Shown: in pieces, positions 1 to 64,000 of the stretch
Position numbering within the stretch: the first letter of the stretch is position 1
Layout: each line of letters begins with the position of its first letter
From: Candidatus Gastranaerophilales bacterium
GTDB taxonomy: Bacteria; Cyanobacteriota; Vampirovibrionia; Gastranaerophilales; Gastranaerophilaceae
Length of the DNA: 64,000 bases
Assembly (NCBI GenBank): GCA_944325065.1
Contig: CALUYS010000003.1
Coordinates: 62,001 to 126,000 of the forward strand
Reading direction: 5' to 3'
Position numbers and translations under genes: made by a program
The notes under the pieces: generated by a model
Told to the model about the DNA's origin: nothing
Database searches by the model: none
Seen by the model: the letters and a program-made list of their open reading frames with translations, nothing else

Positions 1-1
1 T

Positions 2-568
2 AACAATATAAATAATACTTTAAAAAAAGGCGGTATTATAGCTTTTGTAACCGATACTGTTTGGGGCATAGGCTGTTTGCCCAATAATGAAAAAGCAGTT
101 AAAAAAATATATCAAATAAAACATCGTGAAATAAAAAAACCTTTAATACTTATGTCAAATAAATTCAATTATTTAAAAAAATACATTGAGAATAACAGTC
201 AAGAAATGATGAATAATCTGGTTAAAAAATATTTTCCTGGTGCTTTAACAATTGTAAGTAAAAAATCAAATTTAACACCGGTATTCTTAACTTCAAATAT
301 GTCTACAATTGGGATTCGTGTGCCTGATAATATTATTTTTCAAAAAATTTGTAACATAATTGATGGACATGTTCTTGCAACTACAAGTGCTAATATTTCA
401 GGTAATCCAAGTGGTAAATCTTTTCAGGATGTGAATAATGAACTTGGCGATAAAGTTGATTATATTTTTGAAGATTATGGATTTAAAGCAAAAGGACTCG
501 AATCAACAGTTATAAAAATTGAAAATAATAAGATTGATATTTTACGTCAAGGTGCTATTTTTTTATGA
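2..568 (+). CDS. tsaC: L-threonylcarbamoyladenylate synthase (TsaC/Sua5/YrdC family), 5' end cut by window edge
   Basis: The enzyme makes threonylcarbamoyl-AMP from threonine, bicarbonate and ATP, the first step of the t6A modification of ANN-decoding tRNAs. The reading frame is open from base 2, ahead of the first possible start (TTG at 77), and the upstream codons read GGIIAFVTDTVWGIGC, the family's N-terminal nucleotide-binding signature. The real start therefore lies just outside the window. Further family marks are the KxR-like KHREIKKP segment, the PGALTIV segment and the TTSANISGNPSG segment. The C-terminus (ESTVIKI then ILRQGAI) is the normal end of the short TsaC form, so no Sua5 C-terminal domain is present. 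It is followed after 40 bp by rsgA on the same strand. Confidence 0.93.
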   Translation, partial: NNINNTLKKGGIIAFVTDTVWGIGCLPNNEKAVKKIYQIKHREIKKPLILMSNKFNYLKKYIENNSQEMMNNLVKKYFPGALTIVSKKSNLTPVFLTSNMSTIGIRVPDNIIFQKICNIIDGHVLATTSANISGNPSGKSFQDVNNELGDKVDYIFEDYGFKAKGLESTVIKIENNKIDILRQGAIFL

Positions 569-608
569 TTTTATAGTCAAAATATTTAAAATATTGTAAA
601 ATTATTAA

Positions 609-1643
609 ATGGAAAAAGGTAAAGTTTTTAAAATACACTCAGATTTTTATTATATAGATTCAAATGCTAATATTTTTGAATGCAAGTTAAAAGAAGTTAT
701 AAAAAAACAAAAACAAAATGTATTAGTTGGTGATAATGTATTTTTTAAAAAAATAAGTCAAACTAATAACCAAGGTATAATATATAAAGTTGCTGATAGA
801 ATAAATGAACTAACACGTCCAAAAGTTTCAAATATTAACCAAGCAATGCTTGTTATTGCGTTAAAAGAACCAAATTTAAGTCATATTCAAATTAATCGTT
901 TTTTGTGTTTTTTTGAATATAGTAAAATAAAACCATTGATCTGTTTTAATAAATCTGATTTATGTGAAGAAAATGAAATAGAAAAAAATGTAAATATTTA
1001 TAAAAATATAGGATATGAAACAATTATTACAAGTATTAAAACTGGTGAAGGCTTTTGTGAATTAAAAAATAAATTAATAAATAAAACAACCGTATTATCT
1101 GGTGTTTCAGGTGTAGGTAAATCATCAATAATTAATAAATTAAATAGCCAATTAATGTTAAAAACAAACAAAGTTAGCAAAAAAAATGACAAAGGAACAC
1201 ACACTACGCGGCACTTGCAAATGTATAATTTAAATTTCGAAAATTCTAATGAAACTTTTATAATTGATACACCTGGATTTTCATATTTGAGTTTTGATTT
1301 TATTTTGCCAAATGAACTTGATTCTTTATTTATTGAATTTAATCAATACAAAAAAATGTGTAAGTATAACAATTGTACTCATACTAATGAACAATATTGT
1401 AATATAATAAATAATGTAGGATGTAATATTGAAGTTTCACGCTATGAAAGTTATTTAAGTTTTTTAAATGAAGCTAAAAAATATAAAGATAAATTAACAT
1501 ATAGTGGAAATAAAGTTGAATTAAATTATAAAACAAATCAGCAAAAAACATATGTCAAAATAAGTGAAAAAAAACGTATAGATTCAAGACGATTGCAAAA
1601 ACAAAAGATAAAAAATAAAATAGAGGAAGAAAATGAAATTTGA
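609..1643 (+). CDS. rsgA: Ribosome small subunit-dependent GTPase A
   Basis: RsgA is a circularly permuted GTPase that checks late assembly of the 30S ribosomal subunit. The permuted order is visible: the G4 motif NKSD (residues 114-117) comes before the P-loop GVSGVGKS (165-172) and the G3 motif DTPGF (220-224). An N-terminal OB-fold-like region (1-70) and a C-terminal zinc site (C251, C256, H258, C264) complete the family layout. Length (344 residues) is normal, with a lysine/arginine-rich tail expected to touch rRNA. Its last 11 bases overlap the start of the prenyl synthase gene, so the two are probably translated from one message. Confidence 0.96.
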   Translation: MEKGKVFKIHSDFYYIDSNANIFECKLKEVIKKQKQNVLVGDNVFFKKISQTNNQGIIYKVADRINELTRPKVSNINQAMLVIALKEPNLSHIQINRFLCFFEYSKIKPLICFNKSDLCEENEIEKNVNIYKNIGYETIITSIKTGEGFCELKNKLINKTTVLSGVSGVGKSSIINKLNSQLMLKTNKVSKKNDKGTHTTRHLQMYNLNFENSNETFIIDTPGFSYLSFDFILPNELDSLFIEFNQYKKMCKYNNCTHTNEQYCNIINNVGCNIEVSRYESYLSFLNEAKKYKDKLTYSGNKVELNYKTNQQKTYVKISEKKRIDSRRLQKQKIKNKIEEENEI

Positions 1644-2496
1644 AGATTATAAAAAAATAATTGAAAAAAAACTTGACGAATATTTAGAAATAAAATATCC
1701 AGAAAAAATTTACAAATCAATGCGATATTCAGTTTTAAATGGTGGTAAACGTTTAAGACCTATAATGTTACTTGAAACTATAAAAATGATAACAGGTGAT
1801 TATGTTATAGGTTTACCTTCTGCTTGTGCAATAGAAATGCTGCATTGTCAAAGTTTAATACATGATGATTTGCCTTGTATGGATAATGATGATTACAGAC
1901 GAGGAAAATTGACAAATCACAAAGTATATGGAGAATCAACTGCAATATTGGCAGGAGATGCTTTATTATCATTTGCACCTCAAATAATTATTAATTATTC
2001 AAATGTTGATAAAGTTACGAAAATAAAAATTTTAAATGAATTTTTTAATGCAGCTGGTGTTTATGGTATTATTGCAGGTCAAATTATGGATTTAGATAGT
2101 GAAGGAAAAGATATATCCTATGAAACTTTAAGTTATATTCACTCAAAAAAAACAAGTGCATTGTTTGAGTCTGCTATTCGTATTGGTTCTATTTTAGCAA
2201 ATGTTGAAAATGACATATTGAATGAATTAACAAAATTTGCTCAGTATTTTGGTATGGCATTTCAAATTTCAGACGATATAATTGACGCAACTCAAAGTTT
2301 TGAGGTATTAGGAAAAACTCCAAAAAAAGATGAAAAAGTATCTAAAGCAACATTTGTTAAATTTTTTGGATTGGATGAATCAAAAATTAAATTAAACTAT
2401 TATTGTGAACGTTGTTGTGATATACTAGAAAATAACAAATTTAAATCTAAAATATTTATAGAATTGGTTAATAGTATAAAAAAGAGGGTTAATTAA
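1633..2496 (+). CDS. Short-chain polyprenyl diphosphate synthase (FPP/GGPP synthase)
   Basis: It condenses isopentenyl diphosphate with allylic diphosphates to give farnesyl or geranylgeranyl diphosphate, the precursors of undecaprenyl carrier lipid, quinone tails and other isoprenoids. The first aspartate-rich motif is DDLPCMDNDD (residues 78-87), with the two-residue insertion of the bacterial type, and the second is DDIIDAT near residue 216. GGKRLRP (37-43) is the usual substrate-binding box. The 287-residue length fits IspA/CrtE enzymes. Chain length cannot be fixed from sequence alone. The start overlaps rsgA by 11 bp, and DUF212 follows two bases after the stop, so this is an operon. 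Confidence 0.93.
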   Translation: MKFEDYKKIIEKKLDEYLEIKYPEKIYKSMRYSVLNGGKRLRPIMLLETIKMITGDYVIGLPSACAIEMLHCQSLIHDDLPCMDNDDYRRGKLTNHKVYGESTAILAGDALLSFAPQIIINYSNVDKVTKIKILNEFFNAAGVYGIIAGQIMDLDSEGKDISYETLSYIHSKKTSALFESAIRIGSILANVENDILNELTKFAQYFGMAFQISDDIIDATQSFEVLGKTPKKDEKVSKATFVKFFGLDESKIKLNYYCERCCDILENNKFKSKIFIELVNSIKKRVN

Positions 2497-2498
2497 TA

Positions 2499-2954
2499 AT
2501 GGCAAATTGTGCAAGTTCAGGATTATATATGCTATTTACAGGAATAGAAGCAGCTATAATTGCTCAATTGTTAAAATTTTTTGGCTATATTCTTCTTAAT
2601 CAAAAAATAGATTGGAGAATGCTTGTGACTACAGGAGGGATGCCTTCAAGTCACAGTGCAGGTGTGGTTGGCTTAACAACGGCAGTTGCAATAGTTTGTG
2701 GTATAAATTCAGTTGAATTTGCAATATCAACAACATATGCACTAGTTGTTATGTACGATGCTGCCGGTTTAAGACGTTCTGCTGGAAAAATGGCACAGTG
2801 TTTGAATCGTATTATGGATGATATATACCAACATAATCCAATTGATGCAGGCCATAAACTCAAAGAACTATTAGGGCACACTCCGTTAGAGGTATTTTTA
2901 GGTGCTATTACAGGAATTATTATTGCCTATATAAATTTTGTTTTATTACTATAA
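2499..2954 (+). CDS. Divergent PAP2 family (DUF212) membrane protein
   Basis: A 151-residue membrane protein of the divergent PAP2/acid phosphatase-haloperoxidase-related family, common in cyanobacteria, plants and Firmicutes. The family signatures GGMPSSHSA (about residues 46-54) and YDAAGLRR (about 86-93) are intact, and there are about four hydrophobic segments. The SSHS and R residues correspond to a PAP2-like phosphatase site, so a lipid diphosphate phosphatase role is possible. Next to a prenyl diphosphate synthase this suggests isoprenoid phosphate handling, but that is inference. It starts two bases after the previous stop and ends one base before the kinase start. Confidence 0.88.
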   Translation: MANCASSGLYMLFTGIEAAIIAQLLKFFGYILLNQKIDWRMLVTTGGMPSSHSAGVVGLTTAVAIVCGINSVEFAISTTYALVVMYDAAGLRRSAGKMAQCLNRIMDDIYQHNPIDAGHKLKELLGHTPLEVFLGAITGIIIAYINFVLLL

Positions 2955-2955
2955 T

Positions 2956-4632
2956 ATGGATTATGATTTTATACAACAATTAAATATTCCTTGTGCTGTT
3001 TTTAATGAACAAAATAATATTGTTTTATTAAATGTTTGCTTTGTTGAAGAATTTGGTAGCATTAAAAATATCAATCGTTTTAAAAATAAGTTTGACTTTG
3101 ATTTTTGTGTCCTTGAACCTGAAAAAAATATTAATCTTACTCCCATTGATTTTTGTCTTATGTCAGATGAAAATTTTTTTACTATTGTTAATTATCGAAG
3201 CGAAAATACTAATTTAAAATTTTACGAATTAAATTCTTATATTAAAAATAGACAAAAAATATTAATATTTAAAAATATAACATATGAAAATAAATATCAA
3301 AAAATATATGCTAGTTTTACTAAACTTGAAAATTATAAAAATGATTTAGAACTTGAAAATAAAAAATTAAATGAACTTAAAGATAACGCTCAACTTCAAA
3401 TTTTAAAAATGAATATATTAAATCGTATTAATGATAAAATTAGAAAATCTATTGATTATAATGAAATTATCTTGTCTGCTTTAAAAGAAATACGTCCATT
3501 AATAAATGCATTTACAATTTCATTTGCAAAATTTGAAAGAAAAGGAATATTTAAAGTTACACATATTTATCCTAGAACAAAAAGTGTTTTAGCTCTTGAT
3601 GCAAAATTTATTTTATCAGATAACGAGTTTGAAAAACTTTCAAAAAGAAAATATATAACTACATTTGTATTAAAACCATTTGAAAAAAGTAATAAATTTT
3701 TTAAAAGTCCATTATTTAGAATACTTCTACCAATATTTCATCAGAAAAAATTACTTGGTATAATAATAGGTTTTTCCAAACAAAAAATTAGTTTAACAAC
3801 ACAAAATGACTTAATTTCATCACTTTCAGTTCAAATATCTCAATCTTGCGGTCTTGCTAATTTATTTGATAAAGTGAACAGTACTAATAAAGAACTTAAA
3901 AAAACTTTAAGTGAATTAAAGGAGACTCAAATTCATTTAATTAACTCAGAAAAAATGGCATCTTTAGGGCAACTTATAGCAGGTGTTGCACATGAAATAA
4001 ATACACCATTAGCTTCTATAAACTCAAATAATAATATATCTTTTAAAGTAATAAAAAATTTATTTTCAAATTATCCAAATGAAAATTATATACATAAGCT
4101 GCAATATATTAATAAACTTGATAATGAAGCAATAAAACGTATAAAAAATATTGTTATTTCATTGAAAAAATTTGTAAGACTAGATGAAGCACAACTCCAA
4201 AGTGTAAATGTTAATGATGAAATTGATTTGACTTTAGAATTATTAAATCACGAACTAAAAAATAAAATAACTATTATTAAAAATTATTCAAATGTTAAAC
4301 AAATAAAATGTTATCCAAATTTATTAAATCAGGTATTTATGAATTTAATAATAAATGCAAAACAAAGTATTAAAGGATTTGGAGAAATTGAAATTACTAC
4401 ATTTATGAATGATAATGTTCTTGAAATAATCTTTAAAGATACAGGTTGTGGTATAGCTAAAAAAAATGTAAAAAAGATATTCAATCAAGGCTTTACTACT
4501 AAACCTTATGGAGAAGGAACAGGACTGGGTCTTGCTATATGTAAAAAAATTATTGAAAAACATAATGGGAATATAACTTTTGAATCAAAAGTTAATGTGG
4601 GAACTACATTCAAAATTGAACTACCTTATTAA
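2956..4632 (+). CDS. Soluble sensor histidine kinase with GAF-like input domain
   Basis: A 558-residue kinase without membrane segments. The N-terminus (1-110) is PAS-like. A short coiled coil (about 115-150) leads to a GAF-like sensor domain (about 160-305) and a second coiled coil. The phosphoacceptor box reads LIAGVAHEINTPLAS, with the histidine at about 346. The ATPase domain shows the N box NLIINAKQS, the G1 box DTGCGIA and the loop GEGTGLGLAICKKI. This is the HisKA subfamily that carries an E-I-N after the histidine. ATG at 2956 was preferred to the upstream TTG at 2938 because it follows the previous stop directly. No response regulator lies beside it. It is the last gene of the forward run. 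Confidence 0.9.
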   Translation: MDYDFIQQLNIPCAVFNEQNNIVLLNVCFVEEFGSIKNINRFKNKFDFDFCVLEPEKNINLTPIDFCLMSDENFFTIVNYRSENTNLKFYELNSYIKNRQKILIFKNITYENKYQKIYASFTKLENYKNDLELENKKLNELKDNAQLQILKMNILNRINDKIRKSIDYNEIILSALKEIRPLINAFTISFAKFERKGIFKVTHIYPRTKSVLALDAKFILSDNEFEKLSKRKYITTFVLKPFEKSNKFFKSPLFRILLPIFHQKKLLGIIIGFSKQKISLTTQNDLISSLSVQISQSCGLANLFDKVNSTNKELKKTLSELKETQIHLINSEKMASLGQLIAGVAHEINTPLASINSNNNISFKVIKNLFSNYPNENYIHKLQYINKLDNEAIKRIKNIVISLKKFVRLDEAQLQSVNVNDEIDLTLELLNHELKNKITIIKNYSNVKQIKCYPNLLNQVFMNLIINAKQSIKGFGEIEITTFMNDNVLEIIFKDTGCGIAKKNVKKIFNQGFTTKPYGEGTGLGLAICKKIIEKHNGNITFESKVNVGTTFKIELPY

Positions 4633-4633
4633 T

Positions 4634-4988
4634 AAAAATATTAACAATTTAAAACAAAAGAAGTACGAGTATATTGATAAGTTTTAATGTCAGTAATATT
4701 TTTATTTATGTTTTGAACTTTAACGTTCATATTAACATAGAATTTTTGCATTAAAGCTATATCATTCATGCTATTTAACATTTTATTTGCATCAACTTCT
4801 TTTACTAAACTAGGATTGTCAACTTGAGCCCTTGCATATTTTTGTATTAATGCGTTATCTATAAAATCTTTTGCTTGAAATGCCATAATCATTATCCCCT
4901 ATTAAAATTTTTAACCAAATCTTTAAATATCTTTTATATATTTCTTATATACAAATAAAAACAATTAAAGAACAAAAATTGCTCATTT
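4634..4988. repeat. Direct repeat, copy A (355 bp), carrying a small gene
   Basis: This block recurs at 6521-6875 in the same orientation with an exact offset of 1887 bp. Reading the two side by side I find six differences, all transitions. Five fall in the small gene and all five are silent third-position changes. The sixth is upstream of the gene. The repeat begins two bases after the kinase stop codon and its far end forms the left arm of a hairpin. Confidence 0.95.
4641..4886 (-). CDS. Small orphan protein, copy A of a duplicated gene
   Basis: An 81-residue protein starting MAFQAKDFIDNAL and ending in TSFVLNC. It is probably cytosolic: no signal peptide or membrane segment, mixed helical character, one cysteine at the very end. 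The ATG at 4886 is nine bases from an AGGGG ribosome site; an ATG two codons upstream (4892) is too close to it. I do not recognise the family. The protein is residue-for-residue identical to the copy at 6528-6773, while the DNA differs at five silent positions. That pattern argues for a real, selected product. No function can be assigned. Confidence 0.8.
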   Translation of the reverse strand: MAFQAKDFIDNALIQKYARAQVDNPSLVKEVDANKMLNSMNDIALMQKFYVNMNVKVQNINKNITDIKTYQYTRTSFVLNC

Positions 4989-5003
4989 AAAGCAATTTTT
5001 GTT
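4971..5003 (-). terminator. Hairpin downstream of the 268-residue orphan gene
   Basis: A perfect 13-bp inverted repeat (4971-4983 with 4991-5003, seven-base loop), T-rich after the stem in the reverse direction. It lies just past the stop of the gene at 5038-5844. The left arm belongs to repeat copy A, so the hairpin straddles the repeat boundary and is absent at copy B. Confidence 0.6.
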
Positions 5004-5037
5004 AAAAAATATTAATATTTATTATAAAATTTTATTT

Positions 5038-5844
5038 TTAATTTTTATTTAATACCTTTTTTGTATCAGTAAAAAAACTCTTAAAATTTTCCTGTAGTTC
5101 AGGGTTATTTTTTACTTCTTCAGGTATATAATTTATTATGATATTATTAATATATTGATTGCATTTTGCACTATCTTGTTTATATTTATTACCATGATTT
5201 TGAAGCTCTTTTAATGCTCTCATAGTATATGATAATTTATTGTACTTATTTTTAGTAAAATATGCATATTTTAAATAAGCCATAGATAATTTTTTACAAT
5301 TATCAAATGTTGGTTCACATTGATATTGCTTATTAAGAACTAAATGTTCTTCAAGACGCTTAGATATTTCATCATTTTGTTTTTGTATAGCTAAAAGATC
5401 TATAGTACTTATTCTTTGCATATAAAAAGAATTCATATAAGGCATTTCTTTTGCGACTTGTTTTCCTAAATCCATTTTTTGATCTAAAATAACATAATAA
5501 TCTGCATCTTTTCTATATATTAATCTTTGTTTACCTTGAAGCAGATCAGTTGAAAAACCTTGGTCTTCATTTTGCGATGAAATCCATGTAAGATTTACTT
5601 TAACTCCATAAAAACTTTTTTTTACATCTTTAGGATCTGTGAATTTTATTACATTTTCTATATCTATTTCCTTATTATCTTTCATAGCTTTAAAAGATTT
5701 TGGTCCTAGTAATTTAATTTCTACATTACGTTTTTTGTAATCATTTAACTTATTAATAATATATTTATATGCATTAGATTGATGAAATTTTGTAGTTTCT
5801 CTTCCTAAGGTTTGAAATGTTATACCATTTGAAATAGCATGCAT
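5038..5844 (-). CDS. Orphan hypothetical protein, 268 residues
   Basis: I do not recognise this protein. It has no signal peptide or membrane segment and is rich in lysine, asparagine and glutamine. Residues 1-130 look alpha/beta, with a GVKVNLTWIS strand. Residues 150-268 look helical, with TPR-like spacing of aromatic and leucine residues (for example LSMAYLKYAYFTKNK). A strong ribosome site (AAAGGAGA) supports the ATG at 5844. The leader contains NGITFQ (residues 6-11), resembling a short motif in several other orphan proteins of this window. It lies with maf between the two copies of the 355-bp repeat. Confidence 0.75.
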   Translation of the reverse strand: MHAISNGITFQTLGRETTKFHQSNAYKYIINKLNDYKKRNVEIKLLGPKSFKAMKDNKEIDIENVIKFTDPKDVKKSFYGVKVNLTWISSQNEDQGFSTDLLQGKQRLIYRKDADYYVILDQKMDLGKQVAKEMPYMNSFYMQRISTIDLLAIQKQNDEISKRLEEHLVLNKQYQCEPTFDNCKKLSMAYLKYAYFTKNKYNKLSYTMRALKELQNHGNKYKQDSAKCNQYINNIIINYIPEEVKNNPELQENFKSFFTDTKKVLNKN

Positions 5845-5917
5845 ATTTAATCTCCTTTGTATTTATTACACTTATAGTGTAGTATAAAATAAAAAAAAGT
5901 CAAGCATTTCAAATATT

Positions 5918-6502
5918 TTATAAATAAATATTAAATTTTTTTAAATAAGTTATAAAATTTTCTTTAGGGAAACCAACAACATTTGAAAAACTACCTTCAA
6001 TTTTTTGAACAAAACCATCTGGGAATTCTTGGATACCATATGCTCCAGCTTTGTCATAGGGTTTAAAATTTAAAATATAATTTTTAATTTGCTTGTCATT
6101 TAATTCATTAAAATATACATTTGTTGTTGAAGAATAAGTTATATATTTATTATTTTCTGTTTCATAAATACAAACGGAGGTAACAACTTGGTGCTTTTTA
6201 TTTGATAATGACTTTAAAATATTAATAGCATTTTGATAATTCTTTGGTTTTAAAAGAATTTTTTTATCATTCACAACAACTGTATCAGCAGAAATAATTA
6301 TAGATTTATTTTTTACTTGGTTTATAACGTTTTTAGCTTTATTAAAAGCTATATATTCAATTTTATTGTAGGAGAAAATATCATTTTCATTGACTGGTTC
6401 ATCATAATTTGAGGGAATAATTTTAAAATCTATATTAAAACTTTTTAATATTTCTTTTCTTCTTGGAGAATTTGAAGCAAGTATAATTTCCTTAGTACTC
6501 AT
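5918..6502 (-). CDS. maf: Maf-type nucleoside triphosphate pyrophosphatase
   Basis: Maf proteins hydrolyse dTTP, UTP or modified nucleotides to monophosphates and are linked to house-cleaning and division arrest. The signature is complete: LASNSPRRKEIL (residues 8-19), the ISADTVVV segment with the catalytic aspartate (about 69-76), and DKAGAYGIQ (about 150-158). Length (194 residues) is normal. The gene starts 19 bp from repeat copy B and so is inside the interval bounded by the two direct repeats. Recombination between them would delete maf and its orphan neighbour. Confidence 0.95.
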   Translation of the reverse strand: MSTKEIILASNSPRRKEILKSFNIDFKIIPSNYDEPVNENDIFSYNKIEYIAFNKAKNVINQVKNKSIIISADTVVVNDKKILLKPKNYQNAINILKSLSNKKHQVVTSVCIYETENNKYITYSSTTNVYFNELNDKQIKNYILNFKPYDKAGAYGIQEFPDGFVQKIEGSFSNVVGFPKENFITYLKKFNIYL

Positions 6503-6520
6503 AAATTAATTATATTACAA

Positions 6521-6875
6521 AAAAATATTAACAGTTCAAAACAAAAGAAGTACGAGTATATTGATAAGTTTTGATGTCAGTAATGTTTTTATTTATGTTT
6601 TGAACTTTAACGTTCATATTAACATAGAATTTTTGCATTAAAGCTATATCATTCATGCTATTTAACATTTTATTTGCATCAACTTCTTTTACTAAACTAG
6701 GATTGTCAACTTGAGCCCTTGCATATTTTTGTATTAATGCGTTGTCTATAAAATCTTTTGCTTGAAATGCCATAATCATTATCCCCTATTAAAATTTTTA
6801 ACCAAATCTTTAAATATTTTTTATATATTTCTTATATACAAATAAAAACAATTAAAGAACAAAAATTGCTCATTT
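6521..6875. repeat. Direct repeat, copy B (355 bp), carrying a small gene
   Basis: Partner of the block at 4634-4988, same orientation. Homology starts at an AAAAATATTAAC string and ends at GCTCATTT, after which the flanks are unrelated. There are no inverted termini or transposase, so this looks like a segmental duplication rather than an insertion sequence. Confidence 0.95.
6528..6773 (-). CDS. Small orphan protein, copy B of a duplicated gene
   Basis: It encodes exactly the same 81 residues as the gene at 4641-4886. All DNA differences inside the coding region are silent third-base transitions. It shares the same AGGGG ribosome site and start context. The upstream (right) flank leads into the 225-bp region before the SLH gene, which is divergently transcribed, so this copy may use a different promoter from copy A. 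Function unknown. Confidence 0.8.
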   Translation of the reverse strand: MAFQAKDFIDNALIQKYARAQVDNPSLVKEVDANKMLNSMNDIALMQKFYVNMNVKVQNINKNITDIKTYQYTRTSFVLNC

Positions 6876-6953
6876 TAATTAATTTTATTAAGTTATATTA
6901 AGAATTATATATATTAATTAATAAATTTAAACTTTATCCTTACTACATAAAAA

Positions 6954-6983
6954 GTTTAATAAAAATCATCAAATAGTTATAAT
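6954..6983 (+). promoter_or_regulatory. Possible promoter for the SLH protein gene
   Basis: A consensus TATAAT (6978-6983) lies about 118 bp upstream of the SLH start, with only a weak GTTTAA match in the -35 position (6954-6959, 18-bp spacer). If used, it would give a leader of over 100 bases. In such AT-rich DNA a chance match is quite possible. Confidence 0.3.
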
Positions 6984-7100
6984 AGATTATCTTTTTTGGT
7001 AATGAATAAAAGTGTGTTTCAAAAACATAATTTTATGTAACGAAATTTTAAAGTTTGTAAATTATCATTTACAAAAAAATTCCAAAATAGGAGGAAAGAG

Positions 7101-9317
7101 ATGACAATTAACAAAATGACACTTGCTGCTGCTTTAAGTATTGGTCTTTTAGCAAGTAGCGTATCAATTAGTGCAGCAACAATTGATGATATAACAGGAA
7201 TGAATTTAGCTGCTTGTCCTATATCTGGATGTAAAACTAAAGTAACACCACATAATGCAAAATGTCCAAAATGTATGCAACCTAAGGAAAATTGCAATTG
7301 TAATCCTTGTGAATGTGATCCATGTGGAGCAGCTGCACCTTGTGATCCTTGTGTAAAACCTTGTGATGAGCCGTGTGATCCATGTTCAAAAAAGAAGAAA
7401 AAATGTGATCCTTGTGAATGTGACCCCTGTGGAGCAGCTCCTGCACCATGTGATTGCCCTCCAATGGCAAATTGTCCAGATAATGGTGATCCAACTTGTG
7501 CTGTATGTCCAAATACTTCAAATTTAAGTAATTCACAACGTCAACAAATTTATGCTTATCCATATGCTGTATATGGTGGAAATAATGTAGTTGGTGAATA
7601 TAATAATGGTATTGCAATAAACGAATCACCATATACACCTTGTCCAAGTTGTGCAACAAGTCATATACCTTGTGAAAATGCTTTAAGTGCTTGTACAGAT
7701 GGTGTTCCTATCGCAAGATCTGAATGTGACCCTTGTGGAGCAGCTCCTTGTAATACATGTGATCCTTGTGCTACAAAATCAAATACATCTTTCAGTTGGT
7801 TGAATCCTTTTAATAAAAGTAATAATGATTGCTCAACAGGAAAAGCTTGTCAAATACCAGTAGTAACAAATACATGTAATTCTTGTGGATGTGGAGTCCC
7901 TGTAGTGGAAAATAACTGTGGATGTCCTATACAAATACAAACTCAAACTAGCATGGATGTTTGTAAGAAGACATTAGAACCTTTTACAATGTCTCAAACA
8001 GGTGCTGCAGCTCCATTAATGAGTGTATTCCCTGATGTACCACAAGGATATTGGGCTGGATGCGAAATTAATAGATTAGCTGAAAATGATATAATTGTAG
8101 GCTATCCAGATAGAACATTTAAACCTTCACTTCCTGTATCACGTGCTGAATTAGCTTCAATGACTATTAAAGGGTTCAACTTGAATGATAATATGACTTG
8201 CCCTCAAACTCATTTTAAAGATGTACCTAAAAATCATTGGGCTAACAAGATTATTAATAAAGCAGTTGCTAATGGTCTAATGTGTGGATATCCAAACAAC
8301 ATGTTTAAGCCAAACGAAACTGTTTCTCGTGCTGAAGCATTAACTATCTTAGCAAAAGGTATAAATTGTGAAATGACAGATTGTCAAGCTCGTGAAATTT
8401 TAAGTCAATATTGTGATGGTGATAATGTTCCATCTTGGGCTACTATTGGTGTTGCTAAATCACTTCAAGCAGGTGTATTGGCAAATTCGCCACAACCTAA
8501 AAATATTAATCCAAATAACGATGCAAGTCGTGCTGATATAGCTTCAATGTTACAATCAGTTCGTGTAGCTATCGGTTATGATACTCAAGACAAAGTAACT
8601 TTGAATGATGGATGTCCTTGTGAAAATAGTAAAGCTTATGTTGAGAAAGAAACCACTGTAAAAGTTCCTACACTTCAACTATGCTTTAATGATGAAATAA
8701 GTGCAAAACATGCCAATATTGGCGACAGATTTGCTGCTCGTACTATTGATGCTGTGACAATTGATGGACAATGTTTCCCAGCTGGTTCTGTTGTACACGG
8801 TGTTGTAACTGAAGTTATTCGTCCTACAATGAAATGTAAGGGTGGATTAAAATTAAGCTTTAAAGATATACAAAATGGTAAATGTAAAGTTAATTTACCA
8901 AATCAAATTATAGTAGCTCAAGTTAACTCAATGAAACGTCCTAATTTCTTTGCAAAACTTGTTGAAGCTCCATTTACTTGGACAGGTGGTATTTTAGGTA
9001 ACGTTGGACGTACTGTTGGTGGTGCTATTGTTAATGCAAGTAATGCTGTTGAATCAGTATTTGACGGTGTTGGTGTAGGTACCGGTGAAATATTTCAAGG
9101 TCAACTTGGTGCAGCTGGAAGAAGTTATGCTGATGCTATTAAAAATACAGTTAAGGCACCAATTGATGTAACTCGTACAGCTTTAAGTGGTACTATGGGA
9201 TTATTCGGATATACAGCTGATGAAATTACTTATCTTGTTGATAAAAATGGTATGAGAGTTTCTTCAGTTAATCCAAAAGAACAAGTTACTATTTCTTTTG
9301 GTTGTAACGAACAATAA
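7101..9317 (+). CDS. Cysteine-rich S-layer-homology (SLH) envelope protein
   Basis: A 738-residue exported protein. A signal peptide occupies about residues 1-27 (hydrophobic core LAAALSIGLLAS, cleavage after an A-rich stretch). Residues 36-290 hold about 40 cysteines, including repeated CECDPCGAA units and CDPC tetrads. Two good SLH domains follow (about 308-360 and 370-422, each with FxDVPxxxWA, a GYPxxxFKP turn and VSRAE) and a degenerate third (about 443-490). The C-terminal region (530-738) includes FPAGSVVHGVV, a beta-rich pattern. SLH domains bind pyruvylated cell-wall polymer, so the protein should anchor to the wall beneath or across the outer membrane. The ribosome site GGAGGAAAG is strong, suggesting high expression, and a perfect hairpin terminator follows. 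Confidence 0.9.
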   Translation: MTINKMTLAAALSIGLLASSVSISAATIDDITGMNLAACPISGCKTKVTPHNAKCPKCMQPKENCNCNPCECDPCGAAAPCDPCVKPCDEPCDPCSKKKKKCDPCECDPCGAAPAPCDCPPMANCPDNGDPTCAVCPNTSNLSNSQRQQIYAYPYAVYGGNNVVGEYNNGIAINESPYTPCPSCATSHIPCENALSACTDGVPIARSECDPCGAAPCNTCDPCATKSNTSFSWLNPFNKSNNDCSTGKACQIPVVTNTCNSCGCGVPVVENNCGCPIQIQTQTSMDVCKKTLEPFTMSQTGAAAPLMSVFPDVPQGYWAGCEINRLAENDIIVGYPDRTFKPSLPVSRAELASMTIKGFNLNDNMTCPQTHFKDVPKNHWANKIINKAVANGLMCGYPNNMFKPNETVSRAEALTILAKGINCEMTDCQAREILSQYCDGDNVPSWATIGVAKSLQAGVLANSPQPKNINPNNDASRADIASMLQSVRVAIGYDTQDKVTLNDGCPCENSKAYVEKETTVKVPTLQLCFNDEISAKHANIGDRFAARTIDAVTIDGQCFPAGSVVHGVVTEVIRPTMKCKGGLKLSFKDIQNGKCKVNLPNQIIVAQVNSMKRPNFFAKLVEAPFTWTGGILGNVGRTVGGAIVNASNAVESVFDGVGVGTGEIFQGQLGAAGRSYADAIKNTVKAPIDVTRTALSGTMGLFGYTADEITYLVDKNGMRVSSVNPKEQVTISFGCNEQ

Positions 9318-9341
9318 TCGATTATTTCTATAAATAATTTA

Positions 9342-9378
9342 AAAATCCGTACAATAAACAAATTATTGTACGGATTTT
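9342..9378 (+). terminator. Perfect 16-bp hairpin after the SLH gene
   Basis: Arms 9342-9357 and 9363-9378 are exact complements with a five-base loop, followed by a T-rich run. The flanking A and T tracts let it work for both the SLH gene and the convergent gene ending at 9395. Confidence 0.85.
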
Positions 9379-9394
9379 GTTTTTATATTGAATT

Positions 9395-10069
9395 TTATCT
9401 AAAAAGATTCGGAAAATACATCCTTGCAATAGAAAGAAGTCTCATATTAGGAATACTAAAGTCATTGAAGCTCTCAATAAATCCTAATTTGCTATCAACT
9501 TTTTTCATCCAATTATTAAGTTTGCTAATTTCTTCATCAAATTTTTTAATACCTTCTTGAATTTCGGGGTTGTTTTTAATATATTTCACTATCCTATTCC
9601 ACGTGACTCTTGTAAATTTACGAAATTTGTCATATAAGACATCGTCATTAAATTTATTTTCTATTATCGCAGTTGTTTTTTCTTCAACAGCTTTTTGTAT
9701 TTTGTCATCAAGTATTTGGTTTGTTGTTTCATTAACTTTTTGGGTAACTTTATTGTTAATTATTTCATTTGATTTCTCATTGAGTGTTTTAACAACTTTG
9801 TCGTTAATTATTTCGTTGGATTTTTCATCAAGTATTTTGGATATTTTTTCATCCAGTATTTTTTTATAAGCTTTTTTGTTTTTGTGAGAAGAAATAATTG
9901 CAAAAGTTGCAACACCAAGTGCTGCAAGTGCTGTTACACCAAGCACAATTTCGGTTGTGCTTAAAGTTTTTTTATTTTTTTCCTCTTTATTGTCTTCATT
10001 TTTTTTAAAAGAAATAGAATTGTGATTATTAATATTTAAATTTGGGATTTTATTATTCAATAATTTCAT
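9395..10069 (-). CDS. Orphan single-pass membrane protein with five 16-residue repeats
   Basis: A 224-residue protein of unknown family. The N-terminal 38 residues are polar and contain NSISFK (residues 17-22), similar to a leader motif of other orphans here. One membrane helix covers about 41-62. Residues 68-147 are five units of exactly 16 residues with the pattern KxxxIIxxKVxxxxNE, predicted as a long helix or coiled coil. The C-terminus (150-224) is helical and basic/aromatic. The start has an AGGAG site and lies four bases past the stop of the 855-residue gene, so the two form one transcription unit. A structural or scaffold role is only a guess. Confidence 0.7.
   Translation of the reverse strand: MKLLNNKIPNLNINNHNSISFKKNEDNKEEKNKKTLSTTEIVLGVTALAALGVATFAIISSHKNKKAYKKILDEKISKILDEKSNEIINDKVVKTLNEKSNEIINNKVTQKVNETTNQILDDKIQKAVEEKTTAIIENKFNDDVLYDKFRKFTRVTWNRIVKYIKNNPEIQEGIKKFDEEISKLNNWMKKVDSKLGFIESFNDFSIPNMRLLSIARMYFPNLFR
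9629..9868 (-). repeat. Five tandem 48-bp units coding for 16-residue repeats
   Basis: Residues 68-147 of the protein at 9395-10069 divide into five units of 16 residues without gaps. Units 2 and 3 (KSNEIIN then D or N, then KV) are nearly identical, showing expansion by tandem duplication of 48 bp. Confidence 0.8.
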
Positions 10070-10073
10070 TATT

Positions 10074-12641
10074 TTAATCTCCTAATAAATTACTTATACC
10101 ATTAATTAATTTTTTTGCTGCTGTTATCGGTATTTTAGCTATTGTATTTAAATAACCACCATTTTCTTGAACCGTATCACCAATTCTTTGTAATAAATTT
10201 CGATTTCTTCTCGCATCTTCAATTTGAAGAATTTGTTGGTTTTGGATTTGTTTATATTCTTCAACTTTTAATGTATATTCACTTTGAAGTTGCATTAATT
10301 GTAACATCATTTCATCCTGATGTTCGATTCTTTGTTCTTCTATTTGAGCATATGCAATTTCAATCCACTTTTGAGCATTTTTCATTTCTTGTTCAATACG
10401 TCTGTTTTGAGCTTCAATCAATAAAGCTTGTTTTCTTTCTTCACTTGATATTGCAAGTTCTTCAAGGCGTTTATTTATCTTAAAATGTGCATCTTCAATT
10501 TCCAATCTTGCTTTTTCGATACGTTCATTATATTCAAGTTTTTTCTGCTCCAAATTTTCAAGATTTGTCATATGTTTATCCATAATCCTTAGATAATCTC
10601 TTTTTAATTCATCTTGTCGTTCTAAATGTCGATTTCTTGCTTTTTGTTCTTCTTCCTTTAACGCATTTTTCATGGCGGCTTTTTTTTCCTTTAACTTATC
10701 CATACGTTCTTGGTGAGCGCGTTCGGTATATAATCTTTCAAATTCTATTTCTTTATCCAATTGTAATCTTTGTTGTTCTAAACTCATTCCTGAATTAATA
10801 ATTGGAGCTATACGTCTTTTTGCAAATTCTCTTTCTTTTTTTGCCTCATGCATATCTATCATTTTTGTTCTAAAAGTGTGTTTCATAAAAACTTTATTGG
10901 AATTTTCTTCAATATAATCTGAACCTATATTGTAAATTGATGGTAAACCAATATAATCTGAATTTTCGATAACTAAATTTTCTTTAACGAAATTTAATTT
11001 AGGAAATGAAATGTCTTTTGCGTTTTTTATAATTAATGAGCCATTAATATTTACAAGTGACGGAAAGTTTAAATCTTTATGATTTTCTAAAGCAAAATCA
11101 CCATGAATTGTTGTTATATCTTGAAATAATAAATTTAGTTGTTCGCTGCTTCTATTTTCAAATAGTTTATTTGTCTTGGTTAAATCAATCATTAATGTGT
11201 TATTTATAACTTTAAATTCACGATATAAAGCATCTTTTTCTGTTTTTACAGGTATTCTTACCTTGCTACTATTATCTTGTTGAATAATATTTACCTCTTC
11301 TAAGTCTGGCATTTCTACTTTACTTTTTTGGATTATTAAATCTCCTCTAATGACTTTTAGTTTTGGAGTTTTTACATCCGAACCTTCTAAAATAGTTAAA
11401 GAGCCATCTATATTTTCTAATGAAGGTAGTTCGCAATCCTTTTGTTCACTAATTGTTAAATTTCCTTTAATTTCTGTAATGTCTTTAAATACTATATTTA
11501 AGGCTTCTTTATCTAAATTGAGAAATTCACTATGTTTTTCTTCACTCCACTGAGTTGTGTCAAGTATAATTTTATCTTTTTCCTGTTTAAGATTTAAAAA
11601 ATCTTTAATATATTCTGTTTGTAATACATTATACATTGAGTTTTTAAGTTTAAAGACATTTGAGAAAAAAGCAGGATTTGAACCTGTTTTAATGCGATTT
11701 GTTGCAACATCTTCTATATTTTTAATTAAACTTATAGCATTTCTTGTTTCATTTGTATTAAAAGCATTTTTATTAATGTAAGGTATTATTTCATGTATCA
11801 TAATATTCATCATAAAATTAGACAGTTCTCTATCGTCAGCTATTTTACATACTTGCAGCATTTCGTCATTAATTTGTTTTGCATATGTCGTATCATCAAT
11901 ATGTGCAACAAATGGAAGTTTCATATCATTTATATTTTGAACTACATAATTAGCATTTTCTGTTTCAACAAATGCACCTTCTTTTGTTACAACTAAATCG
12001 GTTTCATCTTCAGGGTCGACTAATTTTGAGGTCTTATATAACATCATAAAATCTTGTGAAAAATGAAATGTATTTTTAGATAACTTTTGAATCCTTACAC
12101 CTAAATCATTTAAAATATAAGGTGGCTCAATATTTAAAGGCTCCGAAATAACTTCTGCAACACTATTACTTTTATTATTTGGTCTAACAATTACTGTATA
12201 TGTTTCATTATCAATTGTTTTTACGGAAACTATTTTATCATCACTAAAATTGACTAGATTTGTTATTGAGATGTTAGGAATACTTTTTCTTGTATTTTCA
12301 TCCAATTCATCAAATGCATCCATAAAAGAACGACCATTTGTATTAATATTTTTAAATAATTCTTTTGTTGATTTTGATAATTTATTAACCACTTTTGAAA
12401 AATCCTTAAAAATATCGTGGCGCATGGTTATGAGTCTATTTTCGCCATAGAGTTTAACGCTTTTAACTGGAGCACCAAAACTTATTATATCTCTTTTAAA
12501 ATTCCCTTTATCTATTTTTGGATTCTCAAATTTTAATGGACAAGTTACCTTACCTCTCTTTCCATCACTCAATTGAAGTGCTTTCTTTGGATAAACTTGA
12601 TTTTTATTAAACTTACTAATGTTTTGATTTTGAATTTTCAT
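10074..12641 (-). CDS. Large orphan protein with beta-solenoid-like repeats and long coiled coil
   Basis: An 855-residue protein I do not recognise as a named family. The leader contains IISFGAP (residues 52-58). Residues 60-350 are a globular region without clear similarity. Residues about 375-590 contain two related blocks of short repeats (LFQDITTIHGDF, SLVNINGSLII types), about 22 residues each with GxLxI strands. They resemble receptor-L or BspA-like beta solenoids. Residues about 640-810 are a highly charged E/K/R/Q coiled coil, and the end (ITAAKKLINGISNLLG) is an amphipathic helix. No signal peptide or membrane segment is evident. It is co-transcribed with the repeat protein at 9395-10069. 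Confidence 0.75.
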   Translation of the reverse strand: MKIQNQNISKFNKNQVYPKKALQLSDGKRGKVTCPLKFENPKIDKGNFKRDIISFGAPVKSVKLYGENRLITMRHDIFKDFSKVVNKLSKSTKELFKNINTNGRSFMDAFDELDENTRKSIPNISITNLVNFSDDKIVSVKTIDNETYTVIVRPNNKSNSVAEVISEPLNIEPPYILNDLGVRIQKLSKNTFHFSQDFMMLYKTSKLVDPEDETDLVVTKEGAFVETENANYVVQNINDMKLPFVAHIDDTTYAKQINDEMLQVCKIADDRELSNFMMNIMIHEIIPYINKNAFNTNETRNAISLIKNIEDVATNRIKTGSNPAFFSNVFKLKNSMYNVLQTEYIKDFLNLKQEKDKIILDTTQWSEEKHSEFLNLDKEALNIVFKDITEIKGNLTISEQKDCELPSLENIDGSLTILEGSDVKTPKLKVIRGDLIIQKSKVEMPDLEEVNIIQQDNSSKVRIPVKTEKDALYREFKVINNTLMIDLTKTNKLFENRSSEQLNLLFQDITTIHGDFALENHKDLNFPSLVNINGSLIIKNAKDISFPKLNFVKENLVIENSDYIGLPSIYNIGSDYIEENSNKVFMKHTFRTKMIDMHEAKKEREFAKRRIAPIINSGMSLEQQRLQLDKEIEFERLYTERAHQERMDKLKEKKAAMKNALKEEEQKARNRHLERQDELKRDYLRIMDKHMTNLENLEQKKLEYNERIEKARLEIEDAHFKINKRLEELAISSEERKQALLIEAQNRRIEQEMKNAQKWIEIAYAQIEEQRIEHQDEMMLQLMQLQSEYTLKVEEYKQIQNQQILQIEDARRNRNLLQRIGDTVQENGGYLNTIAKIPITAAKKLINGISNLLGD

Positions 12642-12822
12642 AAAGTCTCATTTTCTCTCTATTGCTTCTATGTTAAATATAAGTATAAAGACCACATTTA
12701 TAATATTTATATTAACACTTTATCTCTTTACTCATATAAAAATTCTAAAAAAAAAATTTGCTATTTTACTTTTATAACTTTTACAAAAATTTACACGTAA
12801 AATTGTACATAAATAATAAATC

Positions 12823-12852
12823 TTGAAAATGGATAAATTGTGGTATTATAAA
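12823..12852 (+). promoter_or_regulatory. Possible sigma-70-type promoter for the Ski2-like helicase
   Basis: TTGAAA (12823-12828) and TATAAA (12847-12852) are separated by 18 bp and lie 30 bp before the GTG start. The gap 12642-12881 between divergent genes holds nothing else I can recognise. Confidence 0.4.
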
Positions 12853-12881
12853 TAATGTAAAGTTTATATGAGATAATAAAA

Positions 12882-15170
12882 GTGTACGAATTTAAATTTA
12901 AACTTGATAATTTTCAAAAAGAAGCTTTAGATTATATAGAAAACGGAAAAAGTGTTGTGGTATGTGCACCAACAGGTGCTGGTAAAACTTGTATCGGTGA
13001 ATTTGCTATAATTAAAGCTTTAAAAAACAATGAAAAAATTTTTTATACAACACCTTTAAAAGCACTGTCAAATCAAAAGTTTAGTGATTTTCAAAAAAAA
13101 TACGGTAAAGAAAATGTCGGGTTGTTAACAGGTGATACTTCAATTAATAGAAACGCTAATATTGTTGTGATGACAACTGAAGTTTTTCGTAATATGCTTT
13201 ATGGTACGAATTTTGGAACTTTAGGTGAAAATTTAAAAAACGTAAAATATGTTGTTCTTGATGAAGTTCATTATATGAATGATGAACAAAGAGGAACTGT
13301 ATGGGAAGAAAGTATAATTTATTGTCCAAGTGATATACAAATAATTGCTTTAAGTGCTACAATTCATAATTCACTTGAATTAACAAAGTGGATAAATTCT
13401 ATTCATTCAAAAACTGAACTTGTTTATACTGATTTTCGTCCTGTTCCTTTAAAACATTATCATTTTGATCCAAGTCAACCTAATGAGCTTTTCCCTCTTT
13501 TGACTCCTAATGGAAAATTAAATAGTAAAATTAATGATCAAAAAAGAGAATATAGTAAGAAAAATAAAAAAAGTAATACTTTAAATTTAACAAATCTAAT
13601 ACATTTATTATATAAAAACAATATGCTTCCTGCTATTTATTTTACATTTTCTCGAAAAAAATGTGATGAGCAAATGGAAAAATGTGCAAAATTTGATTTA
13701 ACAACAAAAGAAGAACGTTTAAAAATTAAACAATATATTGATGAATTTATAATAGATAATCCATACTTGTATAACAATAAAAATTTAGATTATTTATATT
13801 GTGGAGTAGCATCTCATCATGCAGGGTTATTACCATCTTTAAAATCTTTAACAGAAAAGCTTTTTCAATTAGGATTAATAAAAGTTGTTTTTGCAACAGA
13901 AACTTTAGCAGCTGGGATAAATATGCCAGCGAGGACTACCGTTATAAGTTCAATTTCAAAACGAACAGATTCAGGACATAGAATATTAACTGCGAATGAA
14001 TTTCTTCAAATGTCTGGGCGTGCAGGACGTCGTGGTATGGATGAAGTTGGTTTTGTAGTGACTATTGGCAATCAGTTTGAAACTTGTGAAGATATTGCTA
14101 AACTTGTTAAAAGCAAATCAAATCCATTGGAAAGTAAGTTTACTCCAAGATATTCAATGGTTGTTAATTTGCTACAAAGATTTTCAATGAATGAAGCTAA
14201 GGAGCTTATTCTGAAAAGTTTTGGTTATTATACATCGACAGAACGTGTAAAACCTCTTATATCTTTCCAAAATCAACTAAATGATGAAGTTGAAAGAACT
14301 ATTAACTACCCTTGTATATATGGTCATAGTAAAGATGATTTTAATAATTATCAAAAATACAAAAATTTATTCGTTCAAACTAGACACGTTGTGAAAATGC
14401 TAAAAAAACAACTTAAAGATAAACATCATCCTGAAGTTGTCAAGTATGACAATTTATCAAAAGATTATTATGCAAAATTTAGTATATATAAGTGTGAAGC
14501 TTGTAAATGTTTTAAAAAACATAAAAAAAGTTTGGAACTTTTGGAACGTTTAAACAAAAGAAAAATAGCTTTATCAAAAGAAATAGAGTATCAAAAGGAT
14601 ATTTACTGGCAAAAATTTCTAAATCATTATAAAGTTTTAAATGATTTAAAGTATCTTGAAAATGATTATCCAACTCAAAAAGGTATATTGCTTAGTGTTT
14701 TAAGAACTGAGAATGAATTATACTTAAGCGAAATAATTTTAAGTCATATTCTAGACGATTTAAATGCGTATGACTTAGCTGCTATTATTTGTTCTATATT
14801 AACTGAAGATATAAGAAGTTCAACTTGTTTAAGTCAAATGCCTATAAGTCATAAACTTCGGGTTACTTTAAATAAAATAAAAAATATTAAAAGAGTTATA
14901 TCTAAAATTCAAGATGATAATAAGATTGTAGTGCCCATATTATTAAATTCATTTTATTCTCCACTGATTATTAGGTGGATGGAGAATCCTGTTTGGGAAG
15001 AAATAATTAATCTTGTTGATGTTCAAGAAGGTGATATTGTAAGAATTTTTAAACGTACTGTTGATATTTTGAAACAAATTATTCTTCTTCCAAATATTAA
15101 TGAAAATATAATTAATAGTGCAAAAGAAGCGATTAGTCTTATTTTAAAAGACCCGATTGATTTGAATTAA
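12882..15170 (+). CDS. Ski2-like (Mtr4/DSHCT-type) superfamily 2 RNA helicase
   Basis: A 762-residue ATP-dependent helicase of the type found in cyanobacteria and some other bacteria, presumably acting on RNA. The Walker A motif TGAGKT is at 31-36, motif II DEVH at 127-130, motif III SAT near 158, and motif VI QMSGRAGRRG near 375. A helicase C domain, then a Ski2-type winged-helix and arch-like helical part, then a shortened DSHCT-like C-terminus follow. Cysteines in KCEACKCFKKHKK (about residue 543) may bind zinc. The start is GTG; the frame is closed just upstream, so no longer form is possible. It is monocistronic, followed by relic DNA. Confidence 0.9.
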   Translation: MYEFKFKLDNFQKEALDYIENGKSVVVCAPTGAGKTCIGEFAIIKALKNNEKIFYTTPLKALSNQKFSDFQKKYGKENVGLLTGDTSINRNANIVVMTTEVFRNMLYGTNFGTLGENLKNVKYVVLDEVHYMNDEQRGTVWEESIIYCPSDIQIIALSATIHNSLELTKWINSIHSKTELVYTDFRPVPLKHYHFDPSQPNELFPLLTPNGKLNSKINDQKREYSKKNKKSNTLNLTNLIHLLYKNNMLPAIYFTFSRKKCDEQMEKCAKFDLTTKEERLKIKQYIDEFIIDNPYLYNNKNLDYLYCGVASHHAGLLPSLKSLTEKLFQLGLIKVVFATETLAAGINMPARTTVISSISKRTDSGHRILTANEFLQMSGRAGRRGMDEVGFVVTIGNQFETCEDIAKLVKSKSNPLESKFTPRYSMVVNLLQRFSMNEAKELILKSFGYYTSTERVKPLISFQNQLNDEVERTINYPCIYGHSKDDFNNYQKYKNLFVQTRHVVKMLKKQLKDKHHPEVVKYDNLSKDYYAKFSIYKCEACKCFKKHKKSLELLERLNKRKIALSKEIEYQKDIYWQKFLNHYKVLNDLKYLENDYPTQKGILLSVLRTENELYLSEIILSHILDDLNAYDLAAIICSILTEDIRSSTCLSQMPISHKLRVTLNKIKNIKRVISKIQDDNKIVVPILLNSFYSPLIIRWMENPVWEEIINLVDVQEGDIVRIFKRTVDILKQIILLPNINENIINSAKEAISLILKDPIDLN

Positions 15171-15395
15171 AAATTTTTTTTTGAAAATTTATTTTTTTTG
15201 TTCAAAAAGCATAAACAGATAAACTATGTTTATATTTTATTATATATTATCATATTAAGACCTGCGGGGAAGTATAATATTTTTGTGATTTTTTATAAAA
15301 TAAAGATATAATCATTGTTTTTATTTGTTTTTTTAACTTCAATCATTAAATCTAAGTCTTTTTTAATTTTTTGACCTATTTTTTTTTGGGGGGGG
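15171..15395. other. Gene-free stretch with possible gene remnant
   Basis: No intact gene. A weak hairpin (about 15211-15234) follows the helicase. On the reverse strand a frame running into a stop at about 15297 reads like the end of a protein (KKDLDLMIEVKKTNKN), possibly a decayed gene. An uninterrupted run of eight G (15388-15395) sits at the exact edge of the IS30 relic and stands out in this AT-rich DNA. Confidence 0.4.
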
Positions 15396-15640
15396 TAATT
15401 CAATAAAGAATTGCAACACTATGAATTTAAAAACTTGTTAATATGAAATATCATTAAGAATTTTCATTGACCTATTGTTAATCTAATTTTCAACATACGT
15501 GATTTTTTTCTTCTCTATTGTATTAAAATCTTTTCCTTTTTGGGAGTAAGTTCTAATTAGCCCATTAATATTTTCCGATGCTATTTGATTTTAGCATTTA
15601 ATTTCTACAACTATTACGTCATTACAATCTTTTCTCTCCA
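15396..15640 (-). pseudogene. IS30-family transposase relic, C-terminal part
   Basis: Reverse-strand translation gives ASENINGLIRTYSQKGKDF, matching the family's NENTNGLLRQYFPKGTDF region. It continues as TYVEN, stop, INNRSMKILNDISY, stop, QVFKF, which corresponds to the NNRPRKxLGYxTPxEVF segment of IS30 transposases. Several stops and a missing N-terminus show it is dead. The DNA matches the 3' ends of the relics at 17960-18720 and 40990-41510. It shares one stop codon with the latter. Confidence 0.75.
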
Positions 15641-15693
15641 TTTTATATTATATCTTAAGTAATAGAGGTAATATTGTTTTTTAAATTAATATA

Positions 15694-15729
15694 AAAAAAG
15701 AATTGGTGCTTTTATACCAATTCTTTTTT
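15694..15729 (-). terminator. Perfect 14-bp hairpin after the 103-residue gene
   Basis: Arms 15694-15707 and 15716-15729 pair exactly, with A and T tracts at both ends. It lies downstream of the reverse gene ending at 15772. Confidence 0.75.
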
Positions 15730-15771
15730 ATATAATAATTTATTTATTTATTTATTTATTTAAACAATTAT

Positions 15772-16083
15772 TTACTCTACGATGCAACTTTTTAAATATT
15801 TAATAGTTTCCAATTTAGCTTCGTATAAAAAACGTAAAAAGTCTAAATATTGCTGGCAATTTGCAGATAAAGTCAAGTTTATTTCAAATCCTTCCGAGCA
15901 AAAAGGTTCGTAATCATAAACAACATAGCTATTATATTTACTTTTCCATTCTTTTTTTTCAACCTTGCAGTTATTTTCTAATGCAACTTCTTCAAGCCAT
16001 GGTAAAATATTTTTATTTACATTACGAAACTCCGTTTGTTTACGAGGATTTACTCCACCTTGTGCATAGTTTTCAATTAACAT
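15772..16083 (-). CDS. Orphan hypothetical protein, 103 residues
   Basis: A small soluble protein beginning MLIENYAQGGVNPRKQTEF, with no signal or membrane segment and three cysteines. It looks alpha/beta: a helix around NILPWLEEVALEN, strands around YNSYVVYDYEPF and FEINLTLS, and a C-terminal helix. I do not recognise the family. A ribosome-site-like GGAG lies upstream of the ATG at 16083 and a clean terminator follows the stop, which together support a real single gene. The IS30 relic lies downstream. Confidence 0.65.
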   Translation of the reverse strand: MLIENYAQGGVNPRKQTEFRNVNKNILPWLEEVALENNCKVEKKEWKSKYNSYVVYDYEPFCSEGFEINLTLSANCQQYLDFLRFLYEAKLETIKYLKSCIVE

Positions 16084-16277
16084 TTTATAAACTCCAATGT
16101 CGTTTTATTATGTTGTTAATTTTAGTGTAAATAAAATTTTAAATAAAAAAAATAGACCAATGTACAATATTTTATATAAGAGTTTTGTACTATTTTTTTA
16201 TTTTTATATTTATGATGTCGAAAGATTTTATGTTATTATAAATATATGTAAATTTCTAAATAAAAAAAGGTGAAGTA

Positions 16278-16559
16278 ATGGAAAGTGATAAGAAAATTAT
16301 TGTAACTGTTTCAGGTATTGATAAAACTGGCATTGTTGCAAAAATAACTACAAAATTGGCTAAATATAATGTTAATATTGAAGACATTAAACAATCAATA
16401 TGTCAAGGGTATTTTGTAATGTTTTTGCTAGGGGGTATTGAAAATTCTAAATATTCATTTAGGGAAATTAAAGAAGCATTGCTTGAAGTTGGGAATGAAT
16501 TAGAACTTGAAGTTTGGGTACAAAAAAGAAAAATATTTGATAATATGCATAAGATATAA
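16278..16559 (+). CDS. ACT domain protein, UPF0237 family
   Basis: A 93-residue stand-alone ACT domain (beta-alpha-beta-beta-alpha-beta), starting with the typical KKIIVTVSGIDKTGIVAKIT, where GxDxxGIV is the ligand-binding turn. ACT domains bind amino acids or other small ligands and act as regulators. It is followed after 28 bp by the UPF0210 gene. This pairing is conserved in Firmicutes and other bacteria and suggests that the ACT protein regulates or partners the larger one. Confidence 0.93.
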   Translation: MESDKKIIVTVSGIDKTGIVAKITTKLAKYNVNIEDIKQSICQGYFVMFLLGGIENSKYSFREIKEALLEVGNELELEVWVQKRKIFDNMHKI

Positions 16560-16587
16560 TTAAATAATTAATAAATGGAGAAAAAAT

Positions 16588-17949
16588 ATGTTTGATGCCG
16601 AGTCAATATTAGAAACAATAAATATGATTAAAGTTAATAACCTTGATATACGTACAGTTACGTTGTCATTGAGTTTACGTGATTGTGCTAATAATGACAT
16701 AAAAAAAGTTGGTGAAAATATTAGAAATAAAATATTAAAATATGCAAAAAATTTATATTGTTATGCAAGTGAAATAGAAAATGAATATTCAATCCCAATT
16801 GTTAATAAAAGAATTGCTGTAACTCCTATATCACTTGTTGGTGAATCTTCAAAAGATATGGATTATGTATATTTAGCTAAAATTTTGGACGAAGTTGCAA
16901 GTGAAGTAAATGTGGATTTTATAGGAGGATATTCAGCACTTGTAGAAAAAGGTTTTACAAAGGGTGACCTAGCACTTATAGAAAGCATACCTGAAGCATT
17001 ATCAAGTACAAATAAGGTATGTTCTTCGATAAATTTAGCTAGTTCAAAAGCTGGTATAAATATGAATGCTGTATTAAAAATGTCAAAAATAATAAAAAAT
17101 ACAGCTGAGATGACAGCTAATGAAGATGGGATAGGTGCAGCTAAATTAGTTTGTTTTTGTAATGCTCCCAATGACAATCCGTTTATGGCGGGTGCGTTTC
17201 ATGGTGTGGGTGAACATGAATGCCAGTTGAATATTGGTGTATCTGGGCCTGGAGTTGTAAGTGCAGCAATTGAAAAGCTTCCCAAAGATGCTGATTTTGG
17301 GACTTTAGCTAATTCAATAAAAAAAATAGCATTTAAAATAACGACAACAGGTGAACTTGTTGGAAGAGAATTGGCTAAAAAACTAAATATTCCATTCGGA
17401 GTCATTGACTTATCACTAGCCCCTACTCCTAATCCTGGAGATTCGGTAGCTGGGATATTTAAAGCTATGGGGCTTGAACATGCTGGAGCTTGTGGGACTA
17501 CAGCAGCTTTAGCAATGTTAAATGATGCTGTTAAAAAAGGTGGTATAATGGCAAGTTCTTATGTTGGTGGTTTAAGTGGAGCTTTTATACCTGTTTCAGA
17601 AGATGCATTAATGATTGATGCTGTAAAAAGAGGATGTTTGACATTTGATAAGCTTGAGGCAATGACTTCAGTTTGTTCAGTTGGGCTTGATATGATAGCA
17701 ATTCCTGGTGAAACACCAAGTGATACTATTGCTGGTATAATAGCTGATGAAATGGCTATTGGTATGATAAATAAAAAAACAACAGCTGTTAGAGTTATTC
17801 CTGTTCCTAATAAAAAAATTGGAGATATGGCTATATATGGAGGTTTATTGGGTGAAGCTCCAATAATGAAAGTTAACACCTTGTGTTCAAGTGGTTTTGT
17901 AAATCATGGTGGACAAATTCCTGCACCAATTCATAGTTTAAATAATTAA
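16588..17949 (+). CDS. PFL family protein, UPF0210/DUF711
   Basis: A 453-residue member of the UPF0210 family, structurally related to pyruvate formate-lyase-type barrels but without a proven activity. Features are the N-terminal [14 protein letters not shown] segment, the GISGPG-like GVSGPGVV motif, [15 protein letters not shown], and the conserved C-terminal [13 protein letters not shown]. The length equals that of full-size family members and no key segment is missing. GGAG eight bases before the ATG supports the start. It forms a two-gene unit with the ACT protein. IS30 relic DNA begins about ten bases after the stop. Confidence 0.92.
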
Positions 17950-17959
17950 CAAATTGTTT

Positions 17960-18720
17960 GAGTTCAAAAGAACAATCGCACCACTCTATCACCTAAGAAC
18001 AAGTAGAATAGCTAGAAAAAAGTAAATAGCAAAGATGAAACAATTTTAGAGCATTTATGTTCTAGTGAACGAGATAAAATAACAATACTCCAAGACAAAG
18101 GAGTGCTAATAAGAAAAAGATTAAAGAGTTAAAAAGAAGTCCAAATAATATATCAAGAGAATTAAATCAATCAGAAGTCTTTTATTACAGAGGTAAACAA
18201 ATAGGCTCTTTAGCAGATATTAAAGACAAAAATAAATGAAAAGAATTGCATAAAAATTAGAAAAACTATATCTATCATTACGTTTGGTACAAGATTTTAT
18301 TAAAAATAACTTAAAATATGGTTATTTTCCTTGAGAATATATTATGGTATTTATTATTAAGACGTTTAATTAGAGGAGATATCGATTTAAGCATCGAAGA
18401 AGCAAATAATCAAGCTGTTTAATGTTTATGGTCGATAGATTTAGCCTGTAAAACTATTACTAAAAAAACGGTATCAAATGCGTTTAACAACACGTCTAAT
18501 TCAATAATTAGTGCAATGAAACCGTATCGAAATATAATTAAATATAAATAACTTATAATAATAGGTGTAAGTTTTTTAAACTTGAAAAAAAACGGCGTAT
18601 GTTGAAAATTGGATTAACAATAGACCGATGAAAGTTTTTAATTATATGACACCTGAACAAGTTTTTCAACTTCATAGTGTTGCGATTGCTTCTTGAATTC
18701 ACCTTGCTAATATTGTAAAT
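17960..18720 (+). pseudogene. IS30-family transposase relic, nearly full length but broken
   Basis: Scattered frames recover the family. The N-terminal helix-turn-helix reads SSERDKITILQDKG, then RSPNNISRELNQS, then YYRGKQIGSLADIKDKNK. A middle part reads AMKPYRN, and the C-terminus AYVENWINNRPMKVFNY followed by MTPEQVFQLHSVAIAS and a stop. Stops and frameshifts separate these pieces, and much of the catalytic core is missing or degraded. Clear terminal inverted repeats and target duplications were not found. The 872-bp gap between UPF0210 and the 924-residue gene contains nothing else. Confidence 0.8.
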
Positions 18721-18820
18721 TTTTGTAACAATTTTATTAAAAATTAGTAAAAAAAATAAAGATAAATGAGCAAATAGTCGATATAAGAAATGTAATATCG
18801 TATGGAGATTAAGTTAGAAA

Positions 18821-21595
18821 ATGGGAATGTCGGCTGCACAAGCCAAATTATTATCTTTAACTGCGAGAAGATCTGATATAAATTATCAGTTAAGCTCTCT
18901 TATGCGTGGTAAGTTAGACTTAATGACGCAAGCTAGTAATGCGACAGATATGCTTTCTAATGCTCAACGTAATAATAATATATTTGTAATGACAACAAGC
19001 GATAATACACAAACAGAATTGAGTTTTAATAGTTTATCAAAAGAGGGTCTTACGATTGTTGATGCAAAAGGAAGAACCATTGTGCCTTCTTCTTATCAAA
19101 CAAATCCTAATAAACTAGCAAGCATTCTGCCTACTTCGCATCCTAGTATTAAATCTTATGATGGTGATTTTATTGTTAAGGAAAAAATAAAGAAAAATTA
19201 TGTTTCTATGCCTCAAAATACTATTCCTATGTATTCTAACTCTGAAGAACTTGAACAGAAAGTTGTAAAAGCTACTAATGCTAACACAACAGAAAAAACT
19301 CAATATATAGACCATACTGCAGATATCCAAAGTTATATTGGAAATATGACAGGACAGCCTGTAGAATCAGCTGAAAATTTAGCAGATTATTTAAAAAGTA
19401 ATTCTTTATATGCTGTAATTTCAAATAAAGATGGTGATTTTTTAAATGAGAAAGGAACAGGTATAGCTGATAATGCATTAGAACTTAACCCATCTAATAG
19501 AAATACTTTTGCTACGACATTGTTAGAGCAATTTAAAACAGAGACAAGTAATATTGATAATAGCAATGTAGAGAACGAATTAAATAAGAATCTTGGGGCA
19601 TCATATACCGCTTATGCTGATCGCAAATTTCAAACTGATATAACTTGGACTGGTAGTCTTGCAGCAATAAACGAACATCGTAATAATTCGGGAAATCAAG
19701 AAATTACCTATGTATCAAACGCAGAACAACTTATCACTGCTTTGTTGAAAGATGCAACTTATAATGAAGAAAAAGGTATTATATCTTCCAACGCCAACAT
19801 CATGCTCCTCAATGATATCGATTTGGATGAGATGTTGAAAAAAGATGGTGATAGTGATACAACCACCAGATTGCAGGATTTTATTGAAGAACAGCTAAAA
19901 GAATGTACTGGAAAACCAACTTTTTCAAAAGATAATTGTATAGATAAAAATCCACAAAAAGACAAGACTGACTCTGGAATAAGTTATTTTGTTTTAAATC
20001 ACATCTGGCAAAAATATTTTGGAGATAATAATAATGAAACCGCTAAACATGACAAGTTCAACGAAGACTTCACCAACTTTATTCAAATTGACGAATTCTC
20101 AGGCTCCATAGGTGGCGGTGGTTTCGCTATTAATAACCTCAAAATGTTTGGTCAAGGGCATTGCACAAGTATGTTTGGTACTTTAGATGGTGCCACTATT
20201 CATGGCATCTGGATGGATAATGCTAATGTTTTTGCTCAGAGAGCAGGAGATAATAAAAAGAATAAACTTGCTGCTATACTTGCACAAAATGTAAAAGAAA
20301 ATACTAATACTACTACTTTAGTTACAGCTAAAGGTAATCAGGTTACTTTTGACAATGGTTTCCTAGGTGAAGATCTCAATAAGGTTTTTCGTTCTGGGTT
20401 ATACGACGAAGGCACAGACGAAGAAGCAACAACAATATTAACTCGTTTAAATGATGCAGATAAATATCAAAATTATGGTATTATTGCAAATGATTATCGA
20501 AAATGTAGTCAAATGAGTGGACCAGTAAAAGATATACATGGTCAAAAAGCTATGAGTGGATGGTCTTTTTATTCAAATTCTTGGTCTAAAAATAGTTCTG
20601 GAAAAGATACTCACTATGGTTGGCGTTCTTCTGCAAAATCAGGTAATCAGAATTTTGTATATGTATCAAGTGTTACAGGAGATAATTCTTTAAGTGGTAC
20701 AGTATATAAAGCAACTAATGAAGATTACTATATTGGGCGTGAAATATCAACAGGATATACTAATAGTAATAATGAAGCGACTAACGTATTAGGACTTATC
20801 CTTAATAATTCTGGTAAAGAAAATTCAAAAATAAAAATTTATGCAAAAGAAGATGTTGATATATATGATACTCCCACCGACGATTCGTGGAAAAATACTG
20901 CAACTTTTGAGGATGGAACACAAGTTGATTGGAACAAATGGGATATTATTGAAGGCTCATTTAACTCTGAAACAGGTGAATATACCCTTGTTAAGAAACA
21001 CGGTGAAGAAACTGAAGAATATTTAGAGGTTATGTCGCTTCTAGAATTCTATAAAGAACAAGGGGTGAATGTCGAATTTGATGAAGATAAAGATTCAGGT
21101 TTCTTAACTTATTCTTTCTCTGGTTATTCCGTTGATGTTGAATATAAAGATGATTTGGAAAAATTCTACTCTGACCCGTATCTTTATAAAGTCGAAAATG
21201 GTGATTCCTCTATTGTAATCTATGAACGTGAAAAAATACAAGACGTTGATATGTCACAGTTACTATTTGTTGATGATATTGAATCTGTACTTAGCCAAAA
21301 TATTAAAAATGGCATCTGGTTTCTTCAAGGAGCTTCTATTGACGATCCTTCAAAATATGAACGCAAATCTCTTGATGAAATAGGAATTGTTGAAACTGAT
21401 GATGAAAATGCAAACGCTATTGCTCAAGCTGAATATGAAAAATCTATAAGGGATATCGAACTTAAAGAAGAAAAATTAGATGCACAAATTACTGAACTTG
21501 AAAGTACTCTTAAAGCTGTTGAACAAGAAATAGAAAACCAAGAAAAAATTATTAAACAAAATATTCAATCAGGTTTTTCTACTTTCGCTAGTTAA
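18821..21595 (+). CDS. Large orphan protein with helical ends and GLUG-like beta-helix centre
   Basis: A 924-residue protein. The N-terminus (MGMSAAQAKLLSLTARRSD) is an amphipathic helix with no classical signal peptide. The C-terminal 60 residues (after about 860) are a charged coiled coil ending QSGFSTFAS. In the middle, about residues 425-470, GGGFAINNLKMFG and FGTLDGATIHGIWMDNANV resemble GLUG-type repeats of bacterial surface proteins. Residue composition is D/N/S/T-rich and acidic, as in secreted proteins. Helical ends around a variable centre recall modular secreted proteins, possibly exported by a non-Sec route, which is inference. The IS30 relic ends about 100 bp upstream. Confidence 0.75.
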   Translation: MGMSAAQAKLLSLTARRSDINYQLSSLMRGKLDLMTQASNATDMLSNAQRNNNIFVMTTSDNTQTELSFNSLSKEGLTIVDAKGRTIVPSSYQTNPNKLASILPTSHPSIKSYDGDFIVKEKIKKNYVSMPQNTIPMYSNSEELEQKVVKATNANTTEKTQYIDHTADIQSYIGNMTGQPVESAENLADYLKSNSLYAVISNKDGDFLNEKGTGIADNALELNPSNRNTFATTLLEQFKTETSNIDNSNVENELNKNLGASYTAYADRKFQTDITWTGSLAAINEHRNNSGNQEITYVSNAEQLITALLKDATYNEEKGIISSNANIMLLNDIDLDEMLKKDGDSDTTTRLQDFIEEQLKECTGKPTFSKDNCIDKNPQKDKTDSGISYFVLNHIWQKYFGDNNNETAKHDKFNEDFTNFIQIDEFSGSIGGGGFAINNLKMFGQGHCTSMFGTLDGATIHGIWMDNANVFAQRAGDNKKNKLAAILAQNVKENTNTTTLVTAKGNQVTFDNGFLGEDLNKVFRSGLYDEGTDEEATTILTRLNDADKYQNYGIIANDYRKCSQMSGPVKDIHGQKAMSGWSFYSNSWSKNSSGKDTHYGWRSSAKSGNQNFVYVSSVTGDNSLSGTVYKATNEDYYIGREISTGYTNSNNEATNVLGLILNNSGKENSKIKIYAKEDVDIYDTPTDDSWKNTATFEDGTQVDWNKWDIIEGSFNSETGEYTLVKKHGEETEEYLEVMSLLEFYKEQGVNVEFDEDKDSGFLTYSFSGYSVDVEYKDDLEKFYSDPYLYKVENGDSSIVIYEREKIQDVDMSQLLFVDDIESVLSQNIKNGIWFLQGASIDDPSKYERKSLDEIGIVETDDENANAIAQAEYEKSIRDIELKEEKLDAQITELESTLKAVEQEIENQEKIIKQNIQSGFSTFAS

Positions 21596-21599
21596 AAAA

Positions 21600-22268
21600 T
21601 TATACAAGCCCTTCCTTAATAGCTTTTACTGCTGCTTGAGTTCTATCATCAACTACAAGTTTTTGTATAATGTTACATACATGTGCCTTTGCAGTATGCT
21701 CACTTATTGTCAATAAATTGGCTATTTCATTATTTGATTTCCCATCAACTACAAGTTTCAAAACTTCATATTCTCTTTCTGTGAGGTTTGAATGTTTAGC
21801 TTTAAACTCAGCACGAGATTGAACTTTTTTGGGTATTATACCATTGTTATTTGTTCTTATCATATCAACTATTTCTTTTGATAACCACATTGCACCTTCA
21901 TAAACTGATTTAATTAACATTATTAAACAATCAGTTGAAATATCTTTTAAAGCACAACCTTTTACTCCTAAAGTTAATATCTCGTTAATAATATTTAAAT
22001 CACAATCTTGAACAAGTACAATTATTTTTTGATCTTCATTTACCTCAAAGACTTTTTTAATAAATATTGCAGGATTCATATCATTAAGCATTAAATCAAC
22101 AATTATTATATTTGGCTTGTATATTTTTTGTTTTTCAATAGTTTCTTTGCCATTTTGTGCTTCAGCAATAACTTCTATTTCTTCATAGTTTGAAAATAGT
22201 GCCTTTAGTCCTACTCGTACAAGTTTATGACCATCAGTTATTAAAATTGTAATTTTGTTATTTTCCAT
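21600..22268 (-). CDS. NarL/LuxR-family response regulator with altered receiver pocket
   Basis: A 222-residue transcription factor: receiver domain (about 1-120) and LuxR-type helix-turn-helix (about 155-215; LTEREYEVLKLVVDGKSNNE then IANLLTISEHTAKAHV). The phosphoacceptor aspartate (D58 in IIIVDLML) and lysine (K108) are present. The usual acidic pair DD is D12-G13 (ITDGH), and the conserved Thr/Ser is replaced in IIVLVQD. Phosphorylation control may therefore be weak or absent. No kinase is adjacent. It converges with the 924-residue gene, leaving four bases between them, and is divergent from the SulP transporter. Confidence 0.9.
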   Translation of the reverse strand: MENNKITILITDGHKLVRVGLKALFSNYEEIEVIAEAQNGKETIEKQKIYKPNIIIVDLMLNDMNPAIFIKKVFEVNEDQKIIVLVQDCDLNIINEILTLGVKGCALKDISTDCLIMLIKSVYEGAMWLSKEIVDMIRTNNNGIIPKKVQSRAEFKAKHSNLTEREYEVLKLVVDGKSNNEIANLLTISEHTAKAHVCNIIQKLVVDDRTQAAVKAIKEGLV

Positions 22269-22415
22269 GAGTTTACTCTCCTAAACTGTATAATAAACTT
22301 TCCTTACTGCTTTTAAACTCACCAACTTAACGTATATGTTATATAATATAAATTTCTTATATATTTTAAATTAAATTTAAATTTATTATTATTTATGATA
22401 AATTACTAAATAAGA

Positions 22416-24062
22416 ATGAAAAATTTTATTAAAAATTTAAAAGGTGATATATTCGGCGGTATAATTTCAAGCATTGTAGCTTTACCACAAGCTTTGGCGT
22501 TTGGTGTGGCAACAGGGCTTGGTGCAAAAGCAGGTATCTGGGGGGCTATTATACTTTGTTTTATTAGTGGAGGTGTTTTAAGCACTAAATCGCTTTTAAT
22601 TTCAGGCCCAACAGGACCATGTTCTATTATAATTGCTTCTTTTGCTTCTTTATACTTAAATGACTTAAGTGCTATTGTCACAATTATGCTAATAGCTGCA
22701 ATTTTTCAATTCCTAATCGGATTGACTTCTTTGCCAACAATTGTAAAATATATTCCATATCCTGTGATTTCAGGTTTTTTAAATGGTGTTGGCATTCTTT
22801 TAATTATATTGCAACTAAACCCAATTTTAGGTTTTGATACCTTATCAAATCCTATTATGACAATAAGATATATTTTTATAAATTATTCAAATATAAATTT
22901 ACATGCTTTATTGTTGGCACTTTTAACACTTTTTATCATCTTTTTAATACCAAAACGTATAAATAAATATTTACCGTCTCAAATTTTAGCTCTTATTTTA
23001 TGTACAATTATTTCAATTAAATTTGGTTTTGAGGTAAAAACAATATCTAATATCCCCGTTAGTTTCCCTAAAATATTTATTCCCAATATAAATATTACTA
23101 AATTAACTGATTATATTCCCTTTGCTTTAACACTTGCTATCGTTGGATCTTGTGAAAGCCTTCTAACTGGTATTGTATCTGATTCTTTAACTAAAAATAA
23201 AAATTCTCATAAAAAAGTAATTTTATTCCAAAGTATCGGTAACTTTATTTGTGCTATAACAGGTTCATTATATGGTGCAGCTGCCACAATGAGAACTGTT
23301 GCTGCTATAAACTCAAATGCCTTAACACGTTTTGCTGCTATTATAAATTCTCTTTTTTTAATAACTGTTTTGTTTATTTTTAATAATTTTGTATCACAAA
23401 TTCCTCTTGCTGTTTTAGGTGGAATACTTATTAAAATTGGTATTGATATAGTTGATATAAAACTTTTAAAAGTTATAAAATATGCTCCAAAAGATGATTT
23501 ATATGTTTTAATTGTTGTTTTTCTAATGACTGTTTTTTTTAATTTAATTTTTGCCGTAGGAATTGGAATTACCCTTGCTGCTTTATTATATGCAAAACGT
23601 ATGGCTGATAAAACTAATTTAAAATTTGAAAGCGTTTATGATGTTGATATAATGAATTTTGAAAAGAAAATTGAAAGAGATTATCAACACCAAATACGTG
23701 TTGTTCATATCCAAGGACAATTCTTTTTTGGAACGGCAACACAAATTGTTTCTCAATTCGATGAAATATTAGGAACAAAATATCTAATATTAAACTATGA
23801 ATCAGATTCATTACTTGACATTTCTGCTATTTTTGCATTAGAAGACATAATAATTAGGCTAAATAATCAAAAAATAAAACTTATGCTAATTATAAAAAAT
23901 GATGATGTACGCAAACAATTAAAAGATTTAAATATAATTAATCAAATTGGTGAAAATCATATATTTTATAATGAGTTAGATGCGATTAACTTAGCTAAAA
24001 CTTGTATTAAAACTAAAATTAAGCGACACAATAAAAAAAATAAAAAAAATCAAAAAATATAA
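22416..24062 (+). CDS. SulP-family anion permease with STAS domain
   Basis: A 548-residue inner-membrane transporter of the SLC26/SulP family (sulfate, bicarbonate or other anions). About 12-14 hydrophobic segments cover residues 1-395. The family start GDIFGGIISSIVALPQALAF and the GPTGPCSIIIA helix are clear. A STAS domain (about 425-535) contains the LILNYESDSLLDISAIFALE stretch, in which the expected nucleotide-interacting DxSG motif reads LDIS. The basic C-terminal tail is lineage-specific. Substrate cannot be read from the sequence. No clear ribosome site precedes the ATG. The stop is 12 bp from the end of convergent yqeG. Confidence 0.9.
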   Translation: MKNFIKNLKGDIFGGIISSIVALPQALAFGVATGLGAKAGIWGAIILCFISGGVLSTKSLLISGPTGPCSIIIASFASLYLNDLSAIVTIMLIAAIFQFLIGLTSLPTIVKYIPYPVISGFLNGVGILLIILQLNPILGFDTLSNPIMTIRYIFINYSNINLHALLLALLTLFIIFLIPKRINKYLPSQILALILCTIISIKFGFEVKTISNIPVSFPKIFIPNINITKLTDYIPFALTLAIVGSCESLLTGIVSDSLTKNKNSHKKVILFQSIGNFICAITGSLYGAAATMRTVAAINSNALTRFAAIINSLFLITVLFIFNNFVSQIPLAVLGGILIKIGIDIVDIKLLKVIKYAPKDDLYVLIVVFLMTVFFNLIFAVGIGITLAALLYAKRMADKTNLKFESVYDVDIMNFEKKIERDYQHQIRVVHIQGQFFFGTATQIVSQFDEILGTKYLILNYESDSLLDISAIFALEDIIIRLNNQKIKLMLIIKNDDVRKQLKDLNIINQIGENHIFYNELDAINLAKTCIKTKIKRHNKKNKKNQKI

Positions 24063-24074
24063 TAACTTTTCTTT

Positions 24075-24554
24075 TTATTTGATTAAAAATAAACGTTCAA
24101 GTCTGCGTACAAACCTTGTAAGTTTTGATTCCTCTTTTCTATTTATTGAATCCACAAGAATTGAATTAATCCCTATTTTATTTCCTACTAAAATATCTGT
24201 AAGTGGTCTATCACCTATTATTACAACCTCATTATTTTCAAATTTATATTTTTCAATATATTGTTTTATAAAGTAAGGATTTGGTTTTTTGACCATACCA
24301 TAAACTTCAAATGGTGTTATTCTTTGAACCTTTTTGATATATTTTTCATTGGTATTATTGCTCATAACGCATACTTGAAACATTGTTTTTATTTCTTCAA
24401 ATAGCTCTAATGTTCGAGTGTCATATGAACCGCTTTTTGATCTCATAATAGTGCTATCAAGGTCAAAAATAATAAGCTTTATTCCATCATTTTTGAGCTT
24501 TTTATAATCTATATCAAAAATATCATTTTTTATTAAATCGGCTTTAACAAACAT
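24075..24554 (-). CDS. YqeG-family HAD phosphatase
   Basis: A HAD-superfamily IIIA phosphatase of the YqeG/GEP4 type; the eukaryotic relative dephosphorylates phosphatidylglycerophosphate. Motif I is FDLDSTIM (DxDST form), motif II SNNTNE, the lysine in MVKKPNPY, and motif IV GDRPLTDI with GIN next to it. The ATG at 24554 was chosen over a TTG at 24566 because GGAG sits seven bases before it. The start overlaps the end of the U32-type gene by 11 bp. With pgsA and plsY elsewhere in the window, a PGP phosphatase role is attractive but unproven here. Confidence 0.9.
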   Translation of the reverse strand: MFVKADLIKNDIFDIDYKKLKNDGIKLIIFDLDSTIMRSKSGSYDTRTLELFEEIKTMFQVCVMSNNTNEKYIKKVQRITPFEVYGMVKKPNPYFIKQYIEKYKFENNEVVIIGDRPLTDILVGNKIGINSILVDSINRKEESKLTRFVRRLERLFLIK

Positions 24555-25788
24555 TTTTAACTCCAATAGTTCTTCCTAAAGCATATTTTAAATTTTTGTC
24601 ATCAATATTTTTATCAAACTCGAACCAAACTTCATCATTGGTATTAGCAACATTTGTAATTTCATTTTTGCTATTAATTATTTTGATAACTTCAACAACT
24701 ATATTTTGTAGAGGTAAAATAAGCTCAAGTTTTTGATTTAAATTAACTTTATTCTTCATTTTTGCTTGTATTTGGTTATTTTTAATATCTAAAATTTCGA
24801 ATAAAAAATCAGCACCTGCTAATCCTTTTGAAATATCATAGCTATAACCATTCGCAGTTTCATCATCTGGCACAACAAATCCTGTTGTATATCCACGATT
24901 TCCTATTTTTGCAAGTTCTTCTTTTAAATCATCGTTTAATTGAATTTTATTTTTATTTAAACATCTATCAATTTGACATCTATATGCTCGAGCTATTGAA
25001 GAAACATAATATAAACTTTTAGTACGACCTTCTATTTTCAATGAATCAATATTCATATCGATAATATTTTGGATATAATCAATCAACGCCAAATCTTTTG
25101 TAGAAAGAATATGTGAACCACGATTATCTTGAATAATTTCATAATATTCGTTTGGTCTTGTTTCTTCAAGGAGTTTATAACTCCAACGGCAGGGTTGAAC
25201 ACATTCACCATGATTTGCACGACGTTCACCATTCGTCATAAAATCAGATAGAAGACATCTGCCTGAAAATGACATACATTGTGCACCATGAATAAACATT
25301 TCAAGCTCAATATCAACAACATTCTTTCTAATAGTTTCAATTTGTTTTAATGATAATTCTCGTGCTAATATAACACGTTTTGCTCCAAGATCCCGATAAA
25401 ATTTGCAAGCTTCAGAGTTTAATGTATTTGTCTGGGTTGAAATATGTATATCAATATTTTTTGTATATTTTTTTACTATGTTTAAAATCCCTAAATCAGA
25501 GATAATAAATGCATCAGGTTGACAATTTGCAATTTTTTCAATATCAGCTTCAAGTTTACTTATGTCTTCATCGAAGGCAAAAATATTTAATGTAATATAC
25601 CCTTTTTTTTGATTTTGATGAATTAAATTGAGAACATTATTTAAGTTATCAATTGTAATTATTTCACCTTTTCTCATTTGACGAAGGCTATAATCTTCAA
25701 GTCCAAAATAAACAGCATCAGCTCCATATTTTATAGCATAATCAATTTTTTCAACATTCCCCCCTGGTAACAACAATTCAGGCTTCAT
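24544..25788 (-). CDS. U32-family peptidase-like protein (tRNA/rRNA hydroxylation type)
   Basis: About 414 residues beginning MKPELLLPGGN, the standard start of family U32; a longer frame to 25860 is unlikely because it runs deep into the exonuclease gene. The signature ELEMFIHGAQCMSFSGRCLL, followed by cysteines in HGECVQPCRW, matches the cysteine motif of YegQ/YhbU/RlhA-type proteins. Some of these hydroxylate tRNA or 23S rRNA rather than cut proteins. The N-terminal TIM-barrel-like part has GADAVYFGLEDYSLR. It overlaps both neighbours by 11 bp, so exonuclease, U32 protein and yqeG are translationally coupled. Confidence 0.9.
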   Translation of the reverse strand: MKPELLLPGGNVEKIDYAIKYGADAVYFGLEDYSLRQMRKGEIITIDNLNNVLNLIHQNQKKGYITLNIFAFDEDISKLEADIEKIANCQPDAFIISDLGILNIVKKYTKNIDIHISTQTNTLNSEACKFYRDLGAKRVILARELSLKQIETIRKNVVDIELEMFIHGAQCMSFSGRCLLSDFMTNGERRANHGECVQPCRWSYKLLEETRPNEYYEIIQDNRGSHILSTKDLALIDYIQNIIDMNIDSLKIEGRTKSLYYVSSIARAYRCQIDRCLNKNKIQLNDDLKEELAKIGNRGYTTGFVVPDDETANGYSYDISKGLAGADFLFEILDIKNNQIQAKMKNKVNLNQKLELILPLQNIVVEVIKIINSKNEITNVANTNDEVWFEFDKNIDDKNLKYALGRTIGVKNVC

Positions 25789-26716
25789 TTTTAACACACT
25801 TTCTATCTGGTTTAATAATTTGGATATGTCTTGTTTCAGATATATCCATACGAGCATCAATTAATTTTTCTTTTATATCCTCGTCAATGCTACCTGAAAA
25901 AGTCAATCTATCTACAAATCCGTTATTTAATTTTACAGCTTTATCTAAAGCACCTATATTTTCTAAAGCATCTTTAATTAAAGAAAAATCATAACCAAAA
26001 TTTTGTTTACAGTTATATGTTAAAATTTCACCTGTAGTAGCAACAATAGGTTCACCATTATTTTCAAAATAAATTTTAAAAATACTTTTTAAATCTTGAA
26101 TTTCAGCTTGACAAGTCGTAATCATTTGTTGGACTCTTAAATATCTTTCAAATAAATATTCAATGTTATCAAGCTGTTTTAACTGCCAGTCATACTTTTT
26201 TTCATAAAGTTTTTTCAATTTAGGATAAATCTTAGCAAGAATTTCTGTATCACCCATAGCTCTATGACGATTTTCAACATATAGTCCAAAACGAGCAGCT
26301 AAATTGTCAAGATTTGGACACTCTTCTTCAGGAAAAACTTCTTTATATAAAAACTGTGAATCTACTCGATGATTATTGAGTGGCTTATTTCTATGACGTA
26401 AACTTGCTTCATTTAAAAATGAATAATCAAAAATAACATTATGTCCAACAATAGTATAATCGTCAATAAAATTCAAAATATTATCAATAACATCTTTTTC
26501 AAGTGGCTTATCTTCAACCATTTCTTCAGTTATACCATGGATTTGCATGCTCGATTTTCGGATATGTTGTTGAGGATTTATTAAAGTTTCATATCTGTCT
26601 GTTTCTTTACCATTTTCAAGACGAATTGCAGCAAATTCCACAATTCTTTCTCTTTTAAAATCAAGACCAGTTGTTTCAATATCCAAAACTATTTCAACAG
26701 TTTTTTTTCTAGCCAT
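25778..26716 (-). CDS. DEDDh 3'-5' exonuclease, DNA polymerase III epsilon-like
   Basis: A 312-residue protein with an N-terminal DEDDh exonuclease domain (about 1-180). Exo I is VLDIETTGLD, Exo II HNVIFDYSFLN, and Exo III is HRAMGDTEILAKIY. This matches the PolC-type exonuclease/DnaQ family that proofreads or trims 3' ends. The C-terminal 130 residues form an extra domain with ATTGEILTYN and hydrophobic strands that I do not recognise. It might link the nuclease to a partner. It heads the three-gene overlapping run to yqeG. Confidence 0.88.
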   Translation of the reverse strand: MARKKTVEIVLDIETTGLDFKRERIVEFAAIRLENGKETDRYETLINPQQHIRKSSMQIHGITEEMVEDKPLEKDVIDNILNFIDDYTIVGHNVIFDYSFLNEASLRHRNKPLNNHRVDSQFLYKEVFPEEECPNLDNLAARFGLYVENRHRAMGDTEILAKIYPKLKKLYEKKYDWQLKQLDNIEYLFERYLRVQQMITTCQAEIQDLKSIFKIYFENNGEPIVATTGEILTYNCKQNFGYDFSLIKDALENIGALDKAVKLNNGFVDRLTFSGSIDEDIKEKLIDARMDISETRHIQIIKPDRKCVKNEA

Positions 26717-26785
26717 TTACCCTCACTTTTAAATATATACAAAAAACTTTAATATTATAATAACACAAAGACAACTAAATATAAA

Positions 26786-27382
26786 TTATCTTACTTTATT
26801 CTCATTGCCGTTTAATAAGCGAATAATATTTTCACGATGCAACCAAATAATATATAAAGCTCCCAATAAAGAGTATAAAATATATGCAATAGGCTGTTTA
26901 AAAAGATACATTAAAATTGGAGATATTGAAATTGCTATTATTGAACCTAAAGATACATATTTTGAAATATATGTAATAATAGACCATATTATAGCGATAA
27001 TAATCCCAACTGGAAAGCAAAGTGCTAAAATTGTTCCAACTCCTGAAGCTACTGATTTTCCACCTTTAAATCCTAAAAATAATGATTTACTATGTCCTAT
27101 TAAAACAGCTACTGCACTTATAACAGGTGCCAAACCTATTGATGAATATTTTATAATAAAATAATTTGACAGCAAAACAGGAACCGCACCTTTTATTGCA
27201 TCAAGAATCATAACTATAAAAAACCATTTTTTCCCTAAAACTCTTTTTACATTAGTTGCACCCGTAGAACCTGAGCCAATTTTACGAATATCTTCATTTT
27301 TTTTAATTTTTACAATTAAATATCCTGTTGGTATTGAACCTATTATATAAGCAATTATTGTAAATATAATTAATTTTATCAT
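26786..27382 (-). CDS. plsY: Acyl-phosphate:glycerol-3-phosphate acyltransferase
   Basis: PlsY transfers an acyl group from acyl-phosphate (made by PlsX, encoded at 39028-40101) to glycerol-3-phosphate, the first step of phospholipid synthesis. It is a 198-residue inner-membrane protein with about five helices. The three conserved loops are visible: GSIPTGYL, then GSGSTGATNVKR, then GHSKSLFLGFKGGKSVASG. The PlsX-PlsY route is the usual bacterial one. The gene is alone, with the dead thioredoxin gene upstream. Confidence 0.95.
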   Translation of the reverse strand: MIKLIIFTIIAYIIGSIPTGYLIVKIKKNEDIRKIGSGSTGATNVKRVLGKKWFFIVMILDAIKGAVPVLLSNYFIIKYSSIGLAPVISAVAVLIGHSKSLFLGFKGGKSVASGVGTILALCFPVGIIIAIIWSIITYISKYVSLGSIIAISISPILMYLFKQPIAYILYSLLGALYIIWLHRENIIRLLNGNENKVR

Positions 27383-27526
27383 TTATGACTCCAAATAATA
27401 TAAATACTACTTTTATTATTATATTACAATAATATTTTTAGAAACTACAATTTTTTAATAACAAAGTAAAGAAATCCGATTAATCAGCTGTTCTATTTAC
27501 AAATATATTATATATAAATATAGTAA

Positions 27527-27842
27527 TTATAATTTATTAATTTTATTTAACAATTGTAATTTTGTATGAAAACCTATTAATTTATTTTTTATTTTCCCAT
27601 TTTTGAATAAAATAAAAGTTGGAATTGATTTAATATTGTATTTTTTTTGCAATTTCAGGACTTTCTTCTAGGTTAACTGTATCAATTTTAAATTTACCTT
27701 CGAAATTTTTATTTAATTTGTTGATTATTGGAAGTTGTTTCTGACAAAAAACCGCACCAAGATGACCAAAGTCAACTAATGTTAATCCATTTGATTAAAA
27801 TACTTCTTTGTCAAAATTATATTTATTAATTTCAATAACCAT
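27527..27842 (-). pseudogene. Thioredoxin pseudogene
   Basis: Reverse translation from ATG at 27842 (AGGAT ribosome site) gives VIEINKYNFDKEVF, an in-frame TAA, then SNGLTLVDFGHLGAVFCQKQ and LPIINKLNKNFEGKFKIDTV. After one extra base in an A8 run (27641-27648) the frame resumes as YNIKSIPTFILFKNGKIKNK and ends normally. This is a thioredoxin fold with the cis-proline SIPTF intact. The redox site WCGPC is destroyed (GAVFC: first cysteine and tryptophan lost). Stop, frameshift and active-site loss agree on inactivation. The rest of the gap 27383-27953 shows no other gene. Confidence 0.85.
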
Positions 27843-27953
27843 ATTTTTAATCCTATATTTTTTTATATTTTTACATATTAAATTATTTTTTTAAATAGTA
27901 ATCATGGTAATTTGTATAGTGACAAAATCATTGATAATTTTTAAAATAATATT

Positions 27954-28415
27954 ATGTATAAAAGGATTCTATTGATTTTTTATATGTTAATAAATTTTTG
28001 TTATGCTAAACATCTAACAGGTGAGGTTAGTTATGAGAATCTTATAAATGAATTTATGGGAGCTTGGGAAGTGACCTCAATACAAACCTATACATCAAAT
28101 GCAGAATATGAAACTTCTATTAACCTTGATTATTGGACTTTGGAAAAAAATGAAAATAATATAATTTTAAAAAATCCTATTTCAAATGCTATGGCTTCAA
28201 TTACAATTGATGAAATAAGCAATAAAACATTGAAATTTATAAAAATTTCACAAGGAAGTTTTGAAAAAACCATCGAAACCCCAGTTATAACAATAAATGG
28301 GGACACATTTGCAGGCACAGATTCAATTTTAATTGAGAAATATAATAATCAAGGAAATTTAATAGATAAAGTTGAAATAAAATTTATAGTTTATGGAAAA
28401 AAATTAAATAACTGA
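27954..28415 (+). CDS. Small exported hypothetical protein
   Basis: A 153-residue protein with a signal peptide (RILLIFYMLINFCYA, about residues 3-17) followed by a predominantly beta protein. The mature part begins GEVSYENLINEFMGAWEVTS. A lone tryptophan after a GxW-like GAW and alternating strands suggest a lipocalin-like or other beta-barrel fold, but I do not recognise a named family. There is no lipobox: the cysteine at about 15 is within the hydrophobic core. It sits between the dead thioredoxin gene and the convergent hisF, 10 bp away. Confidence 0.7.
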   Translation: MYKRILLIFYMLINFCYAKHLTGEVSYENLINEFMGAWEVTSIQTYTSNAEYETSINLDYWTLEKNENNIILKNPISNAMASITIDEISNKTLKFIKISQGSFEKTIETPVITINGDTFAGTDSILIEKYNNQGNLIDKVEIKFIVYGKKLNN

Positions 28416-28425
28416 AAAAATATTA

Positions 28426-29184
28426 TCATAATCTTGTATTAATATTAGCCATTTTTAAATCATTTTTTAATTTAGGGATTGGCAAAGTATTGAAATGAAA
28501 TATTGATGCGGCAAGAGCAGCATCAACATTAGTTTTACTAAATATATCAATAAAATGTTGAGAATTTGCACCTGCACCACCTGAAGCTATAACAGGTATA
28601 TTTATAGAAGATGTGACAAGTTTTGTCATATTTATATCAAATCCGTTTTGAGTTCCATCAGCATCCATTGAAGTTAATAGTATTTCACCTGCTTTTAATT
28701 TTTCAACTTCTATTACCCAATCTTTTAGTTTTATACCAGTATTTTTTTTTCCAGCATTAATAAAAACATAATAATCATTATATTCATATTTAGCATCAAT
28801 AGCAACAACAATACATTGTGAACCAAAATATTTTGCTGATTGTTCAATAATTTCAGGTGTTTTAACCGCTTGAGAATTTATAGCTATTTTATCAGCACCT
28901 GCTATTAATAATGTTTTTATGTCTTCAATAGTTTTTATGCCTCCTCCAACTGTAAATGGTATAAAAACATTCTTTGCAACAGCTTCAACCATTTCTAAAG
29001 TTGTTTTTCGATTGTCATTTGTTGCAGTTATATCTAAAAATACAAGTTCATCTGCTTTTTCATCTGAATACTTTTTTGCAAGTTTTACAGGATCTCCAGC
29101 ATATTTCAAATTTTCAAAATTTATACCTTTTACTGTTTGACCATCTTTTATATCAAGACAAGGAATAATTCTTTTTGTAATCAT
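28426..29184 (-). CDS. hisF: Imidazole glycerol phosphate synthase cyclase subunit
   Basis: HisF uses ammonia from HisH to convert PRFAR to imidazole glycerol phosphate and AICAR in histidine synthesis. The start RIIPCLDIKDGQTVKG contains catalytic D11, and VAIDAKYE holds the second catalytic aspartate near 130. VGGGIKT and SGGAG are the phosphate-binding loops of the two half barrels. The length of 252 residues is normal. No other his gene is present in the window, so the pathway genes are scattered, as in cyanobacteria. The gene follows dacB by three bases. Confidence 0.97.
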   Translation of the reverse strand: MITKRIIPCLDIKDGQTVKGINFENLKYAGDPVKLAKKYSDEKADELVFLDITATNDNRKTTLEMVEAVAKNVFIPFTVGGGIKTIEDIKTLLIAGADKIAINSQAVKTPEIIEQSAKYFGSQCIVVAIDAKYEYNDYYVFINAGKKNTGIKLKDWVIEVEKLKAGEILLTSMDADGTQNGFDINMTKLVTSSINIPVIASGGAGANSQHFIDIFSKTNVDAALAASIFHFNTLPIPKLKNDLKMANINTRL

Positions 29185-29187
29185 TAT

Positions 29188-30546
29188 TTATATTTCACTC
29201 CGATAAATTGCGTATACAATTTCATCTTCAAGTTTTTTTGCTTCTTTATCATCTTCAGTATAATTTTGAACGATTATAGAAAAAGCAAGTAAGTTATTAT
29301 TTTTATCCAAAATGTACCCTGATAATGAACTTATACCAGACAAAGTACCTGTTTTGGCCCAAATATTATCCCTGATATCTATAAATCTATTTGTTAAAGT
29401 CCCTTGATTACCTTTTGCAAGATAATTACGAAAATTTAAGTTACTATTTTTTTCAAGTTGTATTAAAGCATCAGTAATAAAATCAGTTGTAATAAGATTA
29501 TTTCTTGAAATACCTGAAGCATCTTCAAGTCTTAGCTGTCTATAATTGGGATTTAAATTTAGTTTGTTTATATAAAAATCATAAAAAGCAGTTTTACCAT
29601 ATTCAAAAGTACCTAGATTTACTTTTAACTTTTCTTTCCCCAAAGTTTTAAATAAGATTTCGGTTACTAAATTATTACTATTTTTGAATACTAAAGGATA
29701 TAAATCTGAAACTGATGTTATATGGTAAGCTACTAATTTTGCATTATATGGTGTTTCTTTTATTTCATAATTATCATAATAATCAATATTTTCTTTTTTT
29801 AATAAACCATCAAGTTTAGCAATAAAATTTCGTTTCGGGTTTAATACTGGTATTTTTATATTTTGATTATTTTTTATTATGCCTTCAAATGTTATAAAAT
29901 CATCATTATATAAATTGCTTCGATAAAAACTAAAGTTATCATTTATACCTGTTTTTAAATTATTAATAAAGTTTATTTTATATGAATCTTCATATAAGAT
30001 GTTAGGTTTTTGAGAATTTTGATTACAAATTATTTTAATATTTACACAGTTTCCATCAATATTATAAGAGCTTATATATGGGGTAGAATAATTAGTATTA
30101 TCATCACTCATCCAGCCTATTCCATACGTTTTGTCATCAAGTGCATTTGAAGTGTCAATATAGATTTTTTTCGGATTTTTAGCACCTGATTTTTTTGCTT
30201 GTCTGATTAAACTTATTAAATCATCAGTTGTAAAAACAGGGTCACCTGACAATTTTATATACCAATTATTATCTTGGTCGATAAGAATTTGGGTTTTATA
30301 TTCATAATTATCTTTTAAAATATCAATTACACTTCCTATCGTAAGCAATTTTAAAGTTGAAGCAGGAATAAGCATTTTTGCATCATTGATTTTATAAAGT
30401 GTGTTTTCATTCTGTACATCTTTAACAGAAACAGCAATAGTTGCCGTGTTAAACAGTTGATTGGAGCTAATGATTTTATTAATTGATGCAAATGATAAAT
30501 TTGAATTAATAAAAAATACTAAAATTAAAATTATTATTTTTTTCAT
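29188..30546 (-). CDS. dacB: D-alanyl-D-alanine carboxypeptidase/endopeptidase (PBP4 family)
   Basis: A periplasmic class C penicillin-binding protein that trims or cuts peptidoglycan cross-links. A signal peptide covers about residues 1-20. The nucleophile box is PASTLKLL with S63 and K66. The second box is DASGISRNN (about 342-350) and the third KTG (398-400, WAKTGTLSG). Length (452 residues) matches DacB, including the inserted domain between the first two boxes. It is followed by hisF with a three-base gap, an unusual pairing that probably reflects only shared transcription. Confidence 0.95.
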   Translation of the reverse strand: MKKIIILILVFFINSNLSFASINKIISSNQLFNTATIAVSVKDVQNENTLYKINDAKMLIPASTLKLLTIGSVIDILKDNYEYKTQILIDQDNNWYIKLSGDPVFTTDDLISLIRQAKKSGAKNPKKIYIDTSNALDDKTYGIGWMSDDNTNYSTPYISSYNIDGNCVNIKIICNQNSQKPNILYEDSYKINFINNLKTGINDNFSFYRSNLYNDDFITFEGIIKNNQNIKIPVLNPKRNFIAKLDGLLKKENIDYYDNYEIKETPYNAKLVAYHITSVSDLYPLVFKNSNNLVTEILFKTLGKEKLKVNLGTFEYGKTAFYDFYINKLNLNPNYRQLRLEDASGISRNNLITTDFITDALIQLEKNSNLNFRNYLAKGNQGTLTNRFIDIRDNIWAKTGTLSGISSLSGYILDKNNNLLAFSIIVQNYTEDDKEAKKLEDEIVYAIYRSEI

Positions 30547-30697
30547 ATCTATTAAATTTTCCTTTTTTTCGTTATTATAAAATAAATTATAACCTGATTA
30601 TTTATAATATGTAAATAAAATATCTTAATAAAAATTTAATTTGACGTCAAAATTTTATAATAATAAAATAAATATAAGGTTAAATAATGGAGAGAAA

Positions 30698-31699
30698 ATG
30701 CAAAATCAAAAAATTGGTATAATAGGTGCTGGATTATGGGGTCGAAATATTATTCGAAATTTTTATAATTTGGGATATCTTCATACAGTTTGTGATATTG
30801 ATGAAGAAAATTTAAAGAATGTTTTAAGTGAATATAGCAATATAAATATAACAAAGGATTATGAAGAAATATTAAATAATCCGGAGATAAAAGGTGTCGT
30901 TGTTGTAACTCCAAGTCATACACATTATAAAATAGTTAGAGAACTTTTAGAGCATGGTAAAAATGTTTATGTGGAAAAGCCAATATCAACTGTAGCAAAT
31001 GAAGCATTATATTTAAGGAATTTGGCAGATAGCAAAGGTCTTGTTTTAATGGTAGGTCATTTGCTTTTGTATCACCCTGTTGTAAATCGTTTAAAAATGT
31101 TGATTGAAGAAAATGTTTTGGGAGATGTAAGATATGTTCAAAGTGATAGATTAAATATAAACTATTTCAAAAATGATAGAAGTGTAATGTGGGATTTAGC
31201 GCCGCATGATGTTTCAATGATAAGTTACATTATTAATAAAAAACCCGAAAAAATTATATCAGCTGTGGGAGCTTCATCAAGTGGAAATGATATAATGGAT
31301 ATAACTCATATAACAATAGAGTTTGAAGGCGGTATAATAGGGCATATTTCAGATAGTTGGATACATCCTCAAAAAAGAGTTAATTTACTTGTAAGAGGTA
31401 CGAAAGCTACTGCTATTTTTGATGACACAATATTGGATAGTAAATTGAGAATATTTGATAATGTAACTCCAAATAACAATCAAGTTATATCATTAGATTA
31501 TATTGAGATAGAACCTTTAAAACTAGAGTGTCAACATTTTGTAACCTGTATTGAAAATAAAACAAAAGCAAGAAGTGATGGTGAAAATGGTTATGAAGTT
31601 GTTAAGGTACTTGAAGATGCAGAAAAATTAATGCTTGGTGAAACAAAAATGAAAGAGCTTGATAATTTAAATTATGTTTCATCTCGTTCTAAACGATAA
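30698..31699 (+). CDS. Gfo/Idh/MocA-family oxidoreductase
   Basis: A 333-residue NAD(P)-dependent oxidoreductase. The Rossmann motif is KIGIIGAGLWGRN (residues 5-17). NVYVEKPIS contains the family lysine, and WDLAPHDVS the conserved histidine region. Family members act on sugars, inositols or nucleotide sugars, and the closest look is to WlbA-like sugar dehydrogenases. The ATG at 30698 is chosen because GGAGAG lies a few bases before it and the Rossmann strand begins at once; the frame extends to 30641 without support. It is followed by pgsA after 30 bp. The substrate is unknown. Confidence 0.88.
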   Translation: MQNQKIGIIGAGLWGRNIIRNFYNLGYLHTVCDIDEENLKNVLSEYSNINITKDYEEILNNPEIKGVVVVTPSHTHYKIVRELLEHGKNVYVEKPISTVANEALYLRNLADSKGLVLMVGHLLLYHPVVNRLKMLIEENVLGDVRYVQSDRLNINYFKNDRSVMWDLAPHDVSMISYIINKKPEKIISAVGASSSGNDIMDITHITIEFEGGIIGHISDSWIHPQKRVNLLVRGTKATAIFDDTILDSKLRIFDNVTPNNNQVISLDYIEIEPLKLECQHFVTCIENKTKARSDGENGYEVVKVLEDAEKLMLGETKMKELDNLNYVSSRSKR

Positions 31700-31729
31700 A
31701 TAATATTAAAAAGAAAAGAGACATTTAAT

Positions 31730-32323
31730 ATGGCTAATATAATTACAATTTCACGAATATTTATAGCTTTAATAGCGATTATATTGTTATTTTTTGTTAA
31801 TATTAAAACGTACATACTTGCCTTTATTTTAACAACTATAGCAATATGGTTTGATGGGCTTGATGGTTATGTAGCAAGAAAATTTAACGAATCTTCAAAA
31901 TTTGGTGCAATGCTTGATATACTTGGTGATAGAATAGTTGAAAATATTTATTGGATATCATTTGTTGCCCTTAGTTGGTTGAATGTAGCTTTTCCTCTCA
32001 TAGTTGTAATACGAGGTATAATAACAGATGGTGTAAGAAGTCTTGCTTTTGAAAAAGGATATACAGCATTTGGAGCAACAACAATGATGAAATCAAAAAT
32101 AGGCAAATTTATCGTTGCTTCAAATTTTAGTAGATTTACTTATGCTGTTACAAAAGCTTTGACATTTGGTCTTATGATTCTTGCACATTTACCTGTTGAT
32201 TATAAATATAAAACAATTATTTCGATTGTAGCATATAGTTGTGCTTATATATCGCTTATTTTTTGTGTAATTCGAGGTTTGCCAGTATTAATAGAAAGTA
32301 AGAGATTTTTTAAAAATAGTTAG
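31730..32323 (+). CDS. pgsA: CDP-alcohol phosphatidyltransferase, PgsA type
   Basis: A 197-residue membrane enzyme, probably CDP-diacylglycerol-glycerol-3-phosphate 3-phosphatidyltransferase. The full family motif DG-x2-AR-x8-G-x3-D-x3-D is present (DGYVARKFNESSKFGAMLD then ILGD). About six hydrophobic segments are seen. Product specificity between PgsA and close relatives is not certain from the motif alone. It would make phosphatidylglycerophosphate, the substrate that a YqeG-type phosphatase could then act on. The stop overlaps a promoter for atpD. Confidence 0.88.
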   Translation: MANIITISRIFIALIAIILLFFVNIKTYILAFILTTIAIWFDGLDGYVARKFNESSKFGAMLDILGDRIVENIYWISFVALSWLNVAFPLIVVIRGIITDGVRSLAFEKGYTAFGATTMMKSKIGKFIVASNFSRFTYAVTKALTFGLMILAHLPVDYKYKTIISIVAYSCAYISLIFCVIRGLPVLIESKRFFKNS

Positions 32324-32349
32324 ACATAATTTATAAAATTTAGTATAAT
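32320..32349 (+). promoter_or_regulatory. Sigma-70-type promoter for atpD-atpC
   Basis: TTAGAC (32320-32325) and a consensus TATAAT (32344-32349) are separated by 18 bp. The expected start of transcription gives a leader of about 30 bases before the atpD ATG. The -35 box overlaps the stop codon of the preceding gene. Confidence 0.5.
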
Positions 32350-32379
32350 AAGTTATAAATATTATGAGTAAGGATATAA

Positions 32380-33801
<1,422 letters not shown>

Positions 33802-33816
33802 AGAGAAGATTTTACT

Positions 33817-34230
33817 ATGACAATTAATGATAAAATACATTTTAAAGTAATTACCCATGAACAAGTTGTATTTGATGATTATGTAAATGAAATATATTCA
33901 AAAGGAATTGACGGAGATTTCGGTGTATTATACAATCATATTCCTTTTATGACTGCACTTGATATTGGAGTTACTAAAATTATCAAAGATGGTAATGATG
34001 ATTATATAGCAACAATTGGCGGGACTTTTCAAATTAACGACAATGTTGCGGTTATTTTAACAGATGAAGCTCAATTAGGTTCAGATATTGATGTTGTTCG
34101 AGCTAAAAATGCTCAAGAGCGTGCTTTAATGCGTTTAAATCAATCAAAACCAGATACTGATATAGTACGGGCTGAAATTGCACTTGCAAAAGCTATGGCA
34201 CGTTTAAAAGCTAGTGCAAAATATCATTAA
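33817..34230 (+). CDS. atpC: F1F0 ATP synthase subunit epsilon
   Basis: A 137-residue epsilon subunit with the N-terminal beta-sandwich (KVITHEQVVFDDYVNEI, then GDFGVLYNHIPFMTAL, the standard GxxGILPxHxP region) and a C-terminal helical hairpin with the RALMRL and KAMARLKAS segments. It couples catalysis to the rotor and can inhibit ATP hydrolysis. It ends the two-gene operon, and a perfect hairpin lies about 340 bp downstream. Confidence 0.96.
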   Translation: MTINDKIHFKVITHEQVVFDDYVNEIYSKGIDGDFGVLYNHIPFMTALDIGVTKIIKDGNDDYIATIGGTFQINDNVAVILTDEAQLGSDIDVVRAKNAQERALMRLNQSKPDTDIVRAEIALAKAMARLKASAKYH

Positions 34231-34572
34231 TAGTGTTGTGTTTTCGTGTGATGGAAGTTTTCTAATCTTTCATCCATTGTGTGTATAAATAAAAAATCTT
34301 ATTTGAACTTTGTATAACTAGCATATGGAAATTAGTGTGGTTGTATAAAGAACAAAATTTAGTATTTTGTTATATTAGCTTTTTTATTAATTCTAATATA
34401 ATCTTTCTATCTTTGGTTAATGTTTTGTATATGACTCTGTAAATGACTGTCATATGAAAACCTAATAAAATGAACTAAAAGTTAAAGAGGGGGGGGAAAA
34501 AAATATACATATATACATGAACTGATAATCTCTAATTGTGATAAATAAAGTTAATAATATATTAGCCATATT
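34231..34572. other. Non-coding gap after atpC
   Basis: No gene found on either strand. It holds an imperfect hairpin (about 34248-34272) soon after the atpC stop, which may be its first terminator. It also has a run of eight G (34489-34496) followed directly by an A tract. No similarity to the IS30 relics was seen. Confidence 0.5.
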
Positions 34573-34617
34573 AAACAAAACAGATTTTATTTAAAAAAAA
34601 TAAAATCTGTTTTGTTT
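34573..34617. terminator. Perfect 20-bp hairpin between convergent atpC and fabF
   Basis: Arms 34573-34592 and 34598-34617 are exact complements with a five-A loop, flanked by A and T tracts. The nearest gene is fabF on the reverse strand, ending at 34639. The symmetric stem could stop transcription from both sides. Confidence 0.85.
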
Positions 34618-34638
34618 ATAAATATTTATAAAGTCAAA

Positions 34639-35889
34639 TTAATTTTTATAACGTTTAAAAACTAAAGTAGCATTATGTCCACCAAAACCAAAAGAATTAG
34701 TAATAGCAACGTCAACGTTTGTTTGAATTGCTTTATGAGGAACATAATTTAAATTAGCTACTTTTTCATCTTGGTTGTCTAAATTGATAGTTGGAGGAAC
34801 TATATTATTTAAAATAGCTTTAATACAAGCAATAGATTCTATAGCACCAGAAGCACCAAGAGCATGTCCTGTCATAGATTTTGTAGAACTTACTTTTAAG
34901 TTTTGATTACTATTCAAATCTCCAAAAACAGAAGCAATTGCATGTGATTCAGCAATATCGCCAAGCCCTGTACTTGTTCCATGAGCATTTACATAATCTA
35001 CATTTTCAGCTAGCAAATTTGCATCAAGAAGAGCATTTTCCATAGCTTTTCTAGCACCATTACCTTCAGGATCTGGAGCTACGATATCATAAGCATCAGC
35101 TGTTTGACCATACCCAACAATTTCAGCATATATTTTAGCACCACGTTTTTTAGCATGTTCTAGTTCTTCTAGAACCAAAACACCAGCTCCTTCTGTCATT
35201 ACAAACCCATCTCTATCGATATCATAAGGCCTTGAAGCTTTCTCAGGTTCATCATTACGTTTAGATAATGTTCTTGCACTTGTAAATCCGCCAATACCTA
35301 TGTCACATATAGCAGCTTCAGCACCACCTGATATTATTACATCAGCATCACCCCATTGAATTGAGCGGAATGCATCACCAATTGAATGAGCTGAAGTGGC
35401 ACAGGCTGTAACTACACTTTTATTTAAACCTTTAGCACCATATTTTATAGAAATTTTGCCTGCTCCCATATTGACTATAATCATTGGCACAGTAAAAGGA
35501 GAGCATTTAGTTGGTTTTTTTTCAAGCATAATTCTATGTTGAGTTTCAATTGTATGAAATCCACCTGCTGCTGAACCAAATATTACACCAAAGCGATATG
35601 GGTCGACATTAGCATTTTCAAGATTTGCATCTTTATATGCTTCATCAGCCGCTATCAAAGCCCAGTAATTATATCTATCAAGGCGTTTTTGTTCTTTAGG
35701 CTCGATATAATTGTCTACGTTTACATTTTTAATTTGACCACCTATTAAAACAGTATGTAAATTTGGATCTAAATCCAATTTACTAATACAACTTTTGCCT
35801 TCTTTTAAATTTTCCCATAATCTATCAACTCCAACACCATATGGAGTTACTGTTCCCATGCCTGTTATGACAACTCTTCTTTTAGTCAT
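34639..35889 (-). CDS. fabF: Beta-ketoacyl-ACP synthase II
   Basis: It elongates acyl-ACP by condensation with malonyl-ACP. The catalytic triad is clear: C163 in VTACATSAH, the first histidine in NAHGTSTGLGD and the second in SMTGHALGASGA. Length 416 is typical. AAAGGGA precedes the ATG. It is the last gene of the reverse fatty-acid cluster, separated from acpP by about 95 bp, and a strong hairpin follows its stop. Confidence 0.97.
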   Translation of the reverse strand: MTKRRVVITGMGTVTPYGVGVDRLWENLKEGKSCISKLDLDPNLHTVLIGGQIKNVNVDNYIEPKEQKRLDRYNYWALIAADEAYKDANLENANVDPYRFGVIFGSAAGGFHTIETQHRIMLEKKPTKCSPFTVPMIIVNMGAGKISIKYGAKGLNKSVVTACATSAHSIGDAFRSIQWGDADVIISGGAEAAICDIGIGGFTSARTLSKRNDEPEKASRPYDIDRDGFVMTEGAGVLVLEELEHAKKRGAKIYAEIVGYGQTADAYDIVAPDPEGNGARKAMENALLDANLLAENVDYVNAHGTSTGLGDIAESHAIASVFGDLNSNQNLKVSSTKSMTGHALGASGAIESIACIKAILNNIVPPTINLDNQDEKVANLNYVPHKAIQTNVDVAITNSFGFGGHNATLVFKRYKN

Positions 35890-35983
35890 TTGTATCCCTT
35901 TTTACTCTATTTTTAAAATAGAGGTAACTTACGAGTTTATGTTCTATTCTCAAATAAATTACCTCCAAAATTTTGAGCTATTA

Positions 35984-36217
35984 TTATAAATTAGCTTCAA
36001 TATAATTTACAGCATCTTTTACGGTAGCAATTTTTTCAGCTTCTTCATCAGGGATTTCAGTACCAAATTCTTCTTCAAAAGCCATAACTAACTCAACTGT
36101 ATCTAAAGAATCAGCACCTAAATCAGCTGTAAAACTTGCGTTTTCTGTAACTAATGCTTCATCTACACTTAATTGTTCAACAACAACTTTTTTTACTCTC
36201 TCAAAAACTGTACTCAT
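35984..36217 (-). CDS. acpP: Acyl carrier protein
   Basis: A 77-residue acidic four-helix protein that carries growing acyl chains on 4'-phosphopantetheine. The attachment serine is S37 in [10 protein letters not shown]. The end, [16 protein letters not shown], is typical. It lies between fabG and fabF, with about 105 bp before it that may hold its own promoter, as expected for a very abundant protein. Confidence 0.97.
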
Positions 36218-36322
36218 TTTTTTTTCCTCATTTTTTATTAATTAACTAATTACTCACATGTTTTATTATACTATTTAAAGATTTTTTTGCAAAATATTAT
36301 TTTATAAAACTTATTGATATAA

Positions 36323-37060
36323 TTATATAACAAGTCCTCCATCAACACATAAAACTTGACCTGTAATATATGGTGCATCTACAATTAAAAATTTAGCTGT
36401 TTTCGCAATATCAGAGGCTTCTCCAAGTCTTTTTAACGGTATTGCCTCAACAATTTTACTTGTTTCCAAATCTTTTGTCATATCAGTTTGTATAAATCCT
36501 GGAGCTATAGCATTGACTCTAATGTTACGTGATGCTACTTCCTTTGCCAATGATTTTGTAAAACCAATTACGCCTGCTTTTGCTGCTGAGTAATTTGTTT
36601 GACCAGCATTTCCATATATACCTACAATTGATGACATATTTATTATAACTCCCTGCCTTTTTTTCATCATAGCTTTTATAATTGGCTGTGTCATATAAAA
36701 CATAGAATTTAAATTTGTATTTATAACATTATCCCAAGCATCATTTGTCAATCTAAGCATCAAGTTATCTCGAGTAATACCTGCATTATTAATTAGAGCA
36801 TCAATTTTACCATGTTTTTCTAAAATTTTTGTTATGTTTTCTTTACATTCATCACTATTTGACACATCAAATTTGTATGCTTCTGCATCAACATTTAATG
36901 TTTTTATTTCACTTATAGTTTTATTTGCAGCATCGTCATTTCCTGCATATGTTATAACAATATCATATCCAACTTTTGCAAGTTCTAACGCACATTCTTT
37001 ACCTATACCTCGAGAACCACCAGTGACAACTGCAAGTTTTTTTTCATTATAATCTATCAT
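36323..37060 (-). CDS. fabG: 3-oxoacyl-ACP reductase
   Basis: An NADPH-dependent short-chain dehydrogenase that reduces 3-ketoacyl-ACP. The cofactor motif is TGGSRGIG (13-20), the structural motif NNAG, and the active-site YSAAKAG with catalytic Tyr and Lys. Length 245 is normal, and the end GQVLCVDGGLVI is typical. GGAG before the ATG supports the start. It lies 10 bp after fabD. Confidence 0.96.
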   Translation of the reverse strand: MIDYNEKKLAVVTGGSRGIGKECALELAKVGYDIVITYAGNDDAANKTISEIKTLNVDAEAYKFDVSNSDECKENITKILEKHGKIDALINNAGITRDNLMLRLTNDAWDNVINTNLNSMFYMTQPIIKAMMKKRQGVIINMSSIVGIYGNAGQTNYSAAKAGVIGFTKSLAKEVASRNIRVNAIAPGFIQTDMTKDLETSKIVEAIPLKRLGEASDIAKTAKFLIVDAPYITGQVLCVDGGLVI

Positions 37061-37070
37061 TTTAACTCCT

Positions 37071-38015
37071 TTATAAACTTAAACTTTCGCAAGTTTTATT
37101 TAAACTATCAATATCTTGAATATTATATACATTTACTTCTTTATTTATTTTCTTTACAAGACCTGAAAGTACTTTACCTGCTCCAAGTTCAATAAAATTA
37201 TTGACTCCATTTTCTATCATTTTATTTATACTATCCACCCACTTAACAGATGAATTAATTTGATTTGGCATTTTTTGTTTAAAATCACTCGCTAAAATAG
37301 TTTCACAAGCATCAATATTTGTTATAACAGGAACTTTTGCATCATTAATATTTAAACTTTCAACAAAAGTTTTAAACTCTCTTGAAGCACTATCCATTAA
37401 TGAGCTATGAAATGCACCTGAAACATTTAACATGATAACTTTTTTTGCTCCAGCTTCTTTTAAAAGATTACAAGCTTCTTCAATTGCTTTTTCTTCTCCT
37501 GTAATAACAGTTTGTTCTGAAGTATTGTAATTTGCAACTTGAACAATTCCACTTTTGACGTCTAGCAAAACATCATTAATTTTATTAGATTCTATACCTA
37601 GTATAGCAGCCATTTTGCCAGGATTATTTATAGCTGCTTCATTCATACATTGAGCCCTTCTTTGTATAGCTTTAAATGTATCTTCAATAGACAAAACATT
37701 TGAAGCATACATTGCTGAATATTCACCTAAGCTATGACCTGCAGTATAACAAAGTTCAACATTAGGTTTTTTTTCCATAAATGCTTCTAATGCTGCAATT
37801 GATACAACTGTTAAAGCTGGTTGTGTATTTATTGTTTGTTTTAATTCTTCATCCGGTCCTTCAAAACATATTTTTGCAATATCACAACCAAGAGTTTTAT
37901 TTGCAATTTCAAAAACTTCTTTAGCTTTTATTGAATTTTGATACAAATCAAATCCCATACCTACACTTTGTGCACCTTGCCCAGGAAATAAAAATGCAAC
38001 TTTAGTTTTTTTCAT
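37071..38015 (-). CDS. fabD: Malonyl-CoA:ACP transacylase
   Basis: It loads malonyl groups onto acyl carrier protein. The N-terminal FLFPGQGAQSVGMG, the nucleophile motif GHSLGEYSA (S95) and the catalytic histidine in SGAFHSSLM are present. The second ATG (38015) is preferred: AGGAG lies ten bases before it but only one base before the first ATG at 38024. The gap from fabH is then two bases, consistent with coupled translation. Confidence 0.96.
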   Translation of the reverse strand: MKKTKVAFLFPGQGAQSVGMGFDLYQNSIKAKEVFEIANKTLGCDIAKICFEGPDEELKQTINTQPALTVVSIAALEAFMEKKPNVELCYTAGHSLGEYSAMYASNVLSIEDTFKAIQRRAQCMNEAAINNPGKMAAILGIESNKINDVLLDVKSGIVQVANYNTSEQTVITGEEKAIEEACNLLKEAGAKKVIMLNVSGAFHSSLMDSASREFKTFVESLNINDAKVPVITNIDACETILASDFKQKMPNQINSSVKWVDSINKMIENGVNNFIELGAGKVLSGLVKKINKEVNVYNIQDIDSLNKTCESLSL

Positions 38016-38017
38016 AT

Positions 38018-39019
38018 TCAACATACTCCTTTATCCAAATTTATAATAGCAGCACCCCATGTCATACCAGCGCCGAATGCACACAATATAAGTTTAGATG
38101 GTGTTATAATTTTACCCTCTTTAATCCCTTCATATAATGCAATAGGAATAGAAGCAGCTGATGTATTCCCATAGTGTTGGATGTTCACAATTACTTTGTT
38201 ATCATCATAATTTAAGCGAGATTGCATTGCTTCAATAATGCGAATATTAGCCTGATGTGGAACCAAATAATCAATATCTTTAGCTTTTAAACCATTATTT
38301 TCAATTGTATCGACTATAAATTGAGGAATTGTCGATACAACAAATTTATAGACATCTTTTCCAAGCATGTTAATATATTGTGGAGTATTTTCATCATGTT
38401 CAACAATCGGACAACCTTCACCGTTTAATGGTAAAGTTATATAATGTCCTATATTTCCGTCAGACTTAAGATTTACCCCTAATATATCATTATTTTTATC
38501 GTTTGATTGACTTAAAACCATTGCACCGGCACCATCACCAAAAAGCACACAAACAGAGCGATCTTTCCAATCTGTAAATCTTGTATTCGCATCAGTTGCA
38601 ACAATTAATATATTTTTATATTTTTTACTTTGAATATAAGATTGTGCTATATCAAGTGCATATATAAAACCTGTACATGCTGCTGTTATATCAAACGCAA
38701 ATGCATTTTTTAGATTTAAAGCTTTTTGAATTTCACAAGCAGTTGAAGGATATAAATTTTTAGGACAAGACGTTGCACATATAATTGCATCAATATCATT
38801 AACATCTAATTTAGAATTTGTAATGGCTTTTTTAGCAGCTTCGATGCCCAAAGTAACAGAATCTTCTCCTTTTTTTACAACTCGTCTTTCTTTTATTCCT
38901 GTTCGAGTTGTGATCCATTCATCTGATGTGTCTAAAAACATTGCTAAATCATCATTTGTAACAATAGTTTTTGGTACATGCATCCCAAGCCCTAAAATTT
39001 TGACTCCAATATTTGTCAT
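38018..39019 (-). CDS. fabH: Beta-ketoacyl-ACP synthase III
   Basis: It starts fatty-acid synthesis by condensing acetyl-CoA (or another short acyl-CoA) with malonyl-ACP. The catalytic C115 is in ITAACTGFIYAL, the histidine in VPHQANIRI, and the asparagine in HYGNTSAASIP. The ending FGAGMTWGAAII is diagnostic. Length 333 is normal. AAGGAT precedes the ATG, and plsX lies nine bases upstream. Confidence 0.97.
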   Translation of the reverse strand: MTNIGVKILGLGMHVPKTIVTNDDLAMFLDTSDEWITTRTGIKERRVVKKGEDSVTLGIEAAKKAITNSKLDVNDIDAIICATSCPKNLYPSTACEIQKALNLKNAFAFDITAACTGFIYALDIAQSYIQSKKYKNILIVATDANTRFTDWKDRSVCVLFGDGAGAMVLSQSNDKNNDILGVNLKSDGNIGHYITLPLNGEGCPIVEHDENTPQYINMLGKDVYKFVVSTIPQFIVDTIENNGLKAKDIDYLVPHQANIRIIEAMQSRLNYDDNKVIVNIQHYGNTSAASIPIALYEGIKEGKIITPSKLILCAFGAGMTWGAAIINLDKGVC

Positions 39020-39027
39020 AATAATTC

Positions 39028-40101
39028 TTATCCTTCATTAAAATTAAATTCTGCTATTTGTTTGTTTATGCCTGATTCTACAGCTTCTTTTGCAACTCGG
39101 ACAGCATTTTTTATAGCATAGGCTTTAGAACGACCGTGCGAAATTACTGTAACACCTTTCACGCCAAGCAACAAAGCACCACCAAATTCTTCATAATTAA
39201 TACGTTCAAAAATCCTTTTCATAGCTGGTTTTGCCAACATCCCTATAAGCCCAGAAAGAAAATCTTTTTTAAATTCATGCCTTATTAAGTGAAATAACAT
39301 AGAAGAGGCACCTTCAATGGTTTTTAATGCAACGTTACCAACAAACCCGTCACATACGATAACCTCACAATTACCTAAAAATATTTCTTTACCTTCTATG
39401 TTACCTATAAACTGAAATTCTTCAGAGTTTTTCTCCGCACGTTCATCAAATAACTTATATGCCATTTGTGCAAGATTATCTCCCTTACCAGCTTCTTCAC
39501 CAATATTTAATACACCAATTCTAGGTTTTTCAATACCTAAAACATGTTTTGAAAAAAACATGCCCATGACACCGAATTGATATAACATCTCAGGTGTTGA
39601 ATTTGTATTAGCTCCTGCATCAATTAAAACAACAGGCTTTTTCATAGTCGGTAATGTAACAGCTATAGCAGGTCTTTCAATACCATTTAATCGACCAAGA
39701 CCAAACAAACTTGCAGCCATAGCTGCACCAGTTGAACCTGCAGCAACAACAGCATCTGAACTACCTTTCGCTACAGCATCAACAGCCAAAACAATAGATG
39801 AACGTTTTTTCTTTCTAATTGCCTGCCCAGGAGCTTCACCCATTTCAATTACATCTTCAGCTTGCGTTATTTTTATATCAAGTTCTTTTAGGTTAATTTT
39901 TATACGTTTTGGTTTATAAACACCAGAACCATCATAAACAAAACCTTCATTTGCTATCCTATCAAGTTCTCGCTCAATTTTGTCTTGTTTACCTACAAAT
40001 TCAATAGCAACTCCATAATCATGTGCAGCCCAAACCGCTCCATTAACTATCTCACTCGGAGCATGGTCGCCCCCCATTGCATCAATAGCTATTCTTGTCA
40101 T
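39028..40101 (-). CDS. plsX: Phosphate acyltransferase
   Basis: PlsX makes acyl-phosphate from acyl-ACP, feeding PlsY (encoded at 26786-27382). The start TRIAIDAMGGDHAPSEIVNG and the AGSTGA and DAGANTNSTP segments are diagnostic. The ATG at 40101 fits the GAGG site better than the GTG two codons earlier. Its place between rpmF and fabH is the common bacterial order and links phospholipid with fatty-acid synthesis. Confidence 0.97.
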   Translation of the reverse strand: MTRIAIDAMGGDHAPSEIVNGAVWAAHDYGVAIEFVGKQDKIERELDRIANEGFVYDGSGVYKPKRIKINLKELDIKITQAEDVIEMGEAPGQAIRKKKRSSIVLAVDAVAKGSSDAVVAAGSTGAAMAASLFGLGRLNGIERPAIAVTLPTMKKPVVLIDAGANTNSTPEMLYQFGVMGMFFSKHVLGIEKPRIGVLNIGEEAGKGDNLAQMAYKLFDERAEKNSEEFQFIGNIEGKEIFLGNCEVIVCDGFVGNVALKTIEGASSMLFHLIRHEFKKDFLSGLIGMLAKPAMKRIFERINYEEFGGALLLGVKGVTVISHGRSKAYAIKNAVRVAKEAVESGINKQIAEFNFNEG

Positions 40102-40137
40102 TTCCACTTCCTCTAATATAAAGCCTTTAATTGACTA

Positions 40138-40425
40138 TTATTCTGATTCTTTTTCTTCTTTAGTATTTTCTAAAGTTTCTTCTTTTGTTACATCTTCCTT
40201 TTTAATCTCAGTTTGTACTTGTTCTTTTATTTCAGTCTCTTTATAACCATCAGCTTTAATACTTACAACTTTTCCTTTATACGTGCCACAAGCTTTGCAA
40301 ACTGTATGTGTAGGTACTAAACTCCCACAATTTTGACAAGTTGTAACTTCAACTTTTGAAGCTTTCCAGTTTGAACGCCTATGTCCTTGTTTTGATTTTC
40401 CTGTTCTTTTTTTTGGTACTGCCAT
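40138..40425 (-). CDS. rpmF: Ribosomal protein bL32 with acidic C-terminal extension
   Basis: A 50S ribosomal protein. The N-terminal AVPKKRTGKSKQGHRRSNWK is standard. The zinc-binding form is used, with CQNC and CKAC pairs. Ordinary bL32 is about 55-60 residues; this one has 95, with roughly 30 extra residues rich in Glu, Lys and Thr. The extension is not known to me as a domain and should be disordered. It sits in the classical DUF177-rpmF-plsX arrangement, five bases after DUF177. Confidence 0.95.
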   Translation of the reverse strand: MAVPKKRTGKSKQGHRRSNWKASKVEVTTCQNCGSLVPTHTVCKACGTYKGKVVSIKADGYKETEIKEQVQTEIKKEDVTKEETLENTKEEKESE

Positions 40426-40430
40426 AATTT

Positions 40431-40925
40431 TTATTCCTTTTCTTTAACTATTATTTCCTTAAATATTGCCATTCGTGGATCTTGATTGGCATTTTTTAAA
40501 TATCTTTTTATATTCTCATTATTCTCAATACAATTTATATCACAAACATAATTATTTGGTAAGTTAATTGTTATAATTTCATATAAAAATTTATTTATAT
40601 CAAATTCTTTTTCTCCGTTTAAATCATTTATGAAATTACCTTCTTTTATTTCATATTCTTCTGGGTATTTTTCAAGAAGTGAATTTAAAGCATAAAATTC
40701 CTTTATTTCATATGAAAATTTATAATCACTTTCTTTTAGACATCTATTACAAGTTAGTTTTACAACACCTTTAACATTACCTTTTATTTCCATAATATTA
40801 TCATATATTTTAAAATATAATTTTGCTTTTAATGGATAAAAGTTTTCATCAATGTTAATTTTGTCATCAAAGCTTATATAGTATGAATTTCCATTATTTT
40901 TTATTTCATCAATATTTACATACAT
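40431..40925 (-). CDS. DUF177 (YceD-like) protein
   Basis: A 164-residue member of the DUF177 family, almost always encoded just before rpmF and in some lineages linked to 23S rRNA accumulation. The core shows VVKLTCNRCLKESDYKF with its CxxC, and a later pair in YVCDINCIEN. Together they could bind a metal. It is the first gene of the long reverse fatty-acid/lipid cluster, so the cluster promoter should lie right of 40925. The IS30 relic occupies that side. Confidence 0.85.
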   Translation of the reverse strand: MYVNIDEIKNNGNSYYISFDDKINIDENFYPLKAKLYFKIYDNIMEIKGNVKGVVKLTCNRCLKESDYKFSYEIKEFYALNSLLEKYPEEYEIKEGNFINDLNGEKEFDINKFLYEIITINLPNNYVCDINCIENNENIKRYLKNANQDPRMAIFKEIIVKEKE

Positions 40926-40989
40926 AAATAAATTCTAAATAACACTGATTTATTTGTCAAATATTTATTATTTAGGTAAATCAAAGAAA

Positions 40990-41510
40990 TGATTGTACCA
41001 CTATTATCTAAGATATAACATAACAGGGTGCAAAAAAAGTTGTAGTAAAAACGAAACAATTACAAAACTTAAATTCTAGTGAACGAAATTAAGTAACAAT
41101 ACTCCAAGGCAAAGTATATTCTCAATAAGAAAAACAGTTAAAAAAATTAGAAAGACTATTCTTTAGAAATAATATTATATTTTCTAAGTAAGATGGAATT
41201 ACTAAGTTTGTAAAAGTGTTGATTGATAAATGAAACCATATTAAAATACAATTAAAGTATTTAACTTACGATAATATATATATAAATTCTCTAAACATGA
41301 AAAAATTAACAAAACGGTTAACATTAAATCGTATTTTTTTAAGACATATAAAAGCTATGAAAAATGAACAGATTTTAATATAATACAGAAGAAAAAATAG
41401 TATATGTTGAAAATTGGATTAACAATAGCCCAATTAAACTTCCTAACGATATTTCATATTAACAAGTTTTTCAACTTCATCGTGTTGCGATTAATTATTG
41501 AATTAACTTT
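40990..41510 (+). pseudogene. IS30-family transposase relic, heavily decayed
   Basis: DNA matches the relic at 17960-18720 in two blocks. One is around TCTAGTGAACGA and AACAATACTCCAAG near the 5' end. The other is around TATGTTGAAAATTGGATTAA to CATCGTGTTGCGATTA at the 3' end. Translation of the second gives YVENWINNSPIKLPNDISY, a stop, then QVFQLHRVAI. The middle is deleted. The rest of the gap 40926-41626 shows no other feature. Confidence 0.75.
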
Positions 41511-41626
41511 TTTTATTTATGTAAAGTTTTGTAAATTTTTTCTTATGAAATGAAATCTCAAATTTTTTATTGTTTTTATAAATAAAAGAATAAGATAAGG
41601 CAAGAGAAATTTTAGGAGCTTTAAAC

Positions 41627-42832
41627 ATGAGTGATTTTGGAATTAATCTAACATCTAGTACACCAAGTATAACTAGTTCTAATGAAATAGAACCATCACC
41701 AACAGCTACAAAACTTAAAGAAGGTCTTTTTACTAATGATGGACTAAACAATACAGAAGATGATATTTCTTTTAATAATACAAGTGTAAATCCTCCTTTT
41801 GGTAACGGAGAGTTTGATAATAGCGATTATATCCAAGATATAGATGAAAGAACTTGGCAGAATGTAGACATAAGCTTACTTAATGATTTAAGTTTAATTG
41901 ACAATCAAGAACTTTTCCCTAAGGAAAAACTTATGGCGATGGCAGCACAATATTCTTTGGGCAATCAAGAATTAACAGCTGAAATAAAACAATATTTAGA
42001 AAAAAAATTTAATATAAAAATAAATGATCCACCAAATGAAGGGAATGCATTTAGTTCGATTGATTCTTCATTACTTACTCCAAATGTTATTAAAACACTT
42101 TCAAATACTCAACTTTTAATTTTAATGGAAGCATACACAAATGGAACTCAAGTTCTTACTGAGTCACAACTTCAATATATAGGTACTCGTGGCATAAATA
42201 ATACTCAAGCTCCTTCTGAAGAAACAGATGAAATTACAGATTCTAATCTAATATATGAAACTTTTGACCCAACAGAAATAACCTTACAAGAATTTATTGA
42301 AAAATATGATCAACTTAGCCTTCTTGATGAAATTGCCCAAAATTTTTTAGAAGGAAATCAGCCATTATCAACTGAAATTAAACAATATATTGAAGAAAAA
42401 TTAGGAAAAGTTCTTGATAAAAAATATACACTACAAGACAACACTATAGAAACTAATGTTGGACATATAATTGGTAATGGAACAAAATTGTCTGATATAC
42501 AAACTCAAGAATTAGATAGTGATATAATACCAGACATTGTTCCTCAAGGTAATAATCCTTTTGGAATTGAATCTTATAATTTTTCAAATGATAAAATAAA
42601 AGCAATTTCAAGTGATACTTTAATAAATATTCAACAAAGTGTTCTTGAAGAATATATCGAATTATATGAACAAAACAACAGTTTAATTGAATTTGCAGAT
42701 GAATTTACAGAATCACAATTTATGCAATTATATAATGATTATAAAGAAAGATATAGAGAAGAAAGTGAAGATTTACCTGATGAAGTTAAAAATAAACTAG
42801 AAGCAAATGCTGGTGGTACTGGAACTACTTAA
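41627..42832 (+). CDS. Orphan acidic protein with three internal repeats
   Basis: A 401-residue acidic protein, rich in Asn, Glu, Thr and Ser, without signal peptide or membrane helix. Three degenerate units recur in the first 270 residues. Each has helices and a LGNQELTAEIKQYLEKK-like line (others: NGTQVLTESQLQYI and EGNQPLSTEIKQYIEEK). I do not recognise the family. It ends with a clear hairpin terminator. The IS30 relic ends about 115 bp upstream, repeating the arrangement seen before the 924-residue orphan gene. Confidence 0.7.
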   Translation: MSDFGINLTSSTPSITSSNEIEPSPTATKLKEGLFTNDGLNNTEDDISFNNTSVNPPFGNGEFDNSDYIQDIDERTWQNVDISLLNDLSLIDNQELFPKEKLMAMAAQYSLGNQELTAEIKQYLEKKFNIKINDPPNEGNAFSSIDSSLLTPNVIKTLSNTQLLILMEAYTNGTQVLTESQLQYIGTRGINNTQAPSEETDEITDSNLIYETFDPTEITLQEFIEKYDQLSLLDEIAQNFLEGNQPLSTEIKQYIEEKLGKVLDKKYTLQDNTIETNVGHIIGNGTKLSDIQTQELDSDIIPDIVPQGNNPFGIESYNFSNDKIKAISSDTLINIQQSVLEEYIELYEQNNSLIEFADEFTESQFMQLYNDYKERYREESEDLPDEVKNKLEANAGGTGTT

Positions 42833-42874
42833 TATCATAATTAATAAATCTAAATAACTGACACTTAATAATTT

Positions 42875-42901
42875 AAAAGGCTCTTAATGTAAGAGCCTTT
42901 T
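42875..42901 (+). terminator. Rho-independent terminator of the 401-residue gene
   Basis: A perfect 12-bp stem (42875-42886 with 42890-42901), loop ATG, GGCTC core and trailing T run. Confidence 0.9.
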
Positions 42902-43006
42902 TATTATAATTGTAAATTTTTATTAATATCATTCATATTAATATATATTAAACATTATCATTGTAATACAATATTGTTAAACATAAACAAAGAAGGAAAA
43001 TAAATT

Positions 43007-44146
43007 ATGAGAGTAGACAATAGGCGAAAATATATATACAATGATTTAATAAACAAAAATAATATGAGTTTTAAAAGTGGAAAAGTATATTTAATAACAG
43101 ACTTTGATGGTACACTAAAAACAAAATCTATATTAAATCCTTATAATCTTCATAAGTATTTTTATGCTATACGTCAATTTCAGAATGCATTAAGCAGTAA
43201 ATTAAAAATTATTATATCAACAGGAAGAAACAAATATTGGAGTAAAAAAGCAATAAATGAAGAAATGGATTATAAAGATAGAAATATTTCCCCTACAATT
43301 AGAAAAAAGTATTATCCAAATATAAGTTCTATAATATCAAATAATGGAGAAAAAAAATATAAGGTAGTAGATAGTGAGCTTATATATAGTAAAAAATATG
43401 AAATAAAAAAAATTGAATTTTTAAAAAAACACTTCCAAATAGATTTAAAAAAAATTGAATTTATAATAAAACAAACAATCGAGAAAAATAATCTTTCAAA
43501 TAATATTAAATATAACAAACATTTTCCATCGAAACTTAGCTTTAAATTTGATAAAATTGACATAACACAATATATGTCTATAATAAATGAAATATATAAA
43601 AAATTAAGTCTTCTTGATACTGGTTTTAATATGTATGCAGATAAAAAGCAAAATGAGGTATTTATAAAATTAAAAAGAAACAGGCAAAATCTTGCAAAAG
43701 ATACCTATGCTATAATGAAGCTTGCAAAAGCAAAAAAAAATAATGACTTAGTAATTGTAGCAGGCAATGATGTTAATGATAAAGAAATGTTAAATATTTT
43801 CAGCTATGTAAATTTACCACCAAATTACAAAATACCTTCAAACAAAGAAGAAGCTCAACTTTTAATAACTCAATATCCTGAAATAAAAAACCAAATAGAT
43901 CAACTTCCTCTTAGAATTATAGTAGTAGGAGATTTAATACAAAATTCAAGTAGTGATAGTGAAAGTTTAATGAATTTTTTTCAATCTAATTTTTCAGAAC
44001 AATATAAATTTATTCCAAATACAGAAAATTATCAAAGCAATTATTATCTAAAAGCAATTAAATCCTCTATAAATTCATATTTAGTAATAAACCCAATATT
44101 TTCAAAGGAATATAACTTTGAAGAAATTTCTGCTTTAATGAATTAA
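43007..44146 (+). CDS. HAD-superfamily hydrolase with orphan N- and C-terminal extensions
   Basis: A 379-residue protein. The HAD core (about residues 26-270) has motif I DFDGTLKT, motif II STGRNK, a motif III lysine region and motif IV GNDVNDKEML. This is the Cof/sucrose-phosphatase (IIB) type, acting on small phosphorylated metabolites. It is preceded by a 25-residue leader containing NNMSFKSG (18-25). The tail of about 85 residues, including RIIVVGDLIQNSSSDSE, is not recognised. The substrate is unknown. AAGGA precedes the ATG. Confidence 0.8.
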   Translation: MRVDNRRKYIYNDLINKNNMSFKSGKVYLITDFDGTLKTKSILNPYNLHKYFYAIRQFQNALSSKLKIIISTGRNKYWSKKAINEEMDYKDRNISPTIRKKYYPNISSIISNNGEKKYKVVDSELIYSKKYEIKKIEFLKKHFQIDLKKIEFIIKQTIEKNNLSNNIKYNKHFPSKLSFKFDKIDITQYMSIINEIYKKLSLLDTGFNMYADKKQNEVFIKLKRNRQNLAKDTYAIMKLAKAKKNNDLVIVAGNDVNDKEMLNIFSYVNLPPNYKIPSNKEEAQLLITQYPEIKNQIDQLPLRIIVVGDLIQNSSSDSESLMNFFQSNFSEQYKFIPNTENYQSNYYLKAIKSSINSYLVINPIFSKEYNFEEISALMN

Positions 44147-44163
44147 TCAATATTTATTGTTAA

Positions 44164-44916
44164 TTAGGATATTCTTTGAAACATATATCCCATACCACGA
44201 GCAGTTAATATTAGTTCAGGGTTAGCTGGATCATTTTCAAGTTTTGAACGGAGCCGTGAAATATGAACATCTACAACACGAGTATCAATACGATGATCTG
44301 CTGGATATGACCAAACATGTTGTAAAATTTCATTTCTTGAATATGCTTGACCTGAATTATTAACCAATAATTCAAGAAGACTAAATTCCATACCAGTTAG
44401 TCGAATTCTTTCATTCTTCTTAAACACTTGACGCCGTGCGGTATCGATTTTAATATTTCCTGTAGTAATAACATTTTTAGCAACTTTACCACTTGAAAAT
44501 GAAGCTTTATTTGAAGATGTTCTGCGTAAAATAGCTTTCACTCGAGCTTCTAATTCTTTTGGACTAAAAGGTTTAATGACATAATCATCAGCACCAAGTT
44601 CAAGACCTGTAATCCTTTCTGAAACATCTCCTAAAGCTGTTAAAATAATAATAGGAACATCTGATGTCCGACGTATTTCACGAACAACACCATATCCGTC
44701 CATTTTGGGCATCATAACATCCAAAACAATCAAATCTGGGCTTTCTTTACTAAAAGTCGATACTGCTTCTTCTCCATCTGCTGCTGTTACAATATCATAT
44801 CCTATCATTTTTAAACGCGTTTCAAGTATTCTCCTGATACTTGCTTCATCATCAGCTACAAGAATTTTTTGTTTTGAATCTTCTAAATAATCATGTTCTA
44901 GTTCATGTTCACTCAT
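44164..44916 (-). CDS. rpaB: OmpR-family response regulator, RpaB/Ycf27 type
   Basis: A 250-residue regulator with a receiver domain (D22, D23, phosphoacceptor D66 in VLDVMMPKMDG, T93, K115) and an OmpR winged helix ending ARGMGYMFQRIS. Long segments such as DEASIRRILETRL, ALGDVSERITGLELGADDYV and KPFSPKELEAR are characteristic of cyanobacterial RpaB (plastid Ycf27). There the regulator controls high-light and general stress genes with the kinase NblS/Hik33. No kinase is adjacent here. The ATG at 44916 has AAGG seven bases before it and was preferred to a GTG at 44934. A non-photosynthetic setting implies a role other than light response. Confidence 0.85.
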   Translation of the reverse strand: MSEHELEHDYLEDSKQKILVADDEASIRRILETRLKMIGYDIVTAADGEEAVSTFSKESPDLIVLDVMMPKMDGYGVVREIRRTSDVPIIILTALGDVSERITGLELGADDYVIKPFSPKELEARVKAILRRTSSNKASFSSGKVAKNVITTGNIKIDTARRQVFKKNERIRLTGMEFSLLELLVNNSGQAYSRNEILQHVWSYPADHRIDTRVVDVHISRLRSKLENDPANPELILTARGMGYMFQRIS

Positions 44917-45183
44917 ATTAAACCTTAATTTCACTTATTACTATATCTATTTTTATTTGACAAAAGTAAATATTAAAAAATATTTCCTTTTGTTAATTTA
45001 TATTACCACATATTAAGTTTTTTTTCAAAGTTTTTTTTTTAAAAGTTTTTTTACTAGCCATATGTTTAATTTATTAAATAATTATAAAAAATATTAAACT
45101 AAAGAATTAAATCATTATGTTATTAAAAAAGTAAAAATAAAAGTAAATAATATAAACATACCATAAAAATAAAGGAGTGAACT

Positions 45184-45402
45184 ATGGTTAGAATTTTAAG
45201 AAAAATTTCATATGCATTAGTTATTTTAGGTGCTTTAAACTGGGGACTTGTAGGTTTACTTCAGTTTGACTTAATTGCATTTTTATTTGGTTACATGACA
45301 CTTGCAAGCCGTATTATTTATTCATTAGTTGGTATTAGTGCAATAGTTTCTCTTGCAACAGCATATTCTCCTTGTGTGGAGACTGAATATTACTGCAAGT
45401 AG
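45184..45402 (+). CDS. DUF378 small membrane protein
   Basis: A 72-residue protein with two membrane helices, matching DUF378: KISYALVILGALNWGLVGL, then FDLIAFLFG, then YSLVGISAIV. The function is unknown in all lineages. AAAGGAG precedes the ATG. A perfect hairpin terminator follows, so it is a single-gene unit. The 270-bp gap before it holds no other gene. Confidence 0.93.
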   Translation: MVRILRKISYALVILGALNWGLVGLLQFDLIAFLFGYMTLASRIIYSLVGISAIVSLATAYSPCVETEYYCK

Positions 45403-45429
45403 TTTAACTTTATTTTTAATGCAATTTAA

Positions 45430-45473
45430 AATAATTTGCCGGCTTTTTTTTAATAAAAAGCCGGCAAATTATT
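45430..45473. terminator. Perfect 19-bp hairpin between convergent DUF378 and cdd genes
   Basis: Arms 45430-45448 and 45455-45473 pair exactly around a GCCGGC core, with T tracts on both strands. Confidence 0.92.
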
Positions 45474-45478
45474 TGATT

Positions 45479-45877
45479 CTAAATTTTAAAACAATATGGA
45501 AATAATTCATTAATAGTGAAAACTTTTATTTTATTATTTTTATCCTCAAGAATTACTTTAACAACATCATTATCATTATTTTTAGAAAATTCCATAATCC
45601 ATTGTCTACAAGCCCCGCAAGGATAACATAATATAGTATTTGGTGAATATATTGCTATTTTTTTCAAAATTGTTTCTCCATTTGATATTCCAGTTGAAAT
45701 AGCATTTCTTTCCGCACAAAGTGACAAGCCATAACTTGCATTTTCAATATTTGAACCTTTATATATTTCCCCTGAACTAAATAATGCACAAGCTCCAACA
45801 TTAAATTTAGAATAAGGTGCATAATTTAACTGACTTGCCTCTTTGGCTATATTTAATAACTCATTGTCACATATCAT
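45479..45877 (-). CDS. cdd: Cytidine deaminase
   Basis: It deaminates cytidine and deoxycytidine in pyrimidine salvage. The zinc ligands and catalytic glutamate are in CAERNAI (C54, E56) and PCGACRQ (C87, C90), the homotetrameric cysteine-type site. Length 132 is normal. It is monocistronic, with the shared hairpin at its 3' side. Confidence 0.96.
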   Translation of the reverse strand: MICDNELLNIAKEASQLNYAPYSKFNVGACALFSSGEIYKGSNIENASYGLSLCAERNAISTGISNGETILKKIAIYSPNTILCYPCGACRQWIMEFSKNNDNDVVKVILEDKNNKIKVFTINELFPYCFKI

Positions 45878-46000
45878 ATTTTTTTATTTTAAAGCTATAT
45901 TTTTTATTAAAAATCCATCATTAAGATGATTAAACTTTTTGCAAGTTTTTTCATAATATATTTTAATATTAAATTGGGAGTGTGAGGTTTTATAAGTTAT

Positions 46001-46816
46001 ATGTTTTATATTTTAAAAAAAATATTCTTATTGTTTTTAAGTTTTTGTTTTACACAAATTATAGTATTTGCCCAACAAAATTTATTAATAATTTCAGACT
46101 ATAAAAATCCTATCCCTAAACATTATTTTATTTATAGCGGCATTTCAAATTTAATTGGTTCAGAAATTGAAAACGAAATAAATAAAGGTAATAAAGTAAA
46201 AGCAATAAATATTAACAATATAAACACTAAGTTAGAAAAAAAACAAATAGAAAATTGTATTAATTTATTTAAATATTCAAATTCAATAGATTATAAAACA
46301 TTAAAACAACTTGGAAAAGAATCAAATGCTTCAAAAGTTTTATTTGTAAATTCAAGTATTGATACCCAAAGAGAGTTTTTACACCCAACTATATGGTATA
46401 AGTTAAGTATCGCAGGTGAAGGAACAGTGAAATCTGCTATTATTATAAATTCTTCTTTTACACTTATTGATATACTTAAAGAATCTATATTATGGCAATA
46501 TGATTGTGAAGATATAGTAAAATCAAAAAATCAGGATATTATCCCAATTAGCACTTATGAAAATACTCAAATGCTTGAAATAAAAAAACAAACGTTAAAA
46601 ACAATTACCGATGCAGCTAAATGTATTGAGTATAGAACATTCTATGAAGATTATCCCGGTAATAAAGAAGTTTTACCTCCTCAACCTTTAATGAAAGGTG
46701 AAATAATCCCATCTTTTTATAATAAAACAAAAGAGCAAACTAAAAAGACTATAAAAAAATCAAAAGAAAAAATAAACCAATACAAAAAAGAACATTATAT
46801 TTTTGAAAATTTATAA
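46001..46816 (+). CDS. Exported hypothetical protein, 271 residues
   Basis: A signal peptide is present (KIFLLFLSFCFTQIIVFA, about residues 7-24), followed by a soluble alpha/beta protein. A segment KQLGKESNASKVLFVNSSID resembles the periplasmic lipoprotein-like proteins that sense envelope state, but the similarity is weak. The C-terminus is lysine-rich with proline-containing PPQPLMKG. No cysteine lipobox. Unknown family. It precedes the small membrane protein and the kinase pair and could be exported to the periplasm as a partner, which is inference. Confidence 0.7.
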   Translation: MFYILKKIFLLFLSFCFTQIIVFAQQNLLIISDYKNPIPKHYFIYSGISNLIGSEIENEINKGNKVKAININNINTKLEKKQIENCINLFKYSNSIDYKTLKQLGKESNASKVLFVNSSIDTQREFLHPTIWYKLSIAGEGTVKSAIIINSSFTLIDILKESILWQYDCEDIVKSKNQDIIPISTYENTQMLEIKKQTLKTITDAAKCIEYRTFYEDYPGNKEVLPPQPLMKGEIIPSFYNKTKEQTKKTIKKSKEKINQYKKEHYIFENL

Positions 46817-46878
46817 AAAGTATAGCTTTTAAAAATATAAAAAATATGATATATTAACTAGTAGATGGATAAAAAATT

Positions 46879-47109
46879 ATGGAAAATAGTTCTTATAAAA
46901 TAAGTATATGTGGTTTATTTGCAAGTAGTGCCATTATTGTTTATGGTGTCATAATATTTTATCGAACTTTTTCTTTTGATTTAACAACTGTTTTATATGC
47001 TTTAAAAAATCTTTCAATAGCAGGTTTTATATTTGGTTTCTTAGGATTAAAAATTGGAGAAATAGTTGATTATTCTATTATAAAAAAAAATAAAAAGTTT
47101 AAATTTTAA
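46879..47109 (+). CDS. Small two-helix membrane protein
   Basis: A 76-residue protein with two hydrophobic helices (ISICGLFASSAIIVYGVIIF and NLSIAGFIFGFLGLKIG) and a basic tail ending KKNKKFKF. No named family recognised. It lies 62 bp after the exported protein and 15 bp before the kinase. It is probably part of the operon with the kinase and HD-GYP genes and could be an accessory to the membrane kinase. Confidence 0.7.
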   Translation: MENSSYKISICGLFASSAIIVYGVIIFYRTFSFDLTTVLYALKNLSIAGFIFGFLGLKIGEIVDYSIIKKNKKFKF

Positions 47110-47124
47110 AGATGGAGTTTTAGT

Positions 47125-48741
47125 ATGTTTTCATGGCTTAATAAAATCAAAAGAACGTTAAAATTAGAATTTACATTGCTTACAAGTTTACTTGTAATGT
47201 TAATTGTTTTGTCAATATCATTTTATGTAATGACATTTGTCAAAAATTTGTCTCAAAATGCATCAAATCAATCACTTATGTTAAATGAGACAATTGCAAG
47301 AATGGTAACCGAAATGGTTGAAAATGGTACAAAAACTAATTCATTGTCAAAAATTCAAACTGATATTGAAAATATGATGAAGGTTAATTTGTTGGCTTAT
47401 GTTGTTGTAAGAAATGTTGATACAAAATTAATTGAGTTTTCAACATTACCTGATCTTAAAAATAAAAAATCATTTCCAAGTAATAATTTAATTTCAGAAA
47501 TTAGACAAAAAAATAAAATACCATATTATGAACGTGAAACGTATAGTCTTGTAAATAGTTTTCCAAAATATACTGTTCATATAGGGTTTTATCAAGATCC
47601 AGTTTTAGTTTCTTCATTAGATACTTTTAGAAAAAATCTAGCAGGTTTAGTAGGAATTTTTATATGTTTAGGGTTGTTATTATCTCGTTCAATGGTGAAT
47701 ATGGTTATAAGACCTATTAATCAACTTGTTGATTCAAGTACTAAAATGGCACAAGGTGATTTATCAAATAGAATTCAAGAATGTGTATATATTGAAATAA
47801 ATAGACTTATTTTTGCATATAATGTTATGGCTACTAATTTACAACAATTTTATAATTCTCTAGAAAATAAAGTTAAAGAAAGAACAGAAGAATTAAATAG
47901 TGCTTTAAATGAACTTAAACAAACACAAGCTATGATGGTTCATAGTGAAAAAATGAAATCATTAGGTGAACTTGTAGCAGGTGTAACTCATGAAATTAAT
48001 AATCCAGTTAATTTTATATATGGTAATTTAATATATTTAAAAGATTATACTCGGCAATTGTTTGAACTTATTGATAAATATAATGAATATGAAGATGAAT
48101 TATCAGATACACATCGTGATGAAGTTGAAAAAAAGAAAAAAGAAATCGATATTGAATTTATAAGAAGTGACTTGCCTTCTTTACTTCATAGCTGTGAAGA
48201 AGGCACCAATAGAACAAAAAATATTGTTGCTGACTTAAAGAACTTTTCACGTATGGAAGAAGCCATATTTAGTGATGTAAATTTACCGCCTGAAATTGAT
48301 ACAATTTTAAATATATTACATAGTAAATATAAAGATAGAATAAAAATCCATAAAGAATATGAAGAAAATTTACCAATGATCGAAGCATATGGAGGTCAGT
48401 TAAATCAAGTTTTAATGAATATACTTGATAATTCAATTGGAGCAATTAAGCAAGAAGGTAATATTTGGATTAATATTCATACCCAAAAAGATAAAAATAA
48501 GTGTATTATTCAAATTAAAGACGATGGTTGTGGAATGGATGAGGAAACTAAAGATAAAATATTTAATCCATTTTTTACAACAAAACCAGTAGGACAAGGA
48601 ACTGGGCTTGGATTATCAATAAGTTATAAAATTATACAAAATCACAATGGACAAATTATTGTAGATTCAAAATTAAATGAGGGAACTACATTTAATATTG
48701 AATTACCGATAAATCAATTACAACAAAAAGTAAATATATAG
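47125..48741 (+). CDS. Membrane sensor histidine kinase
   Basis: A 538-residue kinase. Two membrane helices (about 16-40 and 171-195) bracket a periplasmic sensor of about 130 residues. A HAMP domain (about 185-245, IRPINQLVDSSTKMAQGDLS), coiled coil (to 275), and H box (VAGVTHEINNPVNF, H289) follow. The ATPase domain shows NILDNSIGAIKQ, DDGCGMDEE and GQGTGLGLSISYKI. It lies 17 bp upstream of an HD-GYP response regulator, its likely partner. Confidence 0.92.
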   Translation: MFSWLNKIKRTLKLEFTLLTSLLVMLIVLSISFYVMTFVKNLSQNASNQSLMLNETIARMVTEMVENGTKTNSLSKIQTDIENMMKVNLLAYVVVRNVDTKLIEFSTLPDLKNKKSFPSNNLISEIRQKNKIPYYERETYSLVNSFPKYTVHIGFYQDPVLVSSLDTFRKNLAGLVGIFICLGLLLSRSMVNMVIRPINQLVDSSTKMAQGDLSNRIQECVYIEINRLIFAYNVMATNLQQFYNSLENKVKERTEELNSALNELKQTQAMMVHSEKMKSLGELVAGVTHEINNPVNFIYGNLIYLKDYTRQLFELIDKYNEYEDELSDTHRDEVEKKKKEIDIEFIRSDLPSLLHSCEEGTNRTKNIVADLKNFSRMEEAIFSDVNLPPEIDTILNILHSKYKDRIKIHKEYEENLPMIEAYGGQLNQVLMNILDNSIGAIKQEGNIWINIHTQKDKNKCIIQIKDDGCGMDEETKDKIFNPFFTTKPVGQGTGLGLSISYKIIQNHNGQIIVDSKLNEGTTFNIELPINQLQQKVNI

Positions 48742-48758
48742 TATAGTTAGGTGAAAAA

Positions 48759-49766
48759 ATGGATTATAATACTATTTTAATTGTGGATGATGAAACAGAT
48801 AATTTAGCTTTGTTATATCGAATATTTAGAAACAAATATACAATTTTAAAAACAACATCCCCAATTGAAGGATTGGAAATATTAAAAAATAATAATGTAA
48901 ATATAGTAATATCTGACCATAAAATGCCTGTTATGGATGGTATTGAATTTTTAGAAAATGTTGCTAAATATAATTCTGATATAATAAGAATACTTGTTAC
49001 TGCATTTTCAGATGCATCAATACTAATTGATTCAATAAATAGAGCATCTATATATCAATATGTGAAAAAGCCATATAATCCACAAGAAATGACACTCATT
49101 GTTGAACAGGCTATGGAATATCAACAATTAAAAAAAGATAATAATATATTAGTTGCAGATTTAAAAGATTTATTTTCAGGAACAATAATGGCTATTATTG
49201 AAGCTTTAGATGCTAAAGATTCATTTACATTAGGTAGAAGCAGACGTGTTGCTTTTTATGCTTTAAAAATTGCTCAAAAGTTAGAATTAAGTAGAGAAGA
49301 ACAAATACAGATTGAACTTGCTGGATTATTACATGATATAGGTATGATAGGAATAAGTGATGATATACTTTATAAAACAGAACAGTTAACAAGCGAAGAG
49401 TATTCACAAATAAAAGAACACGTTCAACACGGTGTTAAAATTTTAAGTGAAATAAAACAGTTAAAAGATGTAATCGAAATAGTTAGATATCACCATGAAA
49501 AATACGATGGAAGTGGTTATCCTTTAGGAATAGTAGGAGATGATATACCATTGGGAGCAAGAATTATTGCAATATGTGATACTTTTGATTCAATGATATC
49601 ATACCGTGCATATCGTCCTGCATTGACTCCATATGAAGCTTTAAACAAAATTAAAACATTATCTTATACACAATTTGACCCAAACTTGGTACAAATTTTT
49701 GAAGAAGTATTCCCAGTTATAATAAATGAAATAAAAAATTACGATAATTTGTATTTGAAAATATAA
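48759..49766 (+). CDS. Response regulator with HD-GYP phosphodiesterase domain
   Basis: A 335-residue RpfG-like protein: receiver domain (D10, D11, D53 in ISDHKMP, T81, K103) and HD-GYP domain (HD at 192-193, HHEKYDGSGYP at 245-255, then LGARIIAICDTFDSM). HD-GYP domains hydrolyse cyclic di-GMP or related cyclic dinucleotides. The catalytic residues appear complete. It follows the kinase by 17 bp, giving a two-component system that controls a cyclic-dinucleotide signal. A strong hairpin follows. Confidence 0.93.
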   Translation: MDYNTILIVDDETDNLALLYRIFRNKYTILKTTSPIEGLEILKNNNVNIVISDHKMPVMDGIEFLENVAKYNSDIIRILVTAFSDASILIDSINRASIYQYVKKPYNPQEMTLIVEQAMEYQQLKKDNNILVADLKDLFSGTIMAIIEALDAKDSFTLGRSRRVAFYALKIAQKLELSREEQIQIELAGLLHDIGMIGISDDILYKTEQLTSEEYSQIKEHVQHGVKILSEIKQLKDVIEIVRYHHEKYDGSGYPLGIVGDDIPLGARIIAICDTFDSMISYRAYRPALTPYEALNKIKTLSYTQFDPNLVQIFEEVFPVIINEIKNYDNLYLKI

Positions 49767-49781
49767 TAATTATTATAAAAA

Positions 49782-49804
49782 AAGGTTGTTATGATAACAA
49801 CCTT
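49782..49804 (+). terminator. Hairpin after the HD-GYP gene
   Basis: A perfect 10-bp stem (49782-49791 with 49795-49804), three-base loop, with an A tract before the stem. A T-tract lies on the other strand, so it would also help terminate the reverse gene ending at 49843. Confidence 0.7.
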
Positions 49805-49810
49805 AAACGT

Positions 49811-49836
49811 TAAAACTAATTAAATTATTAGTTTTA
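49811..49836 (-). terminator. Second hairpin, for the reverse orphan membrane gene
   Basis: A perfect 10-bp A/T-rich stem (49811-49820 with 49827-49836) between the previous hairpin and the stop of the gene at 49843. Purely A/T stems are weak, so it is only a candidate. Confidence 0.45.
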
Positions 49837-49842
49837 ATGCAA

Positions 49843-50928
49843 TTAATGATGAGAATGTGTATGTGTATATAAATTTTGGTTTTTATCTCCATTACGATAT
49901 CCAATACCAGCTTTATAACCTGAAATTGAATATAAAATAGGCAAACAAGGTTCAATAAATTTTATACCGTTAAAAACACCAATAGTTGCGAAATCGTCGA
50001 TATGCAAGCCCATATCAGCAAGTTCAACTTTTCGTTCAGAGAAAAGTGAGTCTTTTTCTTGATTTTTTTCTTTTAGCAGTCTTTTTTGTTTTTCTTCTTT
50101 AGTTTCAAATATAGGATTAATTAATTTTTTGCTAATCCAATTGGCAATTGCACTTCCTCCAATGACTCCTGTAGTCATGATCCCAGAAGCCATAGCAATT
50201 ATACGAGCGGTGCTGCTTGATGCCCATTTTTGTCCCTTACTTGCAAGAAGTTCTAAAGCACCTAAGGCACCGGCTGCACCAACGTTACACAAGAAAATAT
50301 TTGCAAGATATTGAAAAGAGGCTTCTTTGACTTGATTTGGAACTTCTTTTTTCCAATTTTTCTTATCAGTAATAATATTTCCTGTAATACCTCCAATAAC
50401 ACCTCCTACAACTGGTAATAGACCAAGATAAGATAGACTTCCCAATTCTTTTATAATATCTTTTGCTTTTGTGCATACTGGTGGTGGAATAATTGAATCT
50501 AAGATTTTTTTAGCTTTTGTATTATCAAGATTTTTTAATTCTTCTCCCAATTCTTTTATTTGTTTTGGATTAAATGCTTTACCTTCACCACTTTTAGTAA
50601 TTAATTTTTTGGCTTTATCTGTTAAATTATTATTATTTTTCAAAATATCCTGAGCTATTTTTTTTTGAGATTCAATTGTTTTTTTAACAGAGAAATTTCC
50701 TAAAGTCTGTTTTGAGGCTAATAAAGCTCCTGCGATTGTTCCTGCAAGAACAAGTGCTGTTTTTATAAATGTATATTTCTTCTTTTTTTTAGGTGCTTTA
50801 TATGTTTCAATACCACATTTTATACAAGCTCCACCAATTAATAACCCTGGAGCAGCTTCCCCCAATCTTGCAACCACGACAGGCTGATCTATACTTTTCC
50901 CAAGAGCATTAAAAAAATTTATTTTCAT
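49843..50928 (-). CDS. Orphan membrane protein with histidine-rich tail, 361 residues
   Basis: I do not recognise this family. A basic patch, KAPKKKKKYTF (about 44-54), is followed by hydrophobic stretches such as TALVLAGTIAGALLAS, LSYLGLLPVVGGVIGGITG and IIAMASGIMTTGVIGGSAI, with several glycine-rich helices. These suggest a pore-like or membrane-bending protein. The short N-terminus (MKINFFNALG) has no classical signal. The C-terminus ends HTHSHH, which could bind metal. A hydrophilic segment of charged residues (about 275-310) separates the last helices. It is isolated, with its own hairpins and promoter side. Confidence 0.7.
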   Translation of the reverse strand: MKINFFNALGKSIDQPVVVARLGEAAPGLLIGGACIKCGIETYKAPKKKKKYTFIKTALVLAGTIAGALLASKQTLGNFSVKKTIESQKKIAQDILKNNNNLTDKAKKLITKSGEGKAFNPKQIKELGEELKNLDNTKAKKILDSIIPPPVCTKAKDIIKELGSLSYLGLLPVVGGVIGGITGNIITDKKNWKKEVPNQVKEASFQYLANIFLCNVGAAGALGALELLASKGQKWASSSTARIIAMASGIMTTGVIGGSAIANWISKKLINPIFETKEEKQKRLLKEKNQEKDSLFSERKVELADMGLHIDDFATIGVFNGIKFIEPCLPILYSISGYKAGIGYRNGDKNQNLYTHTHSHH

Positions 50929-51072
50929 ATAAACTCACTTTCTAAATGTTCGTTTCCCCAAACACTTTATGTTTAAATTGTACGTTGTGCCAAACATTAT
51001 GTCAATAGTTATATTAATTTTTGTAAAGTTGTTAAATAATACCAAAAAGCACTATGATAAATAAGTATTACA

Positions 51073-51081
51073 TGATATAAT
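51073..51081 (+). promoter_or_regulatory. Extended -10 promoter for the Bax-inhibitor-1 gene
   Basis: TGATATAAT, a TGn-extended consensus -10 element, lies about 34 bp before the strong ribosome site and ATG at 51115. No clear -35 box is seen, as expected for an extended -10 promoter. Confidence 0.4.
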
Positions 51082-51114
51082 GCTATATAATAAGAGGAAT
51101 AAGGAGGTTTTTTT

Positions 51115-51858
51115 ATGTTTAACAATAATCCCGTAATACAGGAAAGTGCACTTAGAGGTGAAAATTATAATACTATTTCGCCTCCAATGACAATTGGAGG
51201 TTCTATAATAAAAACATTTGTTTTGTTATTATTTCTAATAATTCCGGCTTTTGTAACTTGGTATCAATTTACATTGGGTTATATGGATAAAGTTCAATTT
51301 ATAATGATAACTGGTCTTATTGTTGGATTTATTTTAGCTCTTATAATTACATTCAAACAAAGTTTTTCGCCGTATTTAGCACCAATTTATGCTTTTTGTG
51401 AGGGGGCTTTTTTAGGCGGATTTTCTGCTCAAATTGAGGCAGTATATCCTGGAATTGCTATTCAATCAATTGCTCTTACATTTATGACTACATTTACCAT
51501 GCTCGCTATATATAAAACTGGAATAATAAAAGTTACTGATAAATTTAGAGCTATATTATTATCTGCAATGGGTGGTATTTTTCTTTTATATTTAGTGTCA
51601 TTCATTTTAAGTTTTTTTGGTAAACAAATACCATATCTTTTTTCATCTTCGCCAATTGGCATAGGTTTTAGTATTTTTGTTGTAATTATTGCGGCTTTAA
51701 GTTTGTTGCCTAATTTTGATTTTATCGAAAAAGGAACGCAAATGATGCTTCCTAAATATATGGAATGGTATAGTGCATTTGGAGTTATGGTAACACTTGT
51801 TTGGTTATATATGGAAATTGTAAGACTTCTTGCAAAATTAAGAGATAGTAATCGTTAG
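51115..51858 (+). CDS. Bax inhibitor-1/YccA family membrane protein
   Basis: A 247-residue protein with seven membrane helices, belonging to the BI-1/YccA family; related proteins modulate calcium leak and membrane-protease control. The C-terminal EWYSAFGVMVTLVWLYMEI followed by VRLLAKL is the family signature. PIYAFCEGAFLGGFSAQ is also conserved. The start has a strong AAGGAGG site. It is transcribed alone and a hairpin follows. Confidence 0.92.
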   Translation: MFNNNPVIQESALRGENYNTISPPMTIGGSIIKTFVLLLFLIIPAFVTWYQFTLGYMDKVQFIMITGLIVGFILALIITFKQSFSPYLAPIYAFCEGAFLGGFSAQIEAVYPGIAIQSIALTFMTTFTMLAIYKTGIIKVTDKFRAILLSAMGGIFLLYLVSFILSFFGKQIPYLFSSSPIGIGFSIFVVIIAALSLLPNFDFIEKGTQMMLPKYMEWYSAFGVMVTLVWLYMEIVRLLAKLRDSNR

Positions 51859-51889
51859 TAAAATAATTAATAAACTTGCTCTATAACTA

Positions 51890-51924
51890 AAAGTATGCTT
51901 TAATATTAATATAAAGCATACTTT
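51890..51924 (+). terminator. Hairpin between the Bax-inhibitor-1 gene and ndk
   Basis: A perfect 13-bp stem (51890-51902 with 51912-51924) and a T-rich run after it. Confidence 0.7.
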
Positions 51925-51946
51925 AGTTTTATAGAGAGTTAATCCT

Positions 51947-53528
<1,582 letters not shown>

Positions 53529-53533
53529 TTTTT

Positions 53534-53944
53534 TTATTTTTCTGTACTCATAATATAAGCATTACAAGCACTAACAAATCTTGTAACAAATTGTCCAATT
53601 TTACAAGCAAGAAGTATAAAATTCCAAGTAGCGAATCCCAAAGGTGTGATTGAAGATTTTTTATTGAGAAAATCTTCAAAATATTTAACCATACCTCTAG
53701 GTCCATATATAACACCAATATCACATAATAAACCAACGGCACAATGGATATATCCTTCTTTGTTACGTCCATCTAAAAACTGTCCTGCACCAGGACATAT
53801 CGCAGAAGCACAAGCTTTTGTTATTTTTTTATCCAAAAAAGAAGATTTATCATTTTTCCTTTGCTGTTTATTAACATTATCAAATGCTGTAGATGTTCCA
53901 ATTATATTTAACATATTCACAATACTTTTATAAATACTTATCAA
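53534..53944 (-). CDS. Small orphan membrane protein with TM2-like segment
   Basis: A 136-residue protein. ICPGAGQFLDGRNKEGYI (about 50-67) followed by a helix resembles TM2-type membrane domains of bacteria (PGxGQFYxGRxxxG). A second hydrophobic part (PLGFATWNFILLACKIG) follows. No family can be assigned beyond that. Start uncertain: ATG at 53944 or at 53914. It converges with tgt, leaving only five bases between the stop codons. Confidence 0.65.
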   Translation of the reverse strand: MISIYKSIVNMLNIIGTSTAFDNVNKQQRKNDKSSFLDKKITKACASAICPGAGQFLDGRNKEGYIHCAVGLLCDIGVIYGPRGMVKYFEDFLNKKSSITPLGFATWNFILLACKIGQFVTRFVSACNAYIMSTEK

Positions 53945-54014
53945 TACTATATAAAAATTTATATATGAAAATATTTACATTTAAAACCTATAAATTAATA
54001 AAAATTTACAAATC

Positions 54015-56972
54015 TCAAGCGCTTAAGCTAAATATTTCCATAATTTCATTATCAGATAATTCCGTTATCATTTTTTCGCCTTCAAAAACAGCCATATCAG
54101 CAAGTTTTTGTTTGGACTTAATTATTTCATCAATTTTTTCCTCAAAAGTACCTAAAGTAATAAGTCTATGAACCATAACATTTTTATCCTGTCCTATACG
54201 ATATGCTCTATCTGTTGCTTGATCTTCAACAGCAGGATTCCACCACAAATCATAGTGAATAACATTTGATGCAGCTGTGAGGTTTAAACCAGTACCACCT
54301 GCTTTTAATGACAATATCATTAATTTTCTATTTTCATCATTTTGATATAAATCAATCATCTTTTCACGTTCAATACGAGTCAAAGAACCATGGAAAAATA
54401 AAGGTTCCATATTTATTTCATTGGTAATCATCTCAGTCAGAATAGCTCCCATTTCTTTATATTGAGTAAAAATAACAGCCTTTTCTCCATTTTCTATTAT
54501 TTTAGATAACAAATCCATCAACTTTTGAGCTTTACCTGAATTTTCATAAGACATACTACCTGATTTTAAATAATGATAAGGATGGTTGCATATCTGCTTT
54601 AATGTCGTGATAAGTTTAAAAATCATACCACGACGATTTATACCGTTTAATTTTGTAATTTCTCCCATAATCTGTTCAAGGACACGATTATATAGAATAG
54701 TTTGAGCTTTAGTTAAATAACAATAATCATCAATAACAAGCTTTTCAGGCAAATCATTAATTATTGTTTTATCTGTTTTTAATCGTCTTAAGACAAAAGG
54801 TGAAACACAAAGTTTAAGTTTTTGAGCCCTTTTTGTTTCTTTAAATTTTTCAATGGGTATTGCATATGATCTTTGAAATTCTTTTAAAGTTCCTAAATAT
54901 CCTTTATTTATAAAATCAAATATACTCCATAATTCAGTCAATCTATTTTCAACAGGAGTTCCTGTCATTGCAACTCGATAATCAGCCTTTAAAGATTTTA
55001 ATGCAATAGATTGAGATGTTTCTGGATTTTTAATATTCTGAGCTTCATCAACAATTAACATACCCCATTTTTTTTTCTTAAACTCTTCAAAATCAATACG
55101 TAGTATAGCAAAAGTTGTTATAACAACATCAGCTTGTGTTTCCAATTTTCTTTCCGGACCGTGGTATATTAGTGATTTTAAAGACTTAGCAAACATATTT
55201 AATTCTTTGACCCAATTACCAACTAAAGTTGTTGGACAAACAATCAAAACTTGTCCTTTAATTTTTTTCATTTCTTTCATTTTTAAAATCAAACTTATAA
55301 CTTGAATAGTTTTACCTAGACCCATATCATCAGCAATACAAGAACCAAAACCCTTTATTGAATTTGTATATAACCATTTGAACCCATTTTCTTGATATTT
55401 ACGTAAAACGCCTTTTAATTCATTTGGAACTTCAATATCTTCATGCTTATTTATATCATTAACTATTTTCATAAATGCTTCATCATAATCAAATTCAATA
55501 TCCTTAATTTGACGACTATAAGCCAAATTAAGAATTTCAAGATTAGTCAATTCTTTTTCTTCAATATCAAGATTAGTTATTTTTTTTATAATTTCATTTC
55601 TATCTTTCTCATCAATTAAAACATACATTCCATTATATTCAATTAAACCAGATTTATCTTTAGTTAAATTTTGAAATTCTTCAAGTGATAACTTTTCATC
55701 ACCTATATTTACATAAGCTTGAAACTTTAATATTTCACTTATTTTTATTGTGCCACCATTTGGATTTGACATAAACTCTTGTAATTCTTTTTCTCGCTTA
55801 TCTTTAATTTGACTTGATATTGAAACACGAGGTATTATAATATTATCGAACTCATTTGGTAAAATAAGTTCAATTTTTGCTTTTTGTAAGTTATAATTAT
55901 TATGTGTAATAAGTTTATAAACTTCATTTAAAGATAAATTTTGACATTCATTTTGAATTATTTCACTTAATAGATCAGATTGTTTTTTTATGTATTCAAT
56001 TTGTTTCTCAATAATTAATCGAACATATATAGCATTTTGAGAAAAAATTATATCATTTTCATATATTTTGTTTAAATGTATTTTTTCACCTGTTTTTTTA
56101 TTTACAACATAAATTCTAAATACAAAATTATTTGCATCAATTTGTTGGACTTCAAACCTAGGAACAAAATCATATTTACCAATGTATATTTCATCAAGCC
56201 ATTGATCAATCAATTCAGCTAGATTATGTGAGGAAACAATTTTCTTATGTTCAAGTGGTTTTATAAAATATGTTGCATTTTTATATTGAGTAAATTTTTG
56301 AGATTTTGAATTTAAAAATTTAAATATTTGTGCATTTACATAATTATCTAGTAATTTTATTATTAAATTTTTATCTTTTAAATATGGTTTCCATTCTAAA
56401 TTTATAATTTGGTTTATAAGATTTGATACATCTTTATTTTCCTTAAATATCTGGTAACGAATAGAAAACAAATTACCATTTTCATAAACTTTTGGTATGA
56501 AATATAGTTTTTCAATAAGCCGATTTCCTAATTGAGATAAAATATTCATTAATTTAAAAGATTTTGTTGTGTAATCTAAATTTAAATATTCATTAAATGA
56601 ACAAAAATAATCCCATATCATTTCAAGTGGTACTTTATAGCCTTCTTTTTGTCCTAATTCTTCAATTTCCTGAAATTCGCTTTTTAAACGATACATTGAG
56701 CCTTTATTTTTAAGATAAAATTCAAAGTTAGTTTTTGGTGTAACAAATAATTCATAATTTTTTTTATTTTCATTTAAAAAATAAAAGTTTGTGTTTCTAA
56801 ATGGAGTATTAACATTATCAAAAGTTTGCGAATACTCTTCTTCAATAAGCTCATATATTGTAGATAATATGGTACGAAAACTTTTATTATCAAGTCCATT
56901 TGGATTTTCACTTAAGTTTAAAAATAATTCATCTAAATCATTTTTTTTTATTTTAAAGTTTAAATTTTCCAC
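54015..56972 (-). CDS. SNF2-family helicase/ATPase
   Basis: A 985-residue SWI2/SNF2-type DNA translocase. The N-terminal ~500 residues have no similarity I recognise but contain typical bacterial SNF2-linked helices. The helicase core starts near residue 525: DDMGLGKTIQVISL, the DEAQ box VDEAQNIKNPET, TGTPVENRLTELW, FHGSLTRIEREKM, then LKAGGTGLNLT and ATDRAYRIGQ. All motifs are intact. The likely role is chromatin-like remodelling, transcription or repair; the target is unknown. The start is GTG with AGAGAG before it. It diverges from bamA. Confidence 0.93.
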   Translation of the reverse strand: MENLNFKIKKNDLDELFLNLSENPNGLDNKSFRTILSTIYELIEEEYSQTFDNVNTPFRNTNFYFLNENKKNYELFVTPKTNFEFYLKNKGSMYRLKSEFQEIEELGQKEGYKVPLEMIWDYFCSFNEYLNLDYTTKSFKLMNILSQLGNRLIEKLYFIPKVYENGNLFSIRYQIFKENKDVSNLINQIINLEWKPYLKDKNLIIKLLDNYVNAQIFKFLNSKSQKFTQYKNATYFIKPLEHKKIVSSHNLAELIDQWLDEIYIGKYDFVPRFEVQQIDANNFVFRIYVVNKKTGEKIHLNKIYENDIIFSQNAIYVRLIIEKQIEYIKKQSDLLSEIIQNECQNLSLNEVYKLITHNNYNLQKAKIELILPNEFDNIIIPRVSISSQIKDKREKELQEFMSNPNGGTIKISEILKFQAYVNIGDEKLSLEEFQNLTKDKSGLIEYNGMYVLIDEKDRNEIIKKITNLDIEEKELTNLEILNLAYSRQIKDIEFDYDEAFMKIVNDINKHEDIEVPNELKGVLRKYQENGFKWLYTNSIKGFGSCIADDMGLGKTIQVISLILKMKEMKKIKGQVLIVCPTTLVGNWVKELNMFAKSLKSLIYHGPERKLETQADVVITTFAILRIDFEEFKKKKWGMLIVDEAQNIKNPETSQSIALKSLKADYRVAMTGTPVENRLTELWSIFDFINKGYLGTLKEFQRSYAIPIEKFKETKRAQKLKLCVSPFVLRRLKTDKTIINDLPEKLVIDDYCYLTKAQTILYNRVLEQIMGEITKLNGINRRGMIFKLITTLKQICNHPYHYLKSGSMSYENSGKAQKLMDLLSKIIENGEKAVIFTQYKEMGAILTEMITNEINMEPLFFHGSLTRIEREKMIDLYQNDENRKLMILSLKAGGTGLNLTAASNVIHYDLWWNPAVEDQATDRAYRIGQDKNVMVHRLITLGTFEEKIDEIIKSKQKLADMAVFEGEKMITELSDNEIMEIFSLSA

Positions 56973-57095
56973 TATTCTCTCTCATTTATACTCTTTATGA
57001 ACTAATATTGTATCAAAAAAATAAAATAAAAACCCTTAATTTATAATTTTTTGTAAAGTTTTTTTAATGGAAACTCTTCTATTTTTTTTAGTTAA

Positions 57096-57104
57096 TGTTA
57101 TAAT
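57096..57104 (+). promoter_or_regulatory. Extended -10 promoter for bamA
   Basis: TGTTATAAT, a TGn-extended consensus -10 box, lies 33 bp upstream of the bamA start. Same form as the element before the Bax-inhibitor-1 gene. Confidence 0.4.
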
Positions 57105-57136
57105 TTTTAATATACGAGTATATAAATTTAGATTAA

Positions 57137-59197
57137 ATGTGGCAATATAATAAAAATAAAAAAATTTTCATAAATTTTTGTATCCTAATTCTTACATTAA
57201 CAATGATTTGCAGTAACTATGCTTATGCAAAGTTTTTTTCATTAAAAAAAGAAAAAAATGAAATTAATAATATTTCAAAAAAAATTAAAAAAAATAAATT
57301 TAAATTTTGGAAAAAAAAAGATAACACAAAAAATGAGACACTAGAAAATAAAATTGAACACAATGAAAAAGAAGATGTTAATCCTCTTATGTGGGAATCA
57401 ACTTCAGATATTAATGAGTTTGCTCAAAATGAAAAATCATTACAAAATAATGTTTTTATTAAAGAAATTATAATAAAAGGTAACAATTTAATTGACGTTA
57501 GTGATATAAAAAATACATTAACAGTTAAAGAAGGTGATTATTTTAAACGTGAGGATGTGCAAAATTCATTAAAACAAATTTATGAAATGGGCTATTTTAC
57601 AAATAAAATGAAAGCCATTCCTATAAAATATGACGAGAATAATGTTGTTCTTAATATTGTTGTTGAAGAAAATATACCAGTTGTTAATTTTACAATTGAA
57701 GGAAATAAAAGCATATCAAAAGGTGAGCTTTATGGTGCAATTTCTCAACTTGAAGGAAAACCTCAAAATATAAAAGCTGTTACAAATGCAATAAATAATA
57801 TAGAAAATCTTTATTCAAAAAAAGGCTATATTTTAGCAAGAGTAAAAAATGTATATGATGATCCTGATGGAACTGTAAATTTTGTAATTGACGAGGGGAT
57901 TATCAACTCTATTACTTATGAAGGGAATAATAAAACTAAAGACTATGTTGTAAAAAGAAATATACTAACACAAGAAGGTAGTGTTTATAATGAAAATCAA
58001 CTTCGTGCTGATTTATCTCGTTTATATGCAACCCAAGCTTTTAAAGAAGTTAATCGTTCAATTGAACAAAATGAAAACGGGAAATATGATATTAAAATAA
58101 CTTTGGAAGAACAAAGAAGTGCAACTATTTCACTTGGAGGTGGTATAGATTCACAAACAGGTTTTTTTGGTATGACAGGTCTTGTTGATAACAATCTTTT
58201 TGGTCGTGGGCAAAAACTATCAATAAACTTTATGGCAGGTACGGGATTATTATTATCAGATAGTTCAACATTAGATCGTGCAAATCTTCAAGCTGAGATA
58301 AGTTTTTTAGAGCCTAAATTTTTAGGATCTGATACTTCAATGATGATAAAAGCTTTTGGACGCGACTTTGCATCATATCAAATACCTCTTGCCATTGAAC
58401 GACGTTATGGTGGTGAATTGACATTTTCTCGTAAATTTAAAGAGGCTAAACATACATATGGTTCGATATCTTTAGGTGTTGAAAATGTTGATATTAAAGA
58501 GGGTGATTTTGATAAAATAAAAAGATTATATGCAGGAAAAGGGCTTGATTTTGCAAATAGGGACAAACAATTGGAAGGTGGTTTATTTGCAACTATTTCA
58601 CCATCTATCACTTATGATACACGTGATGATATAATGAATCCACGAAATGGTACTTTGGCTAATATAAGACTTGACCAAGCTTTTGGTATTCTTGATTTTG
58701 AAAAAACACATGCTCGTGCTACAGCAACTATAAAAAAATATTTCCCTTTAATGAAGAAATCTTCACTGTCACTGATGGCTAGAGGTGGAGGAAAAATTTA
58801 TGGAAGTGAAATGCCTGAAGTATTTGGTTATCGTTTGGGCGGTCCTTATACTATTCGTGGTTTCAAAATGAGTGAGGTTGGTACAGGTGAAGCTTTTATG
58901 ATGGCATCAGCTGAAATACAAACACCATTTTTATTTTTCGATAGAATTGAAAAATTACCATTTTTGAAAAATATTAAACTTGCTTTTTTTATGGATGCCG
59001 GTCAGGTATTTAATTCATATACTACAGATTCTATATATAATAGACCACTTAAAGCTATTACAGCTGGTATTGGTGCTCGCATATTTATCCCTGGTCTTGG
59101 TCCTTTGAATGTTGATTGGGGTATACCACTTACAAATGTTGGTGATGGTAATAAACGTGGTGCATTTACTTTTGGTATTGGTGATATGTATTATTAA
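57137..59197 (+). CDS. bamA: Outer membrane assembly protein Omp85/BamA with three POTRA domains
   Basis: A 686-residue outer-membrane protein that inserts beta-barrel proteins. A signal segment is at about 8-28 (IFINFCILILTLTMICSNYA). A charged low-complexity linker follows. Three POTRA domains cover about 108-178, 180-255 and 256-330, then a 16-strand barrel (about 345-686) with the VGGxxRGF-like motif YTIRGFKMSEVG. It ends FGIGDMYY with a terminal aromatic. Three POTRAs instead of five is the cyanobacterial Omp85 form. It proves the cell has an outer membrane. No other bam genes adjoin it. Confidence 0.95.
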   Translation: MWQYNKNKKIFINFCILILTLTMICSNYAYAKFFSLKKEKNEINNISKKIKKNKFKFWKKKDNTKNETLENKIEHNEKEDVNPLMWESTSDINEFAQNEKSLQNNVFIKEIIIKGNNLIDVSDIKNTLTVKEGDYFKREDVQNSLKQIYEMGYFTNKMKAIPIKYDENNVVLNIVVEENIPVVNFTIEGNKSISKGELYGAISQLEGKPQNIKAVTNAINNIENLYSKKGYILARVKNVYDDPDGTVNFVIDEGIINSITYEGNNKTKDYVVKRNILTQEGSVYNENQLRADLSRLYATQAFKEVNRSIEQNENGKYDIKITLEEQRSATISLGGGIDSQTGFFGMTGLVDNNLFGRGQKLSINFMAGTGLLLSDSSTLDRANLQAEISFLEPKFLGSDTSMMIKAFGRDFASYQIPLAIERRYGGELTFSRKFKEAKHTYGSISLGVENVDIKEGDFDKIKRLYAGKGLDFANRDKQLEGGLFATISPSITYDTRDDIMNPRNGTLANIRLDQAFGILDFEKTHARATATIKKYFPLMKKSSLSLMARGGGKIYGSEMPEVFGYRLGGPYTIRGFKMSEVGTGEAFMMASAEIQTPFLFFDRIEKLPFLKNIKLAFFMDAGQVFNSYTTDSIYNRPLKAITAGIGARIFIPGLGPLNVDWGIPLTNVGDGNKRGAFTFGIGDMYY

Positions 59198-59240
59198 ATT
59201 AAGGGATTTATATACGAGTTTACACTAAATATGAAACATT

Positions 59241-59339
59241 CGTCACTACGAGCTTTAGCGTAGCAACCGTGAAAACTATACTCAACACAAATAAGATAAT
59301 TGGATTGCCCCGAAAACCAAAGATTTTCTCACAATGACG
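59241..59339. repeat. Degenerate palindromic dispersed repeat
   Basis: The ends CGTCACTACGAG (59241-59252) and CTCACAATGACG (59328-59339) are near complements, and the interior carries TAGCAACC and GGATTGCC. This is the layout of the widespread intergenic palindrome whose consensus contains CGTCATTGCGAG and GGATTGC. It is GC-richer than its surroundings. Only one copy is visible here. The gap 59198-59374 holds no gene. Confidence 0.6.
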
Positions 59340-59374
59340 ATAAGTTTATGTAAAATTGTATATAGTCACCTAAA

Positions 59375-59965
59375 TTAATTTATGTAAAATATTACTTGTA
59401 TTTTATAAACATTTTCAAATAAATCTTTCTTTTTTAAAAGATTTTTTAATAATTTTGAAGTTAATAACTTATTGTAAACCTTAATATAAAATTTTATGAT
59501 TTTATAGTTTTTATTAATTTTTATATTTATATTTTTTATAATATCATCATGTAAACAATCAAGACCATCTGCTATTTTTAAAATAGCACTTAGATTTTTT
59601 ATTATTTTCTTTGTATTTTTATCACATAAAGAATAATCTCTATGCTTCTTTTTATCAGGCATTTTGCCACGATGATAACGAGCTATATTGCCAATTATCA
59701 AACACTCGTCTTCATCAAATCCTATGAGATTTTCCTTTATTATTTTACAAGAATTTTTATTATGTTTTTTACTCCCCCTATAATAACCTATATCATGTAG
59801 CATCGAAGCTATTTTTAAATATTCACGATGTTTATCATTATAAAAGAATAATACATCATTTAATTTATCAAAAATTAAGCAAGCAAGTATTGATACTCTT
59901 TGCATGTGATTTTTATCAAGACCATAATTTTCTAATAATTCAATTTCGTTCAGTTTTTTTATCAT
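59375..59965 (-). CDS. Stand-alone HD-domain protein related to the C-terminal domain of Ppx/GppA
   Basis: A 196-residue HD phosphohydrolase-fold protein. HD motif ASMLHDIGYYRGSKKHNKNS (H57-D58), then IARYHRGKMPDKKKH and LSAILKIADGLDCLH. These are the marks of the HD domain normally fused C-terminally to exopolyphosphatase/pppGpp hydrolase, here without the phosphatase half. It starts inside the end of the CheA-like gene (26-bp overlap), so it is translated with it. A signalling role is likely. The nucleotide or phosphate ligand is unknown. Confidence 0.82.
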   Translation of the reverse strand: MIKKLNEIELLENYGLDKNHMQRVSILACLIFDKLNDVLFFYNDKHREYLKIASMLHDIGYYRGSKKHNKNSCKIIKENLIGFDEDECLIIGNIARYHRGKMPDKKKHRDYSLCDKNTKKIIKNLSAILKIADGLDCLHDDIIKNINIKINKNYKIIKFYIKVYNKLLTSKLLKNLLKKKDLFENVYKIQVIFYIN

Positions 59966-62900
59966 TATTATTTAAAATATCAAATATTTTTGTCTTAAAT
60001 TCTTCCTTATTTAAATTTCCTTTTGGCATAATCAATTTAGCATTGTTACCAATTTTTTTATAAAAATCGTCGTTCATTTCAACTCCTGTTACCACAACAA
60101 TTGGGATTTTGTGTAACATCTCATCTGATTTCATTTTGTTTATTAAATCAAATCCTGTTAATTTTGGCATTTCAATATCGGTTATTACTAAATCATAATG
60201 TATTTTTTTTAAATTACATAAAGCATCACAAACATTAAAAGTTGTATCAATTTTTAAATTAGTATCTTTAAATATATTTTTCATATAGGTAGCAATTGAA
60301 ATAGAATCATCTACAATTAATACTGATTTTTGTTGACTTATTTCAATATATTTTGTAGATTCAATATGATTTATAAAATTTTCATTACGGTTAAACATAA
60401 CATTAACAAGTCCTGAAGCATTTAAAATTAAGCATAAATCTCCTGAAATAAGTGTTGTAATCCCACTTATTAAATTGAGCTTTATTATTGGTGGATTTAA
60501 TTTATTATGTAAAACTTCTTGATCTCCAACAATCTTATCTGCTATAAAACCTATTTTTATGTTATCCGATTCAATGACAATCATTGTTTCTTTTTGATTT
60601 AAATTGTCATTATTTTTATTATTTGTAGATATTTGAGGCTCATTTTTAATCTCTAAAACATCACTAAATTTAAAAACCGGTATACTTTCATTATCAATTA
60701 TAACATATTTATACTTTTCTTTTTCAATAATAGCATCATTATTTATATATTTAACCTGATTAATAACATTTGTAGGTATTGAAAAATATTGATTTTCAAC
60801 TATGAAAACAAATACTTTTACTGTTGCCATTGATGTTGGTAATTCTATTTTAACTTTAGCACCTTTAGATAATACTGATGTCATATTAACTTTTCCATTT
60901 AATTTATTTATTTTCGTTTGAACGACATCAAGTCCAATTCCTCTGCCTGATATATCAGTAATTGTATCATTAGTTGAAAATCCAGGCCAAAAAATAATAT
61001 TCATTATTTGTTCATCAGTCATTGAATTTATTTCATCAACTGTTAAGAGTCCTTGTTTTAAAACTTTTTCTTTAATTTTTTCAATATTCACCCCACAACC
61101 ATCATCTTGTATTTCTATTACAAGTTTATTATTTATATGACGGGCAGAAATGTATATTTTACCTATACGTGATTTTTGATTTTTTTCACGTACATCAGGT
61201 AGTTCAATACCGTGATCGATTGAATTACGTAAAATATGTATAAGCGGTGATTTTATTTCTTCAATAATTTTTTTATCAGCTGTAACATTTGACCCCATAA
61301 TAAAAAGTTCAACTTCTTTGCCAATTTGTTTTGAAATATCTCTTACCATTCTAGGAAGAGCCTGAAAAACTATAGACATTGGTAAAACACGTATATTTTT
61401 AACCATGTTTTCAATTTCCATTATAGTTTGACTCATTTTAGAATCATCATCTTGTATTTTCCGATGAAGTTTTGAAAGTTTATATATTAAATCATGTATT
61501 CTATCTGAATTATCTTTAAAAACTAAAAAAAACTGTCGCATAAATGTAAGCATTGAATCTACATCTCGAATATTAATTGAATGATTCAGTTTACGCTCAA
61601 AATATTTTATATAATTCAAAGACTTATGTGAAAAGTTATGCCAAAATTCAAAATCATCCTGTATTTCATTTAACACTTGAAGATGTGAACGTGTTTTTAT
61701 TTTATTTGTGATTAACTCACCAACCTGATTTACAAGTTTATCAAGTTTAAGCGTATCTACACGCATTGTCTTTATTTCGTTTTGTTCTTTGTCATTTATT
61801 ATATCTTCAAGTTTTTGATATGAATTTTGATTAATATTAACTATATTATTAGTCTTAATAAAATTATTTTCTATATTATTATTATCATATAATTGCCCTA
61901 TTATTGAAAGTTGATTTATTATTAAGTCAACATCTTCTAAATTTTCATCACATAAAGTAACTGCAAATATAGTATTTTTTAAATAAGATACTACATCTTC
62001 CTTAATAAAATTATTATCAAGTTTTATATTTTCTAAAATCTCACCTATTTTTGCATAAACTTTTTCTTTTGAACGTAAATTTGTCATATTATTAAACTTA
62101 ATTAAGCTATCAATTAATTCTTCGCATAATTTAGTATTAATATGTAAACTGTCAATTTTTTGTTCTAAAATATTAATAGCATCATCCTGAATAATATTTT
62201 GTTTCATTATTTCATTCATTAAATTACAATTATAACCCGAAACAATATTTACTTTATCATTTATAGCCTTACTTTTAACACTTTTCTCTATTTTTTCAAA
62301 GTGATTTGAAATATATGCAACATCATCTTGTGATACAATATCTGTTGCATTTTTTATAAATTTTAGTTTTTCAATTATATGATTTAAAATTACAACTTCA
62401 TTATTAAAATTTAGTTGTTCAAAGACAACTTTAACTTTTAGAAAATAGTTAATAATATCTTGAGTTGAATAAGAATGATTATATGTTTTTAATTCGGCAA
62501 TAAATTTATCTGTATCAGAAAAAATATTAAATAATTTTTGCCAATTTTCCTTTGATAATACATTAATAATATTTTCTTGAGTTTTATCAATATCATTTTT
62601 ATTAAAATTAACTACATACTTCCCATCTTTAATAGCATTAAGTTTTTCTAAATATTTATCAAAATTTTCATCGTATACTTCACTTTTTCGCAAAACTGAT
62701 AAATTAATCAAGCTTTTTATATAGTCAATATTTTCAATGAGTATGTCAATAACTGATTTATTAATAATTATTTTTTTATCACGTGCTAAACCTAAAACAT
62801 CCTCTATTGAATGAGCAAGCTTTTGAATATTATTAAACCCAACCATCCTTGCAGCACCTTTTAAAGAATGTGCATTACGGAATAATATATTTAATATCTC

Positions 62901-63023
62901 ACTTGATGATGGATTTTTCTCAAGTTGTATTAAAGTATCATTAAAACGTGAAGTAATTTCATCAGCCTCACATTGAAATATATTTAGTATTTCTTCAAAC
63001 TCTTCATCTGAAAAATCAATCAT
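59940..63023 (-). CDS. Hybrid CheA-type histidine kinase with receiver domain
   Basis: A 1027-residue chemotaxis-type kinase. Hpt domain (about 1-105; H52 in FRNAHSLKGAARMVGF), a long linker with helical repeats (about 110-400), and the CheA dimerisation and ATPase domains (HILRNSIDHGIELP, then ISGRGIGLDVVQTKI, about 430-720) follow. Next come a CheW-like domain (about 725-870) and a receiver domain (about 895-1015; VLIVDDSIS, ITDIEMPKLTGF, MPKGN). It should take input from the methyl-accepting protein encoded just upstream and phosphorylate its own receiver and others. The fused receiver suggests a phosphate sink or non-flagellar output, which is inference. Confidence 0.93.
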   Translation of the reverse strand: MIDFSDEEFEEILNIFQCEADEITSRFNDTLIQLEKNPSSSEILNILFRNAHSLKGAARMVGFNNIQKLAHSIEDVLGLARDKKIIINKSVIDILIENIDYIKSLINLSVLRKSEVYDENFDKYLEKLNAIKDGKYVVNFNKNDIDKTQENIINVLSKENWQKLFNIFSDTDKFIAELKTYNHSYSTQDIINYFLKVKVVFEQLNFNNEVVILNHIIEKLKFIKNATDIVSQDDVAYISNHFEKIEKSVKSKAINDKVNIVSGYNCNLMNEIMKQNIIQDDAINILEQKIDSLHINTKLCEELIDSLIKFNNMTNLRSKEKVYAKIGEILENIKLDNNFIKEDVVSYLKNTIFAVTLCDENLEDVDLIINQLSIIGQLYDNNNIENNFIKTNNIVNINQNSYQKLEDIINDKEQNEIKTMRVDTLKLDKLVNQVGELITNKIKTRSHLQVLNEIQDDFEFWHNFSHKSLNYIKYFERKLNHSINIRDVDSMLTFMRQFFLVFKDNSDRIHDLIYKLSKLHRKIQDDDSKMSQTIMEIENMVKNIRVLPMSIVFQALPRMVRDISKQIGKEVELFIMGSNVTADKKIIEEIKSPLIHILRNSIDHGIELPDVREKNQKSRIGKIYISARHINNKLVIEIQDDGCGVNIEKIKEKVLKQGLLTVDEINSMTDEQIMNIIFWPGFSTNDTITDISGRGIGLDVVQTKINKLNGKVNMTSVLSKGAKVKIELPTSMATVKVFVFIVENQYFSIPTNVINQVKYINNDAIIEKEKYKYVIIDNESIPVFKFSDVLEIKNEPQISTNNKNNDNLNQKETMIVIESDNIKIGFIADKIVGDQEVLHNKLNPPIIKLNLISGITTLISGDLCLILNASGLVNVMFNRNENFINHIESTKYIEISQQKSVLIVDDSISIATYMKNIFKDTNLKIDTTFNVCDALCNLKKIHYDLVITDIEMPKLTGFDLINKMKSDEMLHKIPIVVVTGVEMNDDFYKKIGNNAKLIMPKGNLNKEEFKTKIFDILNNNDKKTERN

Positions 63024-63047
63024 TTGATAAAAATCCCAGTAAATATG

Positions 63048-64000
63048 TTACATATATAAAAATGAATCAAGCAAACTTAAATTGTTTTGCATTAATTTTT
63101 TTAATTCAACAAAATCATTTTCGATTTTAAAAGATAATTTGTCTATTTCTTCAAAATTTATATCATTATCAACTTCACAATCAATAACATTATTAATAGA
63201 TTTCGATAAATCAGTTATTTGTTTTATTAAATTTGAAATATCATTTTCAATATTTGTAACAAGTTTAACACCTGATTCAACTTCTTTTGCCCCTTCTTCT
63301 GTTGCAATAACAGTAGAATTTGTTACATATTGTATATCACCAATTAGAGAAGTAACTTTATTAGTTGCTTGTTTTGAATCATCAGCAAGTTTTCTAATTT
63401 CAGCTGCTACAACAGCAAAGCCTTTACCATGTTCACCAGCACGAGCTGCTTCAACTGCTGCATTCAAAGCTAGCATATTTGTTTGTTCAGCTATATCTTC
63501 AACAACGCCTATTGTTGTTTCTATTTGTTGTATATATTCACTTAATTCAACTATTAATTCCGCTATAACCTGTATTTTTTGCTTTAAAACTATCATTTTA
63601 TCATAATTTTGTTTTACAACTATAATCTCGTTATCAGTAAAATTTAAAGAAGTTTGAGTTTTTTCAATAGCGTTTTTTGTATTCATTCTTGTATTAATCG
63701 AAATATTCTTTATATTTTTTAAAGTTAAAATAAACCGTTCCAAAAGCTTATGATTTAATTCAATCATTTCATAGCATTTTTTATTTAATTCCTGTATTTT
63801 TTTTATTTTATCATTTATTGCACTTCCAATATAAAGGTTAATATCTTTATTTAATAAATAATTTGAAATAAAATATTGAAGTATATAAAAAAATAACAAA
63901 CTTAAAAATATTTTTGAATCATTTATATTTGGCGTAATATAATTTTTAAAAACAACATAAATTACTGCAAATATTAATAGAAAAGTTATATCAATTATCG
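63048..64000 (-). CDS. Methyl-accepting chemotaxis-type receptor, 5' end cut by window edge
   Basis: The frame is open from 64000, so the TTG at 63899 is not the true start. The visible N-terminal part has two hydrophobic helices ([14 protein letters not shown] and [15 protein letters not shown]). The signalling tip carries [20 protein letters not shown] and [17 protein letters not shown], the conserved hairpin end. No HAMP domain is visible. The receptor is short after the signalling tip. It lies 24 bp upstream of the CheA-like gene, so receptor, kinase and HD protein form one unit. Confidence 0.92.

Follow-up and report, generated by a model that had tools for sequence, protein, structure and literature searches.

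A small gene duplicated on either side of maf in a Gastranaerophilales genome: a probable old duplication with gene conversion, and a possible export context

Two copies of a gene for an 81-residue protein flank maf in the genome studied here, and their likeness very probably reflects gene conversion between the members of an old duplication, combined with purifying selection, so that copies stay close within a genome and diverge from one species to the next. Judged from sequence comparison, this history is well supported, the function of the protein is a lead, and a link to flagellum-type export machinery is suggestive. As a whole, the explanation that joins an old duplication, conversion and selection to a role as an export accessory seems to us reasonably probable.

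The repeat pair and its surroundings

The window, i.e., the whole stretch of 64,000 nt that was analyzed (C3:62001-126000), comes from a 1.86-Mb genome (G000) that is 98% complete. Positions 4634-4933 and 6521-6820 are direct repeats with 98% identity across 300 nt. By alignment, the likeness runs on to about 4984 and 6871, giving ~350 bp per repeat, and on the other side it ends a few bases past the small-gene stop codon. On the minus strand, each repeat holds a gene for the same 81-residue protein. The mechanical ORF list gives 83 aa from the first ATG; 81 aa is the correct length, because relatives conserve the second ATG as the start. The features are as follows.

4641-4886, minus strand: copy B of the small gene (81 aa), adjacent to the histidine kinase gene; the extra copy relative to one-copy genera, where the gene lies upstream of maf
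6528-6773, minus strand: copy A of the small gene (81 aa), immediately upstream of maf, a position common to many relatives; holds all five derived silent changes
4887-4984, minus strand: upstream region of copy B, homologous to that of copy A, with a Shine-Dalgarno-like AGGGG and a promoter-like stretch
6774-6871, minus strand: upstream region of copy A, homologous to that of copy B
4933-4962, minus strand: 30-bp promoter-like element of copy B, from a pattern search of G000 and its sister genome G001
6820-6849, minus strand: 30-bp promoter-like element of copy A, from the same pattern search of G000 and G001
5918-6502, minus strand: maf gene for a Maf-like protein (PF02545, E 2.4e-54)
5038-5844, minus strand: orphan gene (268 aa) lying between copy B and maf; without a Pfam match, and lacking in the sister species
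2938-4632, plus strand: histidine kinase gene, convergent neighbor of copy B, at a junction shared with the sister species
7101-9317, plus strand: gene for an SLH-domain protein, divergent neighbor of copy A, at a junction shared with the sister species

The layout agrees with an earlier note on this DNA, which had described two direct repeats carrying one gene with silent differences only and enclosing an orphan gene together with maf. Codon comparison of copy A with copy B gives five coding differences (GAT/GAC, AAT/AAC, ATT/ATC, TTA/TTG and AAT/AAC), all of them silent third-base transitions. The probability that five of five transitions would be silent without coding constraint is about 0.003. 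The same note had taken these silent changes as strong evidence of either purifying selection or gene conversion; for the pair alone we would call the evidence modest, and it becomes strong once relatives are added. Rooted with the sister species G001, the comparison assigns all five changes to copy A, the one on the maf side, and each is from A/T to G/C, a curious direction in a window with a GC content of 27%.

Each repeat would constitute a complete small transcription unit, with ~100 bp of promoter-like DNA and a ribosome-binding site, the gene, and an end just past the stop codon. The 30-bp upstream element occurs at three sites in G000 and three in G001, at both small genes and one further place in each, and a reversed control pattern gave zero matches in these two genomes. 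In both genomes of the genus, the third site adjoins the beginning of a conserved gene encoding a protein of ~99 aa. The 268-aa orphan was found in one of the 59 genomes searched, namely G000 itself.

Duplication, probable gene conversion and selection

In G001, the only other genome of the genus (g1) examined, the order is SLH gene, small gene, maf, small gene, histidine kinase; the orphan is absent. Recombination between the direct repeats might delete the interval they enclose, as the earlier note had proposed; both genomes of the genus examined retain maf. The two G001 copies differ by 1 silent base and no replacement, and they pair with a support of 100 in a codon tree built from the g1, g24 and g29 copies only. 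Between G000 and G001, by contrast, the small genes have diverged to a dS of 0.72-1.21 and a dN of 0.06. The resulting dN/dS of 0.05-0.08 is approximate because dS lies at 0.7-1.2. As both junctions are common to G000 and G001, the most economical history is a single duplication, with conversion acting afterwards in each lineage. The duplication thus appears to be older than the split of the two species, with conversion having homogenized the copies since. The earlier note had offered purifying selection and gene conversion as alternatives; the comparison points to both.

We propose that the gene's ancestral position was probably upstream of maf and that the common ancestor of the genus acquired a duplicate of the unit across maf, next to the histidine kinase gene. 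From then on, recurrent gene conversion would have replaced the sequence of one copy by that of its twin, and purifying selection would have purged replacement changes.

In genus g24 the gene exists in a second form, which occupies two loci, X and Y, on different contigs. Flank comparison places G208, G233, G248, G288, G310 and G227 at locus X, and G208, G227, G233, G248 and G288 at locus Y. Both loci are present in five genomes, and in four of the five the copies pair by genome (support 82 in G208, 96 in G233, 99 in G227 and 100 in G288), the exception being G248. The G024 copies, whose contigs break off 14 bp ahead of the gene and which stand outside the comparison of X and Y, also pair by genome with a support of 100. 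In g29, copies p and q group by locus rather than by genome in the codon tree. Conversion in this family therefore does not appear to be universal, G248 and g29 being the contrasting cases.

Codon counts within genomes fall into two groups. Six pairs encode identical proteins, with silent and replacement differences of 5 and 0 (G000), 1 and 0 (G001), 4 and 0 (G024), 6 and 0 (G208), 15 and 0 (G233) and 0 and 0 (G288), summing to 31 silent changes and no replacement. Two further pairs fit this group, namely a 33-codon fragment pair in G034 (1 and 0) and a 57-codon short-form pair in G286 (6 and 0). Replacement differences are found in G227 (15.5 and 7.5), G248 (34.7 and 46.3), G029 (30.6 and 28.4) and G213 (38.9 and 34.1), and the tandem or near pairs of G004, G023, G028 and G272 are diverged too. 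These counts omit pairs in which one copy scores below 50 bits unless both score below 30 bits, a cut-off that excludes the standard-versus-fusion pair of G112 as well as standard-versus-short pairs in six genomes (G026, G304, G314, G324, G034 and G286). We do not claim selection for identity as such from the zero replacements, since saturated dS makes the expected number too uncertain.

Other histories account for parts of these data. If each species had duplicated the gene recently and on its own, or had lost and re-copied it, the copies would also be alike within a genome. Such a history would, however, need repeated hits at the same two sites, given that the SLH and histidine kinase junctions are identical in both species and that the g24 loci keep their own flanks in several species; we regard it as quite improbable. 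Purifying selection alone fits the 31-to-0 count and the low dN/dS between species, but it is contradicted by the silent sites, which are likewise alike within a genome: selection on the protein cannot keep these sites and ~90 bp of upstream DNA alike within genomes while both diverge between species. That selection acted without conversion is accordingly a very poor prospect. Least probable of all is an assembly artefact or a mobile element. Some copies elsewhere do lie at contig ends (G024 and G034), as repeats do, yet the two window copies are on a single contig, have unique flanks and are not identical, the sister genome has the same layout, and searches of phage, plasmid and viral-contig collections gave no match.

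An old duplication maintained by conversion and selection also resembles published cases. Passages of Wang and Chen (2018, PMC6053082) describe long-lasting recurrent concerted evolution of duplicated prokaryotic genes such as tuf, psbA/psbD, amoCAB and fla, mostly enzymes, EF-Tu, flagellin and photosystem proteins, and call long-lasting cases among bacterial protein-coding genes rare. Going by those passages, the small gene shares with these cases within-genome copies closer than orthologs, conserved neighborhoods for each copy and homogenized silent sites. Paralogs are closer than orthologs in G000, G001, G024, G208, G233, G288 and G227, and are not in G248, G029 and G213. Synteny is conserved for each copy, with both g1 junctions in both genomes and loci X and Y in g24. 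Within-genome dS is 0-0.39 in the seven pairing genomes and ranges from 0.7 to saturated between species. Where the published definition sets at least five species, six are resolved here by synteny (G000, G001, G208, G233, G288 and G227), from two genera of one family. By the standards of PMC6053082, the small-gene family would qualify as a case of recurrent concerted evolution. Unlike the published cases, the family is absent from the 19 bacterial genes in Table 1 of that paper, and its protein is undescribed and confined to one order in our sample. Concerted evolution of a tiny undescribed protein in two genera, with linked and unlinked copies, suggests that it probably matters to the cells.

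The protein family and the maf neighborhood

The 81-residue protein has relatives in 43 of the 59 genomes searched, including 34 of the 36 from the same taxonomic family, which together with the dN/dS against the sister species indicates a gene under purifying selection. Stops and frameshifts in relatives, which the earlier note had named as the sign that would speak against such a gene, were for the most part not what we found: among the 54 matches listed, three contain a stop (G014, G044 and G028). A profile search of 292 genomes of the phylum returned 129 positives, 128 from the same family and 1 from the same order, and no family member in five listed genomes from another family of the class. 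Within the genomes sampled, the small-gene family thus appears confined to one order. Many of the named loci carry record labels of Candidatus Gastranaerophilales or Melainabacteria metagenome assemblies and others that of an uncultured bacterium; the few labeled Clostridia or Acinetobacter we take for mislabeling. Judged by these relatives, the window would come from the same order.

The 81-residue product is a real protein of a previously undescribed helical family. Scans of 24 family members against Pfam, NCBIfam and PHROGs gave inconsistent hits with a best E of 0.0089 or weaker, and a PDB sequence search with the small protein returned nothing consistent. Two AlphaFold models, of moderate confidence (pLDDT 76.7 and 78.7), show a short helix of ~20 residues and a long helix of ~45-48 residues; a fold search of the PDB with both gave no usable match. 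A narrow literature search on Gastranaerophilales small proteins and on Melainabacteria flagella and type III secretion found no description of the family, which is no proof of absence. Short forms of 54-58 aa belong to the same family (L169, L171, L173, L175, L180, L181 and L203), and the two short-form copies of G286 encode the same peptide except for the last residue.

The position of the small gene next to maf raises the possibility that its product is a functional partner of Maf, a nucleotide pyrophosphatase, encoded in one operon, and that the duplication around maf mirrors this partnership. Like other genes of the maf neighborhood, the small gene often lies directly upstream of maf in one direction: maf follows downstream on the same strand within 1 kb at 20 of 28 loci from the relatives search and, among 80 named loci, at 34 of the 77 that offered room for the check, with a median gap of 62 bp in both sets. 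Nine best-hit loci, all with maf, form a biased set and are excluded from the total. About half of the named loci differ in this respect, however, with no maf there in 43 of the 77 named and 8 of the 28 relatives' loci. An operon partner would be expected to adjoin maf constantly, and the combined figure is 54 of 105 loci with room. Away from maf, the small gene stands alone, e.g., convergent with a SIS-domain gene, and many loci are such convergent single genes. In the stretches read, maf does not adjoin the second copies of g24 and g29, and copy B, located downstream of maf, forms a unit that has an upstream region to itself. Maf is a frequent neighbor, not a fixed partner, and we consider a functional partnership unlikely.

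Other neighbors recur as well. Among 117 loci screened, a SIS-domain gene adjoins the small gene in 26, ferritin in 6 and FtsZ in 6, while apt lies ~0.6-0.7 kb downstream in 7 and flhB ~1.25 kb downstream in 6. We note that the names apt, ferritin, FtsZ, SIS-domain, fliQ and fliR are our reading of the sequences without a family search, and that neighboring ORFs were chosen longest-first, which may hide overlapping genes.

Flagellum-type export machinery as a possible context

Some loci place the small gene beside export or basal-body genes. At locus X of g24 it follows an flhA-like gene (flhA2), with fliH upstream; at locus Y in G233 and G227 it adjoins the fliP operon, with two small genes between, and at locus Y of G248 there is no fliP within the stretch fetched. 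In G233 the two copies encode identical proteins, and one lies beside each of two putative export systems. G033, which has no standard gene, carries a 54-aa relative just before motA-motB. Such neighbors were seen in g24, in G033 and in the group with the order small gene, maf, apt, flhB; most loci have other neighbors, and the window copies lie ~32 kb from the nearest export operon located. The export context concerns a minority of loci.

Fusion proteins of ~285 aa in g8 (G112, G171 and G306) and in G024 of g24 join the N-terminal motif of the family to the FlhA cytoplasmic region, which Pfam recognizes as FHIPEP (E 2.6e-20 in g8 and 1.6e-27 in g24). One profile, A3, included two g8 fusions; for independence we used A1 and A2, which were built without any fusion. 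The motif is short, and these profiles gave low scores, namely 23.8 (A1, two weak stretches summed) and 21.3 bits (A2) for G024 and 19.1 (A1) and 18.7 bits (A2) for G112, with a best single stretch of 16.7-18.4 bits in the fusions. Relatives of the 285-aa protein at an E of 1e-30 or better occur in 15 of 288 genomes; four have a clear N-terminal motif, G327 is marginal, and the other ten have none by the same search. A second match, between the long helix of the family and the FlhA domain of L195, was not significant (4.1 bits). We also considered a likeness of the N-terminal motif to the CheY-binding peptide of FliM and dropped it, as the one FliM found among the loci examined gave no basis for it.

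By our sorting on scores and lengths, FliP falls into two classes, with FliP-1 in 16 of the 36 family genomes and FliP-2 in 57 of the 59 genomes. The small gene does not track FliP-1, because all 20 family genomes without FliP-1 keep it. FlhB presence was rejected as a discriminator, being found in 58 of the 59 genomes, with or without the small gene.

On this evidence, some link between the small protein and the export machine is possible, and we put it slightly short of an even chance. Most likely, the protein would assist the flagellum-type export and basal-body machinery of the order as a small accessory. The more exact role, in which the conserved N-terminal helix docks near the FlhA cytoplasmic domain, is tentative and considerably less probable, and the two identical copies may provide dosage or subunit uniformity. 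Similarly speculative, and no more probable, is the view of the family as a lineage-specific part of a flagellum-derived export machine, kept by gut Gastranaerophilales even where the FliP-1 apparatus is missing, whose copies would be identical because both systems use one shared homomeric structure or adaptor.

In general description, the protein would resemble the flagellar or type III export accessory proteins FliJ/SctO, FliE and the needle protein SctF. Like these export accessories it is small and helical, lies beside export genes in some genomes and has a fusion to an FlhA domain; it differs in that the family has no consistent Pfam or NCBIfam match to any of them.

If the FlhA link holds, it would give partial flagellar gene sets a job. 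In the parts of Soo et al. (2014, PMC4040986) that treat flagella, complete gene sets are reported for three of nine Gastranaerophilales genomes and subsets for the rest, and partial sets were read as unable to make a flagellum. A termite-gut species is described as probably motile in a passage of PMC5877343.

Two flagellum-type export systems seem to coexist in Gastranaerophilales genomes, many of which have FlhA and FlhB in pairs (L183, L184, L202 and L212). G007, without FliP-1, still has FliE, FliF and a rod-like and a C-ring-like gene. By row count, 53 of the 59 genomes encode a protein of ~495 aa in which an FlhA cytoplasmic domain is combined with a non-FlhA N-terminus, e.g., at L200:2845-4335 (G000:C20).

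What the first reader, a model, noticed from the sequence alone, without database searches (positions are those of the whole stretch)
7101..9317. SLH protein with about 40 cysteines in a repeated CECDPCGAA region
Exported wall-binding proteins are rarely so cysteine-rich. Some 40 cysteines in about 250 residues, arranged as CDPC/CECDPC tandem units, could form a disulfide-linked layer or bind metals. Two SLH domains would fix it to the wall. I know of no described S-layer protein with this build.
Basis: partly seen in the sequence, partly recalled or inferred. Interest (0 to 1): 0.6.

Follow-up and report, generated by a model that had tools for sequence, protein, structure and literature searches.

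The report
Cysteine-rich cell-wall-anchored envelope protein
Nearly all Gastranaerophilales examined (non-photosynthetic relatives of cyanobacteria) carry one gene for an exported protein with a fast-changing cysteine-rich arm, a cell-wall-binding domain and a tail distantly related to part of the type IV secretion machine, which probably works between cell wall and outer membrane rather than as a surface layer.

Summary
In detail: window 7101-9317 (+) encodes a 738-aa exported protein with exactly 40 cysteines in residues 36-290 (15.7%, against about 1% in neighbouring genes). The genome belongs to Candidatus Gastranaerophilales, and the solitary gene is found in almost all genomes of that order. 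The cysteine-rich arm is its most variable part: 9 to 47 cysteines, odd and even counts alike, about 12 positions conserved within the family, plus a repeated (T/C)GAAAP motif about 90 times more frequent than in shuffled sequence. The C-terminal domain is distantly related to the VirB10/TrbI domain of type IV secretion cores, and all three SLH proteins of this genome carry such a tail. The order is diderm (Omp85), encodes CsaB-type pyruvyltransferases and VKOR-DsbA oxidases, and this genome lacks the cyanobacterial OprB porin. Best reading: a periplasmic wall-bound envelope connector whose arm is disulfide-bonded; disulfides, location and outer-membrane contact are inferred. The surface S-layer reading is not supported. 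New variant of a known kind (SLH envelope proteins); function untested.

The parts
7090..7094 (+). Shine-Dalgarno GGAGG, 6 nt before the ATG
   Evidence: sequence read
7101..9317 (+). whole gene, 738 aa, three-SLH cysteine-rich envelope protein
7101..7175 (+). signal peptide (about aa 1-25): MTINKM + hydrophobic core + SISA-A; boundary by eye
   Evidence: sequence; Kyte-Doolittle maximum 1.83; same layout in orthologues
7206..7970 (+). cysteine-rich arm, aa 36-290, 40 Cys
7263..7301 (+). conserved CPxC-x6-CxC mini-cluster (aa 55-67)
   Evidence: Cys kept in 18-20 of 24 orthologues
7296..7334 (+). repeat copy 1, NCNPCECDPCGAA
   Evidence: family D4
7401..7439 (+). repeat copy 2, KCDPCECDPCGAA (90% identical DNA)
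   Evidence: family D4
7707..7745 (+). repeat copy 3, ECDPCGAA (64%)
   Evidence: family D4
7323..7340 (+). (T/C)GAAAP motif, copy 1 (CGAAAP)
7545..7625 (+). conserved QxYAYPxxxYGxNxxVGE segment inside the arm (aa 149-175)
   Evidence: Q149, Y151, Y153, P154 invariant in 24 orthologues
7998..8015 (+). (T/C)GAAAP motif, copy 2 (TGAAAP), just before SLH1
8028..8156 (+). SLH repeat 1
   Evidence: 47.2 bits
8214..8339 (+). SLH repeat 2
   Evidence: 62.4 bits
8415..8543 (+). SLH repeat 3, divergent
   Evidence: 21.5 bits, cut-off 20.8
8655..8897 (+). VirB10/TrbI-like beta domain (aa 519-599)
   Evidence: hhalign to the TrbI-like alignment A4: probability 96%, E 3.8e-9; A4 to ComB10 2bhv E 5.6e-6
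8898..9314 (+). glycine-rich, moderately hydrophobic insert and last strand (aa 600-738), strongly conserved in the order
   Evidence: resemblance to the VirB10 insert not significant
9342..9378 (+). 16-bp inverted repeat with T-rich tails, likely bidirectional terminator

Best explanation
The protein is exported by Sec and stays in the periplasm. Its three SLH repeats bind a pyruvylated polymer on the peptidoglycan. Its C-terminal VirB10-like domain faces, and possibly inserts into or assembles at, the outer membrane, so the protein ties wall and outer membrane together, as OmpM/SlpA porins do elsewhere in Terrabacteria but without a porin barrel. The N-terminal cysteine-rich arm lies on the wall side; the VKOR-DsbA oxidase oxidises it, and it forms intra- and intermolecular disulfides that stiffen or cross-link the envelope, with the number of cysteines free to drift because any neighbour can be a partner. 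Shown: domain order, conservation, presence of the oxidase, the pyruvyltransferase and the outer-membrane machinery in the order, and the distant relation of the C-terminal beta domain to VirB10/TrbI. Inferred: periplasmic location, outer-membrane contact, disulfides, mechanical role.
For: Matches in 58 of 59 related genomes; the full C-terminal domain is near-universal in, and specific to, the order. Three SLH repeats. CsaB-type PF04230 in 38 of 39 genomes; Omp85 in 38 of 39; VKOR in 37 of 39, fused to DsbA with CPxC in the two read in full. C-terminal domain related to TrbI/VirB10, the same for the two other SLH proteins of the genome. No OprB porin in the own genome nor in 33 of 39 genomes searched. 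Conserved Cys pair C595/C735 within the C-terminal domain and an even set of ten near-invariant Cys in the family. SLH tethers in other diderm Terrabacteria: PMC10628300, PMC9388160. VirB10 helices are thought to cross the outer membrane: PMC9371333.
Against: No transmembrane-strength segment in the C-terminal domain (19-residue maximum 1.05). The VirB10 insert itself does not align (probability 3%). The relation to VirB10 is transitive, not direct (one search finds none). OmpA-domain proteins exist in 35 of 39 genomes and could do the tethering. Total Cys is as often odd as even (32 of 62 even). One orthologue has only 12 Cys in a longer arm (L109), so cysteine is not essential everywhere. 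AlphaFold models were useless (pLDDT 27-28).
Confidence: 0.42

Rival explanations
1. Wall-anchored periplasmic protein in which the arm is only a flexible, fast-evolving spacer; the cysteines pair up incidentally and their number has no special meaning. The conserved parts (YAYP segment, SLH, C-terminal domain) do the work.
For: Arm length, Cys count (9-47) and repeat content vary freely, with indels confined to the arm even between the two members of the genus; only 13 of the 40 Cys of the window protein are kept in half or more of 24 relatives; in L109 the arm is Gln/Pro/Thr-rich with TGGAA repeats.
Against: High Cys density (about 5-19%) recurs in nearly all of 62 distinct orthologues, over several families of the order; CxC and CxxC spacings are about twice the shuffled expectation while CC is nearly absent (15 against 129), which looks selected.
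Confidence: 0.25
2. Metal-binding arm: CxxC and CxC clusters bind zinc, copper or another soft metal in the periplasm, for storage or protection.
For: CxxC and CxC spacings dominate; conserved CPxC-x6-CxC at aa 55-67 resembles four-Cys metal sites; a variable number of clusters would suit a storage protein.
Against: No conserved gene neighbour, metal transporter or regulator: the gene stands alone; an oxidising VKOR-DsbA system is present, which would tend to oxidise free thiols; no known metal-binding family matches.
Confidence: 0.17
3. Surface S-layer protein with a disulfide-linked outer layer.
For: SLH repeats and an exported Cys-rich region; SLH genes in Melainabacteria have been read as S-layer capacity (PMC4451040).
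Against: The organism has an outer membrane (Omp85), and SLH domains in diderm Terrabacteria lie in the periplasm (PMC10628300, PMC9388160); the C-terminal domain resembles a periplasmic/outer-membrane assembly domain; low conservation of the arm.
Confidence: 0.08
4. The protein is an assembly platform of a secretion or transport channel built from the order's many TrbI-like proteins, with SLH fixing the channel to the wall.
For: TrbI-like proteins, several with SLH, in 33 of 59 genomes.
Against: No conserved neighbours such as VirB7/VirB9 genes; Cys-rich arm unexplained.
Confidence: 0.08

Closest known systems
OmpM / SlpA / Mep45 SLH-tethered porins of diderm Terrabacteria, including cyanobacterial SLH-OprB (SomA/SomB type)
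   Same: Signal peptide and SLH part that binds the wall; found in diderm Terrabacteria; candidate outer-membrane tether
   Different: No OprB or other porin barrel detected; a VirB10-like domain instead; long Cys-rich arm N-terminal of SLH
VirB10 / TrbI / ComB10 / CagY C-terminal domain of type IV secretion systems
   Same: Distant sequence relation of the beta domain (transitive, profile-profile)
   Different: No inner-membrane anchor by sequence, no conserved secretion-gene neighbours, insert not recognisable as the two-helix antenna
Thermotoga Omp-alpha (SLH, coiled coil, C-terminal helix)
   Same: SLH connector without a porin barrel (PMC9388160)
   Different: No Cys-rich arm or VirB10-like domain described; not compared by sequence here
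Chlamydial OmcA/OmcB cysteine-rich envelope proteins
   Same: Exported Cys-rich proteins; envelope stiffened by disulfides, with a Dsb system as likely oxidant (PMC6752827)
   Different: No sequence relation found; no SLH; strictly an analogy

Membership tests
SLH-domain proteins (PF00395) | SLH repeats above the curated cut-off | tested here: met
   three repeats, 47.2, 62.4 and 21.5 bits, cut-off 20.8
OmpM/SlpA tether family | N-terminal SLH part after a signal peptide | tested here: met
   SLH present, but preceded by a 260-aa Cys-rich arm
OmpM/SlpA tether family | C-terminal outer-membrane porin barrel | tested here: not met
   no porin family on the C-terminal part; no OprB in the genome; the C-terminal domain is VirB10-like
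OmpM/SlpA tether family | holds the outer membrane to peptidoglycan in vivo | not testable with these tools
   needs genetics or biochemistry
VirB10/TrbI (PF03743) | direct match to the family model | tested here: not met
   no PF03743 match to the protein itself; relation only through the TrbI-like alignment A4
VirB10/TrbI (PF03743) | two-helix antenna in the outer membrane | tested here: inconclusive
   insert is Gly-rich with weak hydropathy; tail comparison not significant; structure model failed
VirB10/TrbI (PF03743) | gene next to other type IV secretion genes | tested here: not met
   no conserved neighbours beyond the genus; solitary gene with its own terminator-like repeat
S-layer protein | forms a regular lattice on the cell surface | not testable with these tools
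   needs electron microscopy
Chlamydial OmcA/OmcB | sequence homology | tested here: not met
   no such family in Pfam or NCBIfam scans
Disulfide-cross-linked envelope protein (kind, not family) | exported Cys-rich region plus a disulfide oxidase in the organism | tested here: met
   40 Cys; VKOR in the own genome, VKOR-DsbA fusion in two relatives
Disulfide-cross-linked envelope protein (kind, not family) | actual disulfides between molecules | not testable with these tools
   needs non-reducing gels or mass spectrometry

The most novel reading that the evidence does not exclude
Gastranaerophilales have replaced the SLH-porin tether of their cyanobacterial relatives by a new kind of wall-to-outer-membrane connector: SLH repeats joined to a VirB10-like ring-forming domain, with a cysteine-rich arm that makes a disulfide network in the periplasm of an anaerobe.
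Probability: 0.22. Interest if true: 0.75.

Novelty: new variant of a known kind. Interest (0 to 1): 0.5.

Why it matters
The protein is a near-universal, apparently single-copy signature of an order of gut and environmental bacteria whose envelope is hardly studied. If the connector reading holds, tethering and pore function, joined in one protein in OmpM-type diderms, have come apart here, and a secretion-machine domain has been reused as an envelope part. The disulfide reading would add a cross-linked periplasmic network in presumed anaerobes, comparable in effect to the chlamydial envelope. Both are directly testable on recombinant domains.

Tried and rejected
Viral-contig scans gave only short SLH-type hits or none. 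Direct profile search of the C-terminal domain against PDB found nothing meaningful. A parity test for strictly paired disulfides was negative (32 of 62 even). The idea that TGAAA is a genome-wide sorting motif was dropped: its DNA pattern occurs only four times in this genome, one of them in this gene, and the other proteins seen look unrelated. Conserved operon partners were sought and not found. The Cyanobacteria matches at about 1e-45 probably reflect the SLH part alone; their C-terminal parts were not examined. Literature searches for Cys-rich SLH proteins and for SLH with VirB10 returned no paper.

Full report
OBSERVATION. The ORF at 7101-9317 (+) encodes 738 aa. Residues 36-290 hold exactly 40 cysteines of 255 residues; the whole protein holds 53. 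Other large ORFs in the window average 0.98% Cys, so this is far outside chance. C[DNE]PC occurs 8 times against 0.12 in shuffles. The longer CECDPCGAA unit has three partial copies at irregular spacing. Beyond them lies a conserved domain of about 220 residues with no Pfam match.

WHERE IT COMES FROM. The nearest named relative is a Candidatus Gastranaerophilales MAG (L033). The genome is 1.86 Mb and 98% complete. Matches were found in 58 of 59 related genomes. The full C-terminal domain matches at E below 1e-60 in nearly all genomes of the order, while other Vampirovibrionia give only 1e-5 to 1e-9. The few genomes of the order without it may be assembly gaps. The gene stands alone: neighbours are kept only within the genus, and a 16-bp terminator-like repeat follows it.

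THE ARM. In 62 distinct orthologues (one truncated at its start, with 3 Cys, left out of the ranges) the arm runs from about 170 to 480 residues and from 9 to 47 cysteines. Even the two members of the genus differ by several indels confined to the arm. Total cysteine is even in 32 of 62. In 24 family members about 12 arm positions keep Cys in at least 70%, including a CPxC-x6-CxC cluster, and six conserved Cys lie in the SLH and C-terminal parts, among them C595 and C735. Adjacent CC is nearly absent (15 against 129 expected), while CxC and CxxC are doubled. So the cysteines are placed non-randomly, although their number drifts. The arm also carries (T/C)GAAAP-like motifs, 154 observed against 1.7 expected, kept even in L109, where the Cys are few. 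A conserved QxYAYP segment sits inside the arm.

THE C-TERMINAL DOMAIN. A search of relatives with Pfam TrbI (PF03743) turned up a large set of exported TrbI-like proteins in this order, some with SLH repeats; three matches passed the curated cut-off. An alignment of 14 of them (A4) matches ComB10, CagY and, weakly, VirB10 structures (E 5.6e-6 for ComB10). The domain of the window protein matches A4 over 81 columns with probability 96%, E 3.8e-9. The other two SLH proteins of this genome match A4 too (97% and 89%). The remaining Gly-rich part does not align significantly and has no transmembrane-strength segment. Membership in VirB10/TrbI is therefore not claimed; a distant relation of the beta domain is.

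THE CELL. Omp85 is present in 38 of 39 genomes, and in this window itself within the ORF 57137-59197. CsaB-type pyruvyltransferases are in 38 of 39. VKOR is in 37 of 39, one copy each, and the two read in full are VKOR-DsbA fusions with CPFC or CPYC. OprB porins are absent from this genome and from 33 of 39 genomes searched. OmpA-domain proteins are present in 35 of 39, so other wall-binding proteins exist; some may be MotB.

INTERPRETATION. In diderm Terrabacteria, SLH proteins link wall and outer membrane from the periplasmic side (PMC10628300, PMC9388160). VirB10's helices are proposed to pass through the outer membrane (PMC9371333). Together these suggest a periplasmic wall-bound connector. 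The arm, being N-terminal to the SLH repeats, would lie near the wall, and the oxidase makes disulfides the likelier fate of its thiols. An effect on stiffness is an analogy with the chlamydial envelope (PMC6752827), not a result. Metal binding and a plain spacer remain open.

VERDICT. Real, conserved, and not described in the literature searched (open-access papers only). A new variant of SLH envelope proteins, with a moderately supported mechanism.

Noticed in passing
L141-L170 (relatives' genomes); own genome L003 and L002: The order has many small exported proteins with a TrbI/VirB10-like beta domain and a glycine-zipper-like insert, several fused to SLH repeats: an apparent expansion whose gene context was not examined.
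   Followed up: partly
window 7323-7340 and 7998-8015; L108, L109: A (T/C)GAAAP or TGGAA motif recurs up to nine times in the arm of this protein across the order, more widely kept than the cysteines themselves; meaning unknown.
   Followed up: partly
L069:757-1989, L070:763-1938: VKOR fused to a DsbA-like domain in an order generally regarded as fermentative and anaerobic.
   Followed up: partly
window 57137-59197: BamA/Omp85 homologue lies in the same window.
   Followed up: no
window 10074-12641 (-): 855-aa protein without Pfam match, with repeated units (IKGNLTI/IDGSLTI) and a long charged, probably helical stretch; it and 9395-10069 diverge faster (60-66% identity) than most neighbours within the genus.
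   Followed up: no
G000:C7:9866-10579: A pyruvyltransferase-family reading frame with four stops inside, probably a pseudogene.
   Followed up: no
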